NCBI GenBank assembly: GCA_024401275.1
Contig: JAKSLJ010000001.1
Location: 62,001 to 126,000, forward strand
Length of the DNA stretch: 64,000 bases
From: Bacteroidaceae bacterium
Lineage (GTDB): Bacteria; Bacteroidota; Bacteroidia; Bacteroidales; Bacteroidaceae
Direction: 5' to 3'
Shown: one piece after another, positions 1 through 64,000 of the stretch
How the letters are laid out: each line of letters starts with the position of its first letter
Position numbering within the stretch: position 1 is the first letter of the stretch
Notes under the pieces: generated by a model
Seen by the model: only the letters and a program-made list of their open reading frames with translations
What the model was told of the DNA's origin: nothing
Database searches by the model: none
Program-made: the position numbers and the translations under genes

Positions 1-313
1 TGAGCTTGCGACCGAGATTGGTAATCGTCCAGAAGAGGAACATGATACAAGCCGCACTCAGCAGCGCAGACATCGTGTTCACCATGCGGGCTACGTCAGA
101 AGGGTCGCTTGCAAACTGTGAGAACAGATTGGCAGTGAGCATGAAGAATGGTGCGCCTGGTGGGTGACCAACCTCAAGCTTGTAGCCTGTGGAGATGAAT
201 TCAGGACAGTCCCAGAAACTGGCTGTCGGTTCAATGGTGCTACAATAAACGAAGGCAGCAATCATGAATGCCACCCATCCGAAGATATTGTCCACCAGCT
301 TAAATTGTTTCAT
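1..313 (-). CDS. DUF2723 family membrane protein (N-terminal 104 residues)
   Basis: The gene begins at the ATG complementary to 311-313 and runs off the left edge, so only the N-terminus is seen. The translation starts MKQFKLVDNIFGWVAF, with a first membrane segment, then the conserved patch ASFWDCPEFI and GYKLEVGHPPGAPFF, followed by another hydrophobic stretch. This patch is the hallmark of DUF2723 proteins of Bacteroidetes, multi-pass inner-membrane proteins related to glycosyltransferases (the GT117 class). The acidic residues in WDCPEF are likely catalytic by analogy with GT-C enzymes. The gene is transcribed away from the DUF177-rpmF-fabH group and has its own promoter box at 404-411. 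The family call is firm; the substrate cannot be inferred from this fragment. Confidence 0.85.
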   Translation of the reverse strand, partial: MKQFKLVDNIFGWVAFMIAAFVYCSTIEPTASFWDCPEFISTGYKLEVGHPPGAPFFMLTANLFSQFASDPSDVARMVNTMSALLSAACIMFLFWTITNLGRKL

Positions 314-403
314 ATTGTCAGTTTTTGATTTTACGATTTGATGATTCTGCGATTTTTAATCTCTCGCTTAATCACGACGATTTAGCGCGCAAAAAATCGC
401 GTG

Positions 404-411
404 CAAAGTTA
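404..411 (-). promoter_or_regulatory. -7 box for the DUF2723 gene
   Basis: Reading the minus strand gives TAACTTTG, a match to the Bacteroidetes -7 consensus TAnnTTTG. It is about 90 bases upstream of the ATG. No clear -33 TTTG at the usual spacing was found. The predicted leader contains an imperfect GC-rich hairpin. Confidence 0.55.
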
Positions 412-505
412 CTAAATAATTGGCTGATAATGATAAACATTAATATTTTTTTGCATTTTTGTACTATTTTTTGAGATTTATTATTCCATTTCGGGAAAAA
501 GTTTG

Positions 506-513
506 TAATTTTG
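506..513 (+). promoter_or_regulatory. -7 box for the DUF177-rpmF-fabH group
   Basis: TAATTTTG matches TAnnTTTG and is followed by GCAG, as is common in this phylum. The predicted start of transcription near 520 leaves a leader of roughly 37 bases before the ATG at 557. It also argues against the upstream GTG at 524 as the start of the DUF177 protein, because that codon would be almost at the 5' end of the message. Confidence 0.6.
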
Positions 514-556
514 CAGCCCGAATGTGCGTATGGTGCACATTATATTATATAGTCAA

Positions 557-1078
557 ATGTACAATTTATCGCAGTTCATACTTGACTTTCAGAGCATCAA
601 GGAAAATGAAGAAACCTTCTCCTTCAAGCTCAACGACGACTATTTCAAGGCGATTGAAGCCACAGAGATACGAGGCGGAGAGGTTGAAACCACCGTCAAG
701 GTGAGTCGCAAAAACGGCTGTTTCGAAGTAGTTTTCCTTTCTGAAGGAACGGTAACCGTAGATTGTAGCAGATGTCTCGACCCAGTCACTCTGCCTGTCT
801 CGACTGAAGACAAACTGTACGTTAAGCTCGGCGAAGAATACCTTGACGAAGGCGACGAGATGATTTTCATTCCCGAGAGCTCGCAGAAGTACGACGCTTC
901 CTGGCATATCTACGAGTTCATCGCACTCACTATTCCGCCACAGCACTCACATCCAGAAGGCGAATGCAATCCGGATATGATGTCTTTGCTATATAATAAA
1001 AATGAAGAAGCCGACGGTGAGGCAGAGACGGACATCGATCCGCGATGGGCAGCACTCGGCAAACTTCTCGAAAAATAA
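557..1078 (+). CDS. DUF177 (YceD) family protein
   Basis: This 173-residue protein belongs to the DUF177/YceD family, which nearly always sits directly upstream of rpmF, as here. The family is linked to 23S rRNA maturation or accumulation in bacteria and plastids. A CSRC motif (VDCSRCLDP) is visible about 40% along, matching the conserved CxRCL of the family, and the C-terminus ends PRWAALGKLL as in other Bacteroidetes members. I chose the ATG at 557 (MYNLSQFILDF) rather than the upstream GTG 524 or ATG 530 because homologues begin shortly before the first beta strand and because of the promoter position. The three-gene order with rpmF and fabH supports co-transcription. Confidence 0.88.
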   Translation: MYNLSQFILDFQSIKENEETFSFKLNDDYFKAIEATEIRGGEVETTVKVSRKNGCFEVVFLSEGTVTVDCSRCLDPVTLPVSTEDKLYVKLGEEYLDEGDEMIFIPESSQKYDASWHIYEFIALTIPPQHSHPEGECNPDMMSLLYNKNEEADGEAETDIDPRWAALGKLLEK

Positions 1079-1143
1079 GTGTTAGCCGCTGATGGCAAAC
1101 ACCCCATAACCGAATAATTAATAATAAAAAAACTTAAAAGAAT

Positions 1144-1329
1144 ATGGCACATCCTAAAAGACGTCAGTCTAAAACCCGTACACTCAAGAGAAGAACTCAC
1201 GACAAGGCTACACTCCCTACACTCGCAGTATGCCCTAACTGTGGCGCATACCACATCTACCACACAGTATGTCCTACTTGCGGCTACTATCGTGGCAAGA
1301 TCGCTATCGTAGTTGATGCAGCTGAATAA
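1144..1329 (+). CDS. rpmF: 50S ribosomal protein L32
   Basis: The 61-residue product begins MAHPKRRQSKTRTLKRRTH, the classic L32 N-terminus. It carries a zinc-ribbon with two CxxC pairs (VCPNCGAYH and VCPTCGYYR), so this is the zinc-binding (C+) form of L32. It is a component of the large ribosomal subunit. It lies 65 bases after the DUF177 gene and 97 bases before fabH, the usual arrangement in which ribosome and fatty-acid synthesis genes share transcription. Confidence 0.97.
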   Translation: MAHPKRRQSKTRTLKRRTHDKATLPTLAVCPNCGAYHIYHTVCPTCGYYRGKIAIVVDAAE

Positions 1330-1383
1330 GAGTCCTAAGAGTGAAAGTGAAAAATGATAAACAAAAAGAGTTCGCCTCGTTAG

Positions 1384-1411
1384 TTTTCATTTTTCATTTT
1401 CATTTTTCATT
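1384..1411. repeat. Heptamer-like TTTTCAT repeat array
   Basis: Between rpmF and fabH the plus strand reads about four tandem TTTTCAT-like units (TTTTCATTTTTCATTTTCAT and onward). Unit length is mostly 7 with a 6-base variant. It ends just ahead of the fabH leader. It belongs to the wider set of 7-base arrays in this window. Confidence 0.6.
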
Positions 1412-1426
1412 TCCAACACATAAATT

Positions 1427-2431
1427 ATGAGCAAAATTAACGCTATAATCACTGGTATTGGCGGATACGTTCCAGAGTACATCCTCGACAACGAGGAACT
1501 CTCAAGAATGGTTGACACCAATGACGAGTGGATTATGACGCGTGTAGGTATCAAAGAGCGCCGAATCCTCAAAGAAGAAGGACTCGGCACATCTTATATG
1601 GCACGCAAGGCAGCGAAGCAGCTTATCCAGAAGACTGGTGTTGATCCAGATTCTATCGACGCTCTCATCGTTACCACATCTACTGCCGACTATAAGTTCC
1701 CTTCAACAGCATCCATCGTTGTCGGAAAGCTTGGCCTCAAGAACGCCATGGCTTTCGACTTCTGGGCAGCCTGCTCGGGATTCCTCTACACGCTTGACGT
1801 AGCAGCCTCAATGATTCAGAGCGGTCGCTACAAGAAGATTATCGTTATCGGTGCCGACAAGATGTCGTCTGTAGTTGACTATACTGACCGCGCTACTTGT
1901 CCGCTCTTCGGTGATGGCGCTGCTGCCGTACTAGTTGAGGGTACAGAAGAGGAGAACATCGGTGTTCTCGACCACCACTTCCGCACAGACGGTGCCGGAC
2001 TTCCATTCCTCCACCTCAAGGCTGGCGGTTCTGTATGCCCTGCTACTCACTTCACTGTTGACCACCGCATGCACTACCTCTATCAGGAAGGTCGCACCGT
2101 ATATCGCTACGCTGTATCTTCAATGAGTGAGGACTGCGCAATCATTGCAGAGCGCAACAACCTCGACGAAAGCAACATCCGCTACGTTGTACCTCATCAG
2201 GCTAACATGCGTATCATCGAAGCTGTTGCAAAGCGCATGAAGCTCAGCATGGATCATGTAATGGTAAATATTGAGCATTTCGGTAACACATCAGCCGCTA
2301 CTATCCCACTCGCACTCTGGGAGAACGAGAAGAACCTGAAGAAGGGCGACAATCTCATCCTCACAGCCTTCGGTGCAGGCTTCGTTCACGGAGCTTCATA
2401 CCTTAAGTGGGCTTACGATGGCGACAAGTAA
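1427..2431 (+). CDS. fabH: 3-oxoacyl-ACP synthase III (KAS III)
   Basis: This 334-residue enzyme condenses an acyl-CoA primer with malonyl-ACP to start fatty-acid synthesis. The catalytic triad is intact: Cys116 in AACSGF, His257 in VPHQAN and Asn287 in HFGNTSAA. Length is normal for the family and the ATG gives the expected N-terminus ([17 protein letters not shown]). It is the last gene of the DUF177-rpmF-fabH group and is followed by a hairpin terminator. The last 78 bases of the gene plus 9 bases after the stop are repeated exactly about 6.36 kb downstream (8710-8796), which marks this 3' end as a recombination or integration site. The resident gene itself is complete. Confidence 0.96.
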
Positions 2432-2440
2432 ATTTGATCA
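2354..2440. repeat. Left copy of 87-bp direct repeat (fabH 3' end)
   Basis: By eye this stretch is identical over 87 bases to 8710-8796. It covers the last 26 codons of fabH, including the stop, and the first 9 bases after it. Similarity continues more loosely into the terminator on both sides, since both copies are followed by a GGCAAG/CTTGCC hairpin and a T tract. The arrangement resembles the att-site direct repeats left by elements that integrate into gene 3' ends while restoring the gene. Confidence 0.9.
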
Positions 2441-2477
2441 GGTATATAATCTCCCCCGTTTTATGTATGTAAATAAA

Positions 2478-2512
2478 GGCAAGTGCTATTGGTTAGTGCT
2501 TGCCTTTTTTTC
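2478..2512 (+). terminator. fabH terminator
   Basis: GGCAAG(TGCT) pairs with (AGTG)CTTGCC with two G-U pairs, followed by a run of seven T. It follows the fabH stop by about 45 bases and sits just before the convergent regulator gene. Confidence 0.85.
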
Positions 2513-2530
2513 TTCGTATGTTCCTGTAAT

Positions 2531-4327
2531 TCAATACAGCAGCATGATTCGCTTGTCGAAGTCCGCGGCTTTTCCGTCTATTCCGTAGATTCTCTTGAGA
2601 AGGCGGCTGCGAATATGGCTGATATCTGGAAATTTGCAGTCCATTATCGTAGCAATTTCGCCAGGCTTGAACCTTAAGCGCGAGAGAATACAAATTCGGA
2701 GTTCTCGGTCTGTCACATGGTATTTGTGGAGCAAAATGTACATCTGTGGAAGGTTGTTTTTTGCGAATCTTACAAGTTTCCTCCACTGTTTCTCAGTAGG
2801 ATGCTCCCTGACTTGTAATGTGAAATATTCAAACTCTGCCCTTATTTGTGATGACTGAATCTCGTCCTCTAAAGCAGCGTTATTCTTTATGTTCAGCTTC
2901 TGTTCATAGTGTGTCACACGGTCTTGCAGTTCACTGATGGACAGTTCCTTCTTGGCAATCTCATCGTCAAGTTCCATACGCTTTCGCTCAAAGATGAGAT
3001 CCTTGTTTTCCAATAGAGACTCCTTCTCTTCTAACAGAGCGTACATCTCCTCCATCTCGTTTTGCAGTAATCGTTTTTCCATTTCATATCGTTCTGTTGT
3101 CTGTGACAATTTCCATTCGTTCTGTCTTTCTATTCTTCTGTGTATATATACAGAAACTCCCACTATACATATTATTATAACAATGGCACCCATAAGCCAC
3201 CATTGCATTACAACGATGTCATCCGATTTCTTCTTTGCTTCTTCTTGATATCTTTCATAGTTGTAAGAAGCCTCTTGACGCAGAAGGGCCTCAGCGGCGT
3301 CCAACTGATACAAAGAGTCGTTCATTTCGTAAGTCAACATCGCGTATTTTGCGGTTGAGTCAGCCTTTCCAATCTTGTTGTAAAGCAAACTCAGACCTCT
3401 ACATGCCATTATTTTCATGTTCAAGTCTTTTGCAAAAGAACTGCATTTCATGAAATGATGCTTTGCAGAATCCGCTTCATCAGCATAAACAAAGTATAAA
3501 CCTTTGAGATAGTGATAAGATTCATATCCTGGGATAATTTCCCCATTAACGAAATGACCGGATTGCTGTTCATATAACTCCAAGTCATGTTTCGCTTTTT
3601 CTATTTGTCCAGTAACTAAATAGCTTTTTATGGTATTTATACTTATTTGCGCGACGTTCTGTGTGTATCCTAAATCCTTAAACTTTCTGCTTGCTTCATT
3701 ATTATGATATATAGCAGAATCGTGATTGTTGACAAGGGCAAAAGCCAAAGCTTTCAAACTGACATCAATGATAGCAGTTACCGTATCACCAGCAAGCATT
3801 GCGTAGTGTCCTGCTTTGTCAAGCTCTTTCAGTTCCTGTTCAACTAAAGCTTGATTATGTAGTATTTCCGCTTTTTGTGCGTGTATTCTATTTAGCATTA
3901 AATAAGATTTCTTATTTTGAGCATTGTATTCTATGGCTTTATCAAAGAAATGGAAGGCTTTCGGCGCATCCTTCAAGTCGCGATAAACGCATCCCATAAG
4001 ATAGTTTGCCATCATCCTTTCTTCATCTGTTCCATGACTGTCATAGTATTCCACCACATCTTTCATCACACTGTCATTTGTGAAGTCTATGTACGCCTTA
4101 TTCATAGCTTTGGCACAAAGCAAATGATATCGCATTTTTTGTTTCTTTGGCATGGACATAACTTTGCAGGAGATGCTGTCAAGCATACTGAAGGAAATGG
4201 TGGCAGAGTCTTGATTGTTCTCCATAATCTCGTCAGCATGCTGCATAACTTTCTCACAATCGGAGTCAATCTGATTGCAACAAGCCATGGAGAAACAAAG
4301 AATCAAGTATAGTAGATATTTGTTCAT
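2531..4327 (-). CDS. TPR-transmembrane-HTH regulator lipoprotein
   Basis: This 598-residue protein has an N-terminal signal with a possible lipobox (FSMACCNQ), then a long alpha-helical region of tetratricopeptide-like repeats to about residue 360 (for example AFHFFDKAIEYNA). A transmembrane segment follows (WWLMGAIVIIICIVGVSVYI), then a charged coiled coil, and a C-terminal region (YHVTDRELRICILSRLRF) resembling a LuxR-like helix-turn-helix. Proteins of this layout are common in Bacteroides and Prevotella and are thought to sense a surface signal and act on transcription, but targets are seldom known. It converges on fabH and has a good promoter at 4347-4378. It is the first gene inside the fabH-repeat island. 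Confidence 0.8.
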   Translation of the reverse strand: MNKYLLYLILCFSMACCNQIDSDCEKVMQHADEIMENNQDSATISFSMLDSISCKVMSMPKKQKMRYHLLCAKAMNKAYIDFTNDSVMKDVVEYYDSHGTDEERMMANYLMGCVYRDLKDAPKAFHFFDKAIEYNAQNKKSYLMLNRIHAQKAEILHNQALVEQELKELDKAGHYAMLAGDTVTAIIDVSLKALAFALVNNHDSAIYHNNEASRKFKDLGYTQNVAQISINTIKSYLVTGQIEKAKHDLELYEQQSGHFVNGEIIPGYESYHYLKGLYFVYADEADSAKHHFMKCSSFAKDLNMKIMACRGLSLLYNKIGKADSTAKYAMLTYEMNDSLYQLDAAEALLRQEASYNYERYQEEAKKKSDDIVVMQWWLMGAIVIIICIVGVSVYIHRRIERQNEWKLSQTTERYEMEKRLLQNEMEEMYALLEEKESLLENKDLIFERKRMELDDEIAKKELSISELQDRVTHYEQKLNIKNNAALEDEIQSSQIRAEFEYFTLQVREHPTEKQWRKLVRFAKNNLPQMYILLHKYHVTDRELRICILSRLRFKPGEIATIMDCKFPDISHIRSRLLKRIYGIDGKAADFDKRIMLLY

Positions 4328-4346
4328 AACAAAACGTTTTAAAGCG

Positions 4347-4378
4347 CAAAGTTATACTTTTTGACTCTAATCCCCAAA
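4347..4378 (-). promoter_or_regulatory. Promoter of the TPR/HTH regulator
   Basis: On the minus strand TTTG (4375-4378), a 20-base spacer and TAACTTTG (4347-4354) fit the Bacteroidetes consensus. The predicted leader is about 15 bases. Confidence 0.7.
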
Positions 4379-4494
4379 TTTTACGTCAGAAAATAATTGT
4401 CTGGAATCACGAAACAAATCGTTCAATGTGCTGAATATCAAACGAATACTTTAATTCTGTGACAATTATTGGCAATTCTTATCAACGATTTTTC

Positions 4495-4525
4495 TTGCAG
4501 AAATGCAGCTTCCTCTATACTTTTG
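4495..4525 (+). promoter_or_regulatory. Promoter ahead of the DUF3244/C10 remnant
   Basis: TTG at 4495-4497, a 20-base spacer and TACTTTTG at 4518-4525, followed by CAGC. The promoter looks intact although the gene it serves is broken. Confidence 0.6.
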
Positions 4526-4565
4526 CAGCGAGTTTAATCACATTGAATCATTAATATTTCACTTT

Positions 4566-4898
4566 ATGAAGAAACTAATTATTACGTTGTTTGTGTTACT
4601 TTTTAATGTCGCAAGCACATTCGCTATTGAGCCATCCCTTCCATCTGGAGGAATTGATGTCAGTTTATCTGTATGTTATGAGAAACCCACTACAGGCAAA
4701 CCAATCTCTCGTATACCGATGCGCAGACCGATAATCAATGTTACCGAGAGTGTTATCACAGTTCCAGAGAACCTTATAGGCTATGAGTTGGAAATTCTTT
4801 CCGATGGTATGCCTATCTATTCTGGAGTTGTCACTTCAACAGAGATCCTGCTTCCTGAGGCATTGCAGGTTGTTCAATTGTTGCTATGGCGCAGATAA
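4566..4898 (+). pseudogene. DUF3244-like secreted protein, 3' end lost by junction with C10 peptidase
   Basis: Starting at ATG 4566 the frame encodes a signal peptide (MKKLIITLFVLLFNVASTFA) and about 85 residues typical of small Bacteroidetes DUF3244 proteins: RRPIINVTESVITVPENL, then YELEILSDGMPIYSGVV and a final TEILLPEAL. The family normally continues with a short beta-strand ending after an ILP-like motif. Here the frame instead runs out of phase into sequence that, in another frame, encodes the active-site Cys of a C10 peptidase. The last residues (QVVQLLLWRR) are therefore junk. The most economical reading is a deletion that joined the DUF3244 gene to the middle of a neighbouring protease gene. 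Confidence 0.65.
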
Positions 4899-5267
4899 TG
4901 TCATATTTTGAACGTCCAATAGGAACAACTATAACGTTTGACGGTGCTCCATGTTCATATATATCAATTGACTGGAACGATATAAAAGCTCATAAGGGAA
5001 AGCATAGTTATTTCTCATGCACAGCAAGCGCACAGGCAGAAACGAACCTTTCTTTACATCTGGACATGTATTCTTGATGAGCGGGAAGAAAAGACTTACC
5101 TTCATATAAATTGGGGGTGGCATGGAGACTGTAATGGTTATTTCTCAAAGGGGGTGTTTGATGCACGCTATGCAAATCATTATGATTACTCTAACACAAA
5201 TAATAATATATCTTCTTCAACTTTTAATTTCACAAATAATCTTAAATACTTTACTGTAAGATGCTAA
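4859..5267 (+). pseudogene. C10 family cysteine peptidase remnant (streptopain/interpain type)
   Basis: The hallmarks of a C10 peptidase survive in three different frames. At 4859 the frame reads GIAGCSIVAMAQIMSYFE, matching the active-site motif GCxATAxAQIM, with the Cys codon at 4871-4873. At about 5053 another frame reads FTSGHVF, matching the catalytic His motif (His codon 5065-5067). From 5061 a third frame reads to the stop at 5265-5267 and contains LHINWGWHGDCNGYF, the conserved NWGW motif near the C-terminus. Cys and His are about 65 codons apart; in SpeB-like enzymes the distance is about 150, so there is an internal deletion plus at least two frameshifts. The prodomain is missing. 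It cannot make an active enzyme. Confidence 0.85.
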
Positions 5268-5293
5268 TTGGTAATAACACAAACACATTAACA

Positions 5294-6535
5294 ATGAACC
5301 GATTCAGACTCATTCTTCTTTCTCTCTTCGCCATTGCTGCCTGCGTGTCTTGCAGCAATGATGATGAAGAAGAAGTGAACTACGCAAAGAAGTACAATAT
5401 CGTGCTCAACGATAGACAGAAGGTACTCAGAGACAGTCTCAATTTCTTTGCCGGCGACTTTTATAAAGCCCTCTGTAAGAATGTAAAGGCTGACAATTTT
5501 GTAATCTCTCCTCTCAGCGCAAGCATTGCCCTCTCCATGCTTGCAAATGGAGCCTCGGAGGAAGCTAAAGCTGAAATCTTGGAGGCATTAGACATGAAGG
5601 GCATCTCCATTGCCGAGTTGAACGAATATAACAAACTCTTCGTGGAGAATCTTCCGAAGATGGCTACAAAAGCCTCTCTGTCTATGGGAAACCTACTCTG
5701 GCTGCAGAACACAATCAAGCCACAGACTTCATTCGTCAGCGCAATGCAGCAGTCGTATAATTCCGAAGTATTGACAACGGATAAAGACAAAGGTATTGTT
5801 GCCGTGAACGAGTGGATAAGTAAGGCTACGAATGGCAATATTCCGCAAGTGCTCCCAGAAAACGATATAATCAAGTTAAAGAACTTTGCCTTGGTGAATA
5901 CCCTTACATTCCACGGACAGTGGACATATCCGTATGACGAGAAGGACACAAAGGACGAGCAGTTTACTAACGCTGACGGCAGCAAGTCAACCGTCCGAAT
6001 GATGAACCAGAGAAAGACTTTCGCCTACTATGAGACTGCGAATATAGCGGTGGTTGAGTTTCCTTACGGAGACCGAAATGAAGGATACTATCCTTTCGTT
6101 CTGTCTGTTGCTCTACCAGAGGAAAACGTGCCGTTGGACGAATGTATGGAAGAGATGCTAAAAATGGACATCTCCAATGAGCGCAAGGCTAAATCGCTGA
6201 AGGTGAAAATGCCAAAGGTGAACTTCGCCAACTATATTGATTTGGTGTCAACATTCCAGTCTATGGGCATAAAGAGCATCTTTTCTGAAGGTAACCTGAA
6301 AGGCATTGCCGATACGGAAGAGCCATTGACGTTGAGACTTGCCCAGCAGTCGGCAGTGCTTAAGTTTGACGAAAAGGGAACCATAGCAAGTGCAGCTACA
6401 ATGTATGATGATGTCGCTACTCTCAACAGTGGCATAACCAACGGCGAGTTTTTCATTGACCATCCATTCGTCTTCACCATCAAGGCTAAGGATTCAAACG
6501 TGGTCCTCTTCATGGGGAAAGTGACTAAGTTGTAG
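5294..6535 (+). CDS. Serpin-family protease inhibitor, lipoprotein
   Basis: Starting at ATG 5294 the protein has 413 residues, with a lipoprotein signal (LFAIAACVSCSNDD; lipid on the Cys). The rest is a full-length serpin: NFVISPLSASIALSMLANGA (helix B region), NTLTFHGQW (strand 3A) and the C-terminal IDHPFVFTIKAKDSNVVLFMGKV. The hinge DEKGTIASAAT has the small residues needed for loop insertion, so it should be inhibitory. Counting from the hinge suggests P1-P1' near Thr-Leu in DDVATLNSG, but this is only an estimate. Bacteroidetes serpins such as miropin of Tannerella inhibit a broad range of proteases. It lies 27 bases after the C10 peptidase remnant, suggesting a former protease-inhibitor pair or protection of the cell surface from host or neighbour proteases. 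The upstream in-frame ATG 5261 would spoil the signal peptide. Confidence 0.93.
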   Translation: MNRFRLILLSLFAIAACVSCSNDDEEEVNYAKKYNIVLNDRQKVLRDSLNFFAGDFYKALCKNVKADNFVISPLSASIALSMLANGASEEAKAEILEALDMKGISIAELNEYNKLFVENLPKMATKASLSMGNLLWLQNTIKPQTSFVSAMQQSYNSEVLTTDKDKGIVAVNEWISKATNGNIPQVLPENDIIKLKNFALVNTLTFHGQWTYPYDEKDTKDEQFTNADGSKSTVRMMNQRKTFAYYETANIAVVEFPYGDRNEGYYPFVLSVALPEENVPLDECMEEMLKMDISNERKAKSLKVKMPKVNFANYIDLVSTFQSMGIKSIFSEGNLKGIADTEEPLTLRLAQQSAVLKFDEKGTIASAATMYDDVATLNSGITNGEFFIDHPFVFTIKAKDSNVVLFMGKVTKL

Positions 6536-6575
6536 TATGGCAACTCTGTTACACCTATTATAACATTCAATTCTT

Positions 6576-7950
6576 ATGCATGTAAAGAAACTTTTGGCGA
6601 CCTTGCTTCTAATTGGAGGAAGTTTAGGCCTATCTACGATTTCCTCACAAACAATGATAGATTTCAGCCACAATTCCATGAGAACAGGAGATGTGGTGAA
6701 GACTTACAAAATAACTACAGATAATATCTGGAACTTGTCGCAGTCTGAAAAATGTGGAGAGGTGCTCTATGAAAGTTATGAGGATTTCAAGACCGATACA
6801 ATAACCCAACTGTTCAATGGGAGACCCCACCTACAACAATGCGTGGAACTTCAAGGACGGTGCAGATAGCGATTTTGAGTACGAATATGACGAAAATGGC
6901 AACCTGACGAAAGATTTAAACAAAAACATTTCGTCAATTCAATACAATTCCCTAAATTTGCCGACGCAAATCCTCTTTGCGGATGGCAACGCAATCCGTT
7001 ACACGTACAGTGCCGACGGACGCAAACTCAGGGCTGTGTACACCACCGCAATGCCTGCCACGACGAAGACCATCGACTACTGTGGCAACTTGATCTTTGA
7101 AAACGGCACTCTCAAACAGATACTTGTAGAAGGTGGCTATATTATGATGGACGACTGGAGCCACCCTTACTGCTTTTACATAAAGGATCATCTTGGTAAC
7201 AACCGCATGGTTGTCAACCAAAGAGGAACAGTAGATCAGGTAAACAACTACTATCCTTACGGTGGTCTGATGGCAAACAGCACTGGCTGGAACACTCAGC
7301 GCTACAAGTACAACGGCAAGGAACTCGACCGCATGCACGGACTCGACTGGTACGACTACGGCGCAAGGTGGCAGGATGCTGCTATCGGCGGTAGATGGCA
7401 CGCCATGGATCCTCTGTGTGAGAAATATTATAATATTAGTCCGTATGTGTATTGTGCGGATAATCCTGTGAGATTTATTGATCCAGATGGAATGAAATTA
7501 ATGCGACCAAAAGGAGGCGAGAATTTCAAAACAATAGGATTACTCTCAATTATTGGAGGAACACTAATGATGGCTGGTGGCGCTGTGTATTCCGTTGTCA
7601 CTGAAGGAGGAGGTTTTGTGGTTGGAGGTGGACAACTTATTTCCACAGGATATGTTACTATCAAAGCAGGTTTAGCGACATACGGTACTGGGGTTGCAAT
7701 TGATGCAGCTGAAAGTATAAGCAAACCTAATCCAATTAACATAAAAAACTCTAAACAAGAAGCTCATGGCAACCATAAAGCACAAGGTCAGAAGAATCGC
7801 AATCCAGATAAAGGATACAATTCCACAGAATCTGAACATAAAAAAAATGCTCGCTCTTCTACTAAAGAAAAACATGAAAAAGGTCTAGGAAGGAAATCTA
7901 AGGATAAAGGTAATGAAAAAGGAGATGAAAGACGTCCATATCGTAGATAA
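6576..7950 (+). pseudogene. RHS-repeat protein, internally deleted, with variable C-terminal tail
   Basis: ATG 6576 starts a secreted N-terminus (signal VKKLLATLLLIGGSLGLS) of about 80 residues that ends at a frame break near 6815. The other frame (open from 6817 to the stop at 7950) enters an RHS core in mid-protein: FEYEYDENGNLTKDLNK, then DHLGNNRMVVN, YNGKELDRMHGLDWYDYGAR and the core end NPVRFIDPDGM. RHS proteins of Bacteroidetes are usually over 1000 residues, so most of the repeats have been lost. After DPDGM comes a Gly-rich hydrophobic stretch and a 45-residue very basic tail (STKEKHEKGLGRKSKDKG, then EKGDERR), of a kind seen at the ends of polymorphic toxins. The C-terminal frame may still be expressed only if it has its own start. 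The next gene may be an immunity gene. Confidence 0.75.
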
Positions 7951-8016
7951 CATAAAAACAAGATAAAGCATTATCATTAGATTTTTACTGAAGTGATAAT
8001 AAGATAATACAGGACA

Positions 8017-8550
8017 ATGAAGTTATTAGAATTAAAAATTAGACGTTTTAAGGAACCTATAACAGGAATCCTTTTAAAGCAGGGAACACATTGGTACCTA
8101 GCAAAACAGAATGTTGTGGATTATATGTTGGACGGTTTCATATACATAAACAGACATTTTGTTGTGTATGAAAACGAGATACACAGGGATACAACCTTAT
8201 ATAAGATATTGTCATTAAAAAACGAGGCAAAGAAAGATCTGTATATTTATAACGATTCTATTTTGAATGGTTATGACTCGTTTTTTTCTTTCTTGAAGAC
8301 CAATCAAATATTGGTAGCAGTATGTTTGCATAATGAAGATGTAATATATGTTGGAAAAATAATGGATGTTGGTTCCATGGCATTCATACTATCATCATAT
8401 GATACAGATCTTAATGAAAGAGGTACGATGAAGATACCTTTTTACAAGGTGAGATATATACAAATGCATACAGACTATTTGGATTCCCTAAACTTGCTTT
8501 TGGAAAATAGGAATAATAGGGATGGTTCTGTGGCATCTTCCGTAAAATAG
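8017..8550 (+). CDS. Small AT-rich gene after RHS; possible immunity protein
   Basis: This 177-residue cytoplasmic protein has no signal peptide or membrane segment. Its central and C-terminal part (LVAVCLHNEDVIYVGKIMD, then IPFYKVRYIQMHTDYLDSLN) looks like a small beta-barrel followed by a helix, reminiscent of Sm/PRC-barrel-like proteins that regulate or neutralise partners. I do not recognise a named family. It starts 66 bases after the RHS tail, on the same strand, and its base composition is clearly more AT-rich than the housekeeping genes around the island. Position makes an immunity role plausible, but this is inference only. It is directly followed by the inverted-repeat element at 8562-8710. 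Confidence 0.7.
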   Translation: MKLLELKIRRFKEPITGILLKQGTHWYLAKQNVVDYMLDGFIYINRHFVVYENEIHRDTTLYKILSLKNEAKKDLYIYNDSILNGYDSFFSFLKTNQILVAVCLHNEDVIYVGKIMDVGSMAFILSSYDTDLNERGTMKIPFYKVRYIQMHTDYLDSLNLLLENRNNRDGSVASSVK

Positions 8551-8561
8551 ACACAGTAAAT

Positions 8562-8710
8562 GAATCATAGGGACAGGTACCATGATCCTCTGCGAGAAAT
8601 AATCATGGAATTGTTTTGATGTTCAAAAATATATCCTTAACTTTGCAGCAAAATGATTAAACTACATCAACATTAAAAGCGGCGGATCACGGTACCTGTC
8701 CCTATGATCC
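8562..8710. mobile_element. 149-bp inverted-repeat element (MITE/REPIN-like) with internal promoter
   Basis: The ends are 27-base inverted repeats (8562-8588 and 8684-8710) matching at 25 of 27 positions, with core ATAGGGACAGGTACC. Each end is itself partly palindromic (GGATCA...TGATCC). Repeats with a GGGACAGGTACC core are of the kind mobilised by REP-associated (Y1/RAYT) transposases, but no transposase is present here. The interior carries a full promoter. The right end abuts, with a one-base overlap, the second copy of the fabH 3' end. Confidence 0.7.
8615..8645 (+). promoter_or_regulatory. Promoter inside the inverted-repeat element
   Basis: TTTG (8615-8618), 19-base spacer and TAACTTTG (8638-8645) followed by CAGC fit the phylum consensus exactly. 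It points right, toward the fabH fragment, where no gene follows for over 1 kb. Confidence 0.65.
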
Positions 8711-8796
8711 TCATCCTCACAGCCTTCGGTGCAGGCTTCGTTCACGGAGCTTCATACCTTAAGTGGGCTTACGATGGCGACAAGTAAATTTGATCA
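8710..8796. repeat. Right copy of 87-bp direct repeat (fabH 3' fragment)
   Basis: Exact copy of 2354-2440, offset by 6356 bases. It encodes only the last codons of fabH and its stop, so it is not a gene. It is followed by a diverged copy of the downstream region and a second terminator. Confidence 0.9.
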
Positions 8797-8830
8797 AGTA
8801 TAAACACTCTTGTTTTTTATGTCATTCGAA

Positions 8831-8868
8831 GGCAAGCACTCTTTCCCAAGACTGTGCTTGCCTTTTTT
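8831..8868 (+). terminator. Second copy of the fabH-type terminator
   Basis: GGCAAGCAC pairs perfectly with GTGCTTGCC around a 14-base loop, followed by TTTTTT. It corresponds to the terminator at 2478-2512, showing that the duplication extends beyond the 87 identical bases. Confidence 0.85.
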
Positions 8869-8887
8869 GCCAAATCTTCGATCCGTA

Positions 8888-9030
8888 AGCCATAGGGAAA
8901 CACTTCGTAAGCCTAAGGATTATGACCAATATTCTTATAAGAAATCCTTTTTTTCTTATAAGAATACTAATTTTTTCTAGTAAGAAAATATATTTTTTCT
9001 AGTAAGAAAACGAATCGTTTCCCTATGGCT
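8888..9030. repeat. Four-unit palindrome element inside an inverted repeat, copy 1
   Basis: Outer arms AGCCATAGGGAAAC (8888-8901) and GTTTCCCTATGGCT (9017-9030) are perfect inverted repeats. Between them lie two copies of the perfect palindrome TTCTTATAAGAA (8932-8943 and 8953-8964) and two copies of TTTTTCTAGTAAGAAAA, spaced about 21 bases apart. A four-unit set of the same two motifs occurs at 43774-43853. Confidence 0.8.
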
Positions 9031-9109
9031 TTCTATATAAAACACAAAGGAATTTGGAGGTTCTGATAGGAGGGACGCAGTCCCAACGACCTTTCTGGAA
9101 CAGCGCGAG

Positions 9110-9165
9110 TTTTTGTAGTGCTACATATTGTGCAACATAAATAGGGGTATGTAGCACTACAAAAA
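9110..9165. repeat. Perfect 18-bp inverted repeat
   Basis: TTTTTGTAGTGCTACATA (9110-9127) and its exact reverse complement (9148-9165) surround a 20-base loop. The motif GTGCTACA recurs as a tandem pair near 9197-9212. No gene is present. Confidence 0.75.
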
Positions 9166-9230
9166 TAGCCTATAATCAGCGAGTTACGAAGCCCTAGTGC
9201 TACAGTGCTACAGTTTTCCGGAAAACACGG

Positions 9231-9552
9231 TTCTGCGCATTTTGGTGGCAACAAGAATGGCAGAAAGCCATAAACACAGTAGCCTAGGGCAACGCCCTAG
9301 GAGGTTGATACTAAGGACGTTAGCATCGCTGCAACGCAGCAATAGCAATATGCTGCAGCGCAGCTTTCTACACGACTAAATACTTCGTGATATTCGGGTT
9401 AAGTCAAAGGGCGTTGCCCAAAAATGTTGTTGCCGCATTGCGACGAGTTTCTATTGTTGCAATCATATACCTATGGCGTTGCCATAGGCTAGAATGTTGA
9501 CGTCCTTCAGACGAAATTCGCCTATATCCTGCCACTAAACTGACGCAGAACC
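9231..9552. repeat. Palindrome-rich repeat block bounded by GGTTCTGCG/CGCAGAACC
   Basis: GGTTCTGCG (9231-9239) and CGCAGAACC (9544-9552) bound a gene-free block. It contains CCTAGGGC-AAC-GCCCTAGG (9283-9301), CCTATGGC-GTT-GCCATAGG (9470-9488) and GGGCGTTGCCC. It also holds a stretch (9327-9370, GCTGCAACGCAGCAA, then ATGCTGCAGCGCAGC) that is closely similar to 59462-59505. It looks like a REP- or MITE-derived block. Together with the elements before it, it accounts for most of the 1.2 kb without genes between 8551 and 9768. Confidence 0.65.
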
Positions 9553-9570
9553 GAAATAATCACGGAAATG

Positions 9571-9602
9571 TTTGGCGGTTATGTAATTATTCATTAACTT
9601 TG
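9571..9602 (+). promoter_or_regulatory. Promoter of the secreted protein at 9769
   Basis: TTTG (9571-9574), 20-base spacer and TAACTTTG (9595-9602). The predicted leader is about 160 bases and holds a small hairpin GGTGC/GCACC (9649-9670). The upstream sequence GAAATAATCACGGAA is shared with the promoter at 8615-8645. Confidence 0.65.
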
Positions 9603-9768
9603 CCCCCCAAATATAGACCTTAGGCATCAACTGCTGGTGTTCTCGAAGGTGCACTGTCCTCAGCGCACCAACTACTGCAAAAGTAATTTATTGTGCATTC
9701 AATAAGGCGCTTGAACCGCATCCATCCAAACTCTTTTCATATAATCTTATAAAATTAAGAATAAAGCA

Positions 9769-10701
9769 ATGAAACGTTTTTACCAATTTTTAGGCTCTAT
9801 ACTATTGACATCCCTGGTGGCATTTGCAATGGAGGCACTTGCACAAGTCTATCCTACTCAGCAGTTGTCAATAGGAGCAGCCGATGTTGACGGAACTTCA
9901 ACTGCGGCATATTCAATTGTTTCAAACGACATTGACAGTACAGGCATTGCGTCAGCTTATCAGGAACATTCATTTGAATTAGAATCGGAATACACAACAA
10001 CTGGCAATTGGACATTTTTGCTGCCGAATACGGAGAATGAATATGTTCAGATTTCATATAAAAACAACTCAAAGACCTTTACCATAGAACCTATAAGCAA
10101 CAAAGACCAATACCAAAAAGACAGTAATGGCAACATTGTTGGCATAGTAAAATGTTCTGTATATAACAATGGTGTAGAGCATACAGCGGAATACAGTGTA
10201 ACCTTTGAGTTCAAACCTGTGATAACAAACATCGTCATAAAGCAGATTATTCCCCAATCAAATGGCCAGATGAGCGACATTTATTTTGATGTTTACTATG
10301 CAGGTACAAATCGTTTAGAGATGTCAATTGAGCGAGAATACAGCGTAGCAACCAGAAATTCATTTATAGAGGAACCTTCTATAGCACACATTAAGGCAAC
10401 CGATATCTACAATTCCGTTTACTCATGGATTCGCATCATAGCTTCAAACGAGTATGGTACTGCAGTAAAGACTCTAGAGGTTTCTCCTGAAGGCAATGTC
10501 GCAACTTTAGATGGCGACATAACAAAGATACAGAATTACCGTATCTTTGCAGATGCAGAGATAACTGTGGTAAGTCCTTCTGGAAATGTTTTGTACAGAG
10601 GACATGACTTGAACGAATTCAAGAAATTGCACACTGGCCTTTATCTCATTATATCAAAAGACAAAAACGGGAAAACAAGAAGCAAAAAATGTTTTTTCTA
10701 A
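9769..10701 (+). CDS. Secreted protein of unknown function with T9SS-like C-terminus
   Basis: The 310-residue protein has a clear signal peptide (residues 1-25, cleaved after MEALAQ) and is otherwise rich in beta strand with many Asn, Thr and Ser. The last 50 residues (DAEITVVSPSGNVLYRGHDL, then LHTGLYLIISKDKNGKTRSK) look like the type IX secretion sorting domain, in which a short beta-sandwich ends in GxYxxxxxxxxGxxxxKK. I recognise no catalytic motif and no named family. It has its own promoter with a long leader and converges on the nucleotidase gene, from which it is separated by 31 bases holding a weak ACTAACT/AGTTAGT hairpin. Confidence 0.75.
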   Translation: MKRFYQFLGSILLTSLVAFAMEALAQVYPTQQLSIGAADVDGTSTAAYSIVSNDIDSTGIASAYQEHSFELESEYTTTGNWTFLLPNTENEYVQISYKNNSKTFTIEPISNKDQYQKDSNGNIVGIVKCSVYNNGVEHTAEYSVTFEFKPVITNIVIKQIIPQSNGQMSDIYFDVYYAGTNRLEMSIEREYSVATRNSFIEEPSIAHIKATDIYNSVYSWIRIIASNEYGTAVKTLEVSPEGNVATLDGDITKIQNYRIFADAEITVVSPSGNVLYRGHDLNEFKKLHTGLYLIISKDKNGKTRSKKCFF

Positions 10702-10732
10702 GGTCACTAACTCCCTTTAATATTAAAGTTAG

Positions 10733-12364
10733 TTACTTATACTTCCAGTTGTTTTTGCATTCCGGCGTTACGACTTTCTTCTGGCGGAACATCTCTGCCA
10801 GATAGTGGCGGATTTCCTTATCCGTTGAGTTAACAATGCGGTATGGCAGTTCCTTTGCCGGTATGCCTGCTCCTTGGGTAAGCAAATTGCCACCGCCATT
10901 GCCGCGATAGCTGTTCACGGCAACGAGATATTCCCTGCCCAAGCTGAACGGTGTGCCGTCGAAGAGAGTGCTGAAGGTGATGCGCTCTCCGTATGGCTTG
11001 GACTTGTCCACCTCGTAATAAACTCCGTACGCCGTATCGAAGTTGAAGACAATGAAGCGGTCTGACGACTCGGAGAGTAGTCTGTCGTAGCTCATCTCCA
11101 GAATGCCTTTCAGCTCCTTGCCTGTCAGTCGCATGGTGTAGAGCTGGTTCTCGTACTTATAGAGCGTGAACATATCTCGCATGGTGATCTTGCCTGCCTT
11201 CAGTTCGGTATGCTTGGCAAAAGGTGCTGCCAGGGAGATTTGTGCGCCGGAGAGGTCAAGCTGCAACTGCTGTATCATGTCGATGAAGCTGCACGGTCCG
11301 AAGAAGATGCTGTCTGTGCTAATGGTCTCGGTAAGTTCTCCTATCGGCTGGTTGATATATGCCTCAATCTCGGCTTTATGGCTGGCAAAATGCGCCATGT
11401 AGTCTGCGTCGTTCTCGTAATTGTTCATGCGCACGAGGTCGGCTGTGATGTCTTTCCGCGTCAGTTTGTTGCCACGCTTCTCAACATGTATCTTCACTCT
11501 GCCGACATTGTTTGCGTTATTGTCAGGATTGACAATCCAGATATCCTGACCATCAGGATTCTTCACTTTTTCGCAGAGTCTTTTGTGGTCGTGGCCGCAG
11601 AGTATCATGTCGAAACCCGGTACTGTTTGCGCAACAAGTCGCGAAGCATCTTCCATGACGTCGCCAAGATAGCGTGTAGTGTCACCGGAATGGAAAAGTC
11701 CGACAATGAGGTCTGGCTTCTCGTTCTTCTGGATATAAGGAACCCACTTCTTGCACGACTGTTGGATGTCCAGCACGTCGAGTCCCGTCCAAAGCTTTGG
11801 AGGCAGAGTGCCCTTGATGCAAGGCGTAAGCATGGCGAGGACGGCTACTTTCAGTCCACCACGCTCCAGGACAACGTAAGGTTTAGTATAAGGCTTTCCG
11901 TCAGCGACGCTCACGAGGTTAGCGGCTATTACAGGATGCTTGCAGTCTTTTATCCAACGGTCATAGACGGCATGTCCTGGCTCTATGTCGTGGTTCCCAA
12001 AACCGGCTGCATCGCACTTCAGGTAGTTCAGGACCTCTGCCTCGATGTGAGTTGCAGTTGTGTTTACGTAGTTATAGTAATAAACTGTAGGCTGACCTTG
12101 CAGTGCATCGCCGTTGTCGAGATAGATAAGGTTGTCGCCGTATGTCTTGCGCTCTTCTTTCAAGAACGAAGCAACGCGCGACATGCCTCCTTTCGACTCG
12201 TTGTTGTACAGATAGTTCTTGGAGAATATGGCTCCGTGAATATCGGTTGTGAACACAATTTCAAGGTCAACTTGCTGGGCAGCCTTGCGCTTGCCAGCCT
12301 TCGCTTGGGCAAACGCGGAGAGGGAACATATGGTAAGAAGCAAAATGGTCAGTGCTTTTCTCAT
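10733..12364 (-). CDS. 5'-nucleotidase / 2',3'-cyclic phosphodiesterase, secreted metallophosphatase
   Basis: A 543-residue UshA/YfkN-type enzyme with signal peptide (residues 1-20). The metallophosphatase core has all metal motifs: TTDIHG (residues 39-44), LDNGD (82-86), GNHD (123-126) and CGHDHK farther on. The C-terminal 5_nucleotid_C domain (residues about 330-530) carries SFIDMIQQLQLD and YRGNGGGNLL. The enzyme would release phosphate and nucleosides from nucleotides in the periplasm or outside the cell. Some Bacteroidetes split the two domains into adjacent genes; here they are fused. It is a single-gene unit read leftward. Confidence 0.93.
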   Translation of the reverse strand: MRKALTILLLTICSLSAFAQAKAGKRKAAQQVDLEIVFTTDIHGAIFSKNYLYNNESKGGMSRVASFLKEERKTYGDNLIYLDNGDALQGQPTVYYYNYVNTTATHIEAEVLNYLKCDAAGFGNHDIEPGHAVYDRWIKDCKHPVIAANLVSVADGKPYTKPYVVLERGGLKVAVLAMLTPCIKGTLPPKLWTGLDVLDIQQSCKKWVPYIQKNEKPDLIVGLFHSGDTTRYLGDVMEDASRLVAQTVPGFDMILCGHDHKRLCEKVKNPDGQDIWIVNPDNNANNVGRVKIHVEKRGNKLTRKDITADLVRMNNYENDADYMAHFASHKAEIEAYINQPIGELTETISTDSIFFGPCSFIDMIQQLQLDLSGAQISLAAPFAKHTELKAGKITMRDMFTLYKYENQLYTMRLTGKELKGILEMSYDRLLSESSDRFIVFNFDTAYGVYYEVDKSKPYGERITFSTLFDGTPFSLGREYLVAVNSYRGNGGGNLLTQGAGIPAKELPYRIVNSTDKEIRHYLAEMFRQKKVVTPECKNNWKYK

Positions 12365-12433
12365 TTTTTTTTTATGGGTTGATTAATTCTAACGAAGATA
12401 GGGATTTTACTCTGCTGAATAGGGAAACGGATA

Positions 12434-12464
12434 TTGTGGGAACCGGATAATAGTCTTACTTTTG
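12434..12464 (+). promoter_or_regulatory. Promoter of the His-rich lipoprotein
   Basis: ATTG near 12433-12436, a 20-base spacer and TACTTTTG (12457-12464) followed by CAGC. The leader to ATG 12509 is about 35 bases. Confidence 0.6.
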
Positions 12465-12508
12465 CAGCAGAAAAATAAAGAAGTTGAACCCTACTAATTC
12501 TCTGAAAA

Positions 12509-12715
12509 ATGAAAAAGAAGACTTTACTTTCGCTCATAGCCGCATGCTTGTTTACAATGACTCTTTCAAGCTGCTTCTACGATGATCCTTGGTACTACGG
12601 ACACCACCACGGACCTGGCTACTATCGCCCAGCTCCACATCACTACCATAGCAGCCATCATGGCAGATATCACCATGGTCCAAATGCCGAGATGGAAGTG
12701 GCAGTTGAAAAGTAA
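12509..12715 (+). CDS. Small histidine-rich lipoprotein
   Basis: The 68-residue precursor has a lipoprotein signal (LFTMTLSSC, lipid on Cys22) and a mature part with 13 histidines, mainly in GHHHGPGYY, HHYHSSHHGRYHHG. Tyr, Pro and Gly make up most of the rest. Such peptides can bind Zn, Ni or Cu at the cell surface, or act as simple metal buffers; nothing nearby (no transporter or metal regulator) supports a specific metal. It has its own promoter. It is not a known family to me beyond similar short His-rich lipoproteins in Prevotella. Confidence 0.75.
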   Translation: MKKKTLLSLIAACLFTMTLSSCFYDDPWYYGHHHGPGYYRPAPHHYHSSHHGRYHHGPNAEMEVAVEK

Positions 12716-12737
12716 GAATGTATTGTAAGTTAAGAGA

Positions 12738-13430
12738 TTATAGCCTATTCAGGAACTCCCTGTTTACGGAAAACGATTTCTCTGCCATCGTTGCCCAGAA
12801 GTCTGCGTAGTCGGCAGCATTGTTCTCCTTCAGTGGAATGTCACTCACGACACGGAAACTGACGAACGGAATGTTATTGACATAGCAGGTCTGGGCAATG
12901 GCGCAGCTTTCCATGTCAACTGCCTTGGCATCAGCTACATCTGAATGAATGCCCTTCATCTTCTCTACCGTGTCAACAAACCAATCGCCTGTGGCTATCT
13001 TGCCAGCCACAACTTTTGTGTCAGTGAGCGACTCGTTGACTGACAATGCCTTGTCAACAAGTTCTTGTGGAGTTTCAAACTCGGAAGGCATGCCCTGTAC
13101 CTGACCAGCAAGGTTCTCCGGTCCGCAATAGACATCGTGATATTGGCACGAACTGCTTACAACGACATCGCCAATCTCAAGACTGATGTCTGCACCACCA
13201 GCGCAGCCTGAGCTGACAACGACATCCGGTTTGAATGTGTTTATCATATTCATCACGCCGATAGCCGCATTGACCTTACCAATGCCACTTTGCATGATAA
13301 GTATCTCTTTGTCAGAGAGCTTTCCTTTTATGCAGTTCTTACCGAGAATCTGCAGTTCCTTCTTTTCTGCGAGCAATGATGAGAGAGCGTTAAACTCCTT
13401 ATCCATCGCTACTATAACACCAATTTTCAT
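12738..13430 (-). CDS. mtnN: 5'-methylthioadenosine/S-adenosylhomocysteine nucleosidase
   Basis: The 230-residue enzyme cleaves adenine from MTA and S-adenosylhomocysteine, feeding methionine salvage and removing product inhibition of methyltransferases. It starts MKIGVIVAMDKEF, the standard N-terminus, has the phosphorylase fold loop SSGCAGG, the ribose-binding VDMESCAIAQ with the catalytic Glu, and FRVVSD with the catalytic Asp. Length is normal. It is read in the same direction as the AlaX and DsbD genes upstream, with only 19 bases from the AlaX stop, so they probably form an operon. Confidence 0.93.
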   Translation of the reverse strand: MKIGVIVAMDKEFNALSSLLAEKKELQILGKNCIKGKLSDKEILIMQSGIGKVNAAIGVMNMINTFKPDVVVSSGCAGGADISLEIGDVVVSSSCQYHDVYCGPENLAGQVQGMPSEFETPQELVDKALSVNESLTDTKVVAGKIATGDWFVDTVEKMKGIHSDVADAKAVDMESCAIAQTCYVNNIPFVSFRVVSDIPLKENNAADYADFWATMAEKSFSVNREFLNRL

Positions 13431-13449
13431 TTTTCTGTTTTTACCTTAA

Positions 13450-13917
13450 TTACTTCGCATCAACGCGGAAGACGAGGCGCTGTACGCCGTTCTCCCAGCG
13501 ACTGCTACTGATGCGGAAGCCAATGATCTCACCTGTTCGCTGCACATGTTTGCCTACGCAAAGGCATTCATCGTAATTTCCGATATGGACTATGCGGACA
13601 GTTTCCGAAGCATCGTCGGGAAGTCGGTTCATGTCAAAGCGACTGCGAACCTCATCCTGAGTTACGAACTCCGTCCAAACCTCCACATCCTCTTTAATAA
13701 TGCGATTTATTTCCGCTTCTAGAGAAGCAATCTCTTCAGCCGTCATCTGACGGTCAAGATGATAGTCAAGCTTTGACTTTTTCCTCTCTACATGAGCAGA
13801 GAAAGCCCTGCCACAGCCGAATCGCTGGGCAACAAGTCCGTTGAGGAGATGCTCCGCAGTGTGCGCTGGAGCAAACTCCTGCTTGTTATGTTCGTTGAGT
13901 ACTACGTTATCTTCCAA
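13450..13917 (-). CDS. AlaX-type alanyl-tRNA editing protein
   Basis: A 155-residue stand-alone homologue of the alanyl-tRNA synthetase editing domain, which removes serine or glycine from mischarged tRNA-Ala. The zinc site is complete: HTAEH (residues 19-23) and CLCVGKH (Cys and His about residues 120-124). The block FGCGRAFSAHVERKKSKLDYHL is typical of the small Bacteroidetes AlaX proteins. The only start that fits is TTG at 13915-13917, since a TGA stop lies two codons upstream in frame. That TTG is part of the last unit of a heptamer array, so the repeat appears to supply the start codon. An internal start near the first His is not available. Confidence 0.85.
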   Translation of the reverse strand: MEDNVVLNEHNKQEFAPAHTAEHLLNGLVAQRFGCGRAFSAHVERKKSKLDYHLDRQMTAEEIASLEAEINRIIKEDVEVWTEFVTQDEVRSRFDMNRLPDDASETVRIVHIGNYDECLCVGKHVQRTGEIIGFRISSSRWENGVQRLVFRVDAK

Positions 13918-13949
13918 TTGTCAATTATCAATTATCAATTTTCAATTCC
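13915..13949. repeat. CAATTAT heptamer array between dsbD and alaX
   Basis: Five tandem seven-base units on the plus strand: CAATTGT, CAATTAT, CAATTAT, CAATTTT, CAATTCC. It overlaps the start codon of the AlaX gene at one side and the dsbD stop region (13942) on the other. Confidence 0.8.
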
Positions 13950-16071
13950 CACGGTACATCTCAAGTCCCTTCTTGAGGAAGTCTATGTAAGCCGGGATGT
14001 CCTCGTTGTAGGAACGAGTGTCGCCGAGCTGGTTTCCTTCATTGTCAGTGAGCACATAGAACGGCTGAGTGTTAGCCTTGTACTTGCTACGCTGGAGATA
14101 ACTCCACTTGTCGCCTATGGTGCGTAGAGTGCGCTCCTGACCATTCTCAGTGACAGTTTCCTCCTGTTCGAGCGGAGTCTTGTCGTCAACAAAGAGTGAA
14201 ACGAGGATATATTCGTCGTTCAGCATCTTGGCAACTTCAGGATTTGTCCAAACGGCAGCCTCCATCTTACGGCAGTTTACGCAACCGAAACCGGTGAAGT
14301 CAATCATCAGCGGTTTGCCTTCCTTCTTTGCCACAGCCATAGCCTCGTCGTAGTCCTTGTACTTCGCCTCCACGACATTCTTGTTTTCGCCCTCACCGCC
14401 ACCGGCAGACAGCACGAAGTCCTGAGTGTTCATAGGTGGTGCGAAAGCAGAAACTGCCTTCAGTGGTGCGCCCCAAAGTCCAGGAATCATATAGACTGCG
14501 AAGGCAAGAGAAGCCATGCCAAGGAAGAACTGCGGAACATTTGTCCTACCGAAAGTAGGAACCTGTTCGCCCAGTTCCGTATATTCCATTGCGTCATCGT
14601 GAGGGAATTTGAGCCAGCCAAGGAGATAGACACCGAGAAGGGCGAAGATCACAATCCAGAGAGAGAGGAACACTTCACGGTCGAGGATGTGCCAACCATA
14701 AGCAAGGTCAGCCACAGAGAGGAACTTCAAGGCAAAGGCGAGCTCGATGAAACCGAGCACGACCTTTATTGTGTTCATCCAACCGCCAGACTTTGGCGCT
14801 GCCTTGAGCAGACTAGGGAACATGGCAAATACGGTGAATGGAATAGCAAGAGCTATTGCGAAGCCGAGCATACCAATGAGTGGTGCAAGGAACTCGCCCT
14901 GAGTGCCGACAGCTACAAGCAGGAAGCCAATGATAGGACCTGTGCAAGAGAAGCTGACAAGGGCAAGCGTGAATGCCATGAAGAATATTGAGATGAGTCC
15001 GGTAGAGTTGTTGGACTTCTTGTCGATAGCGTTGCTCCATGAAGAAGGCATGGTTATTTCGAATGCGCCGAAGAAACTTGCAGCAAAGACAACAAGCAGC
15101 AGGCAGAAGAAGATATTGAACCAAGCGTTTGTAGAGAGCGAGTTGAGAGCACTTGCGCCGAAGAGCAAGGTTACGATAAGTCCGAGAAGAACATAGATTA
15201 CGACGATGGAAGCTCCGTAGATAAGTGCCTCATGAACAGCACTCTTGTGGTCCTTGTTGCGCTTCAGGAAGAAGCTTACCGTCATCGGGATTATCGGCCA
15301 TACGCAAGGAGTAAGCAAGGCAACGAAACCACCCGCAAGACCGGCAAGGAAGATCATCCATAGGTCGACCCCCTCATTCCCCCCGAGGGGGAGGCTTTCA
15401 TTTGACTCTGGCGCTGATTTCACCACGGCAGTGTCCACAGAGGCTGAGTCGGAAGAAACAGAGGTGGAATCGGCAGACGCTGGTGCTTCTGACACAGGAG
15501 GGGCGTCTGCTGTTGCGTCTGTTGTTTCTGCCTTATTTGCAGTAGCGTCAGCAGCCTTATTCGCATTTTGAGGGTTTGTCTCATTTAAAGACTCCCCCTT
15601 TGGGGGCTGGGGGGTCTCAGGGCTCTTTCCCTTCTGCTTGAAGGTTGCTTCGCCCGGTGGCATGCACATCTCGTCGTTGCACGCACCCCATTCAAGGTAG
15701 CAGTTGATATCGTATTCCGGCTTTGTGAACTTTACCTTTTGAACAAACTGAGCGCTGTTCTCAAAGTAGCGGAGGTTGCAGCCGAACATATTGTCGAAGT
15801 GGTTTATTTCCTTACCACGAGGAGTCAGCTTGCCCACAAGTTCCACGCCATCCATTTTTGTGCCATGGAAAGAGGCTTCAATAGGACCAGCATCGCCGAG
15901 GTTTGTAGAATATACATGCCATCCCGGATCAATCTTAGCCGAGAATACAATCTCCGCCTGATCACCGCCAAGCATCTTCATTGAAGAAGAGAACTTTACA
16001 GGATCCATCATCTGCGCGAAAAGCAGAAGTGGCATGAGAAACAACAAGAGAGAAATAGAGATTTTCTTCAT
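13942..16071 (-). CDS. dsbD: Thiol:disulfide interchange protein DsbD
   Basis: The 709-residue protein transfers electrons from cytoplasmic thioredoxin across the inner membrane to periplasmic partners. Order of parts: signal peptide (1-19); N-terminal DsbD-alpha domain (about 25-150) with CYLEWGACNDEMCMPPG; a low-complexity linker (about 150-235); a membrane domain of eight or so helices (about 235-550) with TPCVWPIIPMT and SFSCTGPIIGF, which hold the membrane Cys pair; and a C-terminal thioredoxin-like domain with GFGCVNCRKME. All three Cys sites are present. The linker is unusual: it begins PETPQPPKGESLNE and ends ESLPLGGNEGVD, both encoded by G/C-rich palindromes that look like inserted repeats, with an Ala/Asp/Ser-rich stretch between. 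Confidence 0.93.
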   Translation of the reverse strand: MKKISISLLLFLMPLLLFAQMMDPVKFSSSMKMLGGDQAEIVFSAKIDPGWHVYSTNLGDAGPIEASFHGTKMDGVELVGKLTPRGKEINHFDNMFGCNLRYFENSAQFVQKVKFTKPEYDINCYLEWGACNDEMCMPPGEATFKQKGKSPETPQPPKGESLNETNPQNANKAADATANKAETTDATADAPPVSEAPASADSTSVSSDSASVDTAVVKSAPESNESLPLGGNEGVDLWMIFLAGLAGGFVALLTPCVWPIIPMTVSFFLKRNKDHKSAVHEALIYGASIVVIYVLLGLIVTLLFGASALNSLSTNAWFNIFFCLLLVVFAASFFGAFEITMPSSWSNAIDKKSNNSTGLISIFFMAFTLALVSFSCTGPIIGFLLVAVGTQGEFLAPLIGMLGFAIALAIPFTVFAMFPSLLKAAPKSGGWMNTIKVVLGFIELAFALKFLSVADLAYGWHILDREVFLSLWIVIFALLGVYLLGWLKFPHDDAMEYTELGEQVPTFGRTNVPQFFLGMASLAFAVYMIPGLWGAPLKAVSAFAPPMNTQDFVLSAGGGEGENKNVVEAKYKDYDEAMAVAKKEGKPLMIDFTGFGCVNCRKMEAAVWTNPEVAKMLNDEYILVSLFVDDKTPLEQEETVTENGQERTLRTIGDKWSYLQRSKYKANTQPFYVLTDNEGNQLGDTRSYNEDIPAYIDFLKKGLEMYRGN
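15368..15398. repeat. G/C-rich palindrome inserted in dsbD, element A
   Basis: CCCCCTCATTCCCCC, then GAGGGGGAGG on the plus strand, in frame with dsbD and encoding SLPLGGNEG. Near-identical to 16850-16882 inside the next gene. Confidence 0.75.
15591..15619. repeat. G/C-rich palindrome inserted in dsbD, element B
   Basis: GACTCCCCCTTTGGGGGC, then TGGGGGGTCT; encodes PETPQPPKGES in dsbD. Near-identical to 16924-16951. Confidence 0.75.
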
Positions 16072-16089
16072 TTGATATTATTGGTTTTC

Positions 16090-17430
16090 TTATTTACTTG
16101 TCATTATGTCCAGCACCATTCGGTCTGTATCGTCCATGGCCTTTGCTCCGATGGAGGTGAGATTATGGATTGTCTTGTCAACATCATTGTCCACGATGCC
16201 TTCTGCCGATGTGACATGCTTGCCTTCCATAGCAAGGAGTGCAGATAGCAATGCAGTTGAGACTCCAGAGGCAATCTTCAGCGAGCAGCTTGGCTTTGCC
16301 CCGTCGCAGATCATGCCGGTAAGGTTGGCTATCATATTGTTTACGGCAAAGCAGATGCGGTCGTAATCACCGCCCATGAGGTAAGTTATGCCGCAACTTG
16401 CTCCCGTGGAAGCCACCACGCAACCGCAAAGTGCAGACAGTGTGCCGAGGCTTTGCTTTATGTAAATGGCAGTCAGGTGCGAGAGAGTGAGAGCGCGGAT
16501 GAGTTCTTCCTCCGTATTCTGGTTCTCCTGAGCATAGACCACAACAGGATTCGTGGCACAGATGCCTTGGTTGCCACTTCCGGAATTGCTCATCACCGGC
16601 ACCATAGCTCCTCCCATACGGGCATCACAGGCGAGGGCAGTCTTTGATATGATGTGTGAGAATATGCTGTTGCCGAAAATGCCGTGCGACATTGGGCGCT
16701 CGATAGTCTTGCCCAGACAGTGGCCGTAGTTGCCGTGCACGCTTTCCTTTGCGGCATTCATGTTCAGCTCCTTCGCTTCGAGGATGAAGGAGATTTCGGA
16801 CAGAGGAGCCGTAGTTGCGAAATCATAGACGAGACGCAAAGAGAGAGAGGCCCCCTCATTCCCCCAAAGGGGGAGGTTTTTATTAGTTTTTAAGGCGCAA
16901 TTTTCATCCGTAGGGCCTATTGAAGACTCCCCCTTCGGGGGGTGGGGGGCAACGAAGTTTGTGTGGGAACCCGCAATAATTGCCCTTGCGCTCCGCATTG
17001 ACTTTAATTCTGCATCCAGCATTCTACATTCTGCATTTACTATCGCCTCCACATAGAGTTTCTCCGTGATGTCCTCCTTCAGTTGGATGTTTATGCGACC
17101 TTCTGCGATGTATTTCTTTCCCTGTTCAAGAACCTCTGGTGTGAGGTCTTTGAGCACTTGCAGCTTGTATTCGCTCTTGCCAATGATTGCACCGAGTGCA
17201 ATGGCTATAGGCAGACCTATCATCCCCGTTCCAGGAATACCTACGCCCATAGCGTTCTTGAGCAGATTTGCCGACAGATGTACCTCTATTCTATCAGGCA
17301 AGCAACCTAGTTCTTCTGTTGCCTTAGCCACGCATAGAGCTACGCACATTGGTTCTGTGCAGCCCATTGCCGGCACGACCTGCTGCTTTATCAGAGATAT
17401 TATTTCTTCGCGTTCTTTTGTGGATAGCAT
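16090..17430 (-). CDS. L-cysteine desulfidase-like protein (UPF0597, CyuA/YhaM family)
   Basis: The 446-residue protein begins with the family signature VVPAMGCTEPMCVALC, where the Cys residues are thought to help hold a 4Fe-4S cluster. Further Cys-containing blocks are ALCGCVVASTGASCGI and MICDGAKPSCSLK. Members degrade L-cysteine to pyruvate, ammonia and sulfide. The family is usually around 430 residues. Here the region about residues 130-200 contains foreign-looking sequence: AECRMLDAEL from a heptamer array, then PHPPKGESS and LPLWGNEGA from two G/C-rich palindromes. The conserved parts on both sides are in one frame, so the gene may be functional. It lies 18 bases upstream of dsbD on the same strand. 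Confidence 0.85.
   Translation of the reverse strand: MLSTKEREEIISLIKQQVVPAMGCTEPMCVALCVAKATEELGCLPDRIEVHLSANLLKNAMGVGIPGTGMIGLPIAIALGAIIGKSEYKLQVLKDLTPEVLEQGKKYIAEGRINIQLKEDITEKLYVEAIVNAECRMLDAELKSMRSARAIIAGSHTNFVAPHPPKGESSIGPTDENCALKTNKNLPLWGNEGASLSLRLVYDFATTAPLSEISFILEAKELNMNAAKESVHGNYGHCLGKTIERPMSHGIFGNSIFSHIISKTALACDARMGGAMVPVMSNSGSGNQGICATNPVVVYAQENQNTEEELIRALTLSHLTAIYIKQSLGTLSALCGCVVASTGASCGITYLMGGDYDRICFAVNNMIANLTGMICDGAKPSCSLKIASGVSTALLSALLAMEGKHVTSAEGIVDNDVDKTIHNLTSIGAKAMDDTDRMVLDIMTSK
16850..16882. repeat. G/C-rich palindrome inserted in desulfidase gene, element A
   Basis: GGCCCCCTCATTCCCCC, then AAAGGGGGAGG; encodes LPLWGNEGA. Same family as 15368-15398. Confidence 0.75.
16924..16951. 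repeat. G/C-rich palindrome inserted in desulfidase gene, element B
   Basis: GACTCCCCCTTCGGGG, then GGTGGGGGGC; encodes PHPPKGESS. Same family as 15591-15619. Confidence 0.75.
17007..17037. repeat. ATTCTGC heptamer array inside the desulfidase gene
   Basis: Four units: ATTCTGC, ATCCAGC, ATTCTAC, ATTCTGC. Read on the minus strand it encodes NAECRMLDAEL. It is the most diverged of the ATTCTGC arrays in the window, suggesting an older insertion. Confidence 0.75.
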
Positions 17431-17455
17431 AGCTATATTTTTCTTTTTCTGGGTG

Positions 17456-17463
17456 CAAAGTTA
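17456..17463 (-). promoter_or_regulatory. -7 box upstream of desulfidase-dsbD-alaX-mtnN
   Basis: Minus strand TAACTTTG, about 26 bases upstream of the ATG. It probably drives the four genes leftward to 12738. Confidence 0.6.
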
Positions 17464-17547
17464 CGAATAAGTGAGAAGAATACAAAATGAAAGTCGCAAA
17501 ACTTTAATTTTTATTCTTAATGGGGAGGAAATTTGAAATTTCACCTG

Positions 17548-18771
17548 TTACCCAAGCATAATCTCGTCTTCAAGGTCGGAGATGAAGGCGGAGATAAGCT
17601 CTCGTGTTACCTTCTGCATAACGACGACATGAACGAGAGCACCTCCAAGGGCTTTGTCATAACCTTGTGCAAGATTGTATTTGTCGGTAAGTTTGTCAGA
17701 AGGTTTCTTCATTATGATGGTGTTGGAATGGGTGTTCTTCCAAGCTGGCCAACCTATTCTATGAAGTTCACCAAGGAAAAAAACCGTATTTTCAAGAATA
17801 GTCTGAGCCTGTTCCGACAGTCCTTCTATGCCGAGCCTGTCTATTATCCAATAGAATTTCAGTGGAATGATAGACGAACGTGAGCAGTTTATCATCGGCA
17901 TAGAGCCGTTGAGATAACCCACCTTAAAGGATTTCTGCGCTTCAAAGACAGAGTTTGTGGTGATGAAGAGTCCGCAAGGAGCATCTACGCCGAAGAACTT
18001 ATGTCCGCTGATGGCTATAGACTGATAGCCACATTTATTAATATCCACGATGTCGTGATGTTCCGTGAATGGTAGATAACCACCGAAGAGAGCTGCATCA
18101 ACATGGCGATAGACAGCCACCGGATTTACCTCGTCAAGGACATCGTTGAGAGCCTGCTGGTCGTCGATGGCGCCTTTGAAAGTAGAGCCGACGGAAAAGA
18201 TGACAAGTGCAGGACGTCCTGGATAAATGGCAGCACGAAGAGCTTCTGGCTTCATGCGTCCCATATCGTCGCAGTCAATGAGTCGGACTTCAAGGTTCTG
18301 AAGGTCACAAAGGCGCTTGTTGGAATAGTGTGATTCCTTTGATACATAGACAATTGGCAAGAGTCCTGTCTCGTTTTTGAGCTTTTGTGCTCCAAAGTAG
18401 ATGCCGTGGTTGTTTCCGTCCGTACCGCTAGCTGTGATTATGCCCCAAACATTGTCACGATTGAAGCCAAGAAGCGAAGCCATAAATTGGATAGTCTTGC
18501 GCTCAATGCTCATCGTTGTGAGGTTTACGGCACTGTCGCCGAAAGGATCTCCTGCATTGTTCATGAAGACACGTGTCATACCAGTGTTGACATACCAATC
18601 GTAGAACCCTTCCATATTGGAGGTTCCTGCAGTTGGGTAGCCAAGAACTTTACTGTAGTTCTCCTTGGCAACCTCTGCCATGTTCTCCAGAAACTCGTCG
18701 AAAGTGTTCACAAGGCGAATCTCCGGATCGCGCGTTGCATAATATTTTGGATTTATAAATCGTTTTTTCAT
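17548..18771 (-). CDS. hdc: Histidine decarboxylase, PLP-dependent
   Basis: A 407-residue group II decarboxylase. Visible sites are SGTDGNNHGIYFGA (cofactor phosphate region), VDAALFGGYLPF (Asp that contacts the pyridine nitrogen) and SGHKFFG, whose Lys forms the Schiff base. The overall sequence resembles the PLP-type histidine decarboxylases of Morganella and relatives, which convert histidine to histamine and use up a proton. Other group II substrates cannot be excluded by eye. It starts 3 bases after the stop of the cation/proton antiporter, so the two are surely co-transcribed; a role in pH homeostasis is a reasonable inference. No histidine/histamine antiporter is visible nearby. Confidence 0.82.
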   Translation of the reverse strand: MKKRFINPKYYATRDPEIRLVNTFDEFLENMAEVAKENYSKVLGYPTAGTSNMEGFYDWYVNTGMTRVFMNNAGDPFGDSAVNLTTMSIERKTIQFMASLLGFNRDNVWGIITASGTDGNNHGIYFGAQKLKNETGLLPIVYVSKESHYSNKRLCDLQNLEVRLIDCDDMGRMKPEALRAAIYPGRPALVIFSVGSTFKGAIDDQQALNDVLDEVNPVAVYRHVDAALFGGYLPFTEHHDIVDINKCGYQSIAISGHKFFGVDAPCGLFITTNSVFEAQKSFKVGYLNGSMPMINCSRSSIIPLKFYWIIDRLGIEGLSEQAQTILENTVFFLGELHRIGWPAWKNTHSNTIIMKKPSDKLTDKYNLAQGYDKALGGALVHVVVMQKVTRELISAFISDLEDEIMLG

Positions 18772-18774
18772 AGC

Positions 18775-20598
18775 TTACAGAAAACTTTTTATAGAGGTGG
18801 CTTCTGCCACAATCCAAACAATGTCTCCAGATTGGAATTTATAGTCTGGACTGATGACGGACAGTTTCTTCTCGCCTCGTTCCAAGCCTACAACCATAGC
18901 CTTATAGCGCTCACGAAGGTTCAGCTGTATAAGGTTCTTTTCGAAGAATATGCTTCCTTCTGATATTTCAATTTTCTTAAGAACCATTTCTTCTTCTTGC
19001 TTTGAATCGCTGTGCTCAAAGACGGCACCGTTGATGGCTTGGGCGAAGAGTGCCATATCCTCATCGCCACCGATAACCTGCAGACGGTCGCCTGGCAAAA
19101 GAATCTCACTTGCAAGTGGGATGTTTATTCGTCTGCTGCCTCGCAAGATGCTGCTGACATGGACATTGAATATCGTACCAAGCTGCATTTCCATCAGAGT
19201 GCGTCCCATCCATCGGGAGTCTTCCGGAATGGTGAATTCTGAGATGTGGATATCGCGGTTCATCAGTTTCAGCGAATTCTGTGGCAGATTGCCGGCATTT
19301 ATCTTTGTCTGCAGATAGAAACTGTTGGCAAAGACTTTTATGCGATTCTTTATCGCATTGACAAACGCTTCAACATATTTGCTATGCATCTGATAGTTCT
19401 CCGTAGAGCGATTGTTAGCCCAATTAAGGATACGCTCTGACAGCAGTTTTTCCAATCCGCTATATGCCGGTTCAGCCGCGCGAATCATGTAAGGAGTAAG
19501 GAAGGTTGTTATGACGGAAACGGTAACAACGACAGGGTAGATGAAGTCGGAAATGACGCCTAACGAGAGTCCTACAGTGGCAATGATGAAGGAGAATTCG
19601 CCTATCTGCGCCATAGAGAAACCGCAGCGCATAGCTGACTTCAGCGATTCTCCGCTGATGAAATAACCGATACTCCCGAAGATTGCCTGTCCGAATATGA
19701 TGGCAAGTACAAGGACAAGAATCGGCAGAGCATAGTCATCAAGTATGGCGGGATCGACAAGCATACCGACCGACACGAAGAAGATTGCTCCGAAAAGATT
19801 CTTCACGGGTTCCACGACCTTTTTAATCTTCTCAACATCTGACGTTTCTGACATCACAGAACCGACAAGGAATGCGCCGAGGGCTGTGCTGAAACCGCAT
19901 TCTGCGCTTATGATAGCCATAGTACAGCAGAGTCCGAGAGAAACAATGAGCTGTGTCTCGGCAGAAGCAAGATGGCGTATTTTCTTGAACAGCACAGGGA
20001 TAAGTACCAGTCCTGATGCGAATGATATTACAAGGAAAGCCAAAATGCCGAGCAGGCTGTTCAAGATGGAACCTCCTTCTATCGAACCGCCAGCAATGGT
20101 CTGCAATATAACCATCATCACGATGCCGAAAATGTCCTCCAAGATTAGCACGCTCATTACCATGGACGAGAACTTATACTGGTGTAGCTGAAGGTCGTCA
20201 AAGGCTTTGTAGATGATTGTCGTGGAACTCATGGCAAGCATACCGCCGAGGAAAAGGCAGTTCATATCGCTCCAACCGAACGACTTACCGACAAAAATTC
20301 CGAGTGTAACCATCGCTGCAATGGTTATCAACGCCGCCTTTACCGGAGCCCATCCTTGCTTTAGGATTTTCTTGACAGAGAATTCCAGTCCAAGGCAGAA
20401 CATAAGGAACATCACGCCTATCTCTGCCCATTCGTCAACGGAGTTGTTCTGGTCTTCAACAGTAGGCATATAAGGCATTTTTGCGCTGATTAAAAAACCT
20501 GCGACAATATAGCCTAGAACCACCGGTTGCTTCAGTTTCTTGAACAGAAGAGTTACGAAGCCGGCAACGATCAATATTAGTCCGAGATCTTGAATCAT
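18775..20598 (-). CDS. CPA2-family cation:proton antiporter with TrkA-C domains
   Basis: A 607-residue KefB/CPA2-type transporter. The first 390 residues form about 12 membrane segments (MIQDLGLILIVAGFVTLLF, then VLGYIVAGFLIS, GALIGSV-like FLVGSVMSET). The cytoplasmic part contains two TrkA-C like modules (DSRWMGRTLMEMQLG, then LPGDRLQVIGG, and SPDYKFQSGDIVWIVAEA) that usually bind nucleotides or ions and gate transport. It exchanges K+ or Na+ for H+. Its ATG overlaps the stop of the preceding lipoprotein gene by one base, and the decarboxylase follows at once, making a tight three-gene operon. Confidence 0.9.
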   Translation of the reverse strand: MIQDLGLILIVAGFVTLLFKKLKQPVVLGYIVAGFLISAKMPYMPTVEDQNNSVDEWAEIGVMFLMFCLGLEFSVKKILKQGWAPVKAALITIAAMVTLGIFVGKSFGWSDMNCLFLGGMLAMSSTTIIYKAFDDLQLHQYKFSSMVMSVLILEDIFGIVMMVILQTIAGGSIEGGSILNSLLGILAFLVISFASGLVLIPVLFKKIRHLASAETQLIVSLGLCCTMAIISAECGFSTALGAFLVGSVMSETSDVEKIKKVVEPVKNLFGAIFFVSVGMLVDPAILDDYALPILVLVLAIIFGQAIFGSIGYFISGESLKSAMRCGFSMAQIGEFSFIIATVGLSLGVISDFIYPVVVTVSVITTFLTPYMIRAAEPAYSGLEKLLSERILNWANNRSTENYQMHSKYVEAFVNAIKNRIKVFANSFYLQTKINAGNLPQNSLKLMNRDIHISEFTIPEDSRWMGRTLMEMQLGTIFNVHVSSILRGSRRINIPLASEILLPGDRLQVIGGDEDMALFAQAINGAVFEHSDSKQEEEMVLKKIEISEGSIFFEKNLIQLNLRERYKAMVVGLERGEKKLSVISPDYKFQSGDIVWIVAEATSIKSFL

Positions 20599-21509
20599 CA
20601 GAAATTAAATGTCTGTTCTGTCCAGTCCTTGTCTGCTTTTAAGCTGATGTTAAATGGAGATAGGGAGTCCTCGCCAGTTCCTGGGATGCTAGTCCCACCT
20701 CCGAATATGCTGCCATTGTAATTGGTAATCATGCCTTGGGTTACAGGAACATCTTCCAACACCGTCTTCAGCAGTTCTGTCTTTCCGTCAGCAGCCAGAG
20801 CCGTGATTGTAACCTTCAAGACATCATCCTTCTCATGTGGGATGGTGTAGATGTCGAACGTGTTCCTTGTTGCGGTTGCCGCATCGGCTGCAACGCTGCG
20901 GTATTCTGTTTGACGAGATTGTATTCTGCCAAAGCCGGTTTTAGCATTGAGGGCAGAGCTGCCACCCGAATACTCAAATTTCAATTGCTTGACATCCGCA
21001 GGAATCGATTCGTTGAGGTTCAGTCGGAGCATGCCTACGCAACGCTTCATTGTGATGTCCTTAGTCAGCGAACCATTCAGGTTAATCTGTTCGTAATAAT
21101 AGAATGTGTCTGTAACCTTATTGTCGGTAAAGCGGATGGAGTCTGGCTTTGATATTGTGGCATTGCCGCCTGTGCTGTGAGCAACGATTACTATTTCATA
21201 TACTCCGTCGTTGAGATTAGCCTTTAGCGTACCGAAACCTCCTGTTTTGGAATCTTGATTGACGCTAGCTACTTTTTTCCCGTTTGAGTCAAAGACAGCA
21301 AAGCCAATCCTGGAGCAGATTTCATTTATTCCGACAGTTGCCCTTGATGTAGGGTTGATGTCAAAACTGCTCTTCTCGAAAGGAGAAATCCTTATCGTAA
21401 GTTGAGAACCTCCTTTGCTTGCAACGTCTTCTTCATCAAGAATGTATCTTGCACAGCCTGATAGTGCAATAATCGTTAAAAGAAGAAATGGGTATATACG
21501 ATTTTTCAT
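20598..21509 (-). CDS. FimB/Mfa2-like fimbrial-type lipoprotein
   Basis: Starting at the ATG complementary to 21507-21509 the protein has 303 residues with a lipoprotein signal (LLLTIIALSGCARY). The mature part is beta-rich: QLTIRISPFEKSSF, then EICSRIGFAVFDSNGKKVAS and GVYEIVIVAHSTGGNATI, with the later MKRCVGMLRLNL. This is the pattern of FimB/Mfa2-type anchor or accessory proteins of Bacteroidetes fimbriae. No other fimbrial gene is nearby. The longer open frame to 21614 would place 35 residues ahead of the signal peptide and beyond the promoter, so I reject it. A well-formed promoter and a 5'-leader hairpin lie upstream. Confidence 0.72.
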   Translation of the reverse strand: MKNRIYPFLLLTIIALSGCARYILDEEDVASKGGSQLTIRISPFEKSSFDINPTSRATVGINEICSRIGFAVFDSNGKKVASVNQDSKTGGFGTLKANLNDGVYEIVIVAHSTGGNATISKPDSIRFTDNKVTDTFYYYEQINLNGSLTKDITMKRCVGMLRLNLNESIPADVKQLKFEYSGGSSALNAKTGFGRIQSRQTEYRSVAADAATATRNTFDIYTIPHEKDDVLKVTITALAADGKTELLKTVLEDVPVTQGMITNYNGSIFGGGTSIPGTGEDSLSPFNISLKADKDWTEQTFNF

Positions 21510-21552
21510 TACGGAATGAAATTTTGTTTGATAAAATGAACTCAATATGGCA

Positions 21553-21573
21553 GTGCGTTTAGAAAAAACGCAC
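21553..21573 (-). promoter_or_regulatory. Hairpin in leader of the fimbrial-type lipoprotein
   Basis: GTGCGTTT and AAACGCAC form a perfect 8-bp stem with a 5-base loop within the predicted ~70-base leader. It lacks a following T tract, so it is more likely an mRNA-stabilising or regulatory stem than a terminator. Confidence 0.45.
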
Positions 21574-21584
21574 ATTATCGCGGG

Positions 21585-21615
21585 CAAAATTAACAATTTT
21601 ATTTGAAATAACAAA
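21585..21615 (-). promoter_or_regulatory. Promoter of lipoprotein-antiporter-hdc operon
   Basis: Minus strand TTTG (21612-21615), 19-base spacer, TAATTTTG (21585-21592). Exact consensus match. Confidence 0.75.
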
Positions 21616-21665
21616 AAGATTGCAACGAAATAGTGAAATATGAAAAAGAAAGGAGAAAAATAGTG

Positions 21666-21726
21666 AATAAAAATGCTGCGGAAAGAGAGCTATAGTCTTG
21701 GCTAAAGAAATGCTCCTTTCCGCAGC
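21666..21726 (-). terminator. Terminator of the candidate leftward transcript
   Basis: An 11-bp stem closing an internal arm, followed on the minus strand by a T-rich run (ATTTTTATT). There is no equivalent T tract on the plus strand, so it acts leftward. Confidence 0.7.
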
Positions 21727-22260
21727 TTATGTATAAACTTTATGAAGAATCTGCAAAAAATGATGAGTTCAAAGTGTTCAATTTTGTTGTTCCTCCTTCG
21801 GCTAGTTCTCAGCCGAATCATAGGATATCGGCTGAGAAACTTTAGCCATTGAGGACTCTTCCCTTTCCTTCCTTGTCCCACTACTGCCAGCTCTCCAATT
21901 GGAGAGTTGGTAGCTTGTGGCTTGTGCTAACGCTTCACAGCGGTAACAAAGAAAACAATTAAGGATGAATATAACTTTTTTTCATAACTAACCTTCAAAC
22001 TTTTTGTGGAAATCGGAGTTTTCCTTTCTTTTTCCTTTTGCGGCAACCTTGATTTTGACTTCTTTTGTGCCTGTGGGCGAACAGTGTTCTTGAGATAAAG
22101 AATCTGTTCCTTGCCCGCAGTCTGCACAAAGAGCACTTTTTTGCAAGTTCTGTTTATAGGTTGAATCCTGCTTGCCTTAGTGCCTTCTAATTATCATAGG
22201 TTAAGGTTGATTTTGCAATGGATTGATGCGCCATAGGCACAGGAGAAGTCCTGATTTCGG
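21666..22260 (-). ncRNA. Candidate ~590-nt leftward transcript without a clear gene
   Basis: A perfect promoter (22264-22296) fires into this region and a terminator closes it: GCTGCGGAAAG/CTTTCCGCAGC (21675-21726) followed on the minus strand by ATTTTTATT (21674-21666). Inside are strong helices: TTCTCAGCCG/CGGCTGAGAA (about 21806-21838), CTCTCCAATTGGAGAG (about 21891-21906), and a long arm in which GTGC...GGGC..GAACAG pairs with CTGTTC.GCCC...GCAC (22070-22137). The only open frame is a 69-codon basic peptide from GTG 22136 to 21927 with no good start or homologue that I recognise. It does not match tmRNA, RNase P, SRP or 6S RNA motifs that I could recall. It could be a regulatory RNA, a small-protein mRNA, or a decayed gene. 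Confidence 0.45.
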
Positions 22261-22263
22261 CTG

Positions 22264-22296
22264 CAAAGGTACTATTTTTATATTATAGTGCGCAAA
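22264..22296 (-). promoter_or_regulatory. Strong leftward promoter
   Basis: Minus strand TTTG (22293-22296), 21-base spacer, TACCTTTG (22264-22271), then CAGCC. Predicted start near 22258. Confidence 0.75.
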
Positions 22297-22485
22297 TTTT
22301 CCTGTTACCAAAATCTTTTCAAATGAAACATTCGGTGTCTAATTTGGCGCAATTAGTATTTCAAAAAAATCAAGTATATGGTCATAAACGGCTGAAAATC
22401 AACTAAAATACTCGTTTTTGCGACAAAGATACATGTTTTCTCGCAAAAAAACATCTTTTTTCTTGCGTGTATCGTATAAAAAGTA

Positions 22486-22493
22486 TAATTTTG
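22486..22493 (+). promoter_or_regulatory. -7 box immediately before the hybrid sensor ATG
   Basis: TAATTTTG followed by CAGC and then ATG at 22498. The usual distance from this box to the first transcribed base places the 5' end at or within a few bases of the start codon, implying a leaderless or near-leaderless message. Confidence 0.6.
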
Positions 22494-22497
22494 CAGC

Positions 22498-25400
22498 ATG
22501 AAACATTTAATAACCCTTATATTCTTTGCACTTGTCAGTCTTACGACCAACGCTCAGTCATACCGTCTTTTCAATTCAGACAATGACTTGCCGAATACGC
22601 TTATCAATAGCATTTTTCAGGATCATCTAGGCTTGATTTGGGTAGCTACGGAGGATGGCCTGTGCTGTTATGACGGTGTAAAATTCGTGACTTACAAGCA
22701 TAAGGAAGGCGATGATACTTCATTATCGCACAATCTTGTTCGCTGTGTTATTGAGGACAAGGAGGAGAATCTTTGGATAGGAACGCACAACGGATTGCAG
22801 TATTTTGACCGTAATAAACAGCGTTTTTCTCCGCTGGCAACGGACGATAAGGGGAAGTTGCTTATGGGAAATGTCAATAAAATCATTCAGTTGAGCAACG
22901 GCGAGATATGGGTTTCCGGAAACGATTTGTACAAGGCAACAATCAATGGTGGCAAGTTGGAGGCTAAAATCATAGATTATCCAGGTCCGCACCATTTTAT
23001 TCAGGACATTATGGAAGATGCAGAAGGAAACATCTGGTCAATGCATCTCCATGATGGCATTTATGTATATAGAAGCAGGGACAAGGTTGTTAAGCATTAT
23101 TTTGGAGGAATTGACGGTGTATCATATATGCGTATCGGAACAGATGAGCGTGGAAACGTCTTTGCTTCGGCACACGGAATGGGCGTGATGCAGTTCAACA
23201 AAGCCCTTGATAAGTTTGAGATTATCCCTGGAACGGAGAATCTTTTGGCTATTTCCCTTGACTTCAACGGACATGGGGACATGTATATAGGAACAGACGG
23301 CATGGGCTTTTATTCTTACAACATAGGCAAGAAGGAATTGGTCTATCAGCTTATGGAGAATAAGTTCTTCAATTTCCGCCGCTCCAAGATTCACGCTATG
23401 CTCATGGATTCCGACGGAGATGTGTGGCTCGGAATTTACCAGAAGGGCGTTATGCTCATAAAGAACAAGTCGAATCTCTTCAATACAATAGGCCACCGTA
23501 CATTCGAGAAGAACATTATCGGAAGCGAGGCTGTTACCAGCATTGCAGAGGACATTCTGGGCAGAATGTGGATTGCTACCGATAATGATGGTGTTTACGC
23601 CATCGGAAGTGACGGCGATAATGTGCAGCATTTCTCATATTCCCAGAATCCCGCCATGCCAAAAATCATACTTGGAATCGTATCGGACAAGAAAGGTAGG
23701 GTGTGGACGGCTTCATATACAGATGGTCTTGGCTATCTGACTTCTGCTGGTCAGTATGTGAAATACCCTCTTTACAGCAAGTCCAGCAAGATTGCGGTAA
23801 GCAGTGCCATGGCTACGTATCTTGACTATGAGGGAAAACTCTGGACGGTAACACTCGGTAACAATCTCTATTGTATAGACACGAATACCGATCAGCTTAT
23901 CGAGATGTATTCCGAGACACCGGAAATCAACGCTTGGCAATGTTCCGTTTATCGTGCAAAGAACGGAAAACTGTATGTCGGCACTTATGACGGTCTGTAT
24001 GTTGTGACTGTCCAGAAAGGCAAGTTGGCGGTGGAAAGTCATGTCCTTGGTGGCATAATCATTAACTCCATCACTGAGGATGCCACAGGAAATATCTGGA
24101 TGGCAACTCCTGTCGGATTGTCAATGCTTGACACAAAGACAAAAAAGATTACTACGCTCACTACTGCCAATGGCTTGCCTACCAATACGGTTTATTCAGT
24201 ACGCTGCGACATGCTAGGCTATGTATGGGCAGCAACAAGCGGTGGACTTGCCGAGTTCAATAAGTCCATGAACCACGTCACCAACTTCTATGCTTCTGAC
24301 GGTCTGCAGGGTAATGAGTTTTCGCGCAATGCGGCTTTCACTGACAGCAAGGGGCGGGTTTGGTTTGGTGGTAGCAATGGCGTAACTTATTTCGACACCA
24401 AGGAGATGAGTGTTCCTGAAAGCAATTGGGATGTCCGCGTTACAGACTTTTATGTCAACAACAATCCTGTAAACACCACTACTGAGTCTGGCTTCTGGAA
24501 TGTTATTGATACCAATGTGCTTGAAGCAAAGGAGTTTCATCTAAGTAATGACGACAACAGTTTCACAATAGAGTTTGCCACCAAGCAGCTCAACTCGCCT
24601 GACGGACTAATCTATGAATATTCCGTTGATGGCGCCGAACCAATTGTTCTTCCTGCTGGAACGAACCGCATTTCGTTCAGCAATCTTTCGTCAGGAACAT
24701 ACCATATCAAGATTGGCGTTCACGACAATTCCGAGGCAAATCCGTGTGAAATCACGGTCAAGGTTCATACAACGATCTTCAATCATTGGATAGCCTGGAT
24801 ATTGTATCTCCTCATCTTGGCGGTTCTTGTCTATAAGGCTGTACAGTATCTGCAGAAATGGTTCAAGACAAAGAACGAACTTCGCCGCCATAAGCATCAG
24901 GAGGAAATCAACGAGTCACGACTCCAGATGTTCACGAATATCTCACATGATATTCGAACTCCTATGACGCTTATAATCAGTCCTCTTGAACGACTGATGA
25001 AGAACGATTCCGACGAGACTAAGCGTCATAACAGTTACGAGACAATGTATCGCAATGCCAACCGTATCCTTTCGCTCGTCAATCAGCTTATGGATGTGCG
25101 CAAGTTGGAGAACGGCAAGCTGGAGTTGAGTCTGTCGCAGCAGGACATTATACCTATTATAAATAATGTGTGCGAGGCTTTCGTGGAGAAGGCTGTTGAG
25201 CGTAATATTACCTTCACCTATATCCACGACGGCATTGACCGCATCTATGCCAATGTCGATTTGCAGCATTTTGACAAGATCTTTGCCAACCTCATCTCCA
25301 ATGCCATGAAGTTTGCGCCAGACAATGGTATTGTTACTGTCTGCGTAAACCGTTTGCCTGACAGTAAGGTGCAGATTCGTGTCAGCGATAATGGTATTGG

Positions 25401-26616
25401 TATTCCTGACAGCGACAAGGTGCATATCTTCGAGCGCTTCTATCAGGTGAAGAAAGAAAAGTCAAGTTTTACGGTGGGAAATGCTTCGGATGCCCGACTT
25501 CAGGCTACGGGCGGAACGGGTGTCGGTCTGCATCTTGCTCAGGCTATAGTACAGATGCACAACGGAACAATTCATGTTGAAGACAATGAGGAGGGACCTG
25601 GATGCCGATTCGTCGTGGTACTTCCTTATGTTGAAGCGCCTATTGCAATGCAGCCGGAAGCGCAGAATGTTGAGATTGAGGTACAAGATGTAGAAGAAAA
25701 TCCAGAAGTGGAGACTCAGGATACAGCAGAGCTTGAAACTGCTGTCACTGAAGGAAAATCTGAGACAGACTCTGCAACAGCCAGTGTAGCAACTTTGGAA
25801 AAACAGCCGGAGAAAAAGCCAAAGGCTGCAAGACGTCCGCAGGTACAGACAAACTATCATGTACTTATCGTAGATGATGACCAGGATATTGCCAAGTATA
25901 TCCAGCAGGAACTCTCCGACCGTTATCATTGCTCAGTCTGCAAGAACGGAAAGGAAGCCCTTGAATATGTGCTGAAGAATCCTACACATCTCGTAATCTC
26001 CGATGTCCTTATGCCAGAGATGAGCGGTATTGAGCTCACGAAGCGTATGAAGGCGAATGTGAATATTAATCATATTCCTATCGTTCTCGTTACGGCTCTC
26101 AACGACACCCAGTCAAATGTGGAAGGACTTAATGTAGGCGCGGCTGCTTATCTCACGAAACCGTTTGATGTAACCCTCTTGAAGACTACCGTTGACAATA
26201 TTATCAAGAGTCGTCAGCGCCTTAAGAATGTTTATGAGGGCAAGCAGACCGTGGAAAGGAGGATTCCAAAGACTGAGTTGCAGACTCCAGACGAGCGTCT
26301 CATGAAGCGTGTGATGAAGATTGTTGAGCAGCACATTTTTGACCATAATCTTTCTGTAGAACTCCTTGCTTCTGAGGTAGGTATAAGTCGAGTCCACCTT
26401 AACCGTAAGCTTAAGGAACTTACCAATCAGACTACAACCGACTTCATAAAGAACATCAGACTAAAGCGTGCGGCTGAACTCTTGAGTCAGAAAAAGCACT
26501 CTATAGCCGAGGTCGCAGACATGGTAGGTTTCCAGAATGCCAATAATTTCTCTACAGCATTCCGCAAACTCTATGGCATGTCGCCACGAGAATATATGAG
26601 TAAGAACCAAGAATAA
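22498..26616 (+). CDS. Hybrid two-component system sensor/regulator (HTCS)
   Basis: A 1372-residue one-protein signalling system. Order: signal peptide (1-20); two-component propeller repeats (about 20-680; e.g. EDGLCCYDGVKFVTY, GDVWLGIYQKGVML); Y_Y_Y-type beta domain (about 680-755); membrane helix (about 760-782, WIAWILYLLILAVLVYKAV); HisKA with NISHDIRTPMT (His near residue 817); HATPase with DNGIGIP and TGGTGVGLHLA; receiver (about 1120-1240) with VDDDQD, phospho-acceptor Asp in ISDVLMPEMSG and the Lys in LTKPFD; and a C-terminal AraC helix-turn-helix (about 1265-1372). HTCSs sense oligosaccharides and switch on polysaccharide-use genes. The neighbouring GH3-GH97-GH10-esterase operon points to xylan or a related hemicellulose as signal. 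A 75-residue acidic linker precedes the receiver. Confidence 0.95.
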   Translation: MKHLITLIFFALVSLTTNAQSYRLFNSDNDLPNTLINSIFQDHLGLIWVATEDGLCCYDGVKFVTYKHKEGDDTSLSHNLVRCVIEDKEENLWIGTHNGLQYFDRNKQRFSPLATDDKGKLLMGNVNKIIQLSNGEIWVSGNDLYKATINGGKLEAKIIDYPGPHHFIQDIMEDAEGNIWSMHLHDGIYVYRSRDKVVKHYFGGIDGVSYMRIGTDERGNVFASAHGMGVMQFNKALDKFEIIPGTENLLAISLDFNGHGDMYIGTDGMGFYSYNIGKKELVYQLMENKFFNFRRSKIHAMLMDSDGDVWLGIYQKGVMLIKNKSNLFNTIGHRTFEKNIIGSEAVTSIAEDILGRMWIATDNDGVYAIGSDGDNVQHFSYSQNPAMPKIILGIVSDKKGRVWTASYTDGLGYLTSAGQYVKYPLYSKSSKIAVSSAMATYLDYEGKLWTVTLGNNLYCIDTNTDQLIEMYSETPEINAWQCSVYRAKNGKLYVGTYDGLYVVTVQKGKLAVESHVLGGIIINSITEDATGNIWMATPVGLSMLDTKTKKITTLTTANGLPTNTVYSVRCDMLGYVWAATSGGLAEFNKSMNHVTNFYASDGLQGNEFSRNAAFTDSKGRVWFGGSNGVTYFDTKEMSVPESNWDVRVTDFYVNNNPVNTTTESGFWNVIDTNVLEAKEFHLSNDDNSFTIEFATKQLNSPDGLIYEYSVDGAEPIVLPAGTNRISFSNLSSGTYHIKIGVHDNSEANPCEITVKVHTTIFNHWIAWILYLLILAVLVYKAVQYLQKWFKTKNELRRHKHQEEINESRLQMFTNISHDIRTPMTLIISPLERLMKNDSDETKRHNSYETMYRNANRILSLVNQLMDVRKLENGKLELSLSQQDIIPIINNVCEAFVEKAVERNITFTYIHDGIDRIYANVDLQHFDKIFANLISNAMKFAPDNGIVTVCVNRLPDSKVQIRVSDNGIGIPDSDKVHIFERFYQVKKEKSSFTVGNASDARLQATGGTGVGLHLAQAIVQMHNGTIHVEDNEEGPGCRFVVVLPYVEAPIAMQPEAQNVEIEVQDVEENPEVETQDTAELETAVTEGKSETDSATASVATLEKQPEKKPKAARRPQVQTNYHVLIVDDDQDIAKYIQQELSDRYHCSVCKNGKEALEYVLKNPTHLVISDVLMPEMSGIELTKRMKANVNINHIPIVLVTALNDTQSNVEGLNVGAAAYLTKPFDVTLLKTTVDNIIKSRQRLKNVYEGKQTVERRIPKTELQTPDERLMKRVMKIVEQHIFDHNLSVELLASEVGISRVHLNRKLKELTNQTTTDFIKNIRLKRAAELLSQKKHSIAEVADMVGFQNANNFSTAFRKLYGMSPREYMSKNQE

Positions 26617-26634
26617 CTTAAAATAAAAACTTAG

Positions 26635-27462
26635 ATGAAGATAAAAGCTTTATTATCTTTATTCCTGCTTGCTGCAACGACTTGCAGTGCGCAGTTTCGC
26701 AGGCCGATGCCTTTGAACGAGGGCGAATATTACGACCTGAAGGTGGGTAAGGCGTCAATGCGCATAGATGCGGCTAATGGCGCGCGTATCATTTCTTTGA
26801 AGCACGATACTACCGAAGTAATTTCGCAGAATCCTATGCCGAATATGTATGGTAGCACATTCTGGACAAGTCCGCAGAAAGAATGGAACTGGCCGCCGGT
26901 GCGCGAACATGATATAATGAGATACAGTGTAGAGAAGAATGGCGACAAGCTTCTCATGACGAGTCAGTTGTCGGAGAAGATTCCGCTCCGCATAAAAAAA
27001 TGTTTCTCTGTAGATGAGACAGAGCAATGCTTTGTGATAACCTATAGCATAGTCAATGAATCTGCCGAAGATCGCAAAGTCGCGCCATGGGAGATAACCC
27101 GAGTGCCGGCGGAAGGAACCATCTTCTTCATTGCGCCTATGGAAAGCATTACTCCTGCTGGACTGATGAATTTTGTGGATAAGAATGGCGTGAAATACTA
27201 CGAGATAGACCAGTCTGAAAAGCAACGCAAGATAAATGCCGACGGAATGGGATGGCTTGGATACGAAAACAAAGGACTTGTGCTTATAAAGCGCTTTGAG
27301 GATCTCAATGCCTCACAGCCTGCACCAGACGAAGGCGAGATACAGGTTTACGTACACAACGGAAAGGTCTATGTGGAACTTGAGGAGCAGGGCGCATACA
27401 CCAACCTCCGTCCAGGAGAGCAGCTAGATTGGACCGTTCGTTGGTATCTTGTCAAAAAGTAA
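26635..27462 (+). CDS. DUF4380-like secreted protein
   Basis: A 275-residue secreted protein (signal peptide to CSAQ, residues 1-19) with the beta-sandwich pattern of DUF4380, related in fold to galactose mutarotases: ANGARIISLKHDTTEVIS, STFWTSPQKEWNWPPV and VNESAEDRKVAPWEITRV. Members are often found beside carbohydrate enzymes, but their activity is not well known. It starts 18 bases after the HTCS stop, so it is read from the sensor's message. The convergent esterase gene lies beyond a palindromic repeat. Confidence 0.75.
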   Translation: MKIKALLSLFLLAATTCSAQFRRPMPLNEGEYYDLKVGKASMRIDAANGARIISLKHDTTEVISQNPMPNMYGSTFWTSPQKEWNWPPVREHDIMRYSVEKNGDKLLMTSQLSEKIPLRIKKCFSVDETEQCFVITYSIVNESAEDRKVAPWEITRVPAEGTIFFIAPMESITPAGLMNFVDKNGVKYYEIDQSEKQRKINADGMGWLGYENKGLVLIKRFEDLNASQPAPDEGEIQVYVHNGKVYVELEEQGAYTNLRPGEQLDWTVRWYLVKK

Positions 27463-27505
27463 ATTGATATTTTTTAGGTAAGTATATACTCTAAGTTGCC
27501 TTGTT

Positions 27506-27580
27506 TGTAGGGCGAGGATTTCCGAGCCGCGATTCAGATTTTATTATGCGGTGAAACGGCTCGGAAATCCTCGCCCTACA
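27506..27580. repeat. 75-bp palindromic element TGTAGGGCGAGG, copy 1
   Basis: Arms begin TGTAGGGCGAGGATTTCCGA and end with the reverse complement, ...CCTCGCCCTACA, around a T/A-rich centre. The element lies between convergent genes. Copies are at 43000-43074 and 53178-53248. Confidence 0.85.
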
Positions 27581-27620
27581 TTTTGGGGACAAAAATAAAT
27601 AATTTTTAGACCTTTTTCTT

Positions 27621-28571
27621 TTACTTTCTCAAATCATTGAGGAAGTTGATCATCTTATCGAGATTTGGCTGATCGTACATTCCGTTGAAGCCGTGGTTGC
27701 CGCCCTGTACAGGCACATACTCGTGCTTCACGCCAGCTTCGGTAAGTACATTATTGAGAATCTCTGATTGGCAGAAAGGAACGACGCTGTCGTCTGTGCC
27801 ATGGAGAATTATCACTGGTGGGTCGTTCTTGTCAACGAAGGTTGTTGCACTGAGAGCTGCGAAATACTGTAAGTCAGTCTTCAAACTCTTGCCCATGATA
27901 GCCTCTTCTGGTGAGAACTGCATCTTTGGAGGGCCTGCACAGTCCATGTGCATGAGGTCGATAGGACCAGACCAATCGCAAGCAGCATTTACACTACTGC
28001 TTTCGTTTGTGTAGTTGCCGACATTGCCTTCAAGGTCATAAACGGTTTCTTCCACCTTAAATTCCTTGCAGTTGCTGGTTGTAGCAGCGAGAGTGGCAAG
28101 ATGACCGCCAGAAGAGAAGCCTGAGGTTGCAATGAAGTTTGTGTCGAAGTGGTACTTCTTTGCATTGCCTCGTACGAAGCGAATTACAGCCTTGATATCG
28201 TTGATCTGAGCAGGGTAGAGGGCGTCCTGGCTTGAACGGTGGTTAGGACAAACTACGGCATAGCCCGCCTTCAGCAGTGCATTTACGATAGTACCAAGGT
28301 CTGCCATGCCCTTAGAGTTGTTGCTGAACCATGCCGAACCATAGATGTGAATGACTACAGGGTAGCTTTCCTTCTTCTCTTTTGGGAGGTAGATGTCGAG
28401 ATTGTGGTATGCCTGACCATCGTCGGCATAGTTTACGTCAATGAACTTCTCGCTGATAGGCAGGTCAATTTGTTGCTGCTGCCCGCCGAAGCCGAAGCTA
28501 CCGCCATTCATTTGGGCAGATGCCGTGAGAGATGCGAACGCGATGAGTGCGCTTAAAAATACTTTTTTCAT
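27621..28571 (-). CDS. Secreted alpha/beta-hydrolase esterase
   Basis: A 316-residue protein with signal peptide (1-19). The alpha/beta-hydrolase fold is shown by the oxyanion stretch VVIHIYGSAWFSNN (an HGG-like HIYGSAW), nucleophile Ser in ATSGFSSGGHLA, Asp in LHGTDDSVVPF and His in GGNHGFNGM. The sequence is close to the BD-FAE/acetyl-esterase class that removes acetyl or feruloyl groups from xylan. It is the last gene in the leftward operon after the GH10 xylanase (25-base gap), which supports a role in clearing side groups so that the xylanase can act. Confidence 0.85.
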   Translation of the reverse strand: MKKVFLSALIAFASLTASAQMNGGSFGFGGQQQQIDLPISEKFIDVNYADDGQAYHNLDIYLPKEKKESYPVVIHIYGSAWFSNNSKGMADLGTIVNALLKAGYAVVCPNHRSSQDALYPAQINDIKAVIRFVRGNAKKYHFDTNFIATSGFSSGGHLATLAATTSNCKEFKVEETVYDLEGNVGNYTNESSSVNAACDWSGPIDLMHMDCAGPPKMQFSPEEAIMGKSLKTDLQYFAALSATTFVDKNDPPVIILHGTDDSVVPFCQSEILNNVLTEAGVKHEYVPVQGGNHGFNGMYDQPNLDKMINFLNDLRK

Positions 28572-28596
28572 GATAAATAAATGTTGTTTTTGATAT

Positions 28597-31266
28597 TTAT
28601 TTCTTCAGATACTTCTTTCCGCTTTGGATGACGATTCCCCTGTAGTCGGCAGATACTCGCTGACCCTGGATGTTGTAGATTGCGCCATTGTCGGTCTGTA
28701 AGCCAGGGCTTAGTGGAGTGTCAATGCCTGTGTTGAAGTAATCGCGAAGAGTGTTGCGGATTGCCCAGTATGCAGGCTTCTTTGTGACACTGCTGTCGAA
28801 GAGCAGCGGCTCGCCGCCACGCCAAGAGAGATCGTCAGTAACGCCCCAAATGATGAGATGAGGGAAATGGTCGTACTTGAGCATGGTCTTTACGATCTTG
28901 TAGTATTCGAGAGCCTGACGGTTGTAGTGGTCAGGATCGCTGAAGTCCTTGATGGACATGTCAAGTTCTGTTACGATGCAATTGATGCCGAGGTCAGCGT
29001 AGCGTGCTACGTTGGCATCAAACTTCTTCTCGTTAAGTTCGCCTACAGAGAGATGGCACTGAAGGCCAACGCCATCCAAAGGAATGCCGTCTTTGAGAAG
29101 ACGTTTTGCAAGGTTGAAATATGCCTCAGTCTTGGCACTTCCATACATCTCTACGCCATATTCGTTGATGTAGAGCTTTGCATCTGGATCGGCGCGGTGA
29201 GCATAGACGAGGGCAGAGTCAACATAGTCCTCGCCGATAGCCTTGAGCCAAACATTAGAGCGGAGGTTATAGCCGTCAGGATTTGTGCGCACGATGCTCT
29301 GGTCGTCGTCAAGCATTTCGTTAACCACATCCCATTCGTAAACCTTTCCCTTGAAGTGCTGCATGACAGTAGTGATGTGGTTCTTCATGATTTCGAGAGC
29401 CTGCTCACGAGTCCAGTTCTTGTCGTTCTTCTTGCCGTCAGAGCTTATCCAACCAGGATTCTGCTGATACCAAACGAGGGTGTGACCACGAACGCGCATA
29501 TTGTTTGCCTGTGCAAGCTCTACAAGCTTGTCTGCATTGTAGAACTCAAACTGTCCCTGGTTAGGCTGAAGCGCATCCGGCTTCATCTCGTTTTCTGCCA
29601 CGCAAATGTTGAAGTTGCTTGTTATCGCCTTTGTGCGAGAGTTGTTCGGGTCGTTGATACTCATCTTATATACAGGCACAGCCACGCCAACCTTCTTGCC
29701 GACAAGGTCTGCATAGTACTTTATCATCTTACGATCGCTCTTCATCGTGAAGTCAAAGTCCGCAAGATCGTATTCTATGTCATCGTCGTCATCCTCAAAT
29801 TCATCGAAGTTGTATGCGATGTCGTTTGGATTTGTTGATGGTTCTGCCTTAAGAACATAATACTCATAGCCGTCAGCATCTGATTTCTGGATAACATTCC
29901 ATTTCTCTGGGTCTGGGTTCGCAATGCAGAAACCACGGTTTATGCCGTCGTCCTCGCCGTCAGGAGAAGAGTTTGCGTTCAGAGAAGACTTTATAAGAAC
30001 ATACTCAGCACCTGGAACATATTCAAAATCATCGGAAATTATCGGCTTTATCACAGGCATTCCAGAGCTTGCAGTAAAGTCGTAGTTCTTTCCTGTCCAG
30101 TTCAGGAAACCATTGACATCAAGTTCGTCGTGCTTTTCTGTGCCGATACGGAAGTAAAGAACAGCAGAAGGGGCAAGGAGCAGGTTGGCAGTTTTGCTTT
30201 CTGTTCCAACGGTAAGTGTACCAATCTCGTCGTTTCCAGGGCGAAGGTTACCATAAATCGCCACTTCGCCATTGATGGTACCCACACCACCAAGAAGTGC
30301 GTTTGGACAAACCGTAGCCACTGCGCCTGAAGTAGCTGCACCTGTATTTCCGTCCACATTAATAGCACCTTCCATCACACGAATACCGCCAGTGATGGCG
30401 TTCTGGTTGCCGGCAATGGTGTAAGTTCCCTTTCCCTCCTTTATCAAGCCGAGAAGATCCCCGCTCTCAGGAGCGAACTTACCGTAGAGAGTAGAGTTTG
30501 TGTCGTCACCGCCAACGATGTAGTAGGATTTTGCTGAACTACTCTTGTAGTAACCTTTGAGGACGGAACCTTCCTCCATCTCCAAACGACCGATACGGAT
30601 AGCGCGGTTACCATTTTCATTGGCAACGGTGGCACCATTGGTGATGCGGAGCGTTGCATGCTCGAACATGTTGTTGTATCTGCCTTCATTCAATCCTCCT
30701 TCCACATCATCTGGGTAGAATGTCTTTGGGGCGTTAAGCACAAGTCCGTAGAAGCCACAGGAGCCGATGACATCCTTGTAAGGAAGCACGTTTACAGTGC
30801 CAGTGAAGCCGCTCCAGTCTGGAATGGCGGCATTCTTGGCGTTGCCCGTATATGAACGTTCACCTCCACCATAGAGATTCACCGTTCCGCTACCTGTAAG
30901 TTTTGACATCCAGTATGTGTAGCGGGATGTATAAACTCCGAGTTCCGCACCATCGCGGAGTATTATTGGCACATCGATGCTTGCGTAGTTGCTTGCGGTA
31001 TTGTTGAAGCAGAAGTGCATTTCGCCTTTCTCTACAGTAACGCTTGAGCCGAAAGGTTTTGTCAGTGACACATCGCCCGACCAGATACTGCCGTTCTTCA
31101 GCAAAATGCTGAAATTAGTGTTATTCTCGTTGAATGTTACCTTTTCGCCGTTATCAATGACCTGAGTGGTAGAGCCGGCATTTTTCTTCCCTGTAGGGAA
31201 ATTGCTAGATGCTGCTAGCGTAAGGCTCGCTAAGAAAAGGATGATTAGGGTTGTTGCTTTTTTCAT
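28597..31266 (-). CDS. GH10 endo-1,4-beta-xylanase with N-terminal PATR-type beta-helix
   Basis: The 889-residue protein has a signal peptide (1-20), then about 400 residues of beta-strand repeats. One repeat, GLIKEGKGTYTIAGNQN, followed by ITGGIRVMEGAINVDG and LGGVGTINGEVAIYGNLRPG, is the autotransporter-associated (PATR) strand repeat. An acidic linker (FDEFEDDDDDIEYDLADFDF) leads into the GH10 barrel (about 500-855): acid/base Glu in WDVVNEML (near residue 647), nucleophile Glu in VTELDMS (near 767), and HTLVWYQQNPGW. The last 30 residues (IYNIQGQRVSADYRG) look like a sorting-type tail. It cuts the xylan backbone. The N-terminal beta-helix on a GH10 is unusual; it may hold the enzyme at the surface or bind substrate. 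Confidence 0.92.
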   Translation of the reverse strand: MKKATTLIILFLASLTLAASSNFPTGKKNAGSTTQVIDNGEKVTFNENNTNFSILLKNGSIWSGDVSLTKPFGSSVTVEKGEMHFCFNNTASNYASIDVPIILRDGAELGVYTSRYTYWMSKLTGSGTVNLYGGGERSYTGNAKNAAIPDWSGFTGTVNVLPYKDVIGSCGFYGLVLNAPKTFYPDDVEGGLNEGRYNNMFEHATLRITNGATVANENGNRAIRIGRLEMEEGSVLKGYYKSSSAKSYYIVGGDDTNSTLYGKFAPESGDLLGLIKEGKGTYTIAGNQNAITGGIRVMEGAINVDGNTGAATSGAVATVCPNALLGGVGTINGEVAIYGNLRPGNDEIGTLTVGTESKTANLLLAPSAVLYFRIGTEKHDELDVNGFLNWTGKNYDFTASSGMPVIKPIISDDFEYVPGAEYVLIKSSLNANSSPDGEDDGINRGFCIANPDPEKWNVIQKSDADGYEYYVLKAEPSTNPNDIAYNFDEFEDDDDDIEYDLADFDFTMKSDRKMIKYYADLVGKKVGVAVPVYKMSINDPNNSRTKAITSNFNICVAENEMKPDALQPNQGQFEFYNADKLVELAQANNMRVRGHTLVWYQQNPGWISSDGKKNDKNWTREQALEIMKNHITTVMQHFKGKVYEWDVVNEMLDDDQSIVRTNPDGYNLRSNVWLKAIGEDYVDSALVYAHRADPDAKLYINEYGVEMYGSAKTEAYFNLAKRLLKDGIPLDGVGLQCHLSVGELNEKKFDANVARYADLGINCIVTELDMSIKDFSDPDHYNRQALEYYKIVKTMLKYDHFPHLIIWGVTDDLSWRGGEPLLFDSSVTKKPAYWAIRNTLRDYFNTGIDTPLSPGLQTDNGAIYNIQGQRVSADYRGIVIQSGKKYLKK

Positions 31267-31282
31267 TTATCTGTATTATTCT

Positions 31283-33322
31283 TTATGGTTCAATGGTTAG
31301 TATCATTACGAAACCGCCGCGAGGTAGTGTCTGTACATTTATTTTGCTTTGATTGCTGTATTCGCCCATATCAAAGCTAATGTTGAATGAAGTGGCATCC
31401 TTGCCATCGCGGAAAGTTTGTGCTTCCACAGTAGCGGCTTTCTTGCCAAGGATGCGGTTAAGGGAGAAGCCAAGAGTTTGAGCTTCGTCTGTTCCGTTTA
31501 TGCCGGCAATATACCACTTGTCGCCTTTCTTGCGTGCCATGACAACAGACTTGCCAGGATAGCCGGAGAGAAGCTTTGAGTCATCCCAAACTGTAGGAAG
31601 TGTAGAGAGTAGCTCCTTAACATCCTCTGGCATAGAACGATAGCTTTCAGGACGGTCTGGCATGTGCTGGATGCCAGACTCAAAGAGAATGGTCAGTGCA
31701 AGTTCATGGCAGTGAGTGGTTATGTGGGGATTCTGTGAGTCGGTGAAGGTTCCCGGAGTATAGTCCATAGAACCGACAATATTGCGAGTGAAAGGCAATG
31801 TGGCGTTGTGAGCTGCCGCTTTCTTTGTGAGTGTTGCATTGTTATTGTACCACTCTGCGCCATATACAGCCTCGCAAGTCATAAGATTAGGATAGGTACG
31901 CTGCCAGCCGCGAGGAATTGTGCAGCCATGGAAGACAATCTTCAGACCGTTTTTCTTTGACATTTCAAGAAGGTCAAGATATTTGTTCATAGACCAAGTG
32001 TTGTCGTTCTTGAAGAAGTCAACCTTTATGCCTACAACACCGATCTTTTTCAGCCAGGCAAATTCCTTGTCCATCTTCTCCGGAGTATCGATGCGACCTT
32101 GAGGAGTTGGAGCAGAAGAACCTGTCCAATTTGCATCGGAATTGTACCAAATCATCGGCTTTATGCCTTTGTTTACAGCATATTTCACGGCGTCTTCAAT
32201 GGTGCCGTTCTTCATTACATCCCATTCAGCATCGATAAGAGTATATGGCCAGTGCATCTCTGCTGCAAGATCTGTATATTTGTTGATGAGCTTGCAGTCT
32301 TGGGAGCCGTGGTTGTAAGCCCAGTAAATCCAAGAGGCGACACCACCTTGAATTGCCTTTACTTCGTCTTGGGAAGAAGGTGCATCAGAAACATCAGTAA
32401 CGAGAGTACTTTCCACAACCGTTGAGAGTGAACCCAGAATGATTACACGCCAAGGTGAATGCCATTCTTGCGTTGACTTGCGGCTCAGTAAACTTCGCCC
32501 TACATCTGTTGACTTTGACGGAAGCAAAGGGGCTTTGTCATCACCAAGTTGCACTTTGTATGGTACGGGCTGACCGAGAGATTCCTTGCTGTTGTGTAAG
32601 CAGTTTGTGTCAGCGAGCTTTGGAAGGTTCTCGCTTCCTGCGTTGCTGAGGACGCTTCCGCAATGATCGCGCTCTATGTTTGCTTCCGTAATGAGTGCAA
32701 ATGTGCCGTCGTGCGGTTCAACAAGAGCAGGATAGCCCCACAGATGATGTTGGTTTCGGAAGAATCCTTGTTTTACATTTCCATCGTTTATTCCGGTAGT
32801 GTAGAGTGGATAGAAGTCCTCATAGCTGTCGGGATGGTAAATCTGTAGCCAGCGGTTTGCACCTTCGCGGATGTTGTAGGCAGTGAGTTCATCGCAGAGA
32901 GTTTCTTCTGGCAGAGTGTTTGGCAGAATATAGCGAAAGGTTACGCCATCGTGGTAAGTGCGGATTTCTACATCCAGTTCTTCGCCTTTCTCGTTCCTGA
33001 GCCAAAGCGTGCGTGCATTTGCCTCGTTGGAACAGTTGATGCGCTTGCCCGTAGCCATAGTGTAAGAGTCTGACATGTAGTGTTTTCCGCTATTACCTTT
33101 TACGGTGAGCGGTCCAGAAAAGTCGCGCTTTGAAGTGACGATGCCAAGCGGAATGCTCTCAAAGGCGGCTTTCTTGCCAGAGAAAACAGTTAGGGTAATC
33201 TTGCCGTTGTTTTCGTCAACGGTAGCTGTAACTGCTTTGTTCGGCGAAACGATCTTCACCACTTGCTTGGCTTGAGCAGCAAGTGGTAGAAGAAGCGAGA
33301 TTATGAAGATATATTTTTTCAT
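31283..33322 (-). CDS. GH97 family glycoside hydrolase
   Basis: A 679-residue secreted enzyme (signal 1-18). The N-terminal beta-sandwich (about 20-280), catalytic barrel (about 280-560) and C-terminal sheet fit GH97, a family of calcium-dependent alpha-glucosidases and alpha-galactosidases. Conserved blocks include GVTFRYILP, YTLIDAEWDVMKNG, VVGIKVDFFKND and TCEAVYGAEW. The Asp in KVDFF sits where retaining alpha-galactosidase members have their nucleophile, but activity cannot be fixed by eye. It overlaps the GH3 stop by one base and is followed after 16 bases by the GH10 gene. A role in removing alpha-linked side sugars fits the operon. Confidence 0.9.
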   Translation of the reverse strand: MKKYIFIISLLLPLAAQAKQVVKIVSPNKAVTATVDENNGKITLTVFSGKKAAFESIPLGIVTSKRDFSGPLTVKGNSGKHYMSDSYTMATGKRINCSNEANARTLWLRNEKGEELDVEIRTYHDGVTFRYILPNTLPEETLCDELTAYNIREGANRWLQIYHPDSYEDFYPLYTTGINDGNVKQGFFRNQHHLWGYPALVEPHDGTFALITEANIERDHCGSVLSNAGSENLPKLADTNCLHNSKESLGQPVPYKVQLGDDKAPLLPSKSTDVGRSLLSRKSTQEWHSPWRVIILGSLSTVVESTLVTDVSDAPSSQDEVKAIQGGVASWIYWAYNHGSQDCKLINKYTDLAAEMHWPYTLIDAEWDVMKNGTIEDAVKYAVNKGIKPMIWYNSDANWTGSSAPTPQGRIDTPEKMDKEFAWLKKIGVVGIKVDFFKNDNTWSMNKYLDLLEMSKKNGLKIVFHGCTIPRGWQRTYPNLMTCEAVYGAEWYNNNATLTKKAAAHNATLPFTRNIVGSMDYTPGTFTDSQNPHITTHCHELALTILFESGIQHMPDRPESYRSMPEDVKELLSTLPTVWDDSKLLSGYPGKSVVMARKKGDKWYIAGINGTDEAQTLGFSLNRILGKKAATVEAQTFRDGKDATSFNISFDMGEYSNQSKINVQTLPRGGFVMILTIEP

Positions 33323-35901
33323 TATTTTATTTCTATGTCAACCTTCTTCAAGTCCTGAGCGCGAGAGCTTGTGCCGTAGTAGATTTCATACTTGCCAGGC
33401 TTTACGCGCATAGTGTTTGTGTCAGGATCAAAGAGTTCAAATGCCTTCTTGTCAAGCTTGATGTTTGCAGAAACAGTCTTGCCGGCAGCCACTTCCACGC
33501 GCTGGTAAGCACGGAGAGACTTCAGCGGACCATCTGTATCGTCGAGGCGCTTAACGTAAATCTGCACAACTTCAGTACCGTTCTTTGCACCGGTGTTCTT
33601 TACGTCAACTGTGAAGGAATCCTTGTTGCCGTCAAACTTACCATTGCTAACCTCAAACTTAGTGTATGAGAGACCATAGCCGAATGGGAAGAGAGCATTG
33701 TCGAAATAGCGGTAAGTGCGGCCCTTCATAGAGTAGTCCTTGTAGTCAGGAAGTTGGTCTGAGCTGCCGTAGAATGTTATAGGAAGTTTTCCGCTTGGGT
33801 TGTAGTCGCCGAAGAGAACATCAGCCACAGCCTTGCCACCTTCCTCACCAGCATACCAAGCCTGGAGGATAGCCTCACAAGTCTTTGTCTCTGGCTCAAA
33901 AGCGATTGCAGAACCTGAGCAGTTCACGAAGATGACCTTCTTGCCTGCATCCTTGAGAGCCTTGAGCAGGTTGCGCTGAACGGCAGGAAGTTCGATGTCA
34001 AGACGGTCGCCGCCCTTGAAGCCTGGGAGGTCGATAGGCATCTCTTCGCCTTCAAGACGAGGAGAAATACCGCCTACGAAGATCACGACCTCGCAATCCT
34101 TAACCTTGTTGATAGTCTCTGTATAGTCAATCTTATGCTCGCGACCGAGGTCAAAGAAGAGGTTTGCGTTCCAGTTCTGAACCTCCTGGGCGAAGTTTAT
34201 CTCAATCTTGTATTCCTTGCCAGCCTCAGCATCGATGATGGTCTTTGTGTCTGTTGTACGCCAGATGTTATGGTGAGTCTTCACCTCGCCGTCAATGATG
34301 AGTTCGAAAGTGCTGCAACCGTTGAGATGAACAGCCACCTTACCGCTCTCCTTTGGCTTGAAAACAGTCTCATAGTGAGCAGAGAAATTAGTGAGGTTTA
34401 CGCCAGGGGCAAAAGCATAGTTACCCATAGTGGAAACATTCAAAGGACGAGTCACTTGAAGAGTAGTCACAGGAGTTCCCTCGCGCTTCGTGTTATTCCA
34501 GAAAGTACCCTTCAAGCCCTTCTTGCCATCGGCAGAACACTGGTCGAGGAAAGATTCAAGCGTAAGGTCGTTCACGAGGTCACAAGCACGGAGAGAGACA
34601 ATCTTCTTCTTGCCAATCTTCTGCTGGATACCTTCGAGAATTGTTGTGGTCTTGTTTGGAGTACCGTTGTAGTTACCCCACATCATGGATTCGTCGTCAG
34701 CGTTAGGACCAATAACGGCAATCTTCTTCACCTTCTTTGAGAGAGGGAGAATGTCGTTGTTGTTCTGGAGAAGAACCATTGTCTGCTGAGCCATCTGAAG
34801 GGCAAGCTGTTGATGTTCCTTGCAGTCAACAACACTCATCGGAAGCTTTGTCCACGAAACATCCTCTGGCTTGTCAAACTCACCAAGGCTGAAACGAGCC
34901 TCAAGGAGTCGGAGGATGCGATTGTCAAGGTCGCTTTCCTTGATAAGACCGTTCTTCACAGCCTCTGGAATGCTCTTGTAGGCATAGTCATAGCCACACT
35001 CCACATCTGTTCCGGCAAGCACAGCCTTTGCAGCTGATGTCTTTGCAGAAGAAGATGACTTGTGGGTCTGCCAGAAGTCGGAAACGGCACTACAGTCGGA
35101 AACAACCATGTATTTGAATCCCCATTCGTCGCGGAGAATCTGCTGGAGCAAACGGTTTGAACCGCAGCAAGGCTCATCGTCCCAACGCTGGTAAGCACAC
35201 ATCACTTCGCGAACATCACCTTCCTGAACGGCAGCCTTGAACGCTGGCATGTAAGTTTCCCAAAGGTCACGAGGAGAAACATCAGTCACATTGTCAGTAT
35301 GGCGACTCCATTCCGGACCGCTATGAATGGCGTAATGCTTTGCACAGGCAAGAGCCTTCTTGTATTTCGCATCGCGAGGACCTTGCAAACCAGTAATGAC
35401 AGAAACACCCATGCGAGAAGTGAGGTATGGGTCTTCGCCGTATGTCTCCTGACCGCGTCCCCAGCGAGGATCACGGAAGATGTTTATGTTCGGAGTCCAA
35501 ACCGAGAGCGAGAAGAAGCGCTGGTCGGGAAGGTTGTTGCGCATACGCTCGTTGTATTTCGCACGAATCTCAGTAGAAGTAGCGTCAAACACCTTGTAAA
35601 CGAGATCATCATTGAAAGAGGCAGCCATGCCGATAGGTTCTGGGAAATTGCTCACATTGCCCTGGTTGGCATAGCCGTGAAGAGCCTCGCTCCACCAAGA
35701 GAATCTCTTGATGCCAAGGCGTGGAATAGCCTCACTCTCATCAAGCATGAGAACTGCTTTTTCTTCAAGGGTTAAGCGACCGAGAAGGTCAACGGCACGC
35801 TCATGAGATGAGAGAGCGGGATTCTGATAAGGCAATTGAGCCTGAGCCCAGCCACTCATTGCGGCGAAGGCGAACATTAGGGATAGGATAGTTTTTCTCA
35901 T
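33322..35901 (-). CDS. GH3 beta-glycosidase (beta-xylosidase/glucosidase) with PA14 insert
   Basis: An 859-residue secreted enzyme, first in the leftward operon. After the signal peptide (1-20) comes the GH3 barrel: RLTLEEKAVLML, ACAKHYAIHSGPEW and nucleophile Asp in YMVVSDCSAVSDF. The alpha/beta-sandwich domain follows (KKIAVIGPNADDESMMWGNY), interrupted by a PA14-type domain (about 445-590, from GLKGTFWNN to FAQEVQNW). It ends with a fibronectin III-like domain (VDVKNTGAKNGTEVVQIYV). PA14-containing GH3 enzymes usually release xylose or glucose from the non-reducing end. Together with GH10 and esterase it suits degradation of xylo-oligosaccharides. Confidence 0.93.
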   Translation of the reverse strand: MRKTILSLMFAFAAMSGWAQAQLPYQNPALSSHERAVDLLGRLTLEEKAVLMLDESEAIPRLGIKRFSWWSEALHGYANQGNVSNFPEPIGMAASFNDDLVYKVFDATSTEIRAKYNERMRNNLPDQRFFSLSVWTPNINIFRDPRWGRGQETYGEDPYLTSRMGVSVITGLQGPRDAKYKKALACAKHYAIHSGPEWSRHTDNVTDVSPRDLWETYMPAFKAAVQEGDVREVMCAYQRWDDEPCCGSNRLLQQILRDEWGFKYMVVSDCSAVSDFWQTHKSSSSAKTSAAKAVLAGTDVECGYDYAYKSIPEAVKNGLIKESDLDNRILRLLEARFSLGEFDKPEDVSWTKLPMSVVDCKEHQQLALQMAQQTMVLLQNNNDILPLSKKVKKIAVIGPNADDESMMWGNYNGTPNKTTTILEGIQQKIGKKKIVSLRACDLVNDLTLESFLDQCSADGKKGLKGTFWNNTKREGTPVTTLQVTRPLNVSTMGNYAFAPGVNLTNFSAHYETVFKPKESGKVAVHLNGCSTFELIIDGEVKTHHNIWRTTDTKTIIDAEAGKEYKIEINFAQEVQNWNANLFFDLGREHKIDYTETINKVKDCEVVIFVGGISPRLEGEEMPIDLPGFKGGDRLDIELPAVQRNLLKALKDAGKKVIFVNCSGSAIAFEPETKTCEAILQAWYAGEEGGKAVADVLFGDYNPSGKLPITFYGSSDQLPDYKDYSMKGRTYRYFDNALFPFGYGLSYTKFEVSNGKFDGNKDSFTVDVKNTGAKNGTEVVQIYVKRLDDTDGPLKSLRAYQRVEVAAGKTVSANIKLDKKAFELFDPDTNTMRVKPGKYEIYYGTSSRAQDLKKVDIEIK

Positions 35902-35936
35902 ATTTTGTGTATAGTTTTTTTTCTTCTATATGCACG

Positions 35937-35944
35937 CAAAGTTA
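35937..35944 (-). promoter_or_regulatory. -7 box of the GH3-GH97-GH10-esterase operon
   Basis: Minus strand TAACTTTG about 36 bases upstream of the GH3 start. No consensus -33 is seen at the right spacing, consistent with a promoter that needs an activator such as the AraC-type HTCS. Confidence 0.5.
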
Positions 35945-36072
35945 ATAAATGCTTGCAAAATATCGCGCACATACATATTAATATATTAAGAAATGTTTCA
36001 TTTGAATAGTCTTTTTGTTTCATGACATAAGTTGTGTTTGTGCTAATTTCGTTTTAATTGCTGCTTATATAT

Positions 36073-36103
36073 TTTGTTTGAATCATATAAAAGTGTAATT
36101 TTG
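36073..36103 (+). promoter_or_regulatory. Promoter of the CE1-like esterase
   Basis: TTTG (36073-36076), 19-base spacer, TAATTTTG (36096-36103). It is divergent from the GH3 operon, and the ~240-base gap between them could hold shared operators. Confidence 0.7.
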
Positions 36104-36139
36104 CATGAGTTTTAAGAGTAAGATTAACCTTTAGTTATT

Positions 36140-37690
36140 ATGAAACAAACCTTTTACTTTCTTTTTCTTTTTGTGTGCTTAGCATGTCAGAATGCAGTGG
36201 CACAAAATCTCGAAACCATTAATTTCAACGGTCAGCAAAGAACAATGTTGGTTCATGCTCCTAGTGATATCCAGGCAAATGCACCGTTGGTCATTTCGCT
36301 TCATGGCGCAAATCAGGATGCGAACTATCAGCACGACCAGACGCAATGGGACAACTGCGCCGATTCTGCAAAGTTCGTGGTCGTTTATCCTAATGCCATC
36401 AATAAGTTCTGGGACACTGGCAGCAACTCGAACGACCTCAAGTTCATTGAGCATATCATGAGCTTGATGTACGACCGCTACCAGATAGACCTGAATCGCA
36501 TCTACATTTCCGGCTTCTCTCTTGGGGCAATGATGACCTATGTCTGCATGGATTATTTTGCAGAGAAGGTTGCTGCATTTGCTCCTGTCAGCGGTGTGCG
36601 TTTCGACAACAGGAAGCCTTCGTTTAACAAGCATGTGTCTTTCATCCATACTCATGGCACAGGCGATGATGTCTTTAAATGGGTTGGCGATCCTGGTCAC
36701 GCGGCGGGTGGCTATCCTTTTATTCCTGATTATGTTGAAGGCTGCGCTAACATAATGGGTTTGAGCGACAAGACGGAGTTGAAGCCTTATCCTGCAAATA
36801 AGTCAAACAGCAAGGACTACATGATAAGATGGTCAAAGGCTGGGGAAAAGGCTGAGGTCTGGCTCCTTGCATTGGACGGTGTTGGCCACTGGCACTCGGA
36901 GGCTCAGGGCTATGGCGGCATAAATACAACGCAAGAGATATGGAACTTCTTCAGGCGTCACCGTCTGGCAGAACCTATCATCCCGGATTGGGAAGACAAT
37001 TCCTTTGATTTGCCATTGACTACCAAGAATATCTACTTTACCGTTCAGCCTGTGTTAAGTTTCTCTATCGCAAAGGCTTCCATGAAAATGGAGGGAACCG
37101 AAATTGAGCTTGGAATAAACGTTGAGGGAGATAGACTTGCCTTGTCTATTCCAGAAACTACTGATCTTAAAAAGGGAACTTATACGGTTGAAATCAGTGG
37201 CGTGAAGAATTCTGCCGAGAAAAAACGCGGAATAAAGTATTCTTACACTTATTCCTTCGGCGTGGAAGACGTGATGGCACCAGATGCTGACCCTACAACC
37301 ACTGCATATAAATACAAGGGTGCTTTTCTTCGTCTTTGGGAGCGTGCCGTGTATGTTTATGAGAATACGGCTCATGTGAAAGGTGCAAAGAAGAGTTTCC
37401 GCTCTCAGCTTAAGGCAGTGATGGATAAATACGATGGCTTTGTCTCCACATCTCCAACGCTTTATGCTGAGGCTGTCGCAGAATTGCAGCCAGTTGTGGA
37501 GAAGATGGAACCTTATGTTGATCCTGAACTTTCTGCTATACAGTCGGCTGAAGGTGATGTGACTAAAGTTGTCGGTGTAGAGTATTACTCTGCTGACGGT
37601 ATGCTGCTCTCTGCTCCACAAAAGGGCTTGAACCTTGTGAAAACAACTCGCTCCGATAATACGGTGGAAGTTAAGAAGGTTCTTAGATAG
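36140..37690 (+). CDS. CE1-like esterase (feruloyl/PHB-depolymerase-like)
   Basis: A 516-residue secreted protein (signal 1-21). The first 280 residues are an alpha/beta-hydrolase of the LpqC/CE1 type: APLVISLHGANQDANYQ, nucleophile Ser in ISGFSLGAMMTYVCMD and His in LDGVGHWHSE. The rest (about 290-516) is a beta-rich region (VQPVLSFSIAKASMKMEG) followed by a helical stretch and a short tail. It probably removes ferulate or acetyl groups from arabinoxylan, complementing the divergent GH operon. Homologues of the C-terminal half are not recognised. Confidence 0.82.
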   Translation: MKQTFYFLFLFVCLACQNAVAQNLETINFNGQQRTMLVHAPSDIQANAPLVISLHGANQDANYQHDQTQWDNCADSAKFVVVYPNAINKFWDTGSNSNDLKFIEHIMSLMYDRYQIDLNRIYISGFSLGAMMTYVCMDYFAEKVAAFAPVSGVRFDNRKPSFNKHVSFIHTHGTGDDVFKWVGDPGHAAGGYPFIPDYVEGCANIMGLSDKTELKPYPANKSNSKDYMIRWSKAGEKAEVWLLALDGVGHWHSEAQGYGGINTTQEIWNFFRRHRLAEPIIPDWEDNSFDLPLTTKNIYFTVQPVLSFSIAKASMKMEGTEIELGINVEGDRLALSIPETTDLKKGTYTVEISGVKNSAEKKRGIKYSYTYSFGVEDVMAPDADPTTTAYKYKGAFLRLWERAVYVYENTAHVKGAKKSFRSQLKAVMDKYDGFVSTSPTLYAEAVAELQPVVEKMEPYVDPELSAIQSAEGDVTKVVGVEYYSADGMLLSAPQKGLNLVKTTRSDNTVEVKKVLR

Positions 37691-37722
37691 AAAAAATGCC
37701 GAATACCTTTTCGTATCCGGCA
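37691..37722 (-). terminator. Terminator of the ychF-to-rdgB operon
   Basis: TGCCGAATAC/GTATCCGGCA hairpin with one mismatch, followed on the minus strand by TTTTTT (37696-37691). It lies between convergent genes. Confidence 0.75.
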
Positions 37723-37727
37723 AATGT

Positions 37728-38435
37728 TTATTTCTTAAGGAACTCAGCCAATTTTGCAACGGCTCTTGCTCTGTGCGAGATGCCGTTTTTTATTTCGTTG
37801 CCAAGTTCGGCGAATGTCTGTTCGTAACCTTCTGGCTTGAAGATTGGGTCATAGCCGAAACCTTCTGCGCCAGAGCGTTCGGTGGTGATGCTGCCTTCTA
37901 CGATACCTTCAAAGAATAATGCAGAATTCTGAATGCAGAATGCAGAATTAGGCTGCGCGTCATTCTCAGGTTGGGAATCATTCTGCATTCTGCATTCTGC
38001 ATTCTGCATTCTCTCAAGTTCTGCATTCTGCATTATTAAACAGATTACGGTCTTGAAGTGGGCTTTGCGATTCTCCTTGCCTTCAAGTTTCTGTAGAAGG
38101 ACGGTCATGTTCGCCTCGCTGTCGTGGTCTAATTCTGCATTCTGCATTCTGCATTCTGCATTACACAAAGCAGCATAACGGGCGCTGTAGATGCCTGGCT
38201 CTCCGCCAAGTGCTTCTACTTCAAGACCTGTATCGTCAGCAAAGCATGCAATGCCGTATTTGTTGTAGATATACTCCGCCTTCTGCTGAGCATTTTCCTT
38301 CAGCGTGCTTCCTGTCTCTGGAATGTCTTCCGTACAGCCTATTTCTGCGAGCGACACGACCTCGAAGTCTGCGCCTAATATGTTGCGCACCTCATCGAGC
38401 TTATGCGCATTGTTTGTTGCAAATACTATCTTCAT
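37728..38435 (-). CDS. rdgB: Non-canonical purine NTP pyrophosphatase with repeat-encoded insertions
   Basis: The 235-residue protein is a RdgB/HAM1 enzyme that hydrolyses ITP, dITP and XTP. Core motifs are all present: [48 protein letters not shown], and ISHRARAV. Family members are about 195 residues. The extra length comes from two insertions. One replaces a short loop after YSARYA ([13 protein letters not shown]). The other is a 40-residue insert after KTVICLI that runs [18 protein letters not shown], then a hydrophilic spacer, then [11 protein letters not shown]. Both are direct translations of heptamer arrays. Their total length keeps the frame, so the enzyme may still work, as both lie at surface loops in known structures by alignment to normal family members. 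Confidence 0.9.
37916..37950. repeat. GCAGAAT heptamer array in rdgB, right-facing
   Basis: Plus-strand units ATGCAGAATTCTGAATGCAG and AATGCAGAATTA. Inverted relative to the array at 37978-38034. Confidence 0.85.
37978..38034. repeat. ATTCTGC heptamer array in rdgB, left-facing
   Basis: About seven tandem ATTCTGC units, with a CTCAAGTT interruption near 38013-38020. Together with 37916-37950 it forms an inverted pair around a 27-base unique segment. Confidence 0.9.
38131..38163. repeat. Third ATTCTGC array in rdgB
   Basis: Four uninterrupted units of ATTCTGC plus a partial one, encoding [12 protein letters not shown] on the minus strand. Confidence 0.9.
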
Positions 38436-38451
38436 TGGTTCTGAGTTTTAA

Positions 38452-38480
38452 GCCCTCCCTTGTGGGGAGGGTTTGGGTGG
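38452..38480. repeat. G/C-rich palindrome between yitT-like and rdgB genes
   Basis: CCCTCCC-TTGT-GGGGAGGG, then TTTGGGTGGGGT. It is related in form to the palindromes inside dsbD and the desulfidase gene, but intergenic. Confidence 0.65.
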
Positions 38481-38482
38481 GG

Positions 38483-39424
38483 TCAGTGCCTTATTGCATC
38501 AAATCCTTCTCCGTAAACACCGATTACTCTTGACTGGGAAACGAATGCTTGCGGGTCAATTTCCTTTATGATGCGGAACATTTGGTCTGATTCCGTATTG
38601 CGCGCCAAGATACAGAGCACGTGGCGCTTCTTGCCTGTGTACCAGCCGTGACCGTCAAGAATAGTAACACCGTGATCCATTCGTATGCCGATTGCGTTGG
38701 CTATTTCCTGATATTTTTCAGAGAAGATGAGGAATTGTACCGATGAGCGGCGTCGATTCATAATCATGTCAAGCACCTGAGTCTCCACGAACATGGAGAT
38801 GAGACCGAACACAACAATCTGCACGCGCTGTACCATGTCGCCAAATTGCGGTACAAACAAAGAACTGCTTATGATGAAAAAGTCCATGGCTATGATGCCT
38901 GTACCCATCGAGAAGTTCTTGTACTTGTTGAGGATAGCGGCTATGATGTCCGATCCACCGGTGCTTCCGTTATGAAGGAATACTATGGAAAGGGCAAGTC
39001 CGGCAATAGCACAGCCTACGACGAGTGCCATGAATTCCTGACCTTCACCGAGAATAAGTATGAGTGCGCCGCTGTCATCTGTCACTAATGACACGCCAAA
39101 ATGGAGCATTGCCGTCAGAACACCGATGGCATAAATGGTCTTTGCCAGGAATCGCCAACCGAGAATCCACAGCGCAAAGCCAAGAAGCAAAGCGTTGATT
39201 ACGAGATAAGTGTAGTCAACAGGAATGTCGCTTGCATAGAAAACGATGGTAGCGAGACCAGTTACGCCGCCGCCGACAATCTTGTACGGCAACAAAAAGG
39301 CAGAATAAGCCACTGTGTATAGAGCGAGACCTACCGTAATCCAGAAGTAGTCGCAGAAGGTGCTCCATGCCACATTTGGGTCTATCTGACCGATTTTCTT
39401 GAAAAGTTTATTATGCCACCACAT
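38483..39424 (-). CDS. YitT family membrane protein (DUF2179 C-terminus)
   Basis: The 313-residue protein has five to six membrane helices in the first 200 residues (FLLPYKIVGGGVTGLATIV, VVGCAIAGLALSIVFLHNGS) and the family signature NGSTGGSDIIAAILNK. The C-terminal soluble part (about 225-300, DHGVTILDGHGWYTGKKRHV) is the DUF2179 domain. Members are widespread, and their transported substrate is not established. It lies 39 bases after the lgt stop within the ychF-rdgB operon. Confidence 0.9.
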   Translation of the reverse strand: MWWHNKLFKKIGQIDPNVAWSTFCDYFWITVGLALYTVAYSAFLLPYKIVGGGVTGLATIVFYASDIPVDYTYLVINALLLGFALWILGWRFLAKTIYAIGVLTAMLHFGVSLVTDDSGALILILGEGQEFMALVVGCAIAGLALSIVFLHNGSTGGSDIIAAILNKYKNFSMGTGIIAMDFFIISSSLFVPQFGDMVQRVQIVVFGLISMFVETQVLDMIMNRRRSSVQFLIFSEKYQEIANAIGIRMDHGVTILDGHGWYTGKKRHVLCILARNTESDQMFRIIKEIDPQAFVSQSRVIGVYGEGFDAIRH

Positions 39425-39463
39425 AAAATAGCATTGTTGTTTTGTTTAGAAAAGTTTGTAATA

Positions 39464-40333
39464 TTATGCTGTTTTCGCCTTCTTCAATCCGCGTACGACG
39501 TAATATCCTCCGAGCAGAATGAATGGTACTGAAAGGAGCTGTCCCATATTGAACAGCATTCCGTCCTCGAAGGCTTCCTGATTCTCCTTTGTGTATTCTA
39601 TGAAGAAACGGAATGTGAAGATATAGGCAAGGCAAAGACCAAAGAAGAATCCTGTGCCGACCAATTTCTTGTTTTTCAGATAGATAGCAAATCCGATGAA
39701 GAGCAATATGAAGTATGCGATAGCTTCATAAAGCTGTCCCGGATGGCGTGGCTCCATATCTACTCTTTCGAAGATGAAAGCCCAAGGCACATCAGTTACC
39801 TTACCGATGATTTCGCTGTTCATGAGATTTCCAAGACGGATGAAGCCGGCAGTGATAGGAGTTGCAATGGCAATGAAGTCAAGTACCTTGATGAGTGGCA
39901 GTTTGCTCCAGCGGACATAAATCCAAAGTGCAATCATAAGTCCGAGCGTACCGCCATGCGATGCAAGTCCTTGATAGCCAGTGAACTTCCAACTGCCGTC
40001 TGCCATTTCTCTCATAGGGATGAACATCTCAAGGATGTGAGTGCCGGATGAGAGGAAATAGTCTGGTTCGTAGAATATGCAGTGACCAAGGCGTGCTCCG
40101 ACGAGGATGCCGAGAAAACAATAGAAAAAGAGCGGGTCAAACAACTCGTCCTTTATGTTGTCCTGCTTGTAGAGCCAGCGCACGATAAAGAATGCGCACA
40201 GCAAGCCGATAAGCCAGCAGAGCGAGTACCAGCGGAACTCCATCGGACCGAGATGGAATGCAATTAGGTCCGGATTCCAGTTTATAAATAATGCAGAATG
40301 CAGAATGCAGAATGCAGAATTACTTGCGATCAT
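39464..40333 (-). CDS. lgt: Prolipoprotein diacylglyceryl transferase
   Basis: Lgt adds diacylglycerol to the lipobox Cys of lipoproteins. The 289-residue frame shows [15 protein letters not shown] at the N-terminus, [17 protein letters not shown] (essential His), and [19 protein letters not shown] (the Lgt signature). Seven membrane helices are expected. The N-terminus is abnormal: from the only plausible upstream ATG (40331-40333) it begins [19 protein letters not shown], in which [11 protein letters not shown] is the translation of a heptamer array. Normal homologues begin a few residues before NWNPD. That ATG lies inside the last codons of the preceding four-helix-bundle gene. Starting instead at the Met of GPMEF would lose the first conserved residues. 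Confidence 0.92.
40289..40321. repeat. GCAGAAT heptamer array at the lgt 5' end
   Basis: Four tandem units in the plus-strand GCAGAAT orientation. It covers the first codons of lgt and touches the stop of the four-helix-bundle gene. It is inverted relative to 40765-40798. Confidence 0.9.
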
Positions 40334-40691
40334 TTGTTTTAAAAGTAGTTTTTACGATTGATGTTAACATTGAAAGTATTTCGCTTAGGTCAGCATTGAT
40401 GCTGGTAAACGAATTATCATCAATGTATAAAGCTTCATGTAGAAGTTCTAACCAATATTCCGTTTCAGCAGCTTCCTTCAAGGCAATATTCATTTTTGCA
40501 CCGAAATCTGCTTTACTTTGTCCTCGCAAAGCTTCTCTTACGTTTGCTCCTATACTTGTCCCAGAACGTAGCGCTTGCTTGGAAAGGGTATGCTCGTTTT
40601 TGCTTTCTTGAAGGTATTGGTATAGTTTTATGATTCTTAATGCAAAAGCTTTGGTTTTGATAGCGATAGGATTATCTTTATCTATATCCAT
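40320..40691 (-). CDS. Four-helix-bundle protein (23S rRNA intervening-sequence / bAvd-like family)
   Basis: The 123-residue protein starts [20 protein letters not shown] and shows the strong family signature [21 protein letters not shown], with [14 protein letters not shown] in the second half. This family (annotated as four helix bundle protein or S23) occurs in rRNA intervening sequences and as many scattered genes in Bacteroidetes, and resembles the Avd accessory proteins of diversity-generating retroelements. Function is not known. Here it is inserted between ychF and lgt and bracketed by inverted heptamer arrays. Its last codons contain the ATG used by lgt. Confidence 0.9.
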
Positions 40692-40764
40692 ATTGGGAAT
40701 ATGAAAAAGAATTATGAATATTAAAAGCAGAAGGTACGCTCTGCGTTGATGTTATGGCACAGCT

Positions 40765-40798
40765 TAATTCTGCATTCTGCATTCAGAATTCTGCATTA
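40765..40798. repeat. ATTCTGC heptamer array next to the ychF stop
   Basis: Units TTAATTCTGC, ATTCTGC, ATTCAGA, ATTCTGC, ATTA; the last base is two bases before the ychF stop codon (40801-40803). It is the opposite-orientation partner of 40289-40321. Confidence 0.85.
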
Positions 40799-40800
40799 AC

Positions 40801-41901
40801 TTAAACATTAAAGCGGAAGTGCATGATGTCACCGTCTTGCACAACATATTCCTTACCCTCGATGCCCATCTTGCCTGCATCGCGAACGGCTGATTCTGAA
40901 CCGAGTGCGATGTAATCGTCGTACTTGATAACCTCAGCGCGGATGAAGCCCTTCTCAAAGTCAGTGTGGATGACACCTGCACACTGTGGAGCTTTCCAGC
41001 CCTTGCGGTAAGTCCATGCCTTAACCTCCATCTCGCCTGCAGTGATGAATGTCTCAAGGTTCAGCAGAGAGTAAGCCTTCTTGATGAGTCGGTTTACGCC
41101 AGACTCCTCAAGGCCAAGCTCATCGAGGAACATCTGCTTGTCCTCGTAAGTCTCGAGAGAAGCGATGTCTTCCTCTGTCTTTCCTGCGATGATGAGCACT
41201 TCTGCGCCTTCTTCCTTTGCTATTTCCTCAACACGCTTTGAGAAGTCGTTACCAGTCTTTGCTGAAGCTTCGTCAACATTGCAGACATAGAGCACAGGCT
41301 TTGCTGTGAGGAGGAAGAGGTCGTGTGCCACCTTCTGCTCGTCCTTGCTGTCGAACTCTACGACGCGGGCATTCTTTCCCTGCTCAAGAGCCTCCTTGTA
41401 TGCAGTGAGTACAGCGACAGCCACCTTTGCGTCCTTGTTGCCGGCAGCCGCAGTCTTCTGCTCCTTGCCGATACGAGATTCAATTGTCTCAAGGTCTTTT
41501 AGCTGAAGCTCAGTGTCAATGATTTCCTTGTCGCGGATAGGGTCGATGCTTCCGTCAACGTGTGTGATGTTCTCATCCTCGAAGCAACGAAGCACATGAA
41601 TGATAGCGTCAGTTTCGCGGATGTTGCCGAGGAACTTGTTTCCAAGACCTTCGCCCTTGCTTGCACCCTTTACGAGACCAGCGATGTCAACGATTTCGCA
41701 AGTTGCAGGAACGATTCTGCCTGGGTGAACAATCTCAGCGAGCTTTGTCAATCGCTCGTCAGGCACAGTAATAACGCCTACATTTGGTTCGATTGTACAG
41801 AAAGGAAAGTTTGCTGCCTGAGCCTTAGCGCTTGACAGACAGTTGAATATTGTTGACTTTCCTACGTTAGGAAGTCCTACGATACCACATTTTAATGCCA
41901 T
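40801..41901 (-). CDS. ychF: Ribosome-binding ATPase YchF
   Basis: A 366-residue Obg-family P-loop protein that prefers ATP and binds ribosomes. Motifs: G1 GLPNVGKST (residues 8-16), the switch [12 protein letters not shown]3 [14 protein letters not shown] and the C-terminal TGS-like part ending [18 protein letters not shown]. Length and N-terminus ([14 protein letters not shown]) are standard. It is the first gene of a leftward operon that continues through the four-helix-bundle gene, lgt, yitT-like and rdgB. Confidence 0.97.
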
Positions 41902-41920
41902 AATAAGTTTAAATTTTGTG

Positions 41921-41928
41921 CAAAATTA
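41921..41928 (-). promoter_or_regulatory. -7 box for ychF operon
   Basis: Minus strand TAATTTTG followed by CAC, about 20 bases upstream of the ATG. Confidence 0.6.
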
Positions 41929-42012
41929 CCAATTTCCCATGAAACATAAAAACTTTTTGATGAAAATCACTGTGCTAATGATTATTAATCAAGGTGGGAG
42001 ATAAGGGAAATG

Positions 42013-42957
42013 TTATGCGAAAAGCTTTGAAACCAAGCTGTGGAGTTGTCGGATGTGGCGCTCATCGGTGCCACAGCAACCGCCGATGATGTTTACTGTG
42101 CGGCTTTCTATAAGAGATTTCAACGCACTGGCAAATGATTCCGGTGTTTCTTTGTAACACCCTGTGCTGTCGGGCAATCCGGCGTTTGGATGTACGGAAA
42201 TCATGCGTGATGTCTTTGAAGCCAACTCTTCTACGAACGGAACAATATTCTTTGCGCCAAACGAGCAGTTGAGTCCTACGGACAAGGCATTGTACCTATC
42301 GGCAAGGTCAACAAGTTGCTCCATCGTATGTCCGGCAAATGTCCTGCCGTCATTGTTGATGGTCATTGAGAGCATCAGTTCCACTCTTTTCCCGAGTTTT
42401 TCCATTGCCGCTTCTGCCGCCTCGCATGCCGTTTCAGCACTCAAAACATCGAATATTGTCTCTATCAGAAGCGCATCAGCACCGCCTTCAATTACAGCTT
42501 CCGCCTGTTCCTGATATGCTTCGCGGAGAGTTTGCCTCTTTGCCTCTCCTTCTTTGCTCGCCATCATAGCTGTCGGACCTATACTTGCAGCCACGAAGCG
42601 CGGTTTTCTGCTGTCCAATGCCGTGTATTCATCGGCTATCTTGCGGGCTATGCTTACGCCGGCAAGGTTCAGTTCCCTTATGCGATCAGCATAGCCGCAC
42701 TCCGCCATGGAGATTCGTTGTGAGGAGAGAGTGTTTGTAGTTACAATATCCGCACCAGCTTCAAGGTAGCGGCGGTGAATTTCGCGTATGACTTCCGGTT
42801 TTTCAATGTTGAGAATATCGGCAATACCTTTGTGGTCGGGTAGGGCAGATTGCACCATCGTGCCCATGGCGCCATCAAGGATAAGTATCTGATTGGCAGC
42901 AGCTTCGCGTAGTGCGGATGAGGTGGTCTTGCTGATGTCTCCGTTCTTTATTTGCAT
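42013..42957 (-). CDS. Homocysteine S-methyltransferase domain protein (MetH N-terminal module only)
   Basis: The 314-residue protein contains one complete homocysteine methyltransferase barrel: ILILDGAMGTMVQ at the start, GADIVTTNTLSSQ, and the zinc Cys in VGLNCSFGA and IIGGCCGT. This matches the first module of cobalamin-dependent MetH, which normally runs on into folate, B12 and activation modules (about 1200 residues). Here the frame stops soon after the last zinc Cys, so it is either a stand-alone enzyme using another methyl donor or works with separate MetH parts encoded elsewhere. There is no sign of a frameshift; the end looks natural. The upstream gap contains a palindromic element. 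Confidence 0.85.
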   Translation of the reverse strand: MQIKNGDISKTTSSALREAAANQILILDGAMGTMVQSALPDHKGIADILNIEKPEVIREIHRRYLEAGADIVTTNTLSSQRISMAECGYADRIRELNLAGVSIARKIADEYTALDSRKPRFVAASIGPTAMMASKEGEAKRQTLREAYQEQAEAVIEGGADALLIETIFDVLSAETACEAAEAAMEKLGKRVELMLSMTINNDGRTFAGHTMEQLVDLADRYNALSVGLNCSFGAKNIVPFVEELASKTSRMISVHPNAGLPDSTGCYKETPESFASALKSLIESRTVNIIGGCCGTDERHIRQLHSLVSKLFA

Positions 42958-42999
42958 TGATTTGCTTGATTAATTAAGGTGAATATATTTTGCCTTTTT

Positions 43000-43074
43000 T
43001 GTAGGGCGAACATTTGTGAGCCGCGATTCTGGCTTTATTGTGCGGTGAAACGGCTCGGAAATCCTCGCCCTACA
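43000..43074. repeat. 75-bp palindromic element TGTAGGGCGAGG, copy 2
   Basis: Left arm is diverged (TGTAGGGCGAACATTTGTGA); the right arm CGGCTCGGAAATCCTCGCCC matches the other copies. It lies upstream of the methyltransferase gene. Confidence 0.8.
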
Positions 43075-43242
43075 TTGTTAACAAAATATGCGGCAAAGTT
43101 ACGGATTGTTTCTGTAATTGCAAATAAATTTGAAAAAACTTGCCTTTTTTTGTAAGATTTATTTGATTTCTGCGTTATATCTAATATATAAACTGATTTT
43201 TTGTTAACAATTGAACATAATTATACCCTAAAAAACAGACAG

Positions 43243-43680
43243 ATGAATAAGCGAATCTTAAAATTGAGTAACTATGTGCTCTCAAGTCTTGTGGGTGCTC
43301 TTGGCTTTTCTTCTTGCCATAGTGGTGACGCTGCGGATGAAGATATACTGTGTGAGTACGGTTGTCCTTTTGCAAGATACGCCATAACCGGCACAATTAC
43401 TGACGAGAATGGTAAACCGTTGGAAGGCAAGGATATAAGGGTGAAAGACAATATTGATTATTGTGTTTCGGAACAGAAGACAGACGCCCACGGAGCCTAT
43501 GCCTATGAGAGAACAAACTCACCAGGCATGGAGAAACTGAAGGTTGTTGTAAGCGATCCTGACAGCATCTATGCGAGCGACTCTACAGATGTTGGGTTTG
43601 TGAAGACAAAAGACGGCGAGGGCACCTGGTTTCAAGGGGAGTACAGCGGTAAGGCTAACTTCAAACTTAAGAAGAAATAA
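43243..43680 (+). CDS. Putative lipoprotein of the radical-SAM-associated type
   Basis: From ATG 43243 the product is 145 residues: a lipoprotein signal (SSLVGALGFSSCHSG), the motif CEYGCPFARYAITGTITDEN, and a carboxypeptidase-regulatory-like beta-sandwich (GKPLEGKDIRVKDN, AHGAYAYERTN). The CEYGxPxAxYxxxGxVxDExG pattern is typical of the small Bacteroidetes lipoproteins often annotated as radical SAM-associated, thought to be matured by a neighbouring radical SAM enzyme. No such enzyme lies next to it in this window, so if it is modified the partner is elsewhere. The longer frame from TTG 43201 would disrupt the signal peptide. Confidence 0.75.
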   Translation: MNKRILKLSNYVLSSLVGALGFSSCHSGDAADEDILCEYGCPFARYAITGTITDENGKPLEGKDIRVKDNIDYCVSEQKTDAHGAYAYERTNSPGMEKLKVVVSDPDSIYASDSTDVGFVKTKDGEGTWFQGEYSGKANFKLKKK

Positions 43681-43720
43681 CGCTGAAAATATTGCTTATT
43701 ATAGCTCCAAACGGCACTTA

Positions 43721-43771
43721 CGAACAGCAATCCTTGGGGAAACGAAAAGTATCGCCAAGGATTGCTGTTCG
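43721..43771. terminator. Long perfect hairpin after the lipoprotein gene
   Basis: CGAACAGCAATCCTTGG (43721-43737) pairs perfectly with 43755-43771 around a 17-base loop. It lies 40 bases after the stop. There is no long T tract (GGTTTCTTAT follows), so it may be a repeat-derived stem that acts as a terminator or mRNA end. Confidence 0.5.
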
Positions 43772-43773
43772 GT

Positions 43774-43853
43774 TTCTTATAAGAAAATGAAATTTTTCTA
43801 GTAAGAAAAAATATTTTTTCTAGTAAGAAACTGAAACTTTTCTTATAAGAAAA
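43774..43853. repeat. Four-unit palindrome element, copy 2
   Basis: Units in order: TTCTTATAAGAA (43774-43785), TTTTTCTAGTAAGAAAA (43793-43809), the same again (43814-43830), and TTTTCTTATAAGAAAA (43838-43853). The two palindrome types match those at 8932-9010 but in a symmetrical order. Confidence 0.85.
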
Positions 43854-43976
43854 TGGATGCTCTCCCTAGGCGTTACGATTCGTTTCACCAAGGAAGAGCA
43901 TCCATTTCACCAAAGGAGAGCATTTCTGCCGCTAACGGAGAGCTTTTATTTTGCTAACGAAGAGCTTTCGTCTCAC
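43853..43976. repeat. Imperfect ~22-bp tandem repeats with GGAGAGC core
   Basis: Units share CACCAAGGAAGAGCAT, CACCAAAGGAGAGCAT, GCTAACGGAGAGCTTT and GCTAACGAAGAGCTTT. The first part also forms a hairpin, ATGGATGCTCT with AGAGCATCCAT. It fills the space up to the DUF3078 stop; the whole 308-base gap 43681-43988 is made of repeats. Confidence 0.65.
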
Positions 43977-43988
43977 CTTCATTGTTGG

Positions 43989-45182
43989 TTAGAAAGAGTA
44001 AGAGAAACCGAGCGAAGCGTACTCCTTAAGCTGGAAATAACCGTAGTCGCTGTCTCGTTTCTTTGAGTCGTCGAAGCGAGGATAGAGGAAGATGTTCGTC
44101 GAAATGTACTTGTTGAAAGTGAAAGTGAAAGTGTTTTCCCACTCAGCTTCAACGCGTTTGTACGATGTGAAGGCATAGAGACGAGTCTTCCATTTTATGT
44201 TGTCGGTGAACTTCCATGTGAGGTCGGCAGTCATGGAGCTACCGAAGTCATGCAGCGTGTGTCCACTTTCAATGCTGTTGCTGCCCAGAAGCGCATTGCG
44301 ACCTACATATCTGAAGTTGTAAGCAAGTGGAGAGATGAGCACCGTTCCTGTGAGCTTCTTCTTGAAAGCCTCCATCTTGTACTGCATACCGATAGAGAGG
44401 TTCACATTGAGTGGCGAGCAGAAGTCAGAATAAATCTTCGGATCGTTTGATTTATAGCCAGTTGTGAACTGCGTGTAAGTAAGGAGCTGTATCGTGTAGT
44501 ACCATCTCTTTGTTGCCTGCAGACCAAGCTTTCCTGTGTATCGCAGAAGGTCTTCCGAGGTCTTGAACTGGTGGAGCGTATCGCCGCGAGTGCTCTGGAA
44601 ACCGAGTCGTGCCTCGAGTTTGTTGTCCCAAGTGAGTTTCGACTTGTTGTTGTAGTTCGCTTCCAGCGTACCGCTTGCTACGAAAGAGTAGTTGCTTTCG
44701 CCACCTTTATACCAGTTGCCCGATACATAGTTTTGCATAAATTGCAGGTGGTAGTCGCCTTTTATGGTCCAGAAATTAGGTTTTTTCACGACAATTGTAA
44801 CCGGATCTTCCGGCACGATGTCGTCAATAATGTCTATTGTCTTGTCAGTGATTTCTGTCTTATATTCAGAAGGTTTCGTGTTAATCGTAGGTATGCTTTG
44901 CTCTTCTTGGAGTGCTGCATCTGTAATGCGAACAAGGTCAGGGCGGTTCAAGTAAGTATAGATGAGGGCATTGTCTGCCGCATCGTCCGAGTTTGAGGCA
45001 GTCTTGCCAGCCGGAATGTCAAAGTCAAACTGCTTGTTGATTGCTTGACGAGAGTAAGTTAGCGGCGAAAACAGTTTGTATTTTGCTGTTTCAGAAGCTA
45101 TTGTGTCCACATCATCGGCAAGCGCAACAGCAGGGCATGCAAGGAGTAATATGAATAATATAAAAGGGTTTAATCTATTCAT
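43989..45182 (-). CDS. DUF3078 outer-membrane beta-barrel protein
   Basis: The 397-residue protein has a signal peptide (1-22) and a beta-barrel-like second half with alternating hydrophobic strands and the DUF3078 signature FWTIKGDYHLQFMQNYVSGNWYKGG, split here as two blocks. Later strands include KLTWDNKLEARLGFQS and WYYTIQLLTYTQFTTGY. The C-terminus ends in aromatic residues (LGFSYSF), as in outer-membrane barrels inserted by the BAM complex. Function of the family is unknown. It is a single-gene unit, divergent from yidC. Confidence 0.85.
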   Translation of the reverse strand: MNRLNPFILFILLLACPAVALADDVDTIASETAKYKLFSPLTYSRQAINKQFDFDIPAGKTASNSDDAADNALIYTYLNRPDLVRITDAALQEEQSIPTINTKPSEYKTEITDKTIDIIDDIVPEDPVTIVVKKPNFWTIKGDYHLQFMQNYVSGNWYKGGESNYSFVASGTLEANYNNKSKLTWDNKLEARLGFQSTRGDTLHQFKTSEDLLRYTGKLGLQATKRWYYTIQLLTYTQFTTGYKSNDPKIYSDFCSPLNVNLSIGMQYKMEAFKKKLTGTVLISPLAYNFRYVGRNALLGSNSIESGHTLHDFGSSMTADLTWKFTDNIKWKTRLYAFTSYKRVEAEWENTFTFTFNKYISTNIFLYPRFDDSKKRDSDYGYFQLKEYASLGFSYSF

Positions 45183-45215
45183 GCAATTGATTGTTTAATG
45201 TGTATTTTGTGGCTG

Positions 45216-45246
45216 CAAAATTAATTATATATTTGCAAAAAACAAA
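45216..45246 (-). promoter_or_regulatory. Promoter of the DUF3078 gene
   Basis: Minus strand TTTG (45243-45246), 19-base spacer, TAATTTTG (45216-45223) followed by CAGCC. Confidence 0.7.
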
Positions 45247-45282
45247 GTTTTTAGCAGTTATTGACTAAAAGAATGTTAAAAA

Positions 45283-45314
45283 TTGCGGAATATTCTATTT
45301 TTTTTCTAACTTTG
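45283..45314 (+). promoter_or_regulatory. Promoter of yidC
   Basis: TTG (45283-45285), 21-base spacer, TAACTTTG (45307-45314). The leader is about 45 bases. Confidence 0.65.
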
Positions 45315-45367
45315 CGCACTGTTTGTGCTTATACAAAATAGTATTTGAATAGAAAATAAACATAGAA

Positions 45368-47260
45368 ATGGATAAAAATACACTTACCGGATTTATACTT
45401 ATCGCGCTGGTGCTCATAGGCTTCAGCTGGTACACAAAACCTTCGGACGAGGAGATTGCTGCTAAGATGAAGCAGGACTCAATCGCCGCAGTAAAAGCAG
45501 AAGAGGCAAAGAATAGGGCGGATGCCGCAAAGACTGCAAAGGCTTCCGAGCAGGCAAAGGCTGCTGCAATGCTTCAGGATTCAGCTGCCGCTTCAGCCAA
45601 GGCAGAGAATATCGTGCTCAAGAATGATAAGGTAGAACTTACTCTTTCTACAAAGGGAGGTACAGTACAGAAGGCAGTCATCAAGGGTTACAAGGACATG
45701 GAGAACAAGGGAGATGTGGTACTCTTTGACAAGGACGAGCAGCAGCTTTCTTACATGCTTGCCGCAAAGACTGTAAACATCAACACTGCCGACCTCGTGT
45801 TCGCCGCTTCAAACAAGAGCGACTCTACCGTAACACTCACGGCTTCAGTGAATGGCGGCGGAAAGATTGTCTTCGACTATTCGCTCAACAATAACTATCT
45901 CCTCGGTCTTTCGCTCAAGGCAGAAGGCATGAGCGGACAGTTTGCTCCTGACTATAAGAAGCTTTCAATCAACTGGAAAGACCATCTCCGCCAGCAGGAG
46001 AGAGGTTTCACTTTCGAGAATCGCTACTCTAATCTCACATATCATTATACAGAGGGCGGCACAGACAAGCTCTCAGAGGCTGGCAACTATACTGACGAGC
46101 CACAGGACGACGAGGATGAGACAATCGACTGGATTGCGTTCAAGAATCAGTTCTTCTCTGCTGTGATGATAACTGGCACAGACTTCGGCAAGGACGGCAA
46201 GTTTACTTCTCTCTGTGAAGATAAGGGTAGCAAGTATCTCAAGAACTATGAAGCTTCCGTAAAGACAGACTTCGACCCAACTGGCGCAAAGCCAACAGAA
46301 CTTGAGTTCTACTACGGTCCGAACGATTTCCGCCTTCTTAAGGACATGAACGACGAGAGCAAGTTTGCTGAGGCAAAGGATCTTGAACTTCATAAGCTTA
46401 TCTATCTCGGATGGCCTCTCGTTCGTCTTATCAACCGCTGGTTCACAATCTATGTTTTCGACTGGCTCACATCTATGGGCATTCCAATGGGTATTGTGAT
46501 TCTTATCATCACTTTGCTCCTCAAGCTCATTACCTTCCCAATGGTCAAGAAGAGCTACATGTCGTCTGCAAAGATGCGCGTGCTTAAGCCAAAACTCGAC
46601 GAGGCTACAAAGAAATACGATAAGCCGGAAGATGCGATGATGAAGCAGCAGGCTATGATGCAGATGTATCAGGAGTACGGAGTAAGTCCGCTCTCAGGCT
46701 GTTTACCAATGCTTATTCAGATGCCTATCTGGATTGCGATGTTCAACTTCGTGCCAAATGCTATCCAGCTTCGTCGCGAAAGCTTCCTTTGGATGGACGA
46801 TCTCTCTACTTATGACCCAATCATTGAGTGGGGAACAAATATCTGGCTCATCGGCGATCACCTCTCTCTTACTTGTATTCTCTTCTGCGTGGGCAACCTC
46901 CTCTACTCTTGGATGACTATGCGTCAGCAGAAAGATCAGATGGTTGGTCAGCAGGCAGATCAGATGAAGATGATGCAGTGGATGATGATGCTCATGCCGC
47001 TGATGTTCTTCTTCATGTTCAACGACTACTCTTCAGGTCTTAACTTCTACTACTTTATCTCACTCTTCTTCTCGGCAGCTATCATGTGGACACTCCGCAA
47101 GACAACTAACGATGCTAAGCTCCTTGCTTATCTTGAAGCACGCAAGGCTGAGCGTAAGGCTAACCCACAGAAGATGAGCGGTATGGCAAAGCGCCTTGCT
47201 GAGCTCCAGAAGCAGGCTGAGGAAATGCAGCGCCAGAAGGAAAACGGCTGGAAAAAATAA
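45368..47260 (+). CDS. yidC: Membrane protein insertase YidC
   Basis: The 630-residue insertase has an N-terminal membrane anchor (LTGFILIALVLIGFSWY), a coiled linker, a large periplasmic beta-supersandwich (about 65-330) and the conserved Oxa1/YidC core (about 350-580): FPMVKKSYMSSAKMRVLKP, YGVSPLSGCLPMLIQMPIWI and FNDYSSGLNFYYFISL. It inserts membrane proteins alone or with SecYEG. The C-terminal tail is basic. Length matches other Bacteroidetes YidC proteins. It begins a rightward group with dut, TPR, DUF4292 and EnvC-like genes. Confidence 0.97.
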   Translation: MDKNTLTGFILIALVLIGFSWYTKPSDEEIAAKMKQDSIAAVKAEEAKNRADAAKTAKASEQAKAAAMLQDSAAASAKAENIVLKNDKVELTLSTKGGTVQKAVIKGYKDMENKGDVVLFDKDEQQLSYMLAAKTVNINTADLVFAASNKSDSTVTLTASVNGGGKIVFDYSLNNNYLLGLSLKAEGMSGQFAPDYKKLSINWKDHLRQQERGFTFENRYSNLTYHYTEGGTDKLSEAGNYTDEPQDDEDETIDWIAFKNQFFSAVMITGTDFGKDGKFTSLCEDKGSKYLKNYEASVKTDFDPTGAKPTELEFYYGPNDFRLLKDMNDESKFAEAKDLELHKLIYLGWPLVRLINRWFTIYVFDWLTSMGIPMGIVILIITLLLKLITFPMVKKSYMSSAKMRVLKPKLDEATKKYDKPEDAMMKQQAMMQMYQEYGVSPLSGCLPMLIQMPIWIAMFNFVPNAIQLRRESFLWMDDLSTYDPIIEWGTNIWLIGDHLSLTCILFCVGNLLYSWMTMRQQKDQMVGQQADQMKMMQWMMMLMPLMFFFMFNDYSSGLNFYYFISLFFSAAIMWTLRKTTNDAKLLAYLEARKAERKANPQKMSGMAKRLAELQKQAEEMQRQKENGWKK

Positions 47261-47316
47261 CCCACTTCAATTTTAACAGGGATGATTTTGCGTCATCCCG
47301 CAAATAAAACGAAACG

Positions 47317-47748
47317 ATGACTATCAGAATAATAAACAAAAGCCACCATCCACTTCCTGCCTATGCCACAGAACAAAGCGCAGGCATGGATCTTCGTGCG
47401 TTCATTGAAGAACCTATCGTGCTTCATCCAATGGAGAGAAAGCTCATTCATACCGGTCTTTACATGGCTTTGCCAAAAGGCTATGAGGCACAGGTTCGTC
47501 CACGCTCAGGTCTTGCACTCAAGCATGGTATCACGGTCTTGAACACACCAGGCACGATAGACGCTGACTATCGCGGCGAACTCGGCATAGTGCTCATTAA
47601 CCTTTCTACAGAGGACTTCACAATTAACGACGGTGAGCGTATTGCGCAGATGGTTATCGCAAAGCACGAAACTCCAGAACTTATTGAGGTTGAGGAACTT
47701 GACGACACAGAGCGCGGAGCTGGCGGCTATGGTCATACAGGCAAGTAA
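47317..47748 (+). CDS. dut: dUTP diphosphatase
   Basis: A 143-residue trimeric dUTPase that turns dUTP into dUMP, preventing uracil in DNA and supplying dTMP synthesis. All five motifs are visible: SAGMDLRAF (1), [12 protein letters not shown] (2), [14 protein letters not shown] (3), GERIAQMVI (4) and [11 protein letters not shown] (5), the last closing over the active site. It ends three bases before the GTG of the next gene. Confidence 0.97.
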
Positions 47749-47751
47749 AAG

Positions 47752-49497
47752 GTGAAAAAACTACTCTACATATTATTCTCTCTCATTCCTTCCTTCGCTT
47801 TTGCGCAGGATGGGGATAAGTCTGTCGATAAGGTTCAACTCATTGACTCCCTCTATGCCGATTTCATCGGCCTTGAGGTGCAGGACTTGTATGACTCTGC
47901 GTATGTGGTGCTCAAGAAATGCTATGAACTTGATCCAGAAGCTGCCGAACTGAACTACCAGATGGCACTTTATGATAGAATGTATGCGCGCGAGGATTCT
48001 ACTCAAGCTGGCGAAGACGCTATGACTGGCGTTATGGAGAAGTTGAGAAAAGCCTATGAGAAAGAGCCGGACAATAAGAAGTATGTTGTTACGCTGCTGA
48101 ATGCAAGCGCAGAGACGGGTGATACCACTTTGGTTCAGCCACTCCTTGAACATATCGTCGAGCTGGACAGAACGAATGAGCAGTATATCTATGTCTTGCT
48201 CCGACTTTATGAGAGCAAGGAAGAGTACGAGAAGGAACTGAACCTGCTGAACAGACTTGAGGAAGTAACAGGTTCTTCTACTGGCATTGAGATGTATCGT
48301 TTCGATGCTTTGAGAAAGACAAAGGGCGACAAGGCTGCCCTAAAATACTTGAATAATCTGATAAAGAAATCGCCTCAGGAGAGTCAGTATTATGCAGCCC
48401 TGGCTTACTACTATGAGGAAAAAGAGAACTTCAAGAAGGCTATCCCGCAATATGAGAAGGCAATGCAGCTCGACCCTTCTGAGCCGAATTACCAATATAG
48501 CTATATAGGTTGCCTTGAAAAGATGGGCAACGATGCGGAAGCCCGCCAGCAGAAACTTGCGATCATAAACAATCCGAAATCTTCTTCTGAGCTGAAAGTG
48601 CAGCTCGTCCGCGATCTCCTAGAGGAATTTGAGACAGAGGAAAACGGAACGGAGCGCATGATGCAGATGTTCCGCACAGCACTGAAACAACCTCAGGAAA
48701 CTACCGACCTCACTCAACTCTACATCGGCTATATGGGAATGCAGAAGTATTCTCATGATTCTATAGCAAATGCTCTGAAGGATGTTCTTGCGATAGAGCC
48801 TACAAACGAGGATGCTTATCTATTCCTTCTCAACTATTACGAAAGTATTGACGAGAAGAAACTGCTTGCAGAAACTTGTCAGCAGGCTATTGACAATGGA
48901 GTAGATAAACTGGAGTTCTACTTCTATCAGGGCATTTACTACTATCAGCTCGATGATAAGGATAAGGCTTTGCAAGCATTCCAGAATGCTGTTGCTAACC
49001 GTAAGTTTGCCAACAATCCGAAGCTTTATGCCGAATGCTATAGCCTTATCGGTTCCATTTATCACGAGAAAGACAGTTTGGAAAAGGCTTTTGAGGCTTA
49101 TGAGGAATGCCTGAAATGGGATGCCGACAATATTGAAACGCTCAATAACTATGCTTACTATCTCTCTGTTGAGGGGAAGGACCTTGAACGTGCTGAGAAG
49201 ATGAGCAAGAGAACCATCATTGCCGAACCGAACAAGGGCATCTATCTTGATACCTACGCATGGATTCTTTATATGATGGGACGCTATGATGAGGCGGCTA
49301 CATATATCAACAAGGCTATTGCAGATACTGGTAATGTCAGCGCGGAGGAATATGAACACGCCGGCGACATATACTACAAGCTTAACGAAAAGGAGGCGGC
49401 AGTGGCTTATTGGGAACTTGCCCTCATGAAGGCTGAGCAGGAAGAAGGTTATGACAAGGCTGAGCTTGAGCGTAAAATTAAGACAAAGAAACTCTGA
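47752..49497 (+). CDS. Secreted tetratricopeptide-repeat protein
   Basis: The 581-residue protein begins at GTG 47752 with a signal peptide (KKLLYILFSLIPSFAFAQ). The rest is a solenoid of TPR repeats (for example YYEEKENFKKAIPQYEKAMQ and ETLNNYAYYLSVEGKDLERA). The gene lies between dut and the DUF4292 lipoprotein, an order widespread in Bacteroidetes, and is probably translated with them. TPR proteins at this place are thought to act in envelope assembly, but this is by association only. Confidence 0.88.
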   Translation: MKKLLYILFSLIPSFAFAQDGDKSVDKVQLIDSLYADFIGLEVQDLYDSAYVVLKKCYELDPEAAELNYQMALYDRMYAREDSTQAGEDAMTGVMEKLRKAYEKEPDNKKYVVTLLNASAETGDTTLVQPLLEHIVELDRTNEQYIYVLLRLYESKEEYEKELNLLNRLEEVTGSSTGIEMYRFDALRKTKGDKAALKYLNNLIKKSPQESQYYAALAYYYEEKENFKKAIPQYEKAMQLDPSEPNYQYSYIGCLEKMGNDAEARQQKLAIINNPKSSSELKVQLVRDLLEEFETEENGTERMMQMFRTALKQPQETTDLTQLYIGYMGMQKYSHDSIANALKDVLAIEPTNEDAYLFLLNYYESIDEKKLLAETCQQAIDNGVDKLEFYFYQGIYYYQLDDKDKALQAFQNAVANRKFANNPKLYAECYSLIGSIYHEKDSLEKAFEAYEECLKWDADNIETLNNYAYYLSVEGKDLERAEKMSKRTIIAEPNKGIYLDTYAWILYMMGRYDEAATYINKAIADTGNVSAEEYEHAGDIYYKLNEKEAAVAYWELALMKAEQEEGYDKAELERKIKTKKL

Positions 49498-49502
49498 AAG
49501 TA

Positions 49503-50378
49503 ATGGAAATGAAGAAAATACTAGTCATATTTTTTGCTACATTGATGCTTGCATCATGTGGTAGCAAGAAGGTACTTACGCAAGACCCTACTACACCTTC
49601 TGTGGATGTGGTTGAGCCGGTAAACACTACTGCTTTCCTTAAGAAAGTTCGTGGAAACGCTGTTGATGTGCAGAACATCGTGGCAGACCTTGACTTTACC
49701 CTTGCTTCTGGTGGCAAGGATGTTTCTGTCGGAGGTAGCCTGCGTATGAAGAAAGATGATGTTATACGCGTACAACTCGTGGCTTTCGGACTGATGGAGG
49801 TTGGTCGCCTTGAATTCACGAAGGACTATGTTCTTATCATGGACAAGATACATAAGCAGTATGTCCAGGAAGATTATAATAATGTGAGTTTCCTTAAGGA
49901 AAACGGACTTGACTTCTCTGCGCTTCAGGCTCTTCTTTGGAATCAGCTCTATGTGCCGGGTGCCAAGGATGTTTCTGATTCTCAGTTGAAAGAGTTTGCC
50001 GTAAATACGACGAGTGGCTCGAAGACAAGTGATATTGTGCTCAATCGCGGAAACTTCAAGTATAAGTGGCTCGCGAATAATCTTACCGCCCTCCTTGAGA
50101 ACGTGGATGTGAACTACAAGAGCAGTACTCATGGCAGTACGAATGTGAACTGTAAGTATTCTAAATTCACGAATATGGGAGCAAAGAAGTTTCCTACAAA
50201 CATCCAACTTACTCTTGAAACATCTGCCTTGAAGCCTGCAAAGACTCTCCGCTTCGGCTTTGTCCTAAGCGATATTTCGCACTCGGATAAGTGGGAGAAG
50301 CGCACAGAACCTTCCAAGAAGTACGAAAAGGTGAGTGTGGAAAAGATGCTCAGCTCGCTTATGAGTATTGCAAAGTAA
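49503..50378 (+). CDS. DUF4292 lipoprotein
   Basis: A 291-residue lipoprotein (signal IFFATLMLASCGSKKVL; lipid on Cys). The body is a beta-rich fold related to LolB/LolA-like proteins: DLDFTLASGGKDVSVGGSLR, RVQLVAFGLMEVGRLEF, YVLIMDKIHKQYVQ. DUF4292 proteins are conserved next to the M23/EnvC gene in Bacteroidetes and may help move lipids or lipoproteins. It begins 5 bases after the TPR gene stop. ATG 49503 (MEMKK) and the internal ATG at 49509 are both possible starts. Confidence 0.87.
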   Translation: MEMKKILVIFFATLMLASCGSKKVLTQDPTTPSVDVVEPVNTTAFLKKVRGNAVDVQNIVADLDFTLASGGKDVSVGGSLRMKKDDVIRVQLVAFGLMEVGRLEFTKDYVLIMDKIHKQYVQEDYNNVSFLKENGLDFSALQALLWNQLYVPGAKDVSDSQLKEFAVNTTSGSKTSDIVLNRGNFKYKWLANNLTALLENVDVNYKSSTHGSTNVNCKYSKFTNMGAKKFPTNIQLTLETSALKPAKTLRFGFVLSDISHSDKWEKRTEPSKKYEKVSVEKMLSSLMSIAK

Positions 50379-50448
50379 TGATTTCGTAATGGACATCGCA
50401 CTTTTTGCCAATATATAGTATGCCTACATATAATATATTATACAGAAA

Positions 50449-52311
50449 ATGAAATACATATTCTCTATACTTCTATCCTTAGCGTTATGCTGCTCTGTCA
50501 GTGCCCAGAATAAAGGCAAGGCTACTGCTACAACTGCCCAGAAACCAAAGGCTGCCGCAACTACCACTGCCAAGCCTAAGGCTGCCACTACAGCCCAGAA
50601 GCCTAAGGCTAATACGCAAAAACCACAGACCAAGGCTAAGACTCAGCAGGTTAAGACTCCTAAATATGTGCCTTCACAGCAAGTGAAAGACTTGCAGAAG
50701 GAGAAGGCACAGGTTCAGGCTAAGATTGCTGTTGAGACACAGAAACTCAATGCCAACAAGGCGCAGGTATCGCAGAAACTTAGTGAACTGAACCTCATTG
50801 GAGTGGATATTGAGGCTCACCAGGAGAATATCAATAAGATCCAAGACGATCTTTCGCATATTGATGGTAATATCAAAACATTGCAGACGCAGCTGAAAAC
50901 ACTTCAGAGTCAGCTTGATGAGCGTAAGCAGAAGTATGCGCAGTCTATGCAGTATATGCGTAAGCATGGAAAGATTCAGGACAAACTTATGTTCGTCTTC
51001 TCTGCAAAGGACCTTCCTCAGATGTATCGCCGACTCCGTTTTGTGCGTGAATATGCTTCTTATCAGAAGGCTCAGGGCGATTTGGTGAAGTCTAAGCAGG
51101 AGGAAGTGGAGAAGAAGAAGAAACAGCTCAGTCAGATAAAACACAGTAAGACGTCGCTTATGAAGCGTCACCAGTCTGAACAGGGAAAGCTGGAGCAGAA
51201 GAAACAGCAACAGCAGTTGCTCGTTCTCTCTTTGCAGAAAGAGCAGGGAACTATTCAGGAGGTTATTAGCGACCAGCAGAAGCAGAGTGCCGCAATAAAC
51301 TCGCAGATTGATCGACTTGTTGCTGCCGAGATGGCAAAACTTCGTGCTGCCGCAGAGGCTGAAGCAAAGGCTCGTCGCGAAGCTGCCGCTGCTGAGAAGA
51401 AGCGCCGTGCTGAAGAGCTGGCTGCGAAGAAGGCTGCTGCCGCTGCTGCTGAGAAGGAACGTCAGCGTAAGCTTGCTGAGGCTCGTGCCGCTGAGGCAAA
51501 GGCTCGTGAGGAAGCTCGCAAGGCTGCTGCTGAAGCTGCTGCTAAGCGTGCTGCTGAGGCGAAAGAAAAAGCTCGATTGGCTGCTGAGGAGAAGGCGCGT
51601 CAGGCAGAAGAAGCTCGCCGCATAGCTGCAGAGAAGAACGAAGAGGCTCGTAAGGCTGCTGAGGAAAAAGTTCGTCAGGAACGAGCAGAGCGTCAGGCTC
51701 GTGCTGAACGTGCAGAGAAGGAACGCAATGAGCGTATTGCTCGTGAGGCTGCTGCAAAAGAGGCTGCTGCAAAGAAGGCTGAGGCTGATCGTATAGCAAT
51801 GGAGCGTAAGGCTGCCGCCGATAAGGAGCGTGCTGACCGTGAAGTGGCAAGCGCAAAGAAGTCTGCTGAAAGCACTGACGCCTTTGACATTAGCGCTGAC
51901 GACCGCAAGATGTCATCATCGTTCGCAAGTAACCGTGGTCGTCTTCCTGTGCCTATTACTGGTAGCTACAAGATTGTCAGCCATTTCGGAACTAATTCCG
52001 TGCAGGGACTTTCTAATGTACAACTTGATAATAAGGGTATTAATATTCAGGGACAACCTGGCTGTCAGGCTCGTTCTATCTTCAATGGTGAGGTCAGCGC
52101 AGTATTCGGCTATGGCGGAAAGATGGCTGTGATGGTACGACATGGCGAATACATCTCTGTTTACTTTAACCTTTCTTCTGTAAGCGTAAGCAAGGGGCAG
52201 AAGGTAACATCAAAGCAGGTTCTTGGTACTGTAGGCTCAAACAACATCCTTCAGTTCCAGCTCCGCAAGCAGACCGGTAAGTTGAATCCAGAGCAGTGGC
52301 TCGGCAGATAA
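50449..52311 (+). CDS. EnvC-like murein hydrolase activator (degenerate M23 domain)
   Basis: The 620-residue secreted protein has a signal peptide (1-20), a Lys/Ala/Pro-rich segment (20-70), a first coiled coil (about 75-270), an unusually long Ala/Arg/Glu-rich second coil (about 285-470) and a C-terminal LytM/M23 domain (about 495-620). In active M23 peptidases the zinc ligands lie in HxxxD and HxH; here the matching places read NKGIN and QFQLR, so zinc binding is lost. This is the state seen in EnvC and NlpD, which activate amidases rather than cut peptidoglycan. The position after DUF4292 is conserved in the phylum. Confidence 0.88.
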   Translation: MKYIFSILLSLALCCSVSAQNKGKATATTAQKPKAAATTTAKPKAATTAQKPKANTQKPQTKAKTQQVKTPKYVPSQQVKDLQKEKAQVQAKIAVETQKLNANKAQVSQKLSELNLIGVDIEAHQENINKIQDDLSHIDGNIKTLQTQLKTLQSQLDERKQKYAQSMQYMRKHGKIQDKLMFVFSAKDLPQMYRRLRFVREYASYQKAQGDLVKSKQEEVEKKKKQLSQIKHSKTSLMKRHQSEQGKLEQKKQQQQLLVLSLQKEQGTIQEVISDQQKQSAAINSQIDRLVAAEMAKLRAAAEAEAKARREAAAAEKKRRAEELAAKKAAAAAAEKERQRKLAEARAAEAKAREEARKAAAEAAAKRAAEAKEKARLAAEEKARQAEEARRIAAEKNEEARKAAEEKVRQERAERQARAERAEKERNERIAREAAAKEAAAKKAEADRIAMERKAAADKERADREVASAKKSAESTDAFDISADDRKMSSSFASNRGRLPVPITGSYKIVSHFGTNSVQGLSNVQLDNKGINIQGQPGCQARSIFNGEVSAVFGYGGKMAVMVRHGEYISVYFNLSSVSVSKGQKVTSKQVLGTVGSNNILQFQLRKQTGKLNPEQWLGR

Positions 52312-52389
52312 ACATTAAAGTAAGACTATCCGCCCTTGAACAAGCCCCTGTGTCCGAGGCATCAGCCTCGGATCAATAAATATGATTAT

Positions 52390-52725
52390 ATGCAAGAAAC
52401 AAGACAAAACCGTATAGCGAGACTCCTTCAGAAGGAGCTCTCCGTAATATTCCAACAACAAACACGCGCCATGCGCGGTGTTATGGTCAGCGTTACTCAT
52501 GTAAAGGTGAGTCCTGACCTTAGTATTTGCACTTCACATCTCTCTGTTTTCCCGTCGGAACGCAGCCAAGAGATACTTGAGAGCATTAATGAACAGAAAA
52601 GCCAGATTCGCTTCGAACTTGGCAATCGTATAAAGAGCCAGGTCCGAATTATTCCTGATCTCCGCTTCTTTGTTGATGATTCTCTTGACTATCTTGAGAA
52701 GATTGATGAGCTTCTGAAGAAATAA
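52390..52725 (+). CDS. rbfA: Ribosome-binding factor A
   Basis: From ATG 52390 the product is 111 residues with the KH-like fold of RbfA, which helps 16S rRNA 5'-end maturation in the 30S subunit. Signature parts are QNRIARLLQKELSVIFQQ, VSVTHVKVSPDLSICTSHLS and IIPDLRFFVDDSLDYLEKID. An upstream in-frame ATG (52336) would add 18 residues that are not family-like, encoded by a small CCGAGGCATCAGCCTCGG palindrome, so I reject it. It sits 78 bases after the EnvC-like gene. Confidence 0.94.
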   Translation: MQETRQNRIARLLQKELSVIFQQQTRAMRGVMVSVTHVKVSPDLSICTSHLSVFPSERSQEILESINEQKSQIRFELGNRIKSQVRIIPDLRFFVDDSLDYLEKIDELLKK

Positions 52726-52791
52726 CGATACGATTGAATTTAACTACATGTCCAAGGCAAGCGCTTTGGACATGTCCTTTAATGAACATAT

Positions 52792-53154
52792 ATGAAACAC
52801 TACGTTTTAACTATTTTGACCTGCGTCGTTATAGCCGTTCTCAGTCTTTTCCCTGTGAGGGAACTGCACTTGGAGAACATGACATTAGGCGATAAATGGG
52901 CGCATGCGCTCATGTACGGCGGATTGACAGCGGTAATGATTTTTGACAAGAACTTCAAGCGTCCCGTTTTCTCTCTTCCATTGTGGTTTGTTATTTTCCC
53001 CGTATTCTATGGCGGTCTGATGGAACTCCTTCAGGCTTATTGTACAAACGGCAATCGTTCTGGCGACTGGCTTGATTTCATAGCCAATACTCTCGGTTCT
53101 GTTCTCGTTTACGCTTTGACTTGGCTTGCAGTACTTCTGTTGAAGAATAAATAA
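52792..53154 (+). CDS. VanZ-like membrane protein
   Basis: A 120-residue protein with four predicted membrane helices (YVLTILTCVVIAVLSLF; HALMYGGLTAVMIF; FPVFYGGLMELLQAYC; TLGSVLVYALTWLAVLL). The motif GDKWAHALMYGGL and the acidic GLMELLQ, plus RSGDWLDFIANTLG, are typical of the VanZ-like family, whose function outside glycopeptide resistance is unclear. It ends the rightward group before a palindromic element and a bidirectional terminator. Confidence 0.88.
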   Translation: MKHYVLTILTCVVIAVLSLFPVRELHLENMTLGDKWAHALMYGGLTAVMIFDKNFKRPVFSLPLWFVIFPVFYGGLMELLQAYCTNGNRSGDWLDFIANTLGSVLVYALTWLAVLLLKNK

Positions 53155-53177
53155 GTAGCAAATCTGTTTAGAATGGT

Positions 53178-53248
53178 TGTAGGGCGAGGATTTCCGAGCC
53201 GCGATTAAGGTTTTATCCCGCAATCGGCTCGGAAATCCTCGCCCTACA
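53178..53248. repeat. 75-bp-type palindromic element TGTAGGGCGAGG, copy 3
   Basis: A 71-base version with arms TGTAGGGCGAGGATTTCCGA and its reverse complement. Like copy 1 it lies at the 3' end of a gene between convergent units. Confidence 0.85.
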
Positions 53249-53276
53249 ATTATAGCCCCTACTATTTACCTATCAA

Positions 53277-53313
53277 AATAAGGCGCATCATGCTTAGCAC
53301 GATGCGCCTTATT
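53277..53313. terminator. Bidirectional terminator between VanZ and OmpA genes
   Basis: AATAAGGCGCATC pairs exactly with GATGCGCCTTATT around an 11-base loop; the A/T ends of the arms serve as T tract for each direction. Confidence 0.85.
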
Positions 53314-53336
53314 ATATATTAATGTGTAATCTGGAA

Positions 53337-54560
53337 TTACTTCTGCTTCTCAGCGATAGCGATAGTTACACGGTTGAGGTCGTTCTCAGCGAATGGCTGA
53401 ACTGTGTCACCCTTAGCGTCTGTAGTGATGCGGTCCATAGAGATACCTGCGTCGAGGAGAGCCTTAGTAACAGCTTCTGCACGCTTCTCTGAGTAGCCCA
53501 TGTTGATGCGTGGGTTACCTGTACCGATATCAGCATAACCTGTTACAGAAACTGTTGCGTCTGGGTTTTCCTGGAGGTACTTGATCATATCCTGAACCTT
53601 TACATTCTCTTCTGCGCTGATTACGCTTGAGCGGATGAGGAAGAATACGTCGATCTTCTTTGTACGTGGAGTACGGTCGATGTCCTTCTTGCACCAGCAG
53701 TTGAGAGAGTGCTTACAGTCAGAGTTGTTGTAGCACTTTCCACGCTCTGACTCAGGGCAAGAACCGTTACCGAACTTGTCACCACAACCAGGGCAAGCGA
53801 TTTCTACAGGAATCTCAACGTCTTCCCAGTGACCAATCTCCTTAGAGTTTGTTTCGTAAGCCTTACCAAGGTTGATCTTGAGGCCTGCGAGAGCGTTGAA
53901 GTACCAGTCTGGGTTGTCAGCGTGCTTTGAGTTGTAGTGGTCGCTGAGGCAGTTTGCGTTACCCTCGATGCCGAGAGATACAGCGTCAGAAAGACGGAAG
54001 TCAATGCCAAGACCTGCACGGCCTACAGGAGCGATCAACTTAGTGCCATCCCAAAGGTGTGACATTTCGTTGTACTGGTTCTTGCAAGCAGCTGCTTCCT
54101 CGTTGCCCCATGCAACGTTAACTGCAGCACCGATGAATGCGTTAACGTTAACGCAACGCTTTGGGTTGAAACCACCGAAGAGGTTTGTGAGGTTGAACAT
54201 AGCGTCAATACCTGGAGCTACATAGTTCCACTTGAATGACTTGCCATCCTTGTTGTTTGGATCAATAGCACCGCCCTTACTCTGAATGCCGTTAGCTGCG
54301 ATACGAGCTGCGAACACTGGAGAGAACTGGTAGCCAAGACCGAGCTGGAAGTTTGGTGAGATGAGGTTAGAGAACTTTGTGTCCTCACCAAGTGTGTACT
54401 GTGCACCACCCTGAAGCTGGAGGAATGCGTGCTTCTTGAAAACAGTTGAAGTTTCTACTCCGTCAACCACCCACTTCTGGTTCTGGTGATCGCCCTGTGC
54501 AGAAGCACCAAGAGAAATTACAGCAAATGCAGCTGTAAGAAGAATCTTAGCGATTTTCAT
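53337..54560 (-). CDS. OmpA-family outer-membrane protein with cysteine-rich linker
   Basis: The 407-residue protein has a signal peptide (1-21), an eight-strand-type barrel (about 45-235; FLQLQGGAQYTLGEDTKF, GLGIDFRLSDAVSLGIEG), a linker, and a C-terminal OmpA peptidoglycan-binding domain (about 305-405; ATVSVTGYADIGTGNP, YSEKRAEAVTKALLDAGI). The linker (about 250-290) contains seven Cys in 37 residues (CPGCGDKFGNGSC, then ESERGKC, SDC, LNCWCKKD), which is unusual and suggests disulfides or metal binding. Codon use is highly biased, consistent with an abundant protein. A promoter at 54647-54654 gives an ~80-base leader. Confidence 0.93.
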   Translation of the reverse strand: MKIAKILLTAAFAVISLGASAQGDHQNQKWVVDGVETSTVFKKHAFLQLQGGAQYTLGEDTKFSNLISPNFQLGLGYQFSPVFAARIAANGIQSKGGAIDPNNKDGKSFKWNYVAPGIDAMFNLTNLFGGFNPKRCVNVNAFIGAAVNVAWGNEEAAACKNQYNEMSHLWDGTKLIAPVGRAGLGIDFRLSDAVSLGIEGNANCLSDHYNSKHADNPDWYFNALAGLKINLGKAYETNSKEIGHWEDVEIPVEIACPGCGDKFGNGSCPESERGKCYNNSDCKHSLNCWCKKDIDRTPRTKKIDVFFLIRSSVISAEENVKVQDMIKYLQENPDATVSVTGYADIGTGNPRINMGYSEKRAEAVTKALLDAGISMDRITTDAKGDTVQPFAENDLNRVTIAIAEKQK

Positions 54561-54646
54561 AATTTGATGTTTTTAGAAGTTATTTATTTGTTATTTATAA
54601 TCTAAAATGGAGATAATTCGCGCTTTTGCGCACTATTATTCATGTG

Positions 54647-54654
54647 CAAAATTA
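54647..54654 (-). promoter_or_regulatory. -7 box of the OmpA-family gene
   Basis: Minus strand TAATTTTG followed by CACATG. The gap to the divergent pectinase gene (278 bases) holds both promoters and is otherwise AT-rich. Confidence 0.65.
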
Positions 54655-54759
54655 CACATTATTAACATAATAGCAAATTTTTTATGGAAAAATAACACTA
54701 TTAAGTCGTGATTTTCTTTATTTTACTCCTTTTGGGGGTATTTTTTGCTGTTTTTTTGA

Positions 54760-54767
54760 TACCTTTG
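54760..54767 (+). promoter_or_regulatory. -7 box of the pectinase operon
   Basis: TACCTTTG followed by TCGC. No -33 at standard spacing, so it may need an activator. Leader about 65 bases. Confidence 0.55.
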
Positions 54768-54838
54768 TCGCATAAACTAAGCCTATAATTGCCCTTATTA
54801 CCAATCTACTAATGAAATAACTCAACTAAATAACAAGG

Positions 54839-57448
54839 ATGAAAAGCTTAACAACTAACTTACTCATGCTGCTCATGTGCCTCTGTGCGCAGGCGTCGTT
54901 TGCTCAAGACGAGATATGGACTCGCGACTACAAGAACGTCGAGGCAAACATAAAACAACCAACTTTCGCAGAAACCTCTTACAGCATCGTAAAGTATGGT
55001 GCCAAGACTACTGCTACGGCTGCCAAGAATCAGAAGGCAATAAACAAGGCTATAGAAACTTGCTCAAAGAAAGGTGGCGGTAAGGTTATCGTTCCTGCTG
55101 GTGAATGGCAGACTGGTGCCATCACACTCAAGACTGGTGTGAACCTTGTGATAGAAAAAGACGCAGTCCTTAAGTTCGTGTTCCAACCGGCTCTCTATCC
55201 GAATGTTCTCACACGTTGGGAAGGTCTTGACTGTTGGAACTATCAGCCATGTATCTATGCTTACGAGCAGGATAATATCGCTATCACTGGTGAGGGTACC
55301 ATCCATGGTGGTGCTACGAAAGAAGGCTGGTGGTCAATGTCAGGCAAGAAGCACGGCAACGAGGTGTGGCAAGGTCCTGAGTGTCAGTCAAACCCTGATG
55401 GTCGTCCAGCTCTCCTCAAGATGGCTGAAGATGGTGTTGACATGAACGAGCGTATCTTCGGAAAAGGCAAGGGACTTCGTCCTCAGCTTGTGAATCTCTA
55501 TAAGTGTAATGGTATTCTTATTGAGGGAGTTACAATGCTCGACTCTCCTTTCTGGGTAATGCACCCATTGCTCTCGAAGAACATCACGGTTCGCAATGTG
55601 ACAGTTATCAACGATGGTCCTAACGGCGACGGCTGCGACCCTGAGTCTTGCGAAAACGTGCTCATCGAAGGCTGTACTTTCCAGACGGGCGATGACTGTA
55701 TCGCTATCAAGTCTGGTCGTAACGCAGACGGTCGTCTTTGGAACATCCCTTCAAAGAACTTCATCGTCCGCAATTGTAAGTTCAAGGACGGACACGGTGG
55801 TGTGGTAATCGGCTCTGAAATCTCTGGCGGTTATCAGAACCTTTATGTAGAGAACTGCGAGATGGACTCACCAAACCTCGACCGCGTTCTTCGTATCAAG
55901 ACTAACCCTTGCCGTGGCGGTATCATCGAGAACATCTATTTCCGCAATGTGAAGGTCGGTCAGTGTAAGGAAGCAGTCCTCAAGATAAATCTTGACTATG
56001 AGCCAAAGGAAATCTGTTGTCGTGATTATCCTCCAACAGTGCGCAATGTTTATATGGAGAACGTTACCTGCCAGAAGTCAAAGTATGGTATAATGGCTGT
56101 CGGACTCCAGGATGTTTGCAATGTCTATAATGTGAACCTCAAGAACTGTGAGTTCAATGGTGTAACAGGCTCTCCTGTATATAAGACTGGTCAGATGCGC
56201 GATTTCTACTATGACGGTCTGAAAATCAATGGCAAGTATATCCTTGACAAGCCTACTTACGCTCACTACAGCGAGTGGATGACTCATTCTGAGATGGCTC
56301 GCGTCAGCCATCCATATATGCTCGACTTCGCAAAGAAGCCAAGATGGAGCTATGTTATGGGCATTGAGATGGAAGGCATGCTCGATACTTATCTTGCTTA
56401 TAAGGACAATACAAAGAATTCCGACATTATCAGTTATCTCCATGAGTATGCAAAGGAGATGATTGATGAGAATGGTGATATAAAGAGCTATAAACTAGAG
56501 GATTACAATCTTGACCAGATTCGTACGGGTAAGTATATCCTCCGTATGGAACAGCTTTATCCGGAGACTAAGAACAAGCTTGCTTGCGACCTTCTCTGGA
56601 AGCAGCTTCAGTCTCAGCCTCGCACTCAGCAGGGCGTATGGTTCCATAAGGCTATCTATGCAAACCAGGTTTGGCTTGATGGCATCTTCATGGGCTTGCC
56701 TTTCTATTGCAACTATGCCAAGACCTATCTGCCTGTAAAAAAGGCAAATAAGATTTATGATGATGCAGTAAAGCAGGTTCTGACAACCGACAAATACACT
56801 TTCGATGAGCAGACACAACTTTGGAAGCACGCATGGGATTCAAAGAAGTCTATTTTTTGGGCAAATAAGGAAACAGGACTTTCTCAGCACACATGGGCTC
56901 GTGCTCAGGGTTGGTATGCAATGGCTCTCGTAGAGATTCTCGACGCCATGCCTGAGAACTACGCTAAGCGTCAGCAGGTTATTGACCTTCTTGCTAAGGT
57001 TCTCAAGAATACCGTTGCTTATCAGGACACAAAGACCGGTGTTTGGTATGACGTTCTTGATGTGAAGGATCCAAAGAACTACCTTGAGTCAACGGCTTCT
57101 TCAATGTTTGCTTATTGTCTTCTTAAGGCAGCTCGTCTCGGCTATGTCGGCGACGACATGAAGCAGGCTGGCATCAAGGCTTACAAGGGCATCATCAACG
57201 AGTTTGTCAAGATTAATGCAGACAAGACAATATCGCTCACAAACTGCTGCTCAGTTTCTGGCCTTGGCCCTGAGAACAATCCTAAGCGCGACGGCTCTTT
57301 TGAGTATTACATGAGCGAGCCAATCCGCGATAACGATGCTAAGGGTGTAGGTCCTTTCATCTGGGCTTCTCTTGAAATGGAGCGCATGGGCTACGATGTC
57401 GAAAAACTCGCTGCGCCACAAAAGAAAGCAGACCATAATAACTACTAA
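54839..57448 (+). CDS. GH28 polygalacturonase fused to GH105 unsaturated-uronyl hydrolase
   Basis: The 869-residue secreted enzyme (signal 1-22) has two catalytic domains. Residues about 40-470 are a GH28 beta-helix with GPNGDGCDPESC, FQTGDDCIAIKSG, GHGGVVIGSE and LRIKT, the four GH28 signatures, so it cuts galacturonan. Residues about 495-865 are an alpha/alpha barrel of GH105/GH88 type (YLAYKDNTKNSDIISYLHEY, WLDGIFMGLPFYCNYA, HTWARAQGWYAMALVE), which removes unsaturated uronic acid from products of pectate lyases. Having both on one chain couples backbone cutting with product clearance. It starts 3 bases before the PL1 gene. Confidence 0.93.
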   Translation: MKSLTTNLLMLLMCLCAQASFAQDEIWTRDYKNVEANIKQPTFAETSYSIVKYGAKTTATAAKNQKAINKAIETCSKKGGGKVIVPAGEWQTGAITLKTGVNLVIEKDAVLKFVFQPALYPNVLTRWEGLDCWNYQPCIYAYEQDNIAITGEGTIHGGATKEGWWSMSGKKHGNEVWQGPECQSNPDGRPALLKMAEDGVDMNERIFGKGKGLRPQLVNLYKCNGILIEGVTMLDSPFWVMHPLLSKNITVRNVTVINDGPNGDGCDPESCENVLIEGCTFQTGDDCIAIKSGRNADGRLWNIPSKNFIVRNCKFKDGHGGVVIGSEISGGYQNLYVENCEMDSPNLDRVLRIKTNPCRGGIIENIYFRNVKVGQCKEAVLKINLDYEPKEICCRDYPPTVRNVYMENVTCQKSKYGIMAVGLQDVCNVYNVNLKNCEFNGVTGSPVYKTGQMRDFYYDGLKINGKYILDKPTYAHYSEWMTHSEMARVSHPYMLDFAKKPRWSYVMGIEMEGMLDTYLAYKDNTKNSDIISYLHEYAKEMIDENGDIKSYKLEDYNLDQIRTGKYILRMEQLYPETKNKLACDLLWKQLQSQPRTQQGVWFHKAIYANQVWLDGIFMGLPFYCNYAKTYLPVKKANKIYDDAVKQVLTTDKYTFDEQTQLWKHAWDSKKSIFWANKETGLSQHTWARAQGWYAMALVEILDAMPENYAKRQQVIDLLAKVLKNTVAYQDTKTGVWYDVLDVKDPKNYLESTASSMFAYCLLKAARLGYVGDDMKQAGIKAYKGIINEFVKINADKTISLTNCCSVSGLGPENNPKRDGSFEYYMSEPIRDNDAKGVGPFIWASLEMERMGYDVEKLAAPQKKADHNNY

Positions 57449-57450
57449 AA

Positions 57451-59214
57451 ATGAAGAAAATACTCTCTCTCATATTCGCCCTTTGCGCCTTTAGTCTTAC
57501 GGCAGTGGCGCAAGCAGATCAAGTTCCTGCATTCCCTGGTGCAGAAGGTCACGGCCGTTATACCACTGGCGGTCGTGGTGGAAAGGTTATTCATGTTACT
57601 AATCTCAACAACTCGGGATCAGGTTCTTTCCGCGAAGCCGTTAAAGGCAGTTCTCCGAAAATCGTAGTCTTTGACGTTGCCGGTGTTATTGCATTGACGA
57701 GTGATCTTACTATTGGAGATAACACAACCATTCTGGGACAAACTGCTCCTGGCGATGGCATTACGATACGTTATTACACAGTAAGGCCTGGCGGCAATAA
57801 TATTATCCGTTTCATCCGTTTCCGCCGAGGACAGGAAAAGGATGTTAACGATGGAGCTGATGCAATCTGGCAAAGAGAAAAGAAGAACATAATCCTTGAC
57901 CATTGTTCTTTTTCTTGGAGTATAGATGAAGTTGCATCTTTCTATGACAATAAGGACTTTACAATGCAGTGGTGCACAATCGGAGAGCCATTGAAGTATT
58001 CTGGTCATGAGAAGGGCGGTCACGGATATGGCGGTATTTGGGGCGGCAAAGGAGCTTCTTTCCATCATAACTTGCTTATCCATCTTGACAACCGCGCCCC
58101 TCGTCTGAATGGAGCTCGCTTTTTCTGGAAAGGTCCTTCTGGAAGCGATTATCCAGATGTGGAAAGTTGCATTGCTGCCGAGAAGGTGGACTTCCGTAAC
58201 TGCGTGATTTACAATACAGGTACAGGTAATGGCGCTTATGGCGGAATGGGCGGAAACCATAATATAGTGAACAATTACTATAAGGCTGGTCCTGCAACTG
58301 CCAATAAGACTCGCGTTTTCCAATGCTCTGTAACCAACTCTTCTGACGGTACGGGTACAAAAGCTTCCAATTTCCCTGGAGGTAAGTGGGGTAAGTTCTA
58401 TATAAGTGGAAATTATGTTACTGCGGCATCCAAACCTCAGAATTATGACTGGAATGGCGTGAAGATAGACAACTGCAAGGATGCAGGAGTAACCACTCCA
58501 ACCAAGGATCAGCTCAAAATACCAGAGGTTGAGACAGGTCTTGTAACTACTCATACTGCGGAGAATGCTTATGAGAAAGTCCTTGGCTATGCTGGTGCCT
58601 CAAAATCAAGGGATTGCATTGATGCTCGTTACGAACGCGAAGTTAGAAATAACAGCCCGGAATGTGTTGGCTCTGCTCAAACTTATAGAGAGAATGGCAC
58701 GACAAAGACTGTGTCAAGTCATCCGAAAGGAATCATAGATTTCGCTGAAGATGCATTGAAACCTCATGGAGGTGTTTATACTCTTGACCCGGGTACTCCA
58801 AAGACCGATACAGACCTTGATGGAATTCCTGACGATTGGGAACTTGCTAATGGCCTTAATCCGAATGATGCTTCTGATGCAAATGCTTATAGCATTGACT
58901 CGGAAAAGCAGTTCTATTCGAATCTTGAGGTTTATGTGAACTCGCTCGTTCAAGATATCATGCTTGCGGGAAATGCTGATGCGGAAACTTCTGTAAACGA
59001 GTATTATCCTGCTTATACTAAAGAAGATGGAACGAAAGTTCCTGCTGTTAATGGCGGTTCTTCTGCTATCTCTGATGTTCTTGATAGTCAGACTATTGCC
59101 GTTGACTACTTCAACCTTCAGGGTGTGAGAGTGGGCAGCGATGCAAAGGGCGTTGTTCTTAAGGTTACTCAAATGACTGATGGAACTAAGCGTGTGGTTA
59201 AGGTAATGCGCTAA
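57451..59214 (+). CDS. PL1 family pectate lyase
   Basis: A 587-residue secreted lyase (signal 1-21). The right-handed beta-helix (about 30-400) shows FPGAEGHGRYTTGGRGGKVI, VFDVAGVIALTSDLTIG, KNIILDHCSFSWSID (the WiDH-type motif) and NRAPRLNGARFFW. It cleaves pectate by beta-elimination, making the unsaturated ends that the GH105 domain of the upstream gene removes. A calcium-type segment (TDTDLDGIPDDWELANGLNP) follows, as in many PL1 enzymes of the phylum, and the protein ends with a sorting-like tail (VDYFNLQGVRVGSDAKGVV). It is translated just after the GH28-GH105 gene. Confidence 0.93.
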   Translation: MKKILSLIFALCAFSLTAVAQADQVPAFPGAEGHGRYTTGGRGGKVIHVTNLNNSGSGSFREAVKGSSPKIVVFDVAGVIALTSDLTIGDNTTILGQTAPGDGITIRYYTVRPGGNNIIRFIRFRRGQEKDVNDGADAIWQREKKNIILDHCSFSWSIDEVASFYDNKDFTMQWCTIGEPLKYSGHEKGGHGYGGIWGGKGASFHHNLLIHLDNRAPRLNGARFFWKGPSGSDYPDVESCIAAEKVDFRNCVIYNTGTGNGAYGGMGGNHNIVNNYYKAGPATANKTRVFQCSVTNSSDGTGTKASNFPGGKWGKFYISGNYVTAASKPQNYDWNGVKIDNCKDAGVTTPTKDQLKIPEVETGLVTTHTAENAYEKVLGYAGASKSRDCIDARYEREVRNNSPECVGSAQTYRENGTTKTVSSHPKGIIDFAEDALKPHGGVYTLDPGTPKTDTDLDGIPDDWELANGLNPNDASDANAYSIDSEKQFYSNLEVYVNSLVQDIMLAGNADAETSVNEYYPAYTKEDGTKVPAVNGGSSAISDVLDSQTIAVDYFNLQGVRVGSDAKGVVLKVTQMTDGTKRVVKVMR

Positions 59215-59266
59215 GTTGGCATTTAATGAAATACAATTCCGTCGCAGATCTGACAAGTTTGTGCGC

Positions 59267-59333
59267 GGAATGTTTGCGGAATGTTGCGGAATGTTTGCGG
59301 AATGTTGCGGAATGTCGTGATGACATTCCGCAT
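59267..59333. repeat. GCGGAATGTT tandem repeat and hairpin
   Basis: Five units of GCGGAATGTT(T) with 10/11-base period, the last forming the perfect hairpin GCGGAATGTC-GTGAT-GACATTCCGC (59309-59333). It lies in the 426-base gap between the PL1 and GH43 genes; another GCGGAATGT lies at 59372. Confidence 0.85.
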
Positions 59334-59412
59334 TTCTATGTGCTTAATATTCAGTGGCTTAGGTGGTGTTTTGCGGAATGTGGAATGTTTTTCAGTTTTT
59401 TTCGAAAAAAAA

Positions 59413-59505
59413 TGGTTCTGATTCACTTTGGTGGCACAGAACCGAAAACAACAATGAAAGCTTGCTGCAACGCAACAACAATATGCTGCACGCAACTTTC
59501 CTTCT
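59413..59505. repeat. Short relative of the repeat block at 9231-9370
   Basis: GGTTCTG ... TTTGGTGGCA ... CAGAACC forms a hairpin (59413-59443), followed by GCTGCAACGCAACAA and ATGCTGCACGCAACTTT. The same order of motifs is at 9231-9370, so both derive from one repeat family. Confidence 0.65.
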
Positions 59506-59602
59506 ATTTCCTTTTGTGTTCAAAAGAAACGCATATCATTGTTTATGATACATCCTTTATATATATAATAATGTATAAAGCCGTTTTTTCGTGAATTATT
59601 CT

Positions 59603-59610
59603 TACCTTTG
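59603..59610 (+). promoter_or_regulatory. -7 box of the GH43 gene
   Basis: TACCTTTG followed by CAGAAG, about 30 bases upstream of ATG 59641. Confidence 0.6.
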
Positions 59611-59640
59611 CAGAAGTTTAATGAATAAACAAACTCAAAC

Positions 59641-61014
59641 ATGAAGAAACTTTTTCTCTCCGCACTACTTTCTGCCTCTGCATTCGTTGCGAATGCGCAG
59701 AACCCAGTTGTGCAAACTTGTTTTACTACCGATCCTGCTCCAATGGTTTCGGGTGACAGACTCTATGTCTATACCGGACATGACGAGAATGATGCCGACT
59801 TCTTCTGGATGCAGGAGTGGCGTGTTTATAGTACTGCCGATATGGTTAACTGGACCGACCATGGCTCTCCTCTAGCCATCGAAGACTTCTCTTGGGGAGA
59901 TGATCGTGCCTGGGCACCTCAATGCGTGGAACGCAATGGCAAGTTCTATTTCTATGTTCCGCTTCATTCCAAACTGTCTGGCGGCATGGCAATCGGAGTT
60001 GCCGTAGGCGATTCTCCAACCGGACCTTTCAAGGATGCACTAGGCAAGCCACTTTACGAGAACGGATCATGGGATCATATCGATCCGACAGCTTTCATTG
60101 ACGATGATGGTCAGGCGTATATCATGTGGGGTAATCCTAAGGTTTATTACGCAAAGCTCAACGAAGATATGATTTCCTTCGCCTCTGAAGTGCAGACCAT
60201 GGATATGACTGATACAAGCGTGTTCGGCGAAATGACCGTCAAGGATAAGGATGGCAAAGAGACAAAGCGTGGCATGTATATGGAAGGACCATGGTTCTTT
60301 AAGCGCGATAAGTACTATTATTTAATGTATGCTGGAGGCGGAATGCCTGAACACATCCTATATGCACGAAGCAAGAAACCGCTTACTGGCTATAAGTTCA
60401 TGGGCGATGTCATGCCGAAGTGCGACACAAATTCTTTCACTAACCATGCCGGCATAGCTCACTTCAAGGGTCACGACTACTTCTTCTACCATACTGGCAA
60501 GCTTCCTAAGGGCGGTGGTTTCGGTCGCTCTGTCTCTGTCGAGGAGTTCAAATGGAACGCTGACGGCACCATCCCAACTATCATGCCGACGGATGAAGGC
60601 GTCAAGCCAATCGGCACTCTCTGTCCTTTCAAGCGCGTCGAAGCTGAGACCATGGCATTCTCCAAGGGGCTGAAGACAGAGGAATGCGCTGCAAATGGTG
60701 TCTATGTAACAGATGTTCATAATGGTGACTATATCAAACTCCAGGCAGTAGATCTCGGTGAAGCAAAGTACAGCGACCTCGTGTTCTCGGCTTCAAGCGG
60801 ACTCCGTGGCGGAACCATCGAAATGCACGCTGACAGCATCGGCGGTACTCTCATTGCAGAACTCCCTGTTACCAACACCTTCGGATGGGAAGTCTTCCGC
60901 ACTTTCTCAGCTCCGGTCAAGCAGGCCGTTGGCGGTATTCATGATATGTACTTCGTGTTCAAGGGAAGGAAGGGTCCGAAACTCTTCAACCTCGACTGGT
61001 GGATGCTTCGCTAG
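59641..61014 (+). CDS. GH43 glycoside hydrolase with C-terminal CBM6
   Basis: A 457-residue secreted enzyme (signal 1-20, ending VANAQ). The five-bladed propeller (about 22-310) has the three GH43 carboxylates: Asp in CFTTDPAPMV (general base), Asp in DHIDPTAFIDDDG, and Glu in MYMEGPWFFKR (general acid). The last 125 residues (KRVEAETMAFSKGLKTEEC, NGDYIKLQAVDLGEAKYSDL) are a CBM6-type binding domain. Such enzymes act as arabinofuranosidases or xylosidases. After two pectin enzymes it could trim arabinose side chains, but its own promoter and a repeat-filled gap separate it from them. Confidence 0.92.
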   Translation: MKKLFLSALLSASAFVANAQNPVVQTCFTTDPAPMVSGDRLYVYTGHDENDADFFWMQEWRVYSTADMVNWTDHGSPLAIEDFSWGDDRAWAPQCVERNGKFYFYVPLHSKLSGGMAIGVAVGDSPTGPFKDALGKPLYENGSWDHIDPTAFIDDDGQAYIMWGNPKVYYAKLNEDMISFASEVQTMDMTDTSVFGEMTVKDKDGKETKRGMYMEGPWFFKRDKYYYLMYAGGGMPEHILYARSKKPLTGYKFMGDVMPKCDTNSFTNHAGIAHFKGHDYFFYHTGKLPKGGGFGRSVSVEEFKWNADGTIPTIMPTDEGVKPIGTLCPFKRVEAETMAFSKGLKTEECAANGVYVTDVHNGDYIKLQAVDLGEAKYSDLVFSASSGLRGGTIEMHADSIGGTLIAELPVTNTFGWEVFRTFSAPVKQAVGGIHDMYFVFKGRKGPKLFNLDWWMLR

Positions 61015-61138
61015 TTTGCCGTAAGGATTTGCGACAATAATAATGGTAATAAAACCTTAAAAATCGCACATTTTGCAGCAAAAAAGTGCCAAAATCATGC
61101 AAATAGATATATTTTTTGTAAAAAAAACTTAAATTTTC

Positions 61139-61169
61139 TTGCGTGATTAAATAAGAATATCTACCTTTG
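61139..61169 (+). promoter_or_regulatory. Promoter with long leader before the coiled-coil lipoprotein
   Basis: TTG (61139-61141), 20-base spacer, TACCTTTG (61162-61169). The leader to ATG 61376 is about 200 bases and contains a hairpin AGAGTCTGC/GCGGCTCT with a bulge near 61288-61309. The rest of the 361-base gap shows nothing else clear. Confidence 0.65.
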
Positions 61170-61375
61170 CACCCAAAAGTATGGGGTAAAGTATGCATTC
61201 GTGCGTCTTCCCTGCTATATGTACATATTTATAATAAATAGGATATAGAGGTTAAAGATAAAGACTAAACCTTAAAAATACTGGCTGAAAGAGTCTGCTT
61301 TTTGCGGCTCTGTAGGTTAGGAACAATGTGAAAATAATAAATATTAACATTATTAATTAATAATCAATTTTTCAA

Positions 61376-64000
61376 ATGAAAAAGAAATCGTTACTTTCAA
61401 TGCTTTTTGTAGGTCTCCTCGGATTCGCTACAACTAGCACTGTCGTATCTTGTAAAGATTACGACGACGACATCAGCACTCTCAACAACAGAGTTGACAA
61501 ACTCTCTGCTGAGGCAGCGCTGCATGCAACTAAGGCCGAGCTCCAGACTGAGGTTACAAATCTCAAGGCTCAGCTCGATCAGGCTAAGGCTGATCTCCAG
61601 GCTGCTATCAACACTAAGGCTGACAAGGCTTGGGTAGAGCAGCAGATTGAAAGCCTCACTGGTAAGATCGCTGGTCTTGAGACAAGAATCAAGGCTAACG
61701 AGGACGCTATCGCAGCTATTAACACGCTCGTTGCTGAACTCCAGACTTCAAAGGCTGACAAGTCTTGGGTAGAGGAGCGTCTTGCTGAACTTAACAACAA
61801 GAAGGCTGACAAGGATGAGCTTGCTACTGAGGTAGGTAAGCTTAACAAGGCTATCGAGGATGCTGAGAAGGCTCTCCTTGAGGCAATCGACAAGAAGGCT
61901 GACAAGTCTACTGTTGAGCAGCTCCAGAAGGATCTTGAGGCAGCTAAGGCTGACTATACTAAGAAGATCGCTGAGCTCAATGAGACACTCAAGAAGGCAC
62001 AGCAGGAACTTCAGGCTGCTATTGATACTAAGGCTGACAAGGCTACTGTAGAGAAGCTTCAGGCTGATTTTGATAAGGCTGTAGCTGACCTTAACGCTGC
62101 TATCGCTCTTAAGGCTGATCAGAAGGACCTTGAGGCTGAGATCGCTGCTCGTAAGGCTGCAGATGGCGAGATCCTTACTTACGTAGATGGTAAGATTGTT
62201 GAACTCGATACTAAGATCACTGCCCTTGACACTAAGCTCACTAACTACATCGAGCAGATGAAGGTTGAGCAGGCTGAGCAGGATATCCGAATCCTTAAGC
62301 TTGAGTCTGATCTTATGATTCAGCAGCAGGCCCTTGAAGAGTTCAAGGAAGAAGTAAAGGAAGCCTTCCGTGAATATATGGAAATGGTTGTCAATCAGTT
62401 TGGCGTAGTAGAAGGTCAGATTGAAGAGATCAACGAGGAACTCAATAACCTTAACGGTCGTCTTTCTTGGGCTGAGGAGCAGATCGAGGATCTTTTCCTT
62501 GATGTTGAATACCTCGCTGCAACAAAGCTTGATGCTGATGCATTCGACCAGTGGGTTGAGGAAGTTTATACTGTAAAGGTTAACGAACTTGCTGCAAGCA
62601 TCGAAAAGGTAGCTGCTGACCTCGTAATCCTTGAGAACTATGTAAAGAATACTCTCCGTTCTCTCGTATTCGTTCCAGATTGCTACTATTGGGGTATTGA
62701 GGCTGCTAAGATCAACCTCGAGGCTGCATATGAGTTCGATGTTCCTGAAGCTAAGTTCGATTTGAAGGAAGCTAAGGGTTACGACGATGACGCTCGTTAC
62801 GACTCAACTGTCTTCAAGACAACTTATGGTTACGCTAAGTACCACAAGAACCCATCTAACGCAATTATCAACCCTGCTAATCTTTCTCTCGTATCATTCG
62901 ATCGTGCTTACACTCGTGCACTCGAGAAGGTTTCTGAGAATGCTGCTCCTGCAGGTCTCTCTATCGTAACTGACTCTGTAGCTGATGATAATGGCGATCT
63001 CTATGTTCCACTGAATGTAGCAGATGTTTCTAAGGTTAAGAAGGTTACAGACGACAACGCAACTTCAGGTGTTACTGTATTCGCTCTCCAGTACAAGCTT
63101 AACGAGGCTGGTAAGGATACTACAATCACTTCTGACTATGCTGCTCTCCTCGCAGAGGAACATACTGTACAGTACAAGGTTGGTCTTGTAAACGACCCTA
63201 TGGCTGTAAGTGCAATCTCTGGTTGTCCATTTGGTTCTACAACTCAGGTTCTTTCAGGTCACGCAATGCAGACTGTTCACGAGGCTAGTGTTCAGGGTGC
63301 TTCTTACGAACTTGCATTCAACGATACAATCGATCTTAACGATTATGTGGCTTCACACCGTATCTATGTTGATGAGAATGCTGAAGTAGTTCTATCTGAT
63401 GGTGAATTTGCTGCTCTCGGTTATTCTTATGAGTTCGCTCTTACAGAGTATGATGTTGACGGTGAAAACCAGTCAGCTCACGCTTCTCTCGATGGCTCTA
63501 AGCTCACTACAAAGAAGTGTGATTACGACGCTATCCTCAATGGTTACACTCCAGTTGTTCGCGTAGTTCTTAAGGACAACGCTGGTCGTATCCTCGACTA
63601 TGGTTACATCATGTTTGTTGTAACTGGTGACCTCTGCGACTATGTTGGTACAGTTAAGTATGATGTAGATGACGCAGCTAAGGTTCAGTCTTACTGGTAC
63701 GCTATCAATGGTTCTGAGAAGGGTGCTGCATTCGATGAAATTCACTACAACGTGAAGACTCCAGAAGAGGCTCCATTCCAGATGACACCTGCTGGTGCTG
63801 CTGCTTGGACTACTGCTGATATGGATATTGCTCTTGCTCTTGCAAACAATAAGTTCATCAACGTATTCACAAGTGAGAATGTATTCGACGCAACTAAGGT
63901 TATTGTTAATGATGTTGACGGTGACGTTAACATGGTTGAAAAGGGCTATGTAGTTGCTGGTGACTTCATCTTCACTCTCGCTAAGAAGAACAATGGTAAG
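61376..64000 (+). CDS. Large coiled-coil surface lipoprotein (N-terminal 875 residues)
   Basis: The frame from ATG 61376 is open to the right edge. It starts with a lipoprotein signal (LLGFATTSTVVSCKDYDDDI; lipid on the Cys, then the acidic residues common for Prevotella surface lipoproteins). Residues about 35-430 form a long coiled coil with repeated KADK turns (TKADKAWVEQQIESL, SKADKSWVEERLAEL, KKADKSTVEQLQ), like the stalks of fibrous adhesins. After residue 430 the sequence becomes beta-rich. Similar proteins in the phylum are annotated with a PL29-type N-terminal domain, but no catalytic residue is recognised here. Codon use is strongly biased, as in highly expressed genes. A structural or adhesive surface role is inferred. 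Confidence 0.8.
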   Translation, partial: MKKKSLLSMLFVGLLGFATTSTVVSCKDYDDDISTLNNRVDKLSAEAALHATKAELQTEVTNLKAQLDQAKADLQAAINTKADKAWVEQQIESLTGKIAGLETRIKANEDAIAAINTLVAELQTSKADKSWVEERLAELNNKKADKDELATEVGKLNKAIEDAEKALLEAIDKKADKSTVEQLQKDLEAAKADYTKKIAELNETLKKAQQELQAAIDTKADKATVEKLQADFDKAVADLNAAIALKADQKDLEAEIAARKAADGEILTYVDGKIVELDTKITALDTKLTNYIEQMKVEQAEQDIRILKLESDLMIQQQALEEFKEEVKEAFREYMEMVVNQFGVVEGQIEEINEELNNLNGRLSWAEEQIEDLFLDVEYLAATKLDADAFDQWVEEVYTVKVNELAASIEKVAADLVILENYVKNTLRSLVFVPDCYYWGIEAAKINLEAAYEFDVPEAKFDLKEAKGYDDDARYDSTVFKTTYGYAKYHKNPSNAIINPANLSLVSFDRAYTRALEKVSENAAPAGLSIVTDSVADDNGDLYVPLNVADVSKVKKVTDDNATSGVTVFALQYKLNEAGKDTTITSDYAALLAEEHTVQYKVGLVNDPMAVSAISGCPFGSTTQVLSGHAMQTVHEASVQGASYELAFNDTIDLNDYVASHRIYVDENAEVVLSDGEFAALGYSYEFALTEYDVDGENQSAHASLDGSKLTTKKCDYDAILNGYTPVVRVVLKDNAGRILDYGYIMFVVTGDLCDYVGTVKYDVDDAAKVQSYWYAINGSEKGAAFDEIHYNVKTPEEAPFQMTPAGAAAWTTADMDIALALANNKFINVFTSENVFDATKVIVNDVDGDVNMVEKGYVVAGDFIFTLAKKNNGK

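Follow-up and report, generated by a model that had tools for sequence, protein, structure and literature searches.

What brought a gene for a small four-helix-bundle protein of the S23 family (PF05635) to the junction of ychF and lgt, and do the inverted heptamer arrays on either side of it belong to the same unit? The initial annotation of this locus had read gene and arrays as a possible mobile cassette, with GCAGAAT units on one side and ATTCTGC units on the other, one end abutting the ychF stop and the other having replaced the start of lgt. Each element of this description was confirmed in the window, by which we mean the whole stretch of 64,000 nucleotides that was analysed (Table 1). 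To our knowledge, no function has been assigned to PF05635 proteins. We consider it likely that the locus holds a small mobile element that is related in kind to the intervening sequences (IVSs) of 23S rRNA and in which a pentameric S23 protein reads the arrays of its own element.

Table 1. Features of the ychF-lgt junction and of the neighbouring rdgB gene (window positions).
Feature	Position	Strand	Remarks
Gene-less copy (array, TTAGGCTGCGC spacer, inverted array) in rdgB	37918..38036	.	in frame; absent from G096
Single array, 4.4 copies, in rdgB	38130..38163	.	in frame; absent from G096
lgt	39464..40333	-	native start region missing
lgt-side outer array (AATGCAG)4.4, five AAT cores	40290..40320	.	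downstream arm in gene orientation
S23 four-helix-bundle gene, 123 aa	40320..40691	-	PF05635, TIGR02436; AlphaFold2 pLDDT 94; best PDB match 2rld
Subterminal motif TAAGCTGTGCC	40756..40766	-	adjoins upstream arm
ychF-side outer array, ATTCTGC units and one ATTCAGA, five ATT cores	40767..40799	.	upstream arm in gene orientation
ychF	40801..41901	-	co-directional neighbour upstream

All copies in the lgt-side array are perfect, the variant unit of the ychF-side array is its third, and the cores of both arms, counted by eye on the sequence, are spaced by 7 bp. A few bases separate the ychF stop from the end of its array, and the lgt reading frame passes in frame through the other array, beginning inside the 3' end of the S23 gene. 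The S23 protein scored 91.3 bits against PF05635 (cut-off 33.8) and 104.4 bits against TIGR02436 (cut-off 24), and profile searches matched it to nothing beyond the S23 family and models related to it, a transposase-like domain being absent. TAAGCTGTGCC, in our reading, resembles the motif TTAGGCTGCGC that stands beside the arrays of gene-less copies and of two S23 elements in other genomes (L099, L121). With up to two mismatches, GCAGAATGCAGAAT occurs 21 times in the window versus 1.0 expected (maximum of 3 in 100 shuffles); with up to one mismatch it is found 290 times genome-wide, the same pattern read backwards not once. As to the array ascribed to the desulfidase gene, the match to GCAGAATGCAGAAT at positions 17007-17034 is degenerate and no longer than two units. 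A tandem array of a different kind, with 2.4 perfect copies of a 21-bp unit, lies at 59265-59315. The source genome has two PF05635 genes, and the second (L001) likewise carries inverted arrays at both ends, built from the heptamer AGTTTTT rather than GCAGAAT.

G096, whose lgt is the closest among 108 genomes, shows what the junction looks like when empty: the aligned flanks enclose 506 bp in the source genome and 19 bp in G096, the replaced bases including the native lgt start region, and the empty site has no precursor array. Empty ychF-lgt junctions, when looked for, were also present in several further genomes. The two rdgB arrays, which had been taken for solo copies of the same system, proved to be frame-keeping insertions relative to G096, the first replacing 32 bp for a net gain of 78 bp and the second 22 bp for one of 21 bp; at one of these sites, a small repeat of another kind occurs in G096. 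At none of the three window sites compared with G096 did we see a target-site duplication, 19, 22, and 32 bp having been replaced instead. Nine array clusters of the source genome had matching flanks in G096, some of them within one G096 interval; six lack arrays there, and at the other three G096 has arrays too, one with a GCAGAAT pair. At one site (L026/L376), an array element is found in both genomes with different heptamers, and the G096 copy has the TTAGGCTGCGC spacer. The site beside lgt is, judging from its occupants, a recurrent insertion target: S23 genes stand between ychF and lgt in G000, G012, G027, G033, and G054, the position immediately before lgt is taken by PDDEXK_3 genes in G006, G018, and G032 (ychF was checked for G032 only), and the set of loci as a whole (L162-L191, L047, L054, L095, L099) comprises varied S23 elements, a PDDEXK_3 element, and gene-less arrays or palindromes. 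In two genomes with insertions at lgt, an AGTTCAT array possibly supplies the lgt start codon.

Is the bracket a peculiarity of this locus or a trait of the family? A PF05635 profile search of 60 genomes of the genus gave about 150 places among the matches listed, of which 114, from 43 genomes, were used, the roughly 35 left out being mainly the weakest, broken or contig-end ones; one of the 114 had no flank, leaving 113. For each gene, the 500 bp upstream were aligned with the reverse complement of the 500 bp downstream, with scores between unrelated loci as null and the segments 500-1000 bp out as control. By this measure, 98 of 113 S23 genes exceeded the 95th percentile of the cross-locus null and 73 the 99th, with 15 below the 95th, and a single outer flank out of 109 passed the 99th percentile; a clear tandem period was evident in 92 of the 98 with inverted repeats. 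ParE toxin genes (PF05016), chosen as a control of small patchy genes, were tested along with PF13366 and PF04480, with 30 loci each among the matches listed (two DUF559 loci had no flank). Against a null pooled over three families, 101 of 113 S23 genes passed the 95th percentile versus 2 of 30 ParE genes.

The bracket also extends beyond the genus set. In a named collection of 80 close relatives of the window protein, 78 of them with flank, 39 loci belong to Bacteroidota and 30 to Clostridia by our reading of the titles of metagenome-assembled genomes, whose bins may be wrong; the rest are single or double records from Synergistota, Armatimonadota, Planctomycetota, Kiritimatiellota, Fibrobacterota, Chloroflexota, and Negativicutes, and one is of unknown affiliation. 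A score of at least 14.5 was reached by 64 of 78 loci (34/39 Bacteroidota, 23/30 Clostridia, 7/9 others), so that inverted arrays are carried by 30 of the 39 outside Bacteroidota, and by none of 66 outer flanks. The latter served as the control here because the named loci share units, which inflates their cross-locus null (32 of 78 above its 95th percentile). All 64 arrays have period 7, and 53 consist of AAT-led heptamers. The association of gene family and arrays thus recurs in other genomes, contrary to what would have counted against the cassette, and the family, described as scattered in Bacteroidetes, does occur there but, going by record titles, is not confined to that phylum.

The arms are built to a common plan. 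Among the 98 elements of the genus set with arms scoring at least 14.5, which also form the base of the copy-number and unit/protein analyses, the periods were 7 (51 elements), 8 (27), 9 (3), 10 (6), 11 (1), and 14 (4), with none clear in 6, and the median element length is about 500 bp. The median number of copies per arm was 4.6, 4.3, 4.2, 3.8, and 4.1 at periods 7, 8, 9, 10, and 11 (173 arms) and 2.7 at period 14 (7 arms), giving 4.4 over all 180 arms. In a core-by-core count of AAT heptamers, arms that had three or more cores had exactly five in 52 of 69 cases in the source genome; at 56 named loci, the same was true of 33 left arms and 28 right arms. In frequent variant units, AAT is kept and the four intervening letters differ. 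In 76 of 85 elements (of the 98), the two arms were in better register than the mean of permuted orders and in 4 in worse, in a test biased in its own favour by arms having been picked by alignment. Purines make up more than half of the left arm in 82 of 98 elements and less than half in 13. No subterminal 7-mer is common to all S23 elements, the most frequent one occurring in 16 of 196 inner segments.

That protein and arrays form one system, as had been supposed, is supported by the way in which the unit follows the protein. Protein distance correlated with array-spectrum distance (Mantel r 0.26; maximum of 999 permutations, 0.08), the value for the outer flanks being -0.01. Among 196 related S23 pairs, 56 have a common flanking gene and may each represent one inherited insertion; in the 140 pairs without one, array similarity was still 0.355, versus 0.046 in 3054 distant pairs. 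Since the arrays are similar despite different flanking genes, gene and arrays appear to travel jointly to new sites. The sequences fit the protein as part of the machinery as well as a co-adapted passenger.

The unit is also a property of the genome. GCAGAATGCAGAAT occurs 119 times in the source genome and five times in 59 other genomes together, and (GCAGAAT)3 is present 43 times in the source genome, twice each in G053 and G359, and not at all in 395 of 398 searched genomes, including G096. In 540 kb of G096, a sample that is not random, being set by contig order and by matches to a source-genome stretch, the commonest tandem heptamer is AAAGGCT with 11 sites, and exactly this unit brackets the only S23 gene detected there, the flanks of which were examined after the heptamers had been counted. 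In two species, then, comparison of the arrays indicates that the unit at the gene is that of the genome's other arrays. The agreement is less clear elsewhere: in G045, the expected octamer is the commonest octamer, yet has 2 sites, and another heptamer has 3; in G016, whose one S23 gene has weak arms, recurrent arrays of 7- to 11-mers were absent from 200 kb. Two genomes without detected S23 genes had no recurrent 7- or 8-mers. One of the two, G024 (L434-L443), has a recurrent 10-mer array, AAGTGACATT, at 5 sites in 200 kb. Of 60 genomes, 13 contain AGTTCAT arrays, with a matching S23 gene only in G027 and G033 among the S23 genes examined; G037 (70 AGTTCAT matches) and G032 (26) show no matching unit at the S23 genes examined, two of three matches in each, and in G027 the unit is confined to the surroundings of its S23 gene. 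The AGTTTTT unit of L001 has almost no gene-less copies in 136 kb of the source genome. A strict rule of one gene to one array is rejected on account of the AGTTCAT arrays in genomes lacking a matching gene among those examined.

Gene-less copies bear the unit of the resident gene in two genomes. Of 36 array clusters of the source genome examined among the matches listed, two are the arms of the S23 element; among the remaining 34, both arms are present in 21, always as array followed by inverted array, and 13 are single arrays. A scan of about 2.1 Mb gave 13 occurrences of TTAGGCTGCGC, with nine copies in the source genome, two in G096, and two at the S23 genes L099 and L121 of other genomes, the last of which tie the gene-less copies to S23 elements. 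With many short non-coding copies that have inverted ends, exemplified by the 119 exact double units genome-wide, these copies resemble miniature inverted-repeat transposable elements (MITEs) except for the missing target-site duplication at the three window sites, and the gene-bearing element found with these ends codes for S23. An enrichment of arrays in genes was considered and rejected, 18 of 34 gene-less clusters lying inside long open frames versus 67% of random positions. All nine source-genome TTAGGCTGCGC copies point in one direction relative to the surrounding or adjacent open frame; we do not claim a strict orientation of gene-less copies, as L030, with a related spacer, by our reading points the opposite way. 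Four gene-less clusters share a single open frame exceeding 1200 codons (L142, G000:C7:3500-8500). In several genes (L023, L146, L157, L159, and, in G096, L366), arrays stand directly before a C-terminal YN[IL]AGQKV-like stretch, apparently a tolerated array site.

The orientation of gene-bearing elements is one-sided. With neighbour orientation taken from the longest stop-free frames rather than from annotation, 62 S23 genes had the strand of both neighbours, 5 were mixed, and none was opposite to both (n = 67), and the named loci gave 29, 7, and 0; the corresponding numbers were 13, 0, and 0 for PDDEXK_3 genes and 5, 4, and 6 for ParE genes, against a background of 514 co-directional neighbour pairs in 696. 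From these counts, the S23 element is sense-oriented, probably within host operons. In the predicted fold of the window element RNA, the two arms form the closing stem (z -5.5).

The AlphaFold2 model of the window protein adopts the four-helix-bundle fold of 2rld (Foldseek against 2rld_E, TM 0.85/0.96), and the S23 crystal entries 2rld and 2gsc contain five chains each. Foldseek also found a resemblance to Avd, the accessory protein of diversity-generating retroelements (4dwl_D, TM 0.68/0.76, E 0.095, 13% identity), and to the solved complex of Avd with reverse transcriptase (8ub7, E 0.2), whereas a sequence profile search did not reach Avd at E 1. Avd and S23 are, we presume, pentamers, in agreement with these chain counts. 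Five chains facing five cores is an argument from number, and the chain count of a crystal may differ from the cellular oligomer.

Other small genes are bracketed in a comparable manner. PDDEXK_3/GxxExxY genes (PF13366; L272-L301) have inverted repeats at their ends, often arrays of units of about 9-12 bp, and 27 of 30 exceeded the 95th and 20 the 99th percentile of the pooled null; a further one (L165, G032:C38), at the ychF-lgt junction, is bracketed likewise. Short stand-alone DUF559 genes (PF04480; L378-L407), presumably endonuclease-like, lie between inverted CCCCAACCCCTCCC..GAAGGGAGGGG palindromes, with 13 of 28 loci scoring above 18, and DUF559 matches in long frames are mostly without them.

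On the reading that we favour, a complete copy of the mobile element would comprise, in about 500 bp, one S23 gene and two inverted arms of about five short cores each. Its sense position inside operons would make the gene readable from the host transcript and enable the arms to pair around it, forming a stem like that of S23-coding IVSs of 23S rRNA. An S23 pentamer of Avd fold could then bind an arm with each subunit holding one of its five cores, and such recognition of the unit might let gene-bearing and gene-less copies of one unit spread in a genome, the latter being mobilised in trans and the movement step possibly proceeding via RNA. Movement itself, which we infer from sequence, is the weakest link of this chain.

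How far the RNA is involved divides the more specific versions. Tentatively, one might envisage a class of mobile elements acting at the RNA level, in which the pentameric S23 protein reads five cores in the stem of its own transcript by a subfamily-specific code and copies insert sense-wise into transcripts, hence into operons; the 23S rRNA inserts would then be members that landed in rRNA, and the GxxExxY and DUF559 cassettes parallel, nuclease-type elements. A DNA-level element, moved together with its arms by a host or trans-acting nuclease or transposase, with S23 recognising no more than the ends and sense orientation reflecting selection for expression from the host operon, is possible as well, albeit doubtful. 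The ends are inverted repeats, MITE-like gene-less copies exist, the bracketed PF13366 family is named after a PDDEXK nuclease fold and DUF559 genes are bracketed too, and orientation could indeed be selected; yet the three window sites show replaced bases in place of a target-site duplication, profile searches of S23 revealed no transposase-like domain, and 0 of 67 genes opposite to both neighbours is extreme for selection alone.

Mobility might also come from elsewhere, the arms being a platform on which the S23 pentamer regulates the mRNA that encodes it. Binding to spaced triplets is a habit of ring proteins, and a near-fixed number of cores, arms in register, and sense orientation would all suit such autoregulation; we nevertheless regard it as improbable, since it leaves unexplained the many gene-less copies of one unit, many of them inside reading frames, and the absence of (GCAGAAT)3 from G096. 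The least credible is that the arrays are ordinary expanding microsatellites among which a host S23 gene lies by chance. Short tandem units and the different small repeat of G096 at one rdgB site would be expected from slippage, but copies stay at about four at any unit length, a steadiness not expected from slippage alone, the arms are inverted and in register, and the empty lgt-ychF site of G096 has no precursor array. Because the units accompany the protein to loci without common neighbours, S23 genes are bracketed much more often than ParE genes, and copy number is steady, we reject the slippage-only reading.

Were the arms of the mobile element indeed binding sites of S23, each bracketed member of the family would have its predicted ligand written alongside, which would make the family testable. 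If true, it would offer an origin for the IVSs of 23S rRNA and for the heptamer arrays, specific to a genome, by which protein genes are invaded and lengthened, and would imply a protein-repeat code common to organisms of several phyla.

With the REPIN/RAYT system and the Rickettsia palindromic elements, the S23 elements have in common many short palindromic copies per genome alongside one resident protein and palindromes that form in-frame insertions in protein genes; RAYTs, however, are HUH nucleases, whereas S23 is a helical protein. The BrickBuilt MITEs of Porphyromonas gingivalis are likewise mobile-looking, found in Bacteroidales, and composed of tandem repeats and inverted ends, but their 23-nt tandem repeats are internal and their terminal repeats insertion-sequence-like, as far as the accessible text of PMC4596501 goes, the main text of which, to the same extent, lacks the terms 'four helix' and '23S'. 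The TAACTGA heptamer repeats of Beggiatoaceae, Cyanobacteria, and some Bacteroidetes are abundant and patchy as well, but are direct repeats, with one indirect set, for which a role in translation was proposed in the available part of PMC4679880; both terms are absent from its main text, within the same bounds. A resemblance of PF05635 to Avd is noted in the portion of PMC10053308 at hand, and the S23 model shares the Avd-like fold, but diversity-generating retroelements have a reverse transcriptase and the S23 element of about 500 bp has a single gene and none.

The closest likeness is to the S23-coding IVSs. According to the accessible sections of PMC4990558, these measure 428-444 nt, contain the ORF flanked by terminal inverted repeats, which pair into a stem, have tandem heptamers in strain-variable number upstream of the ORF, and are cut out by RNase III; the paper calls their function and origin unclear and cites earlier proposals that they are transposition remnants or mobile elements whose ORF serves mobility. 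In S23 ORF, stem-capable terminal inverted repeats, tandem heptamers, and size, the window element is alike, but IVSs reside in 23S rRNA, whereas it lies between ychF and lgt and elements of its type have protein genes as neighbours, possess about five cores in each arm, and are accompanied by gene-less copies. A full-text literature search, outside the scope of which lay most subscription journals and preprints, brought up no link of PF05635 outside 23S rRNA to inverted arrays, gene-less progeny, or a protein-specific unit. Set beside these relatives, an S23 gene with its arrays outside 23S rRNA has the look of a mobile element of a kind not recognised before.
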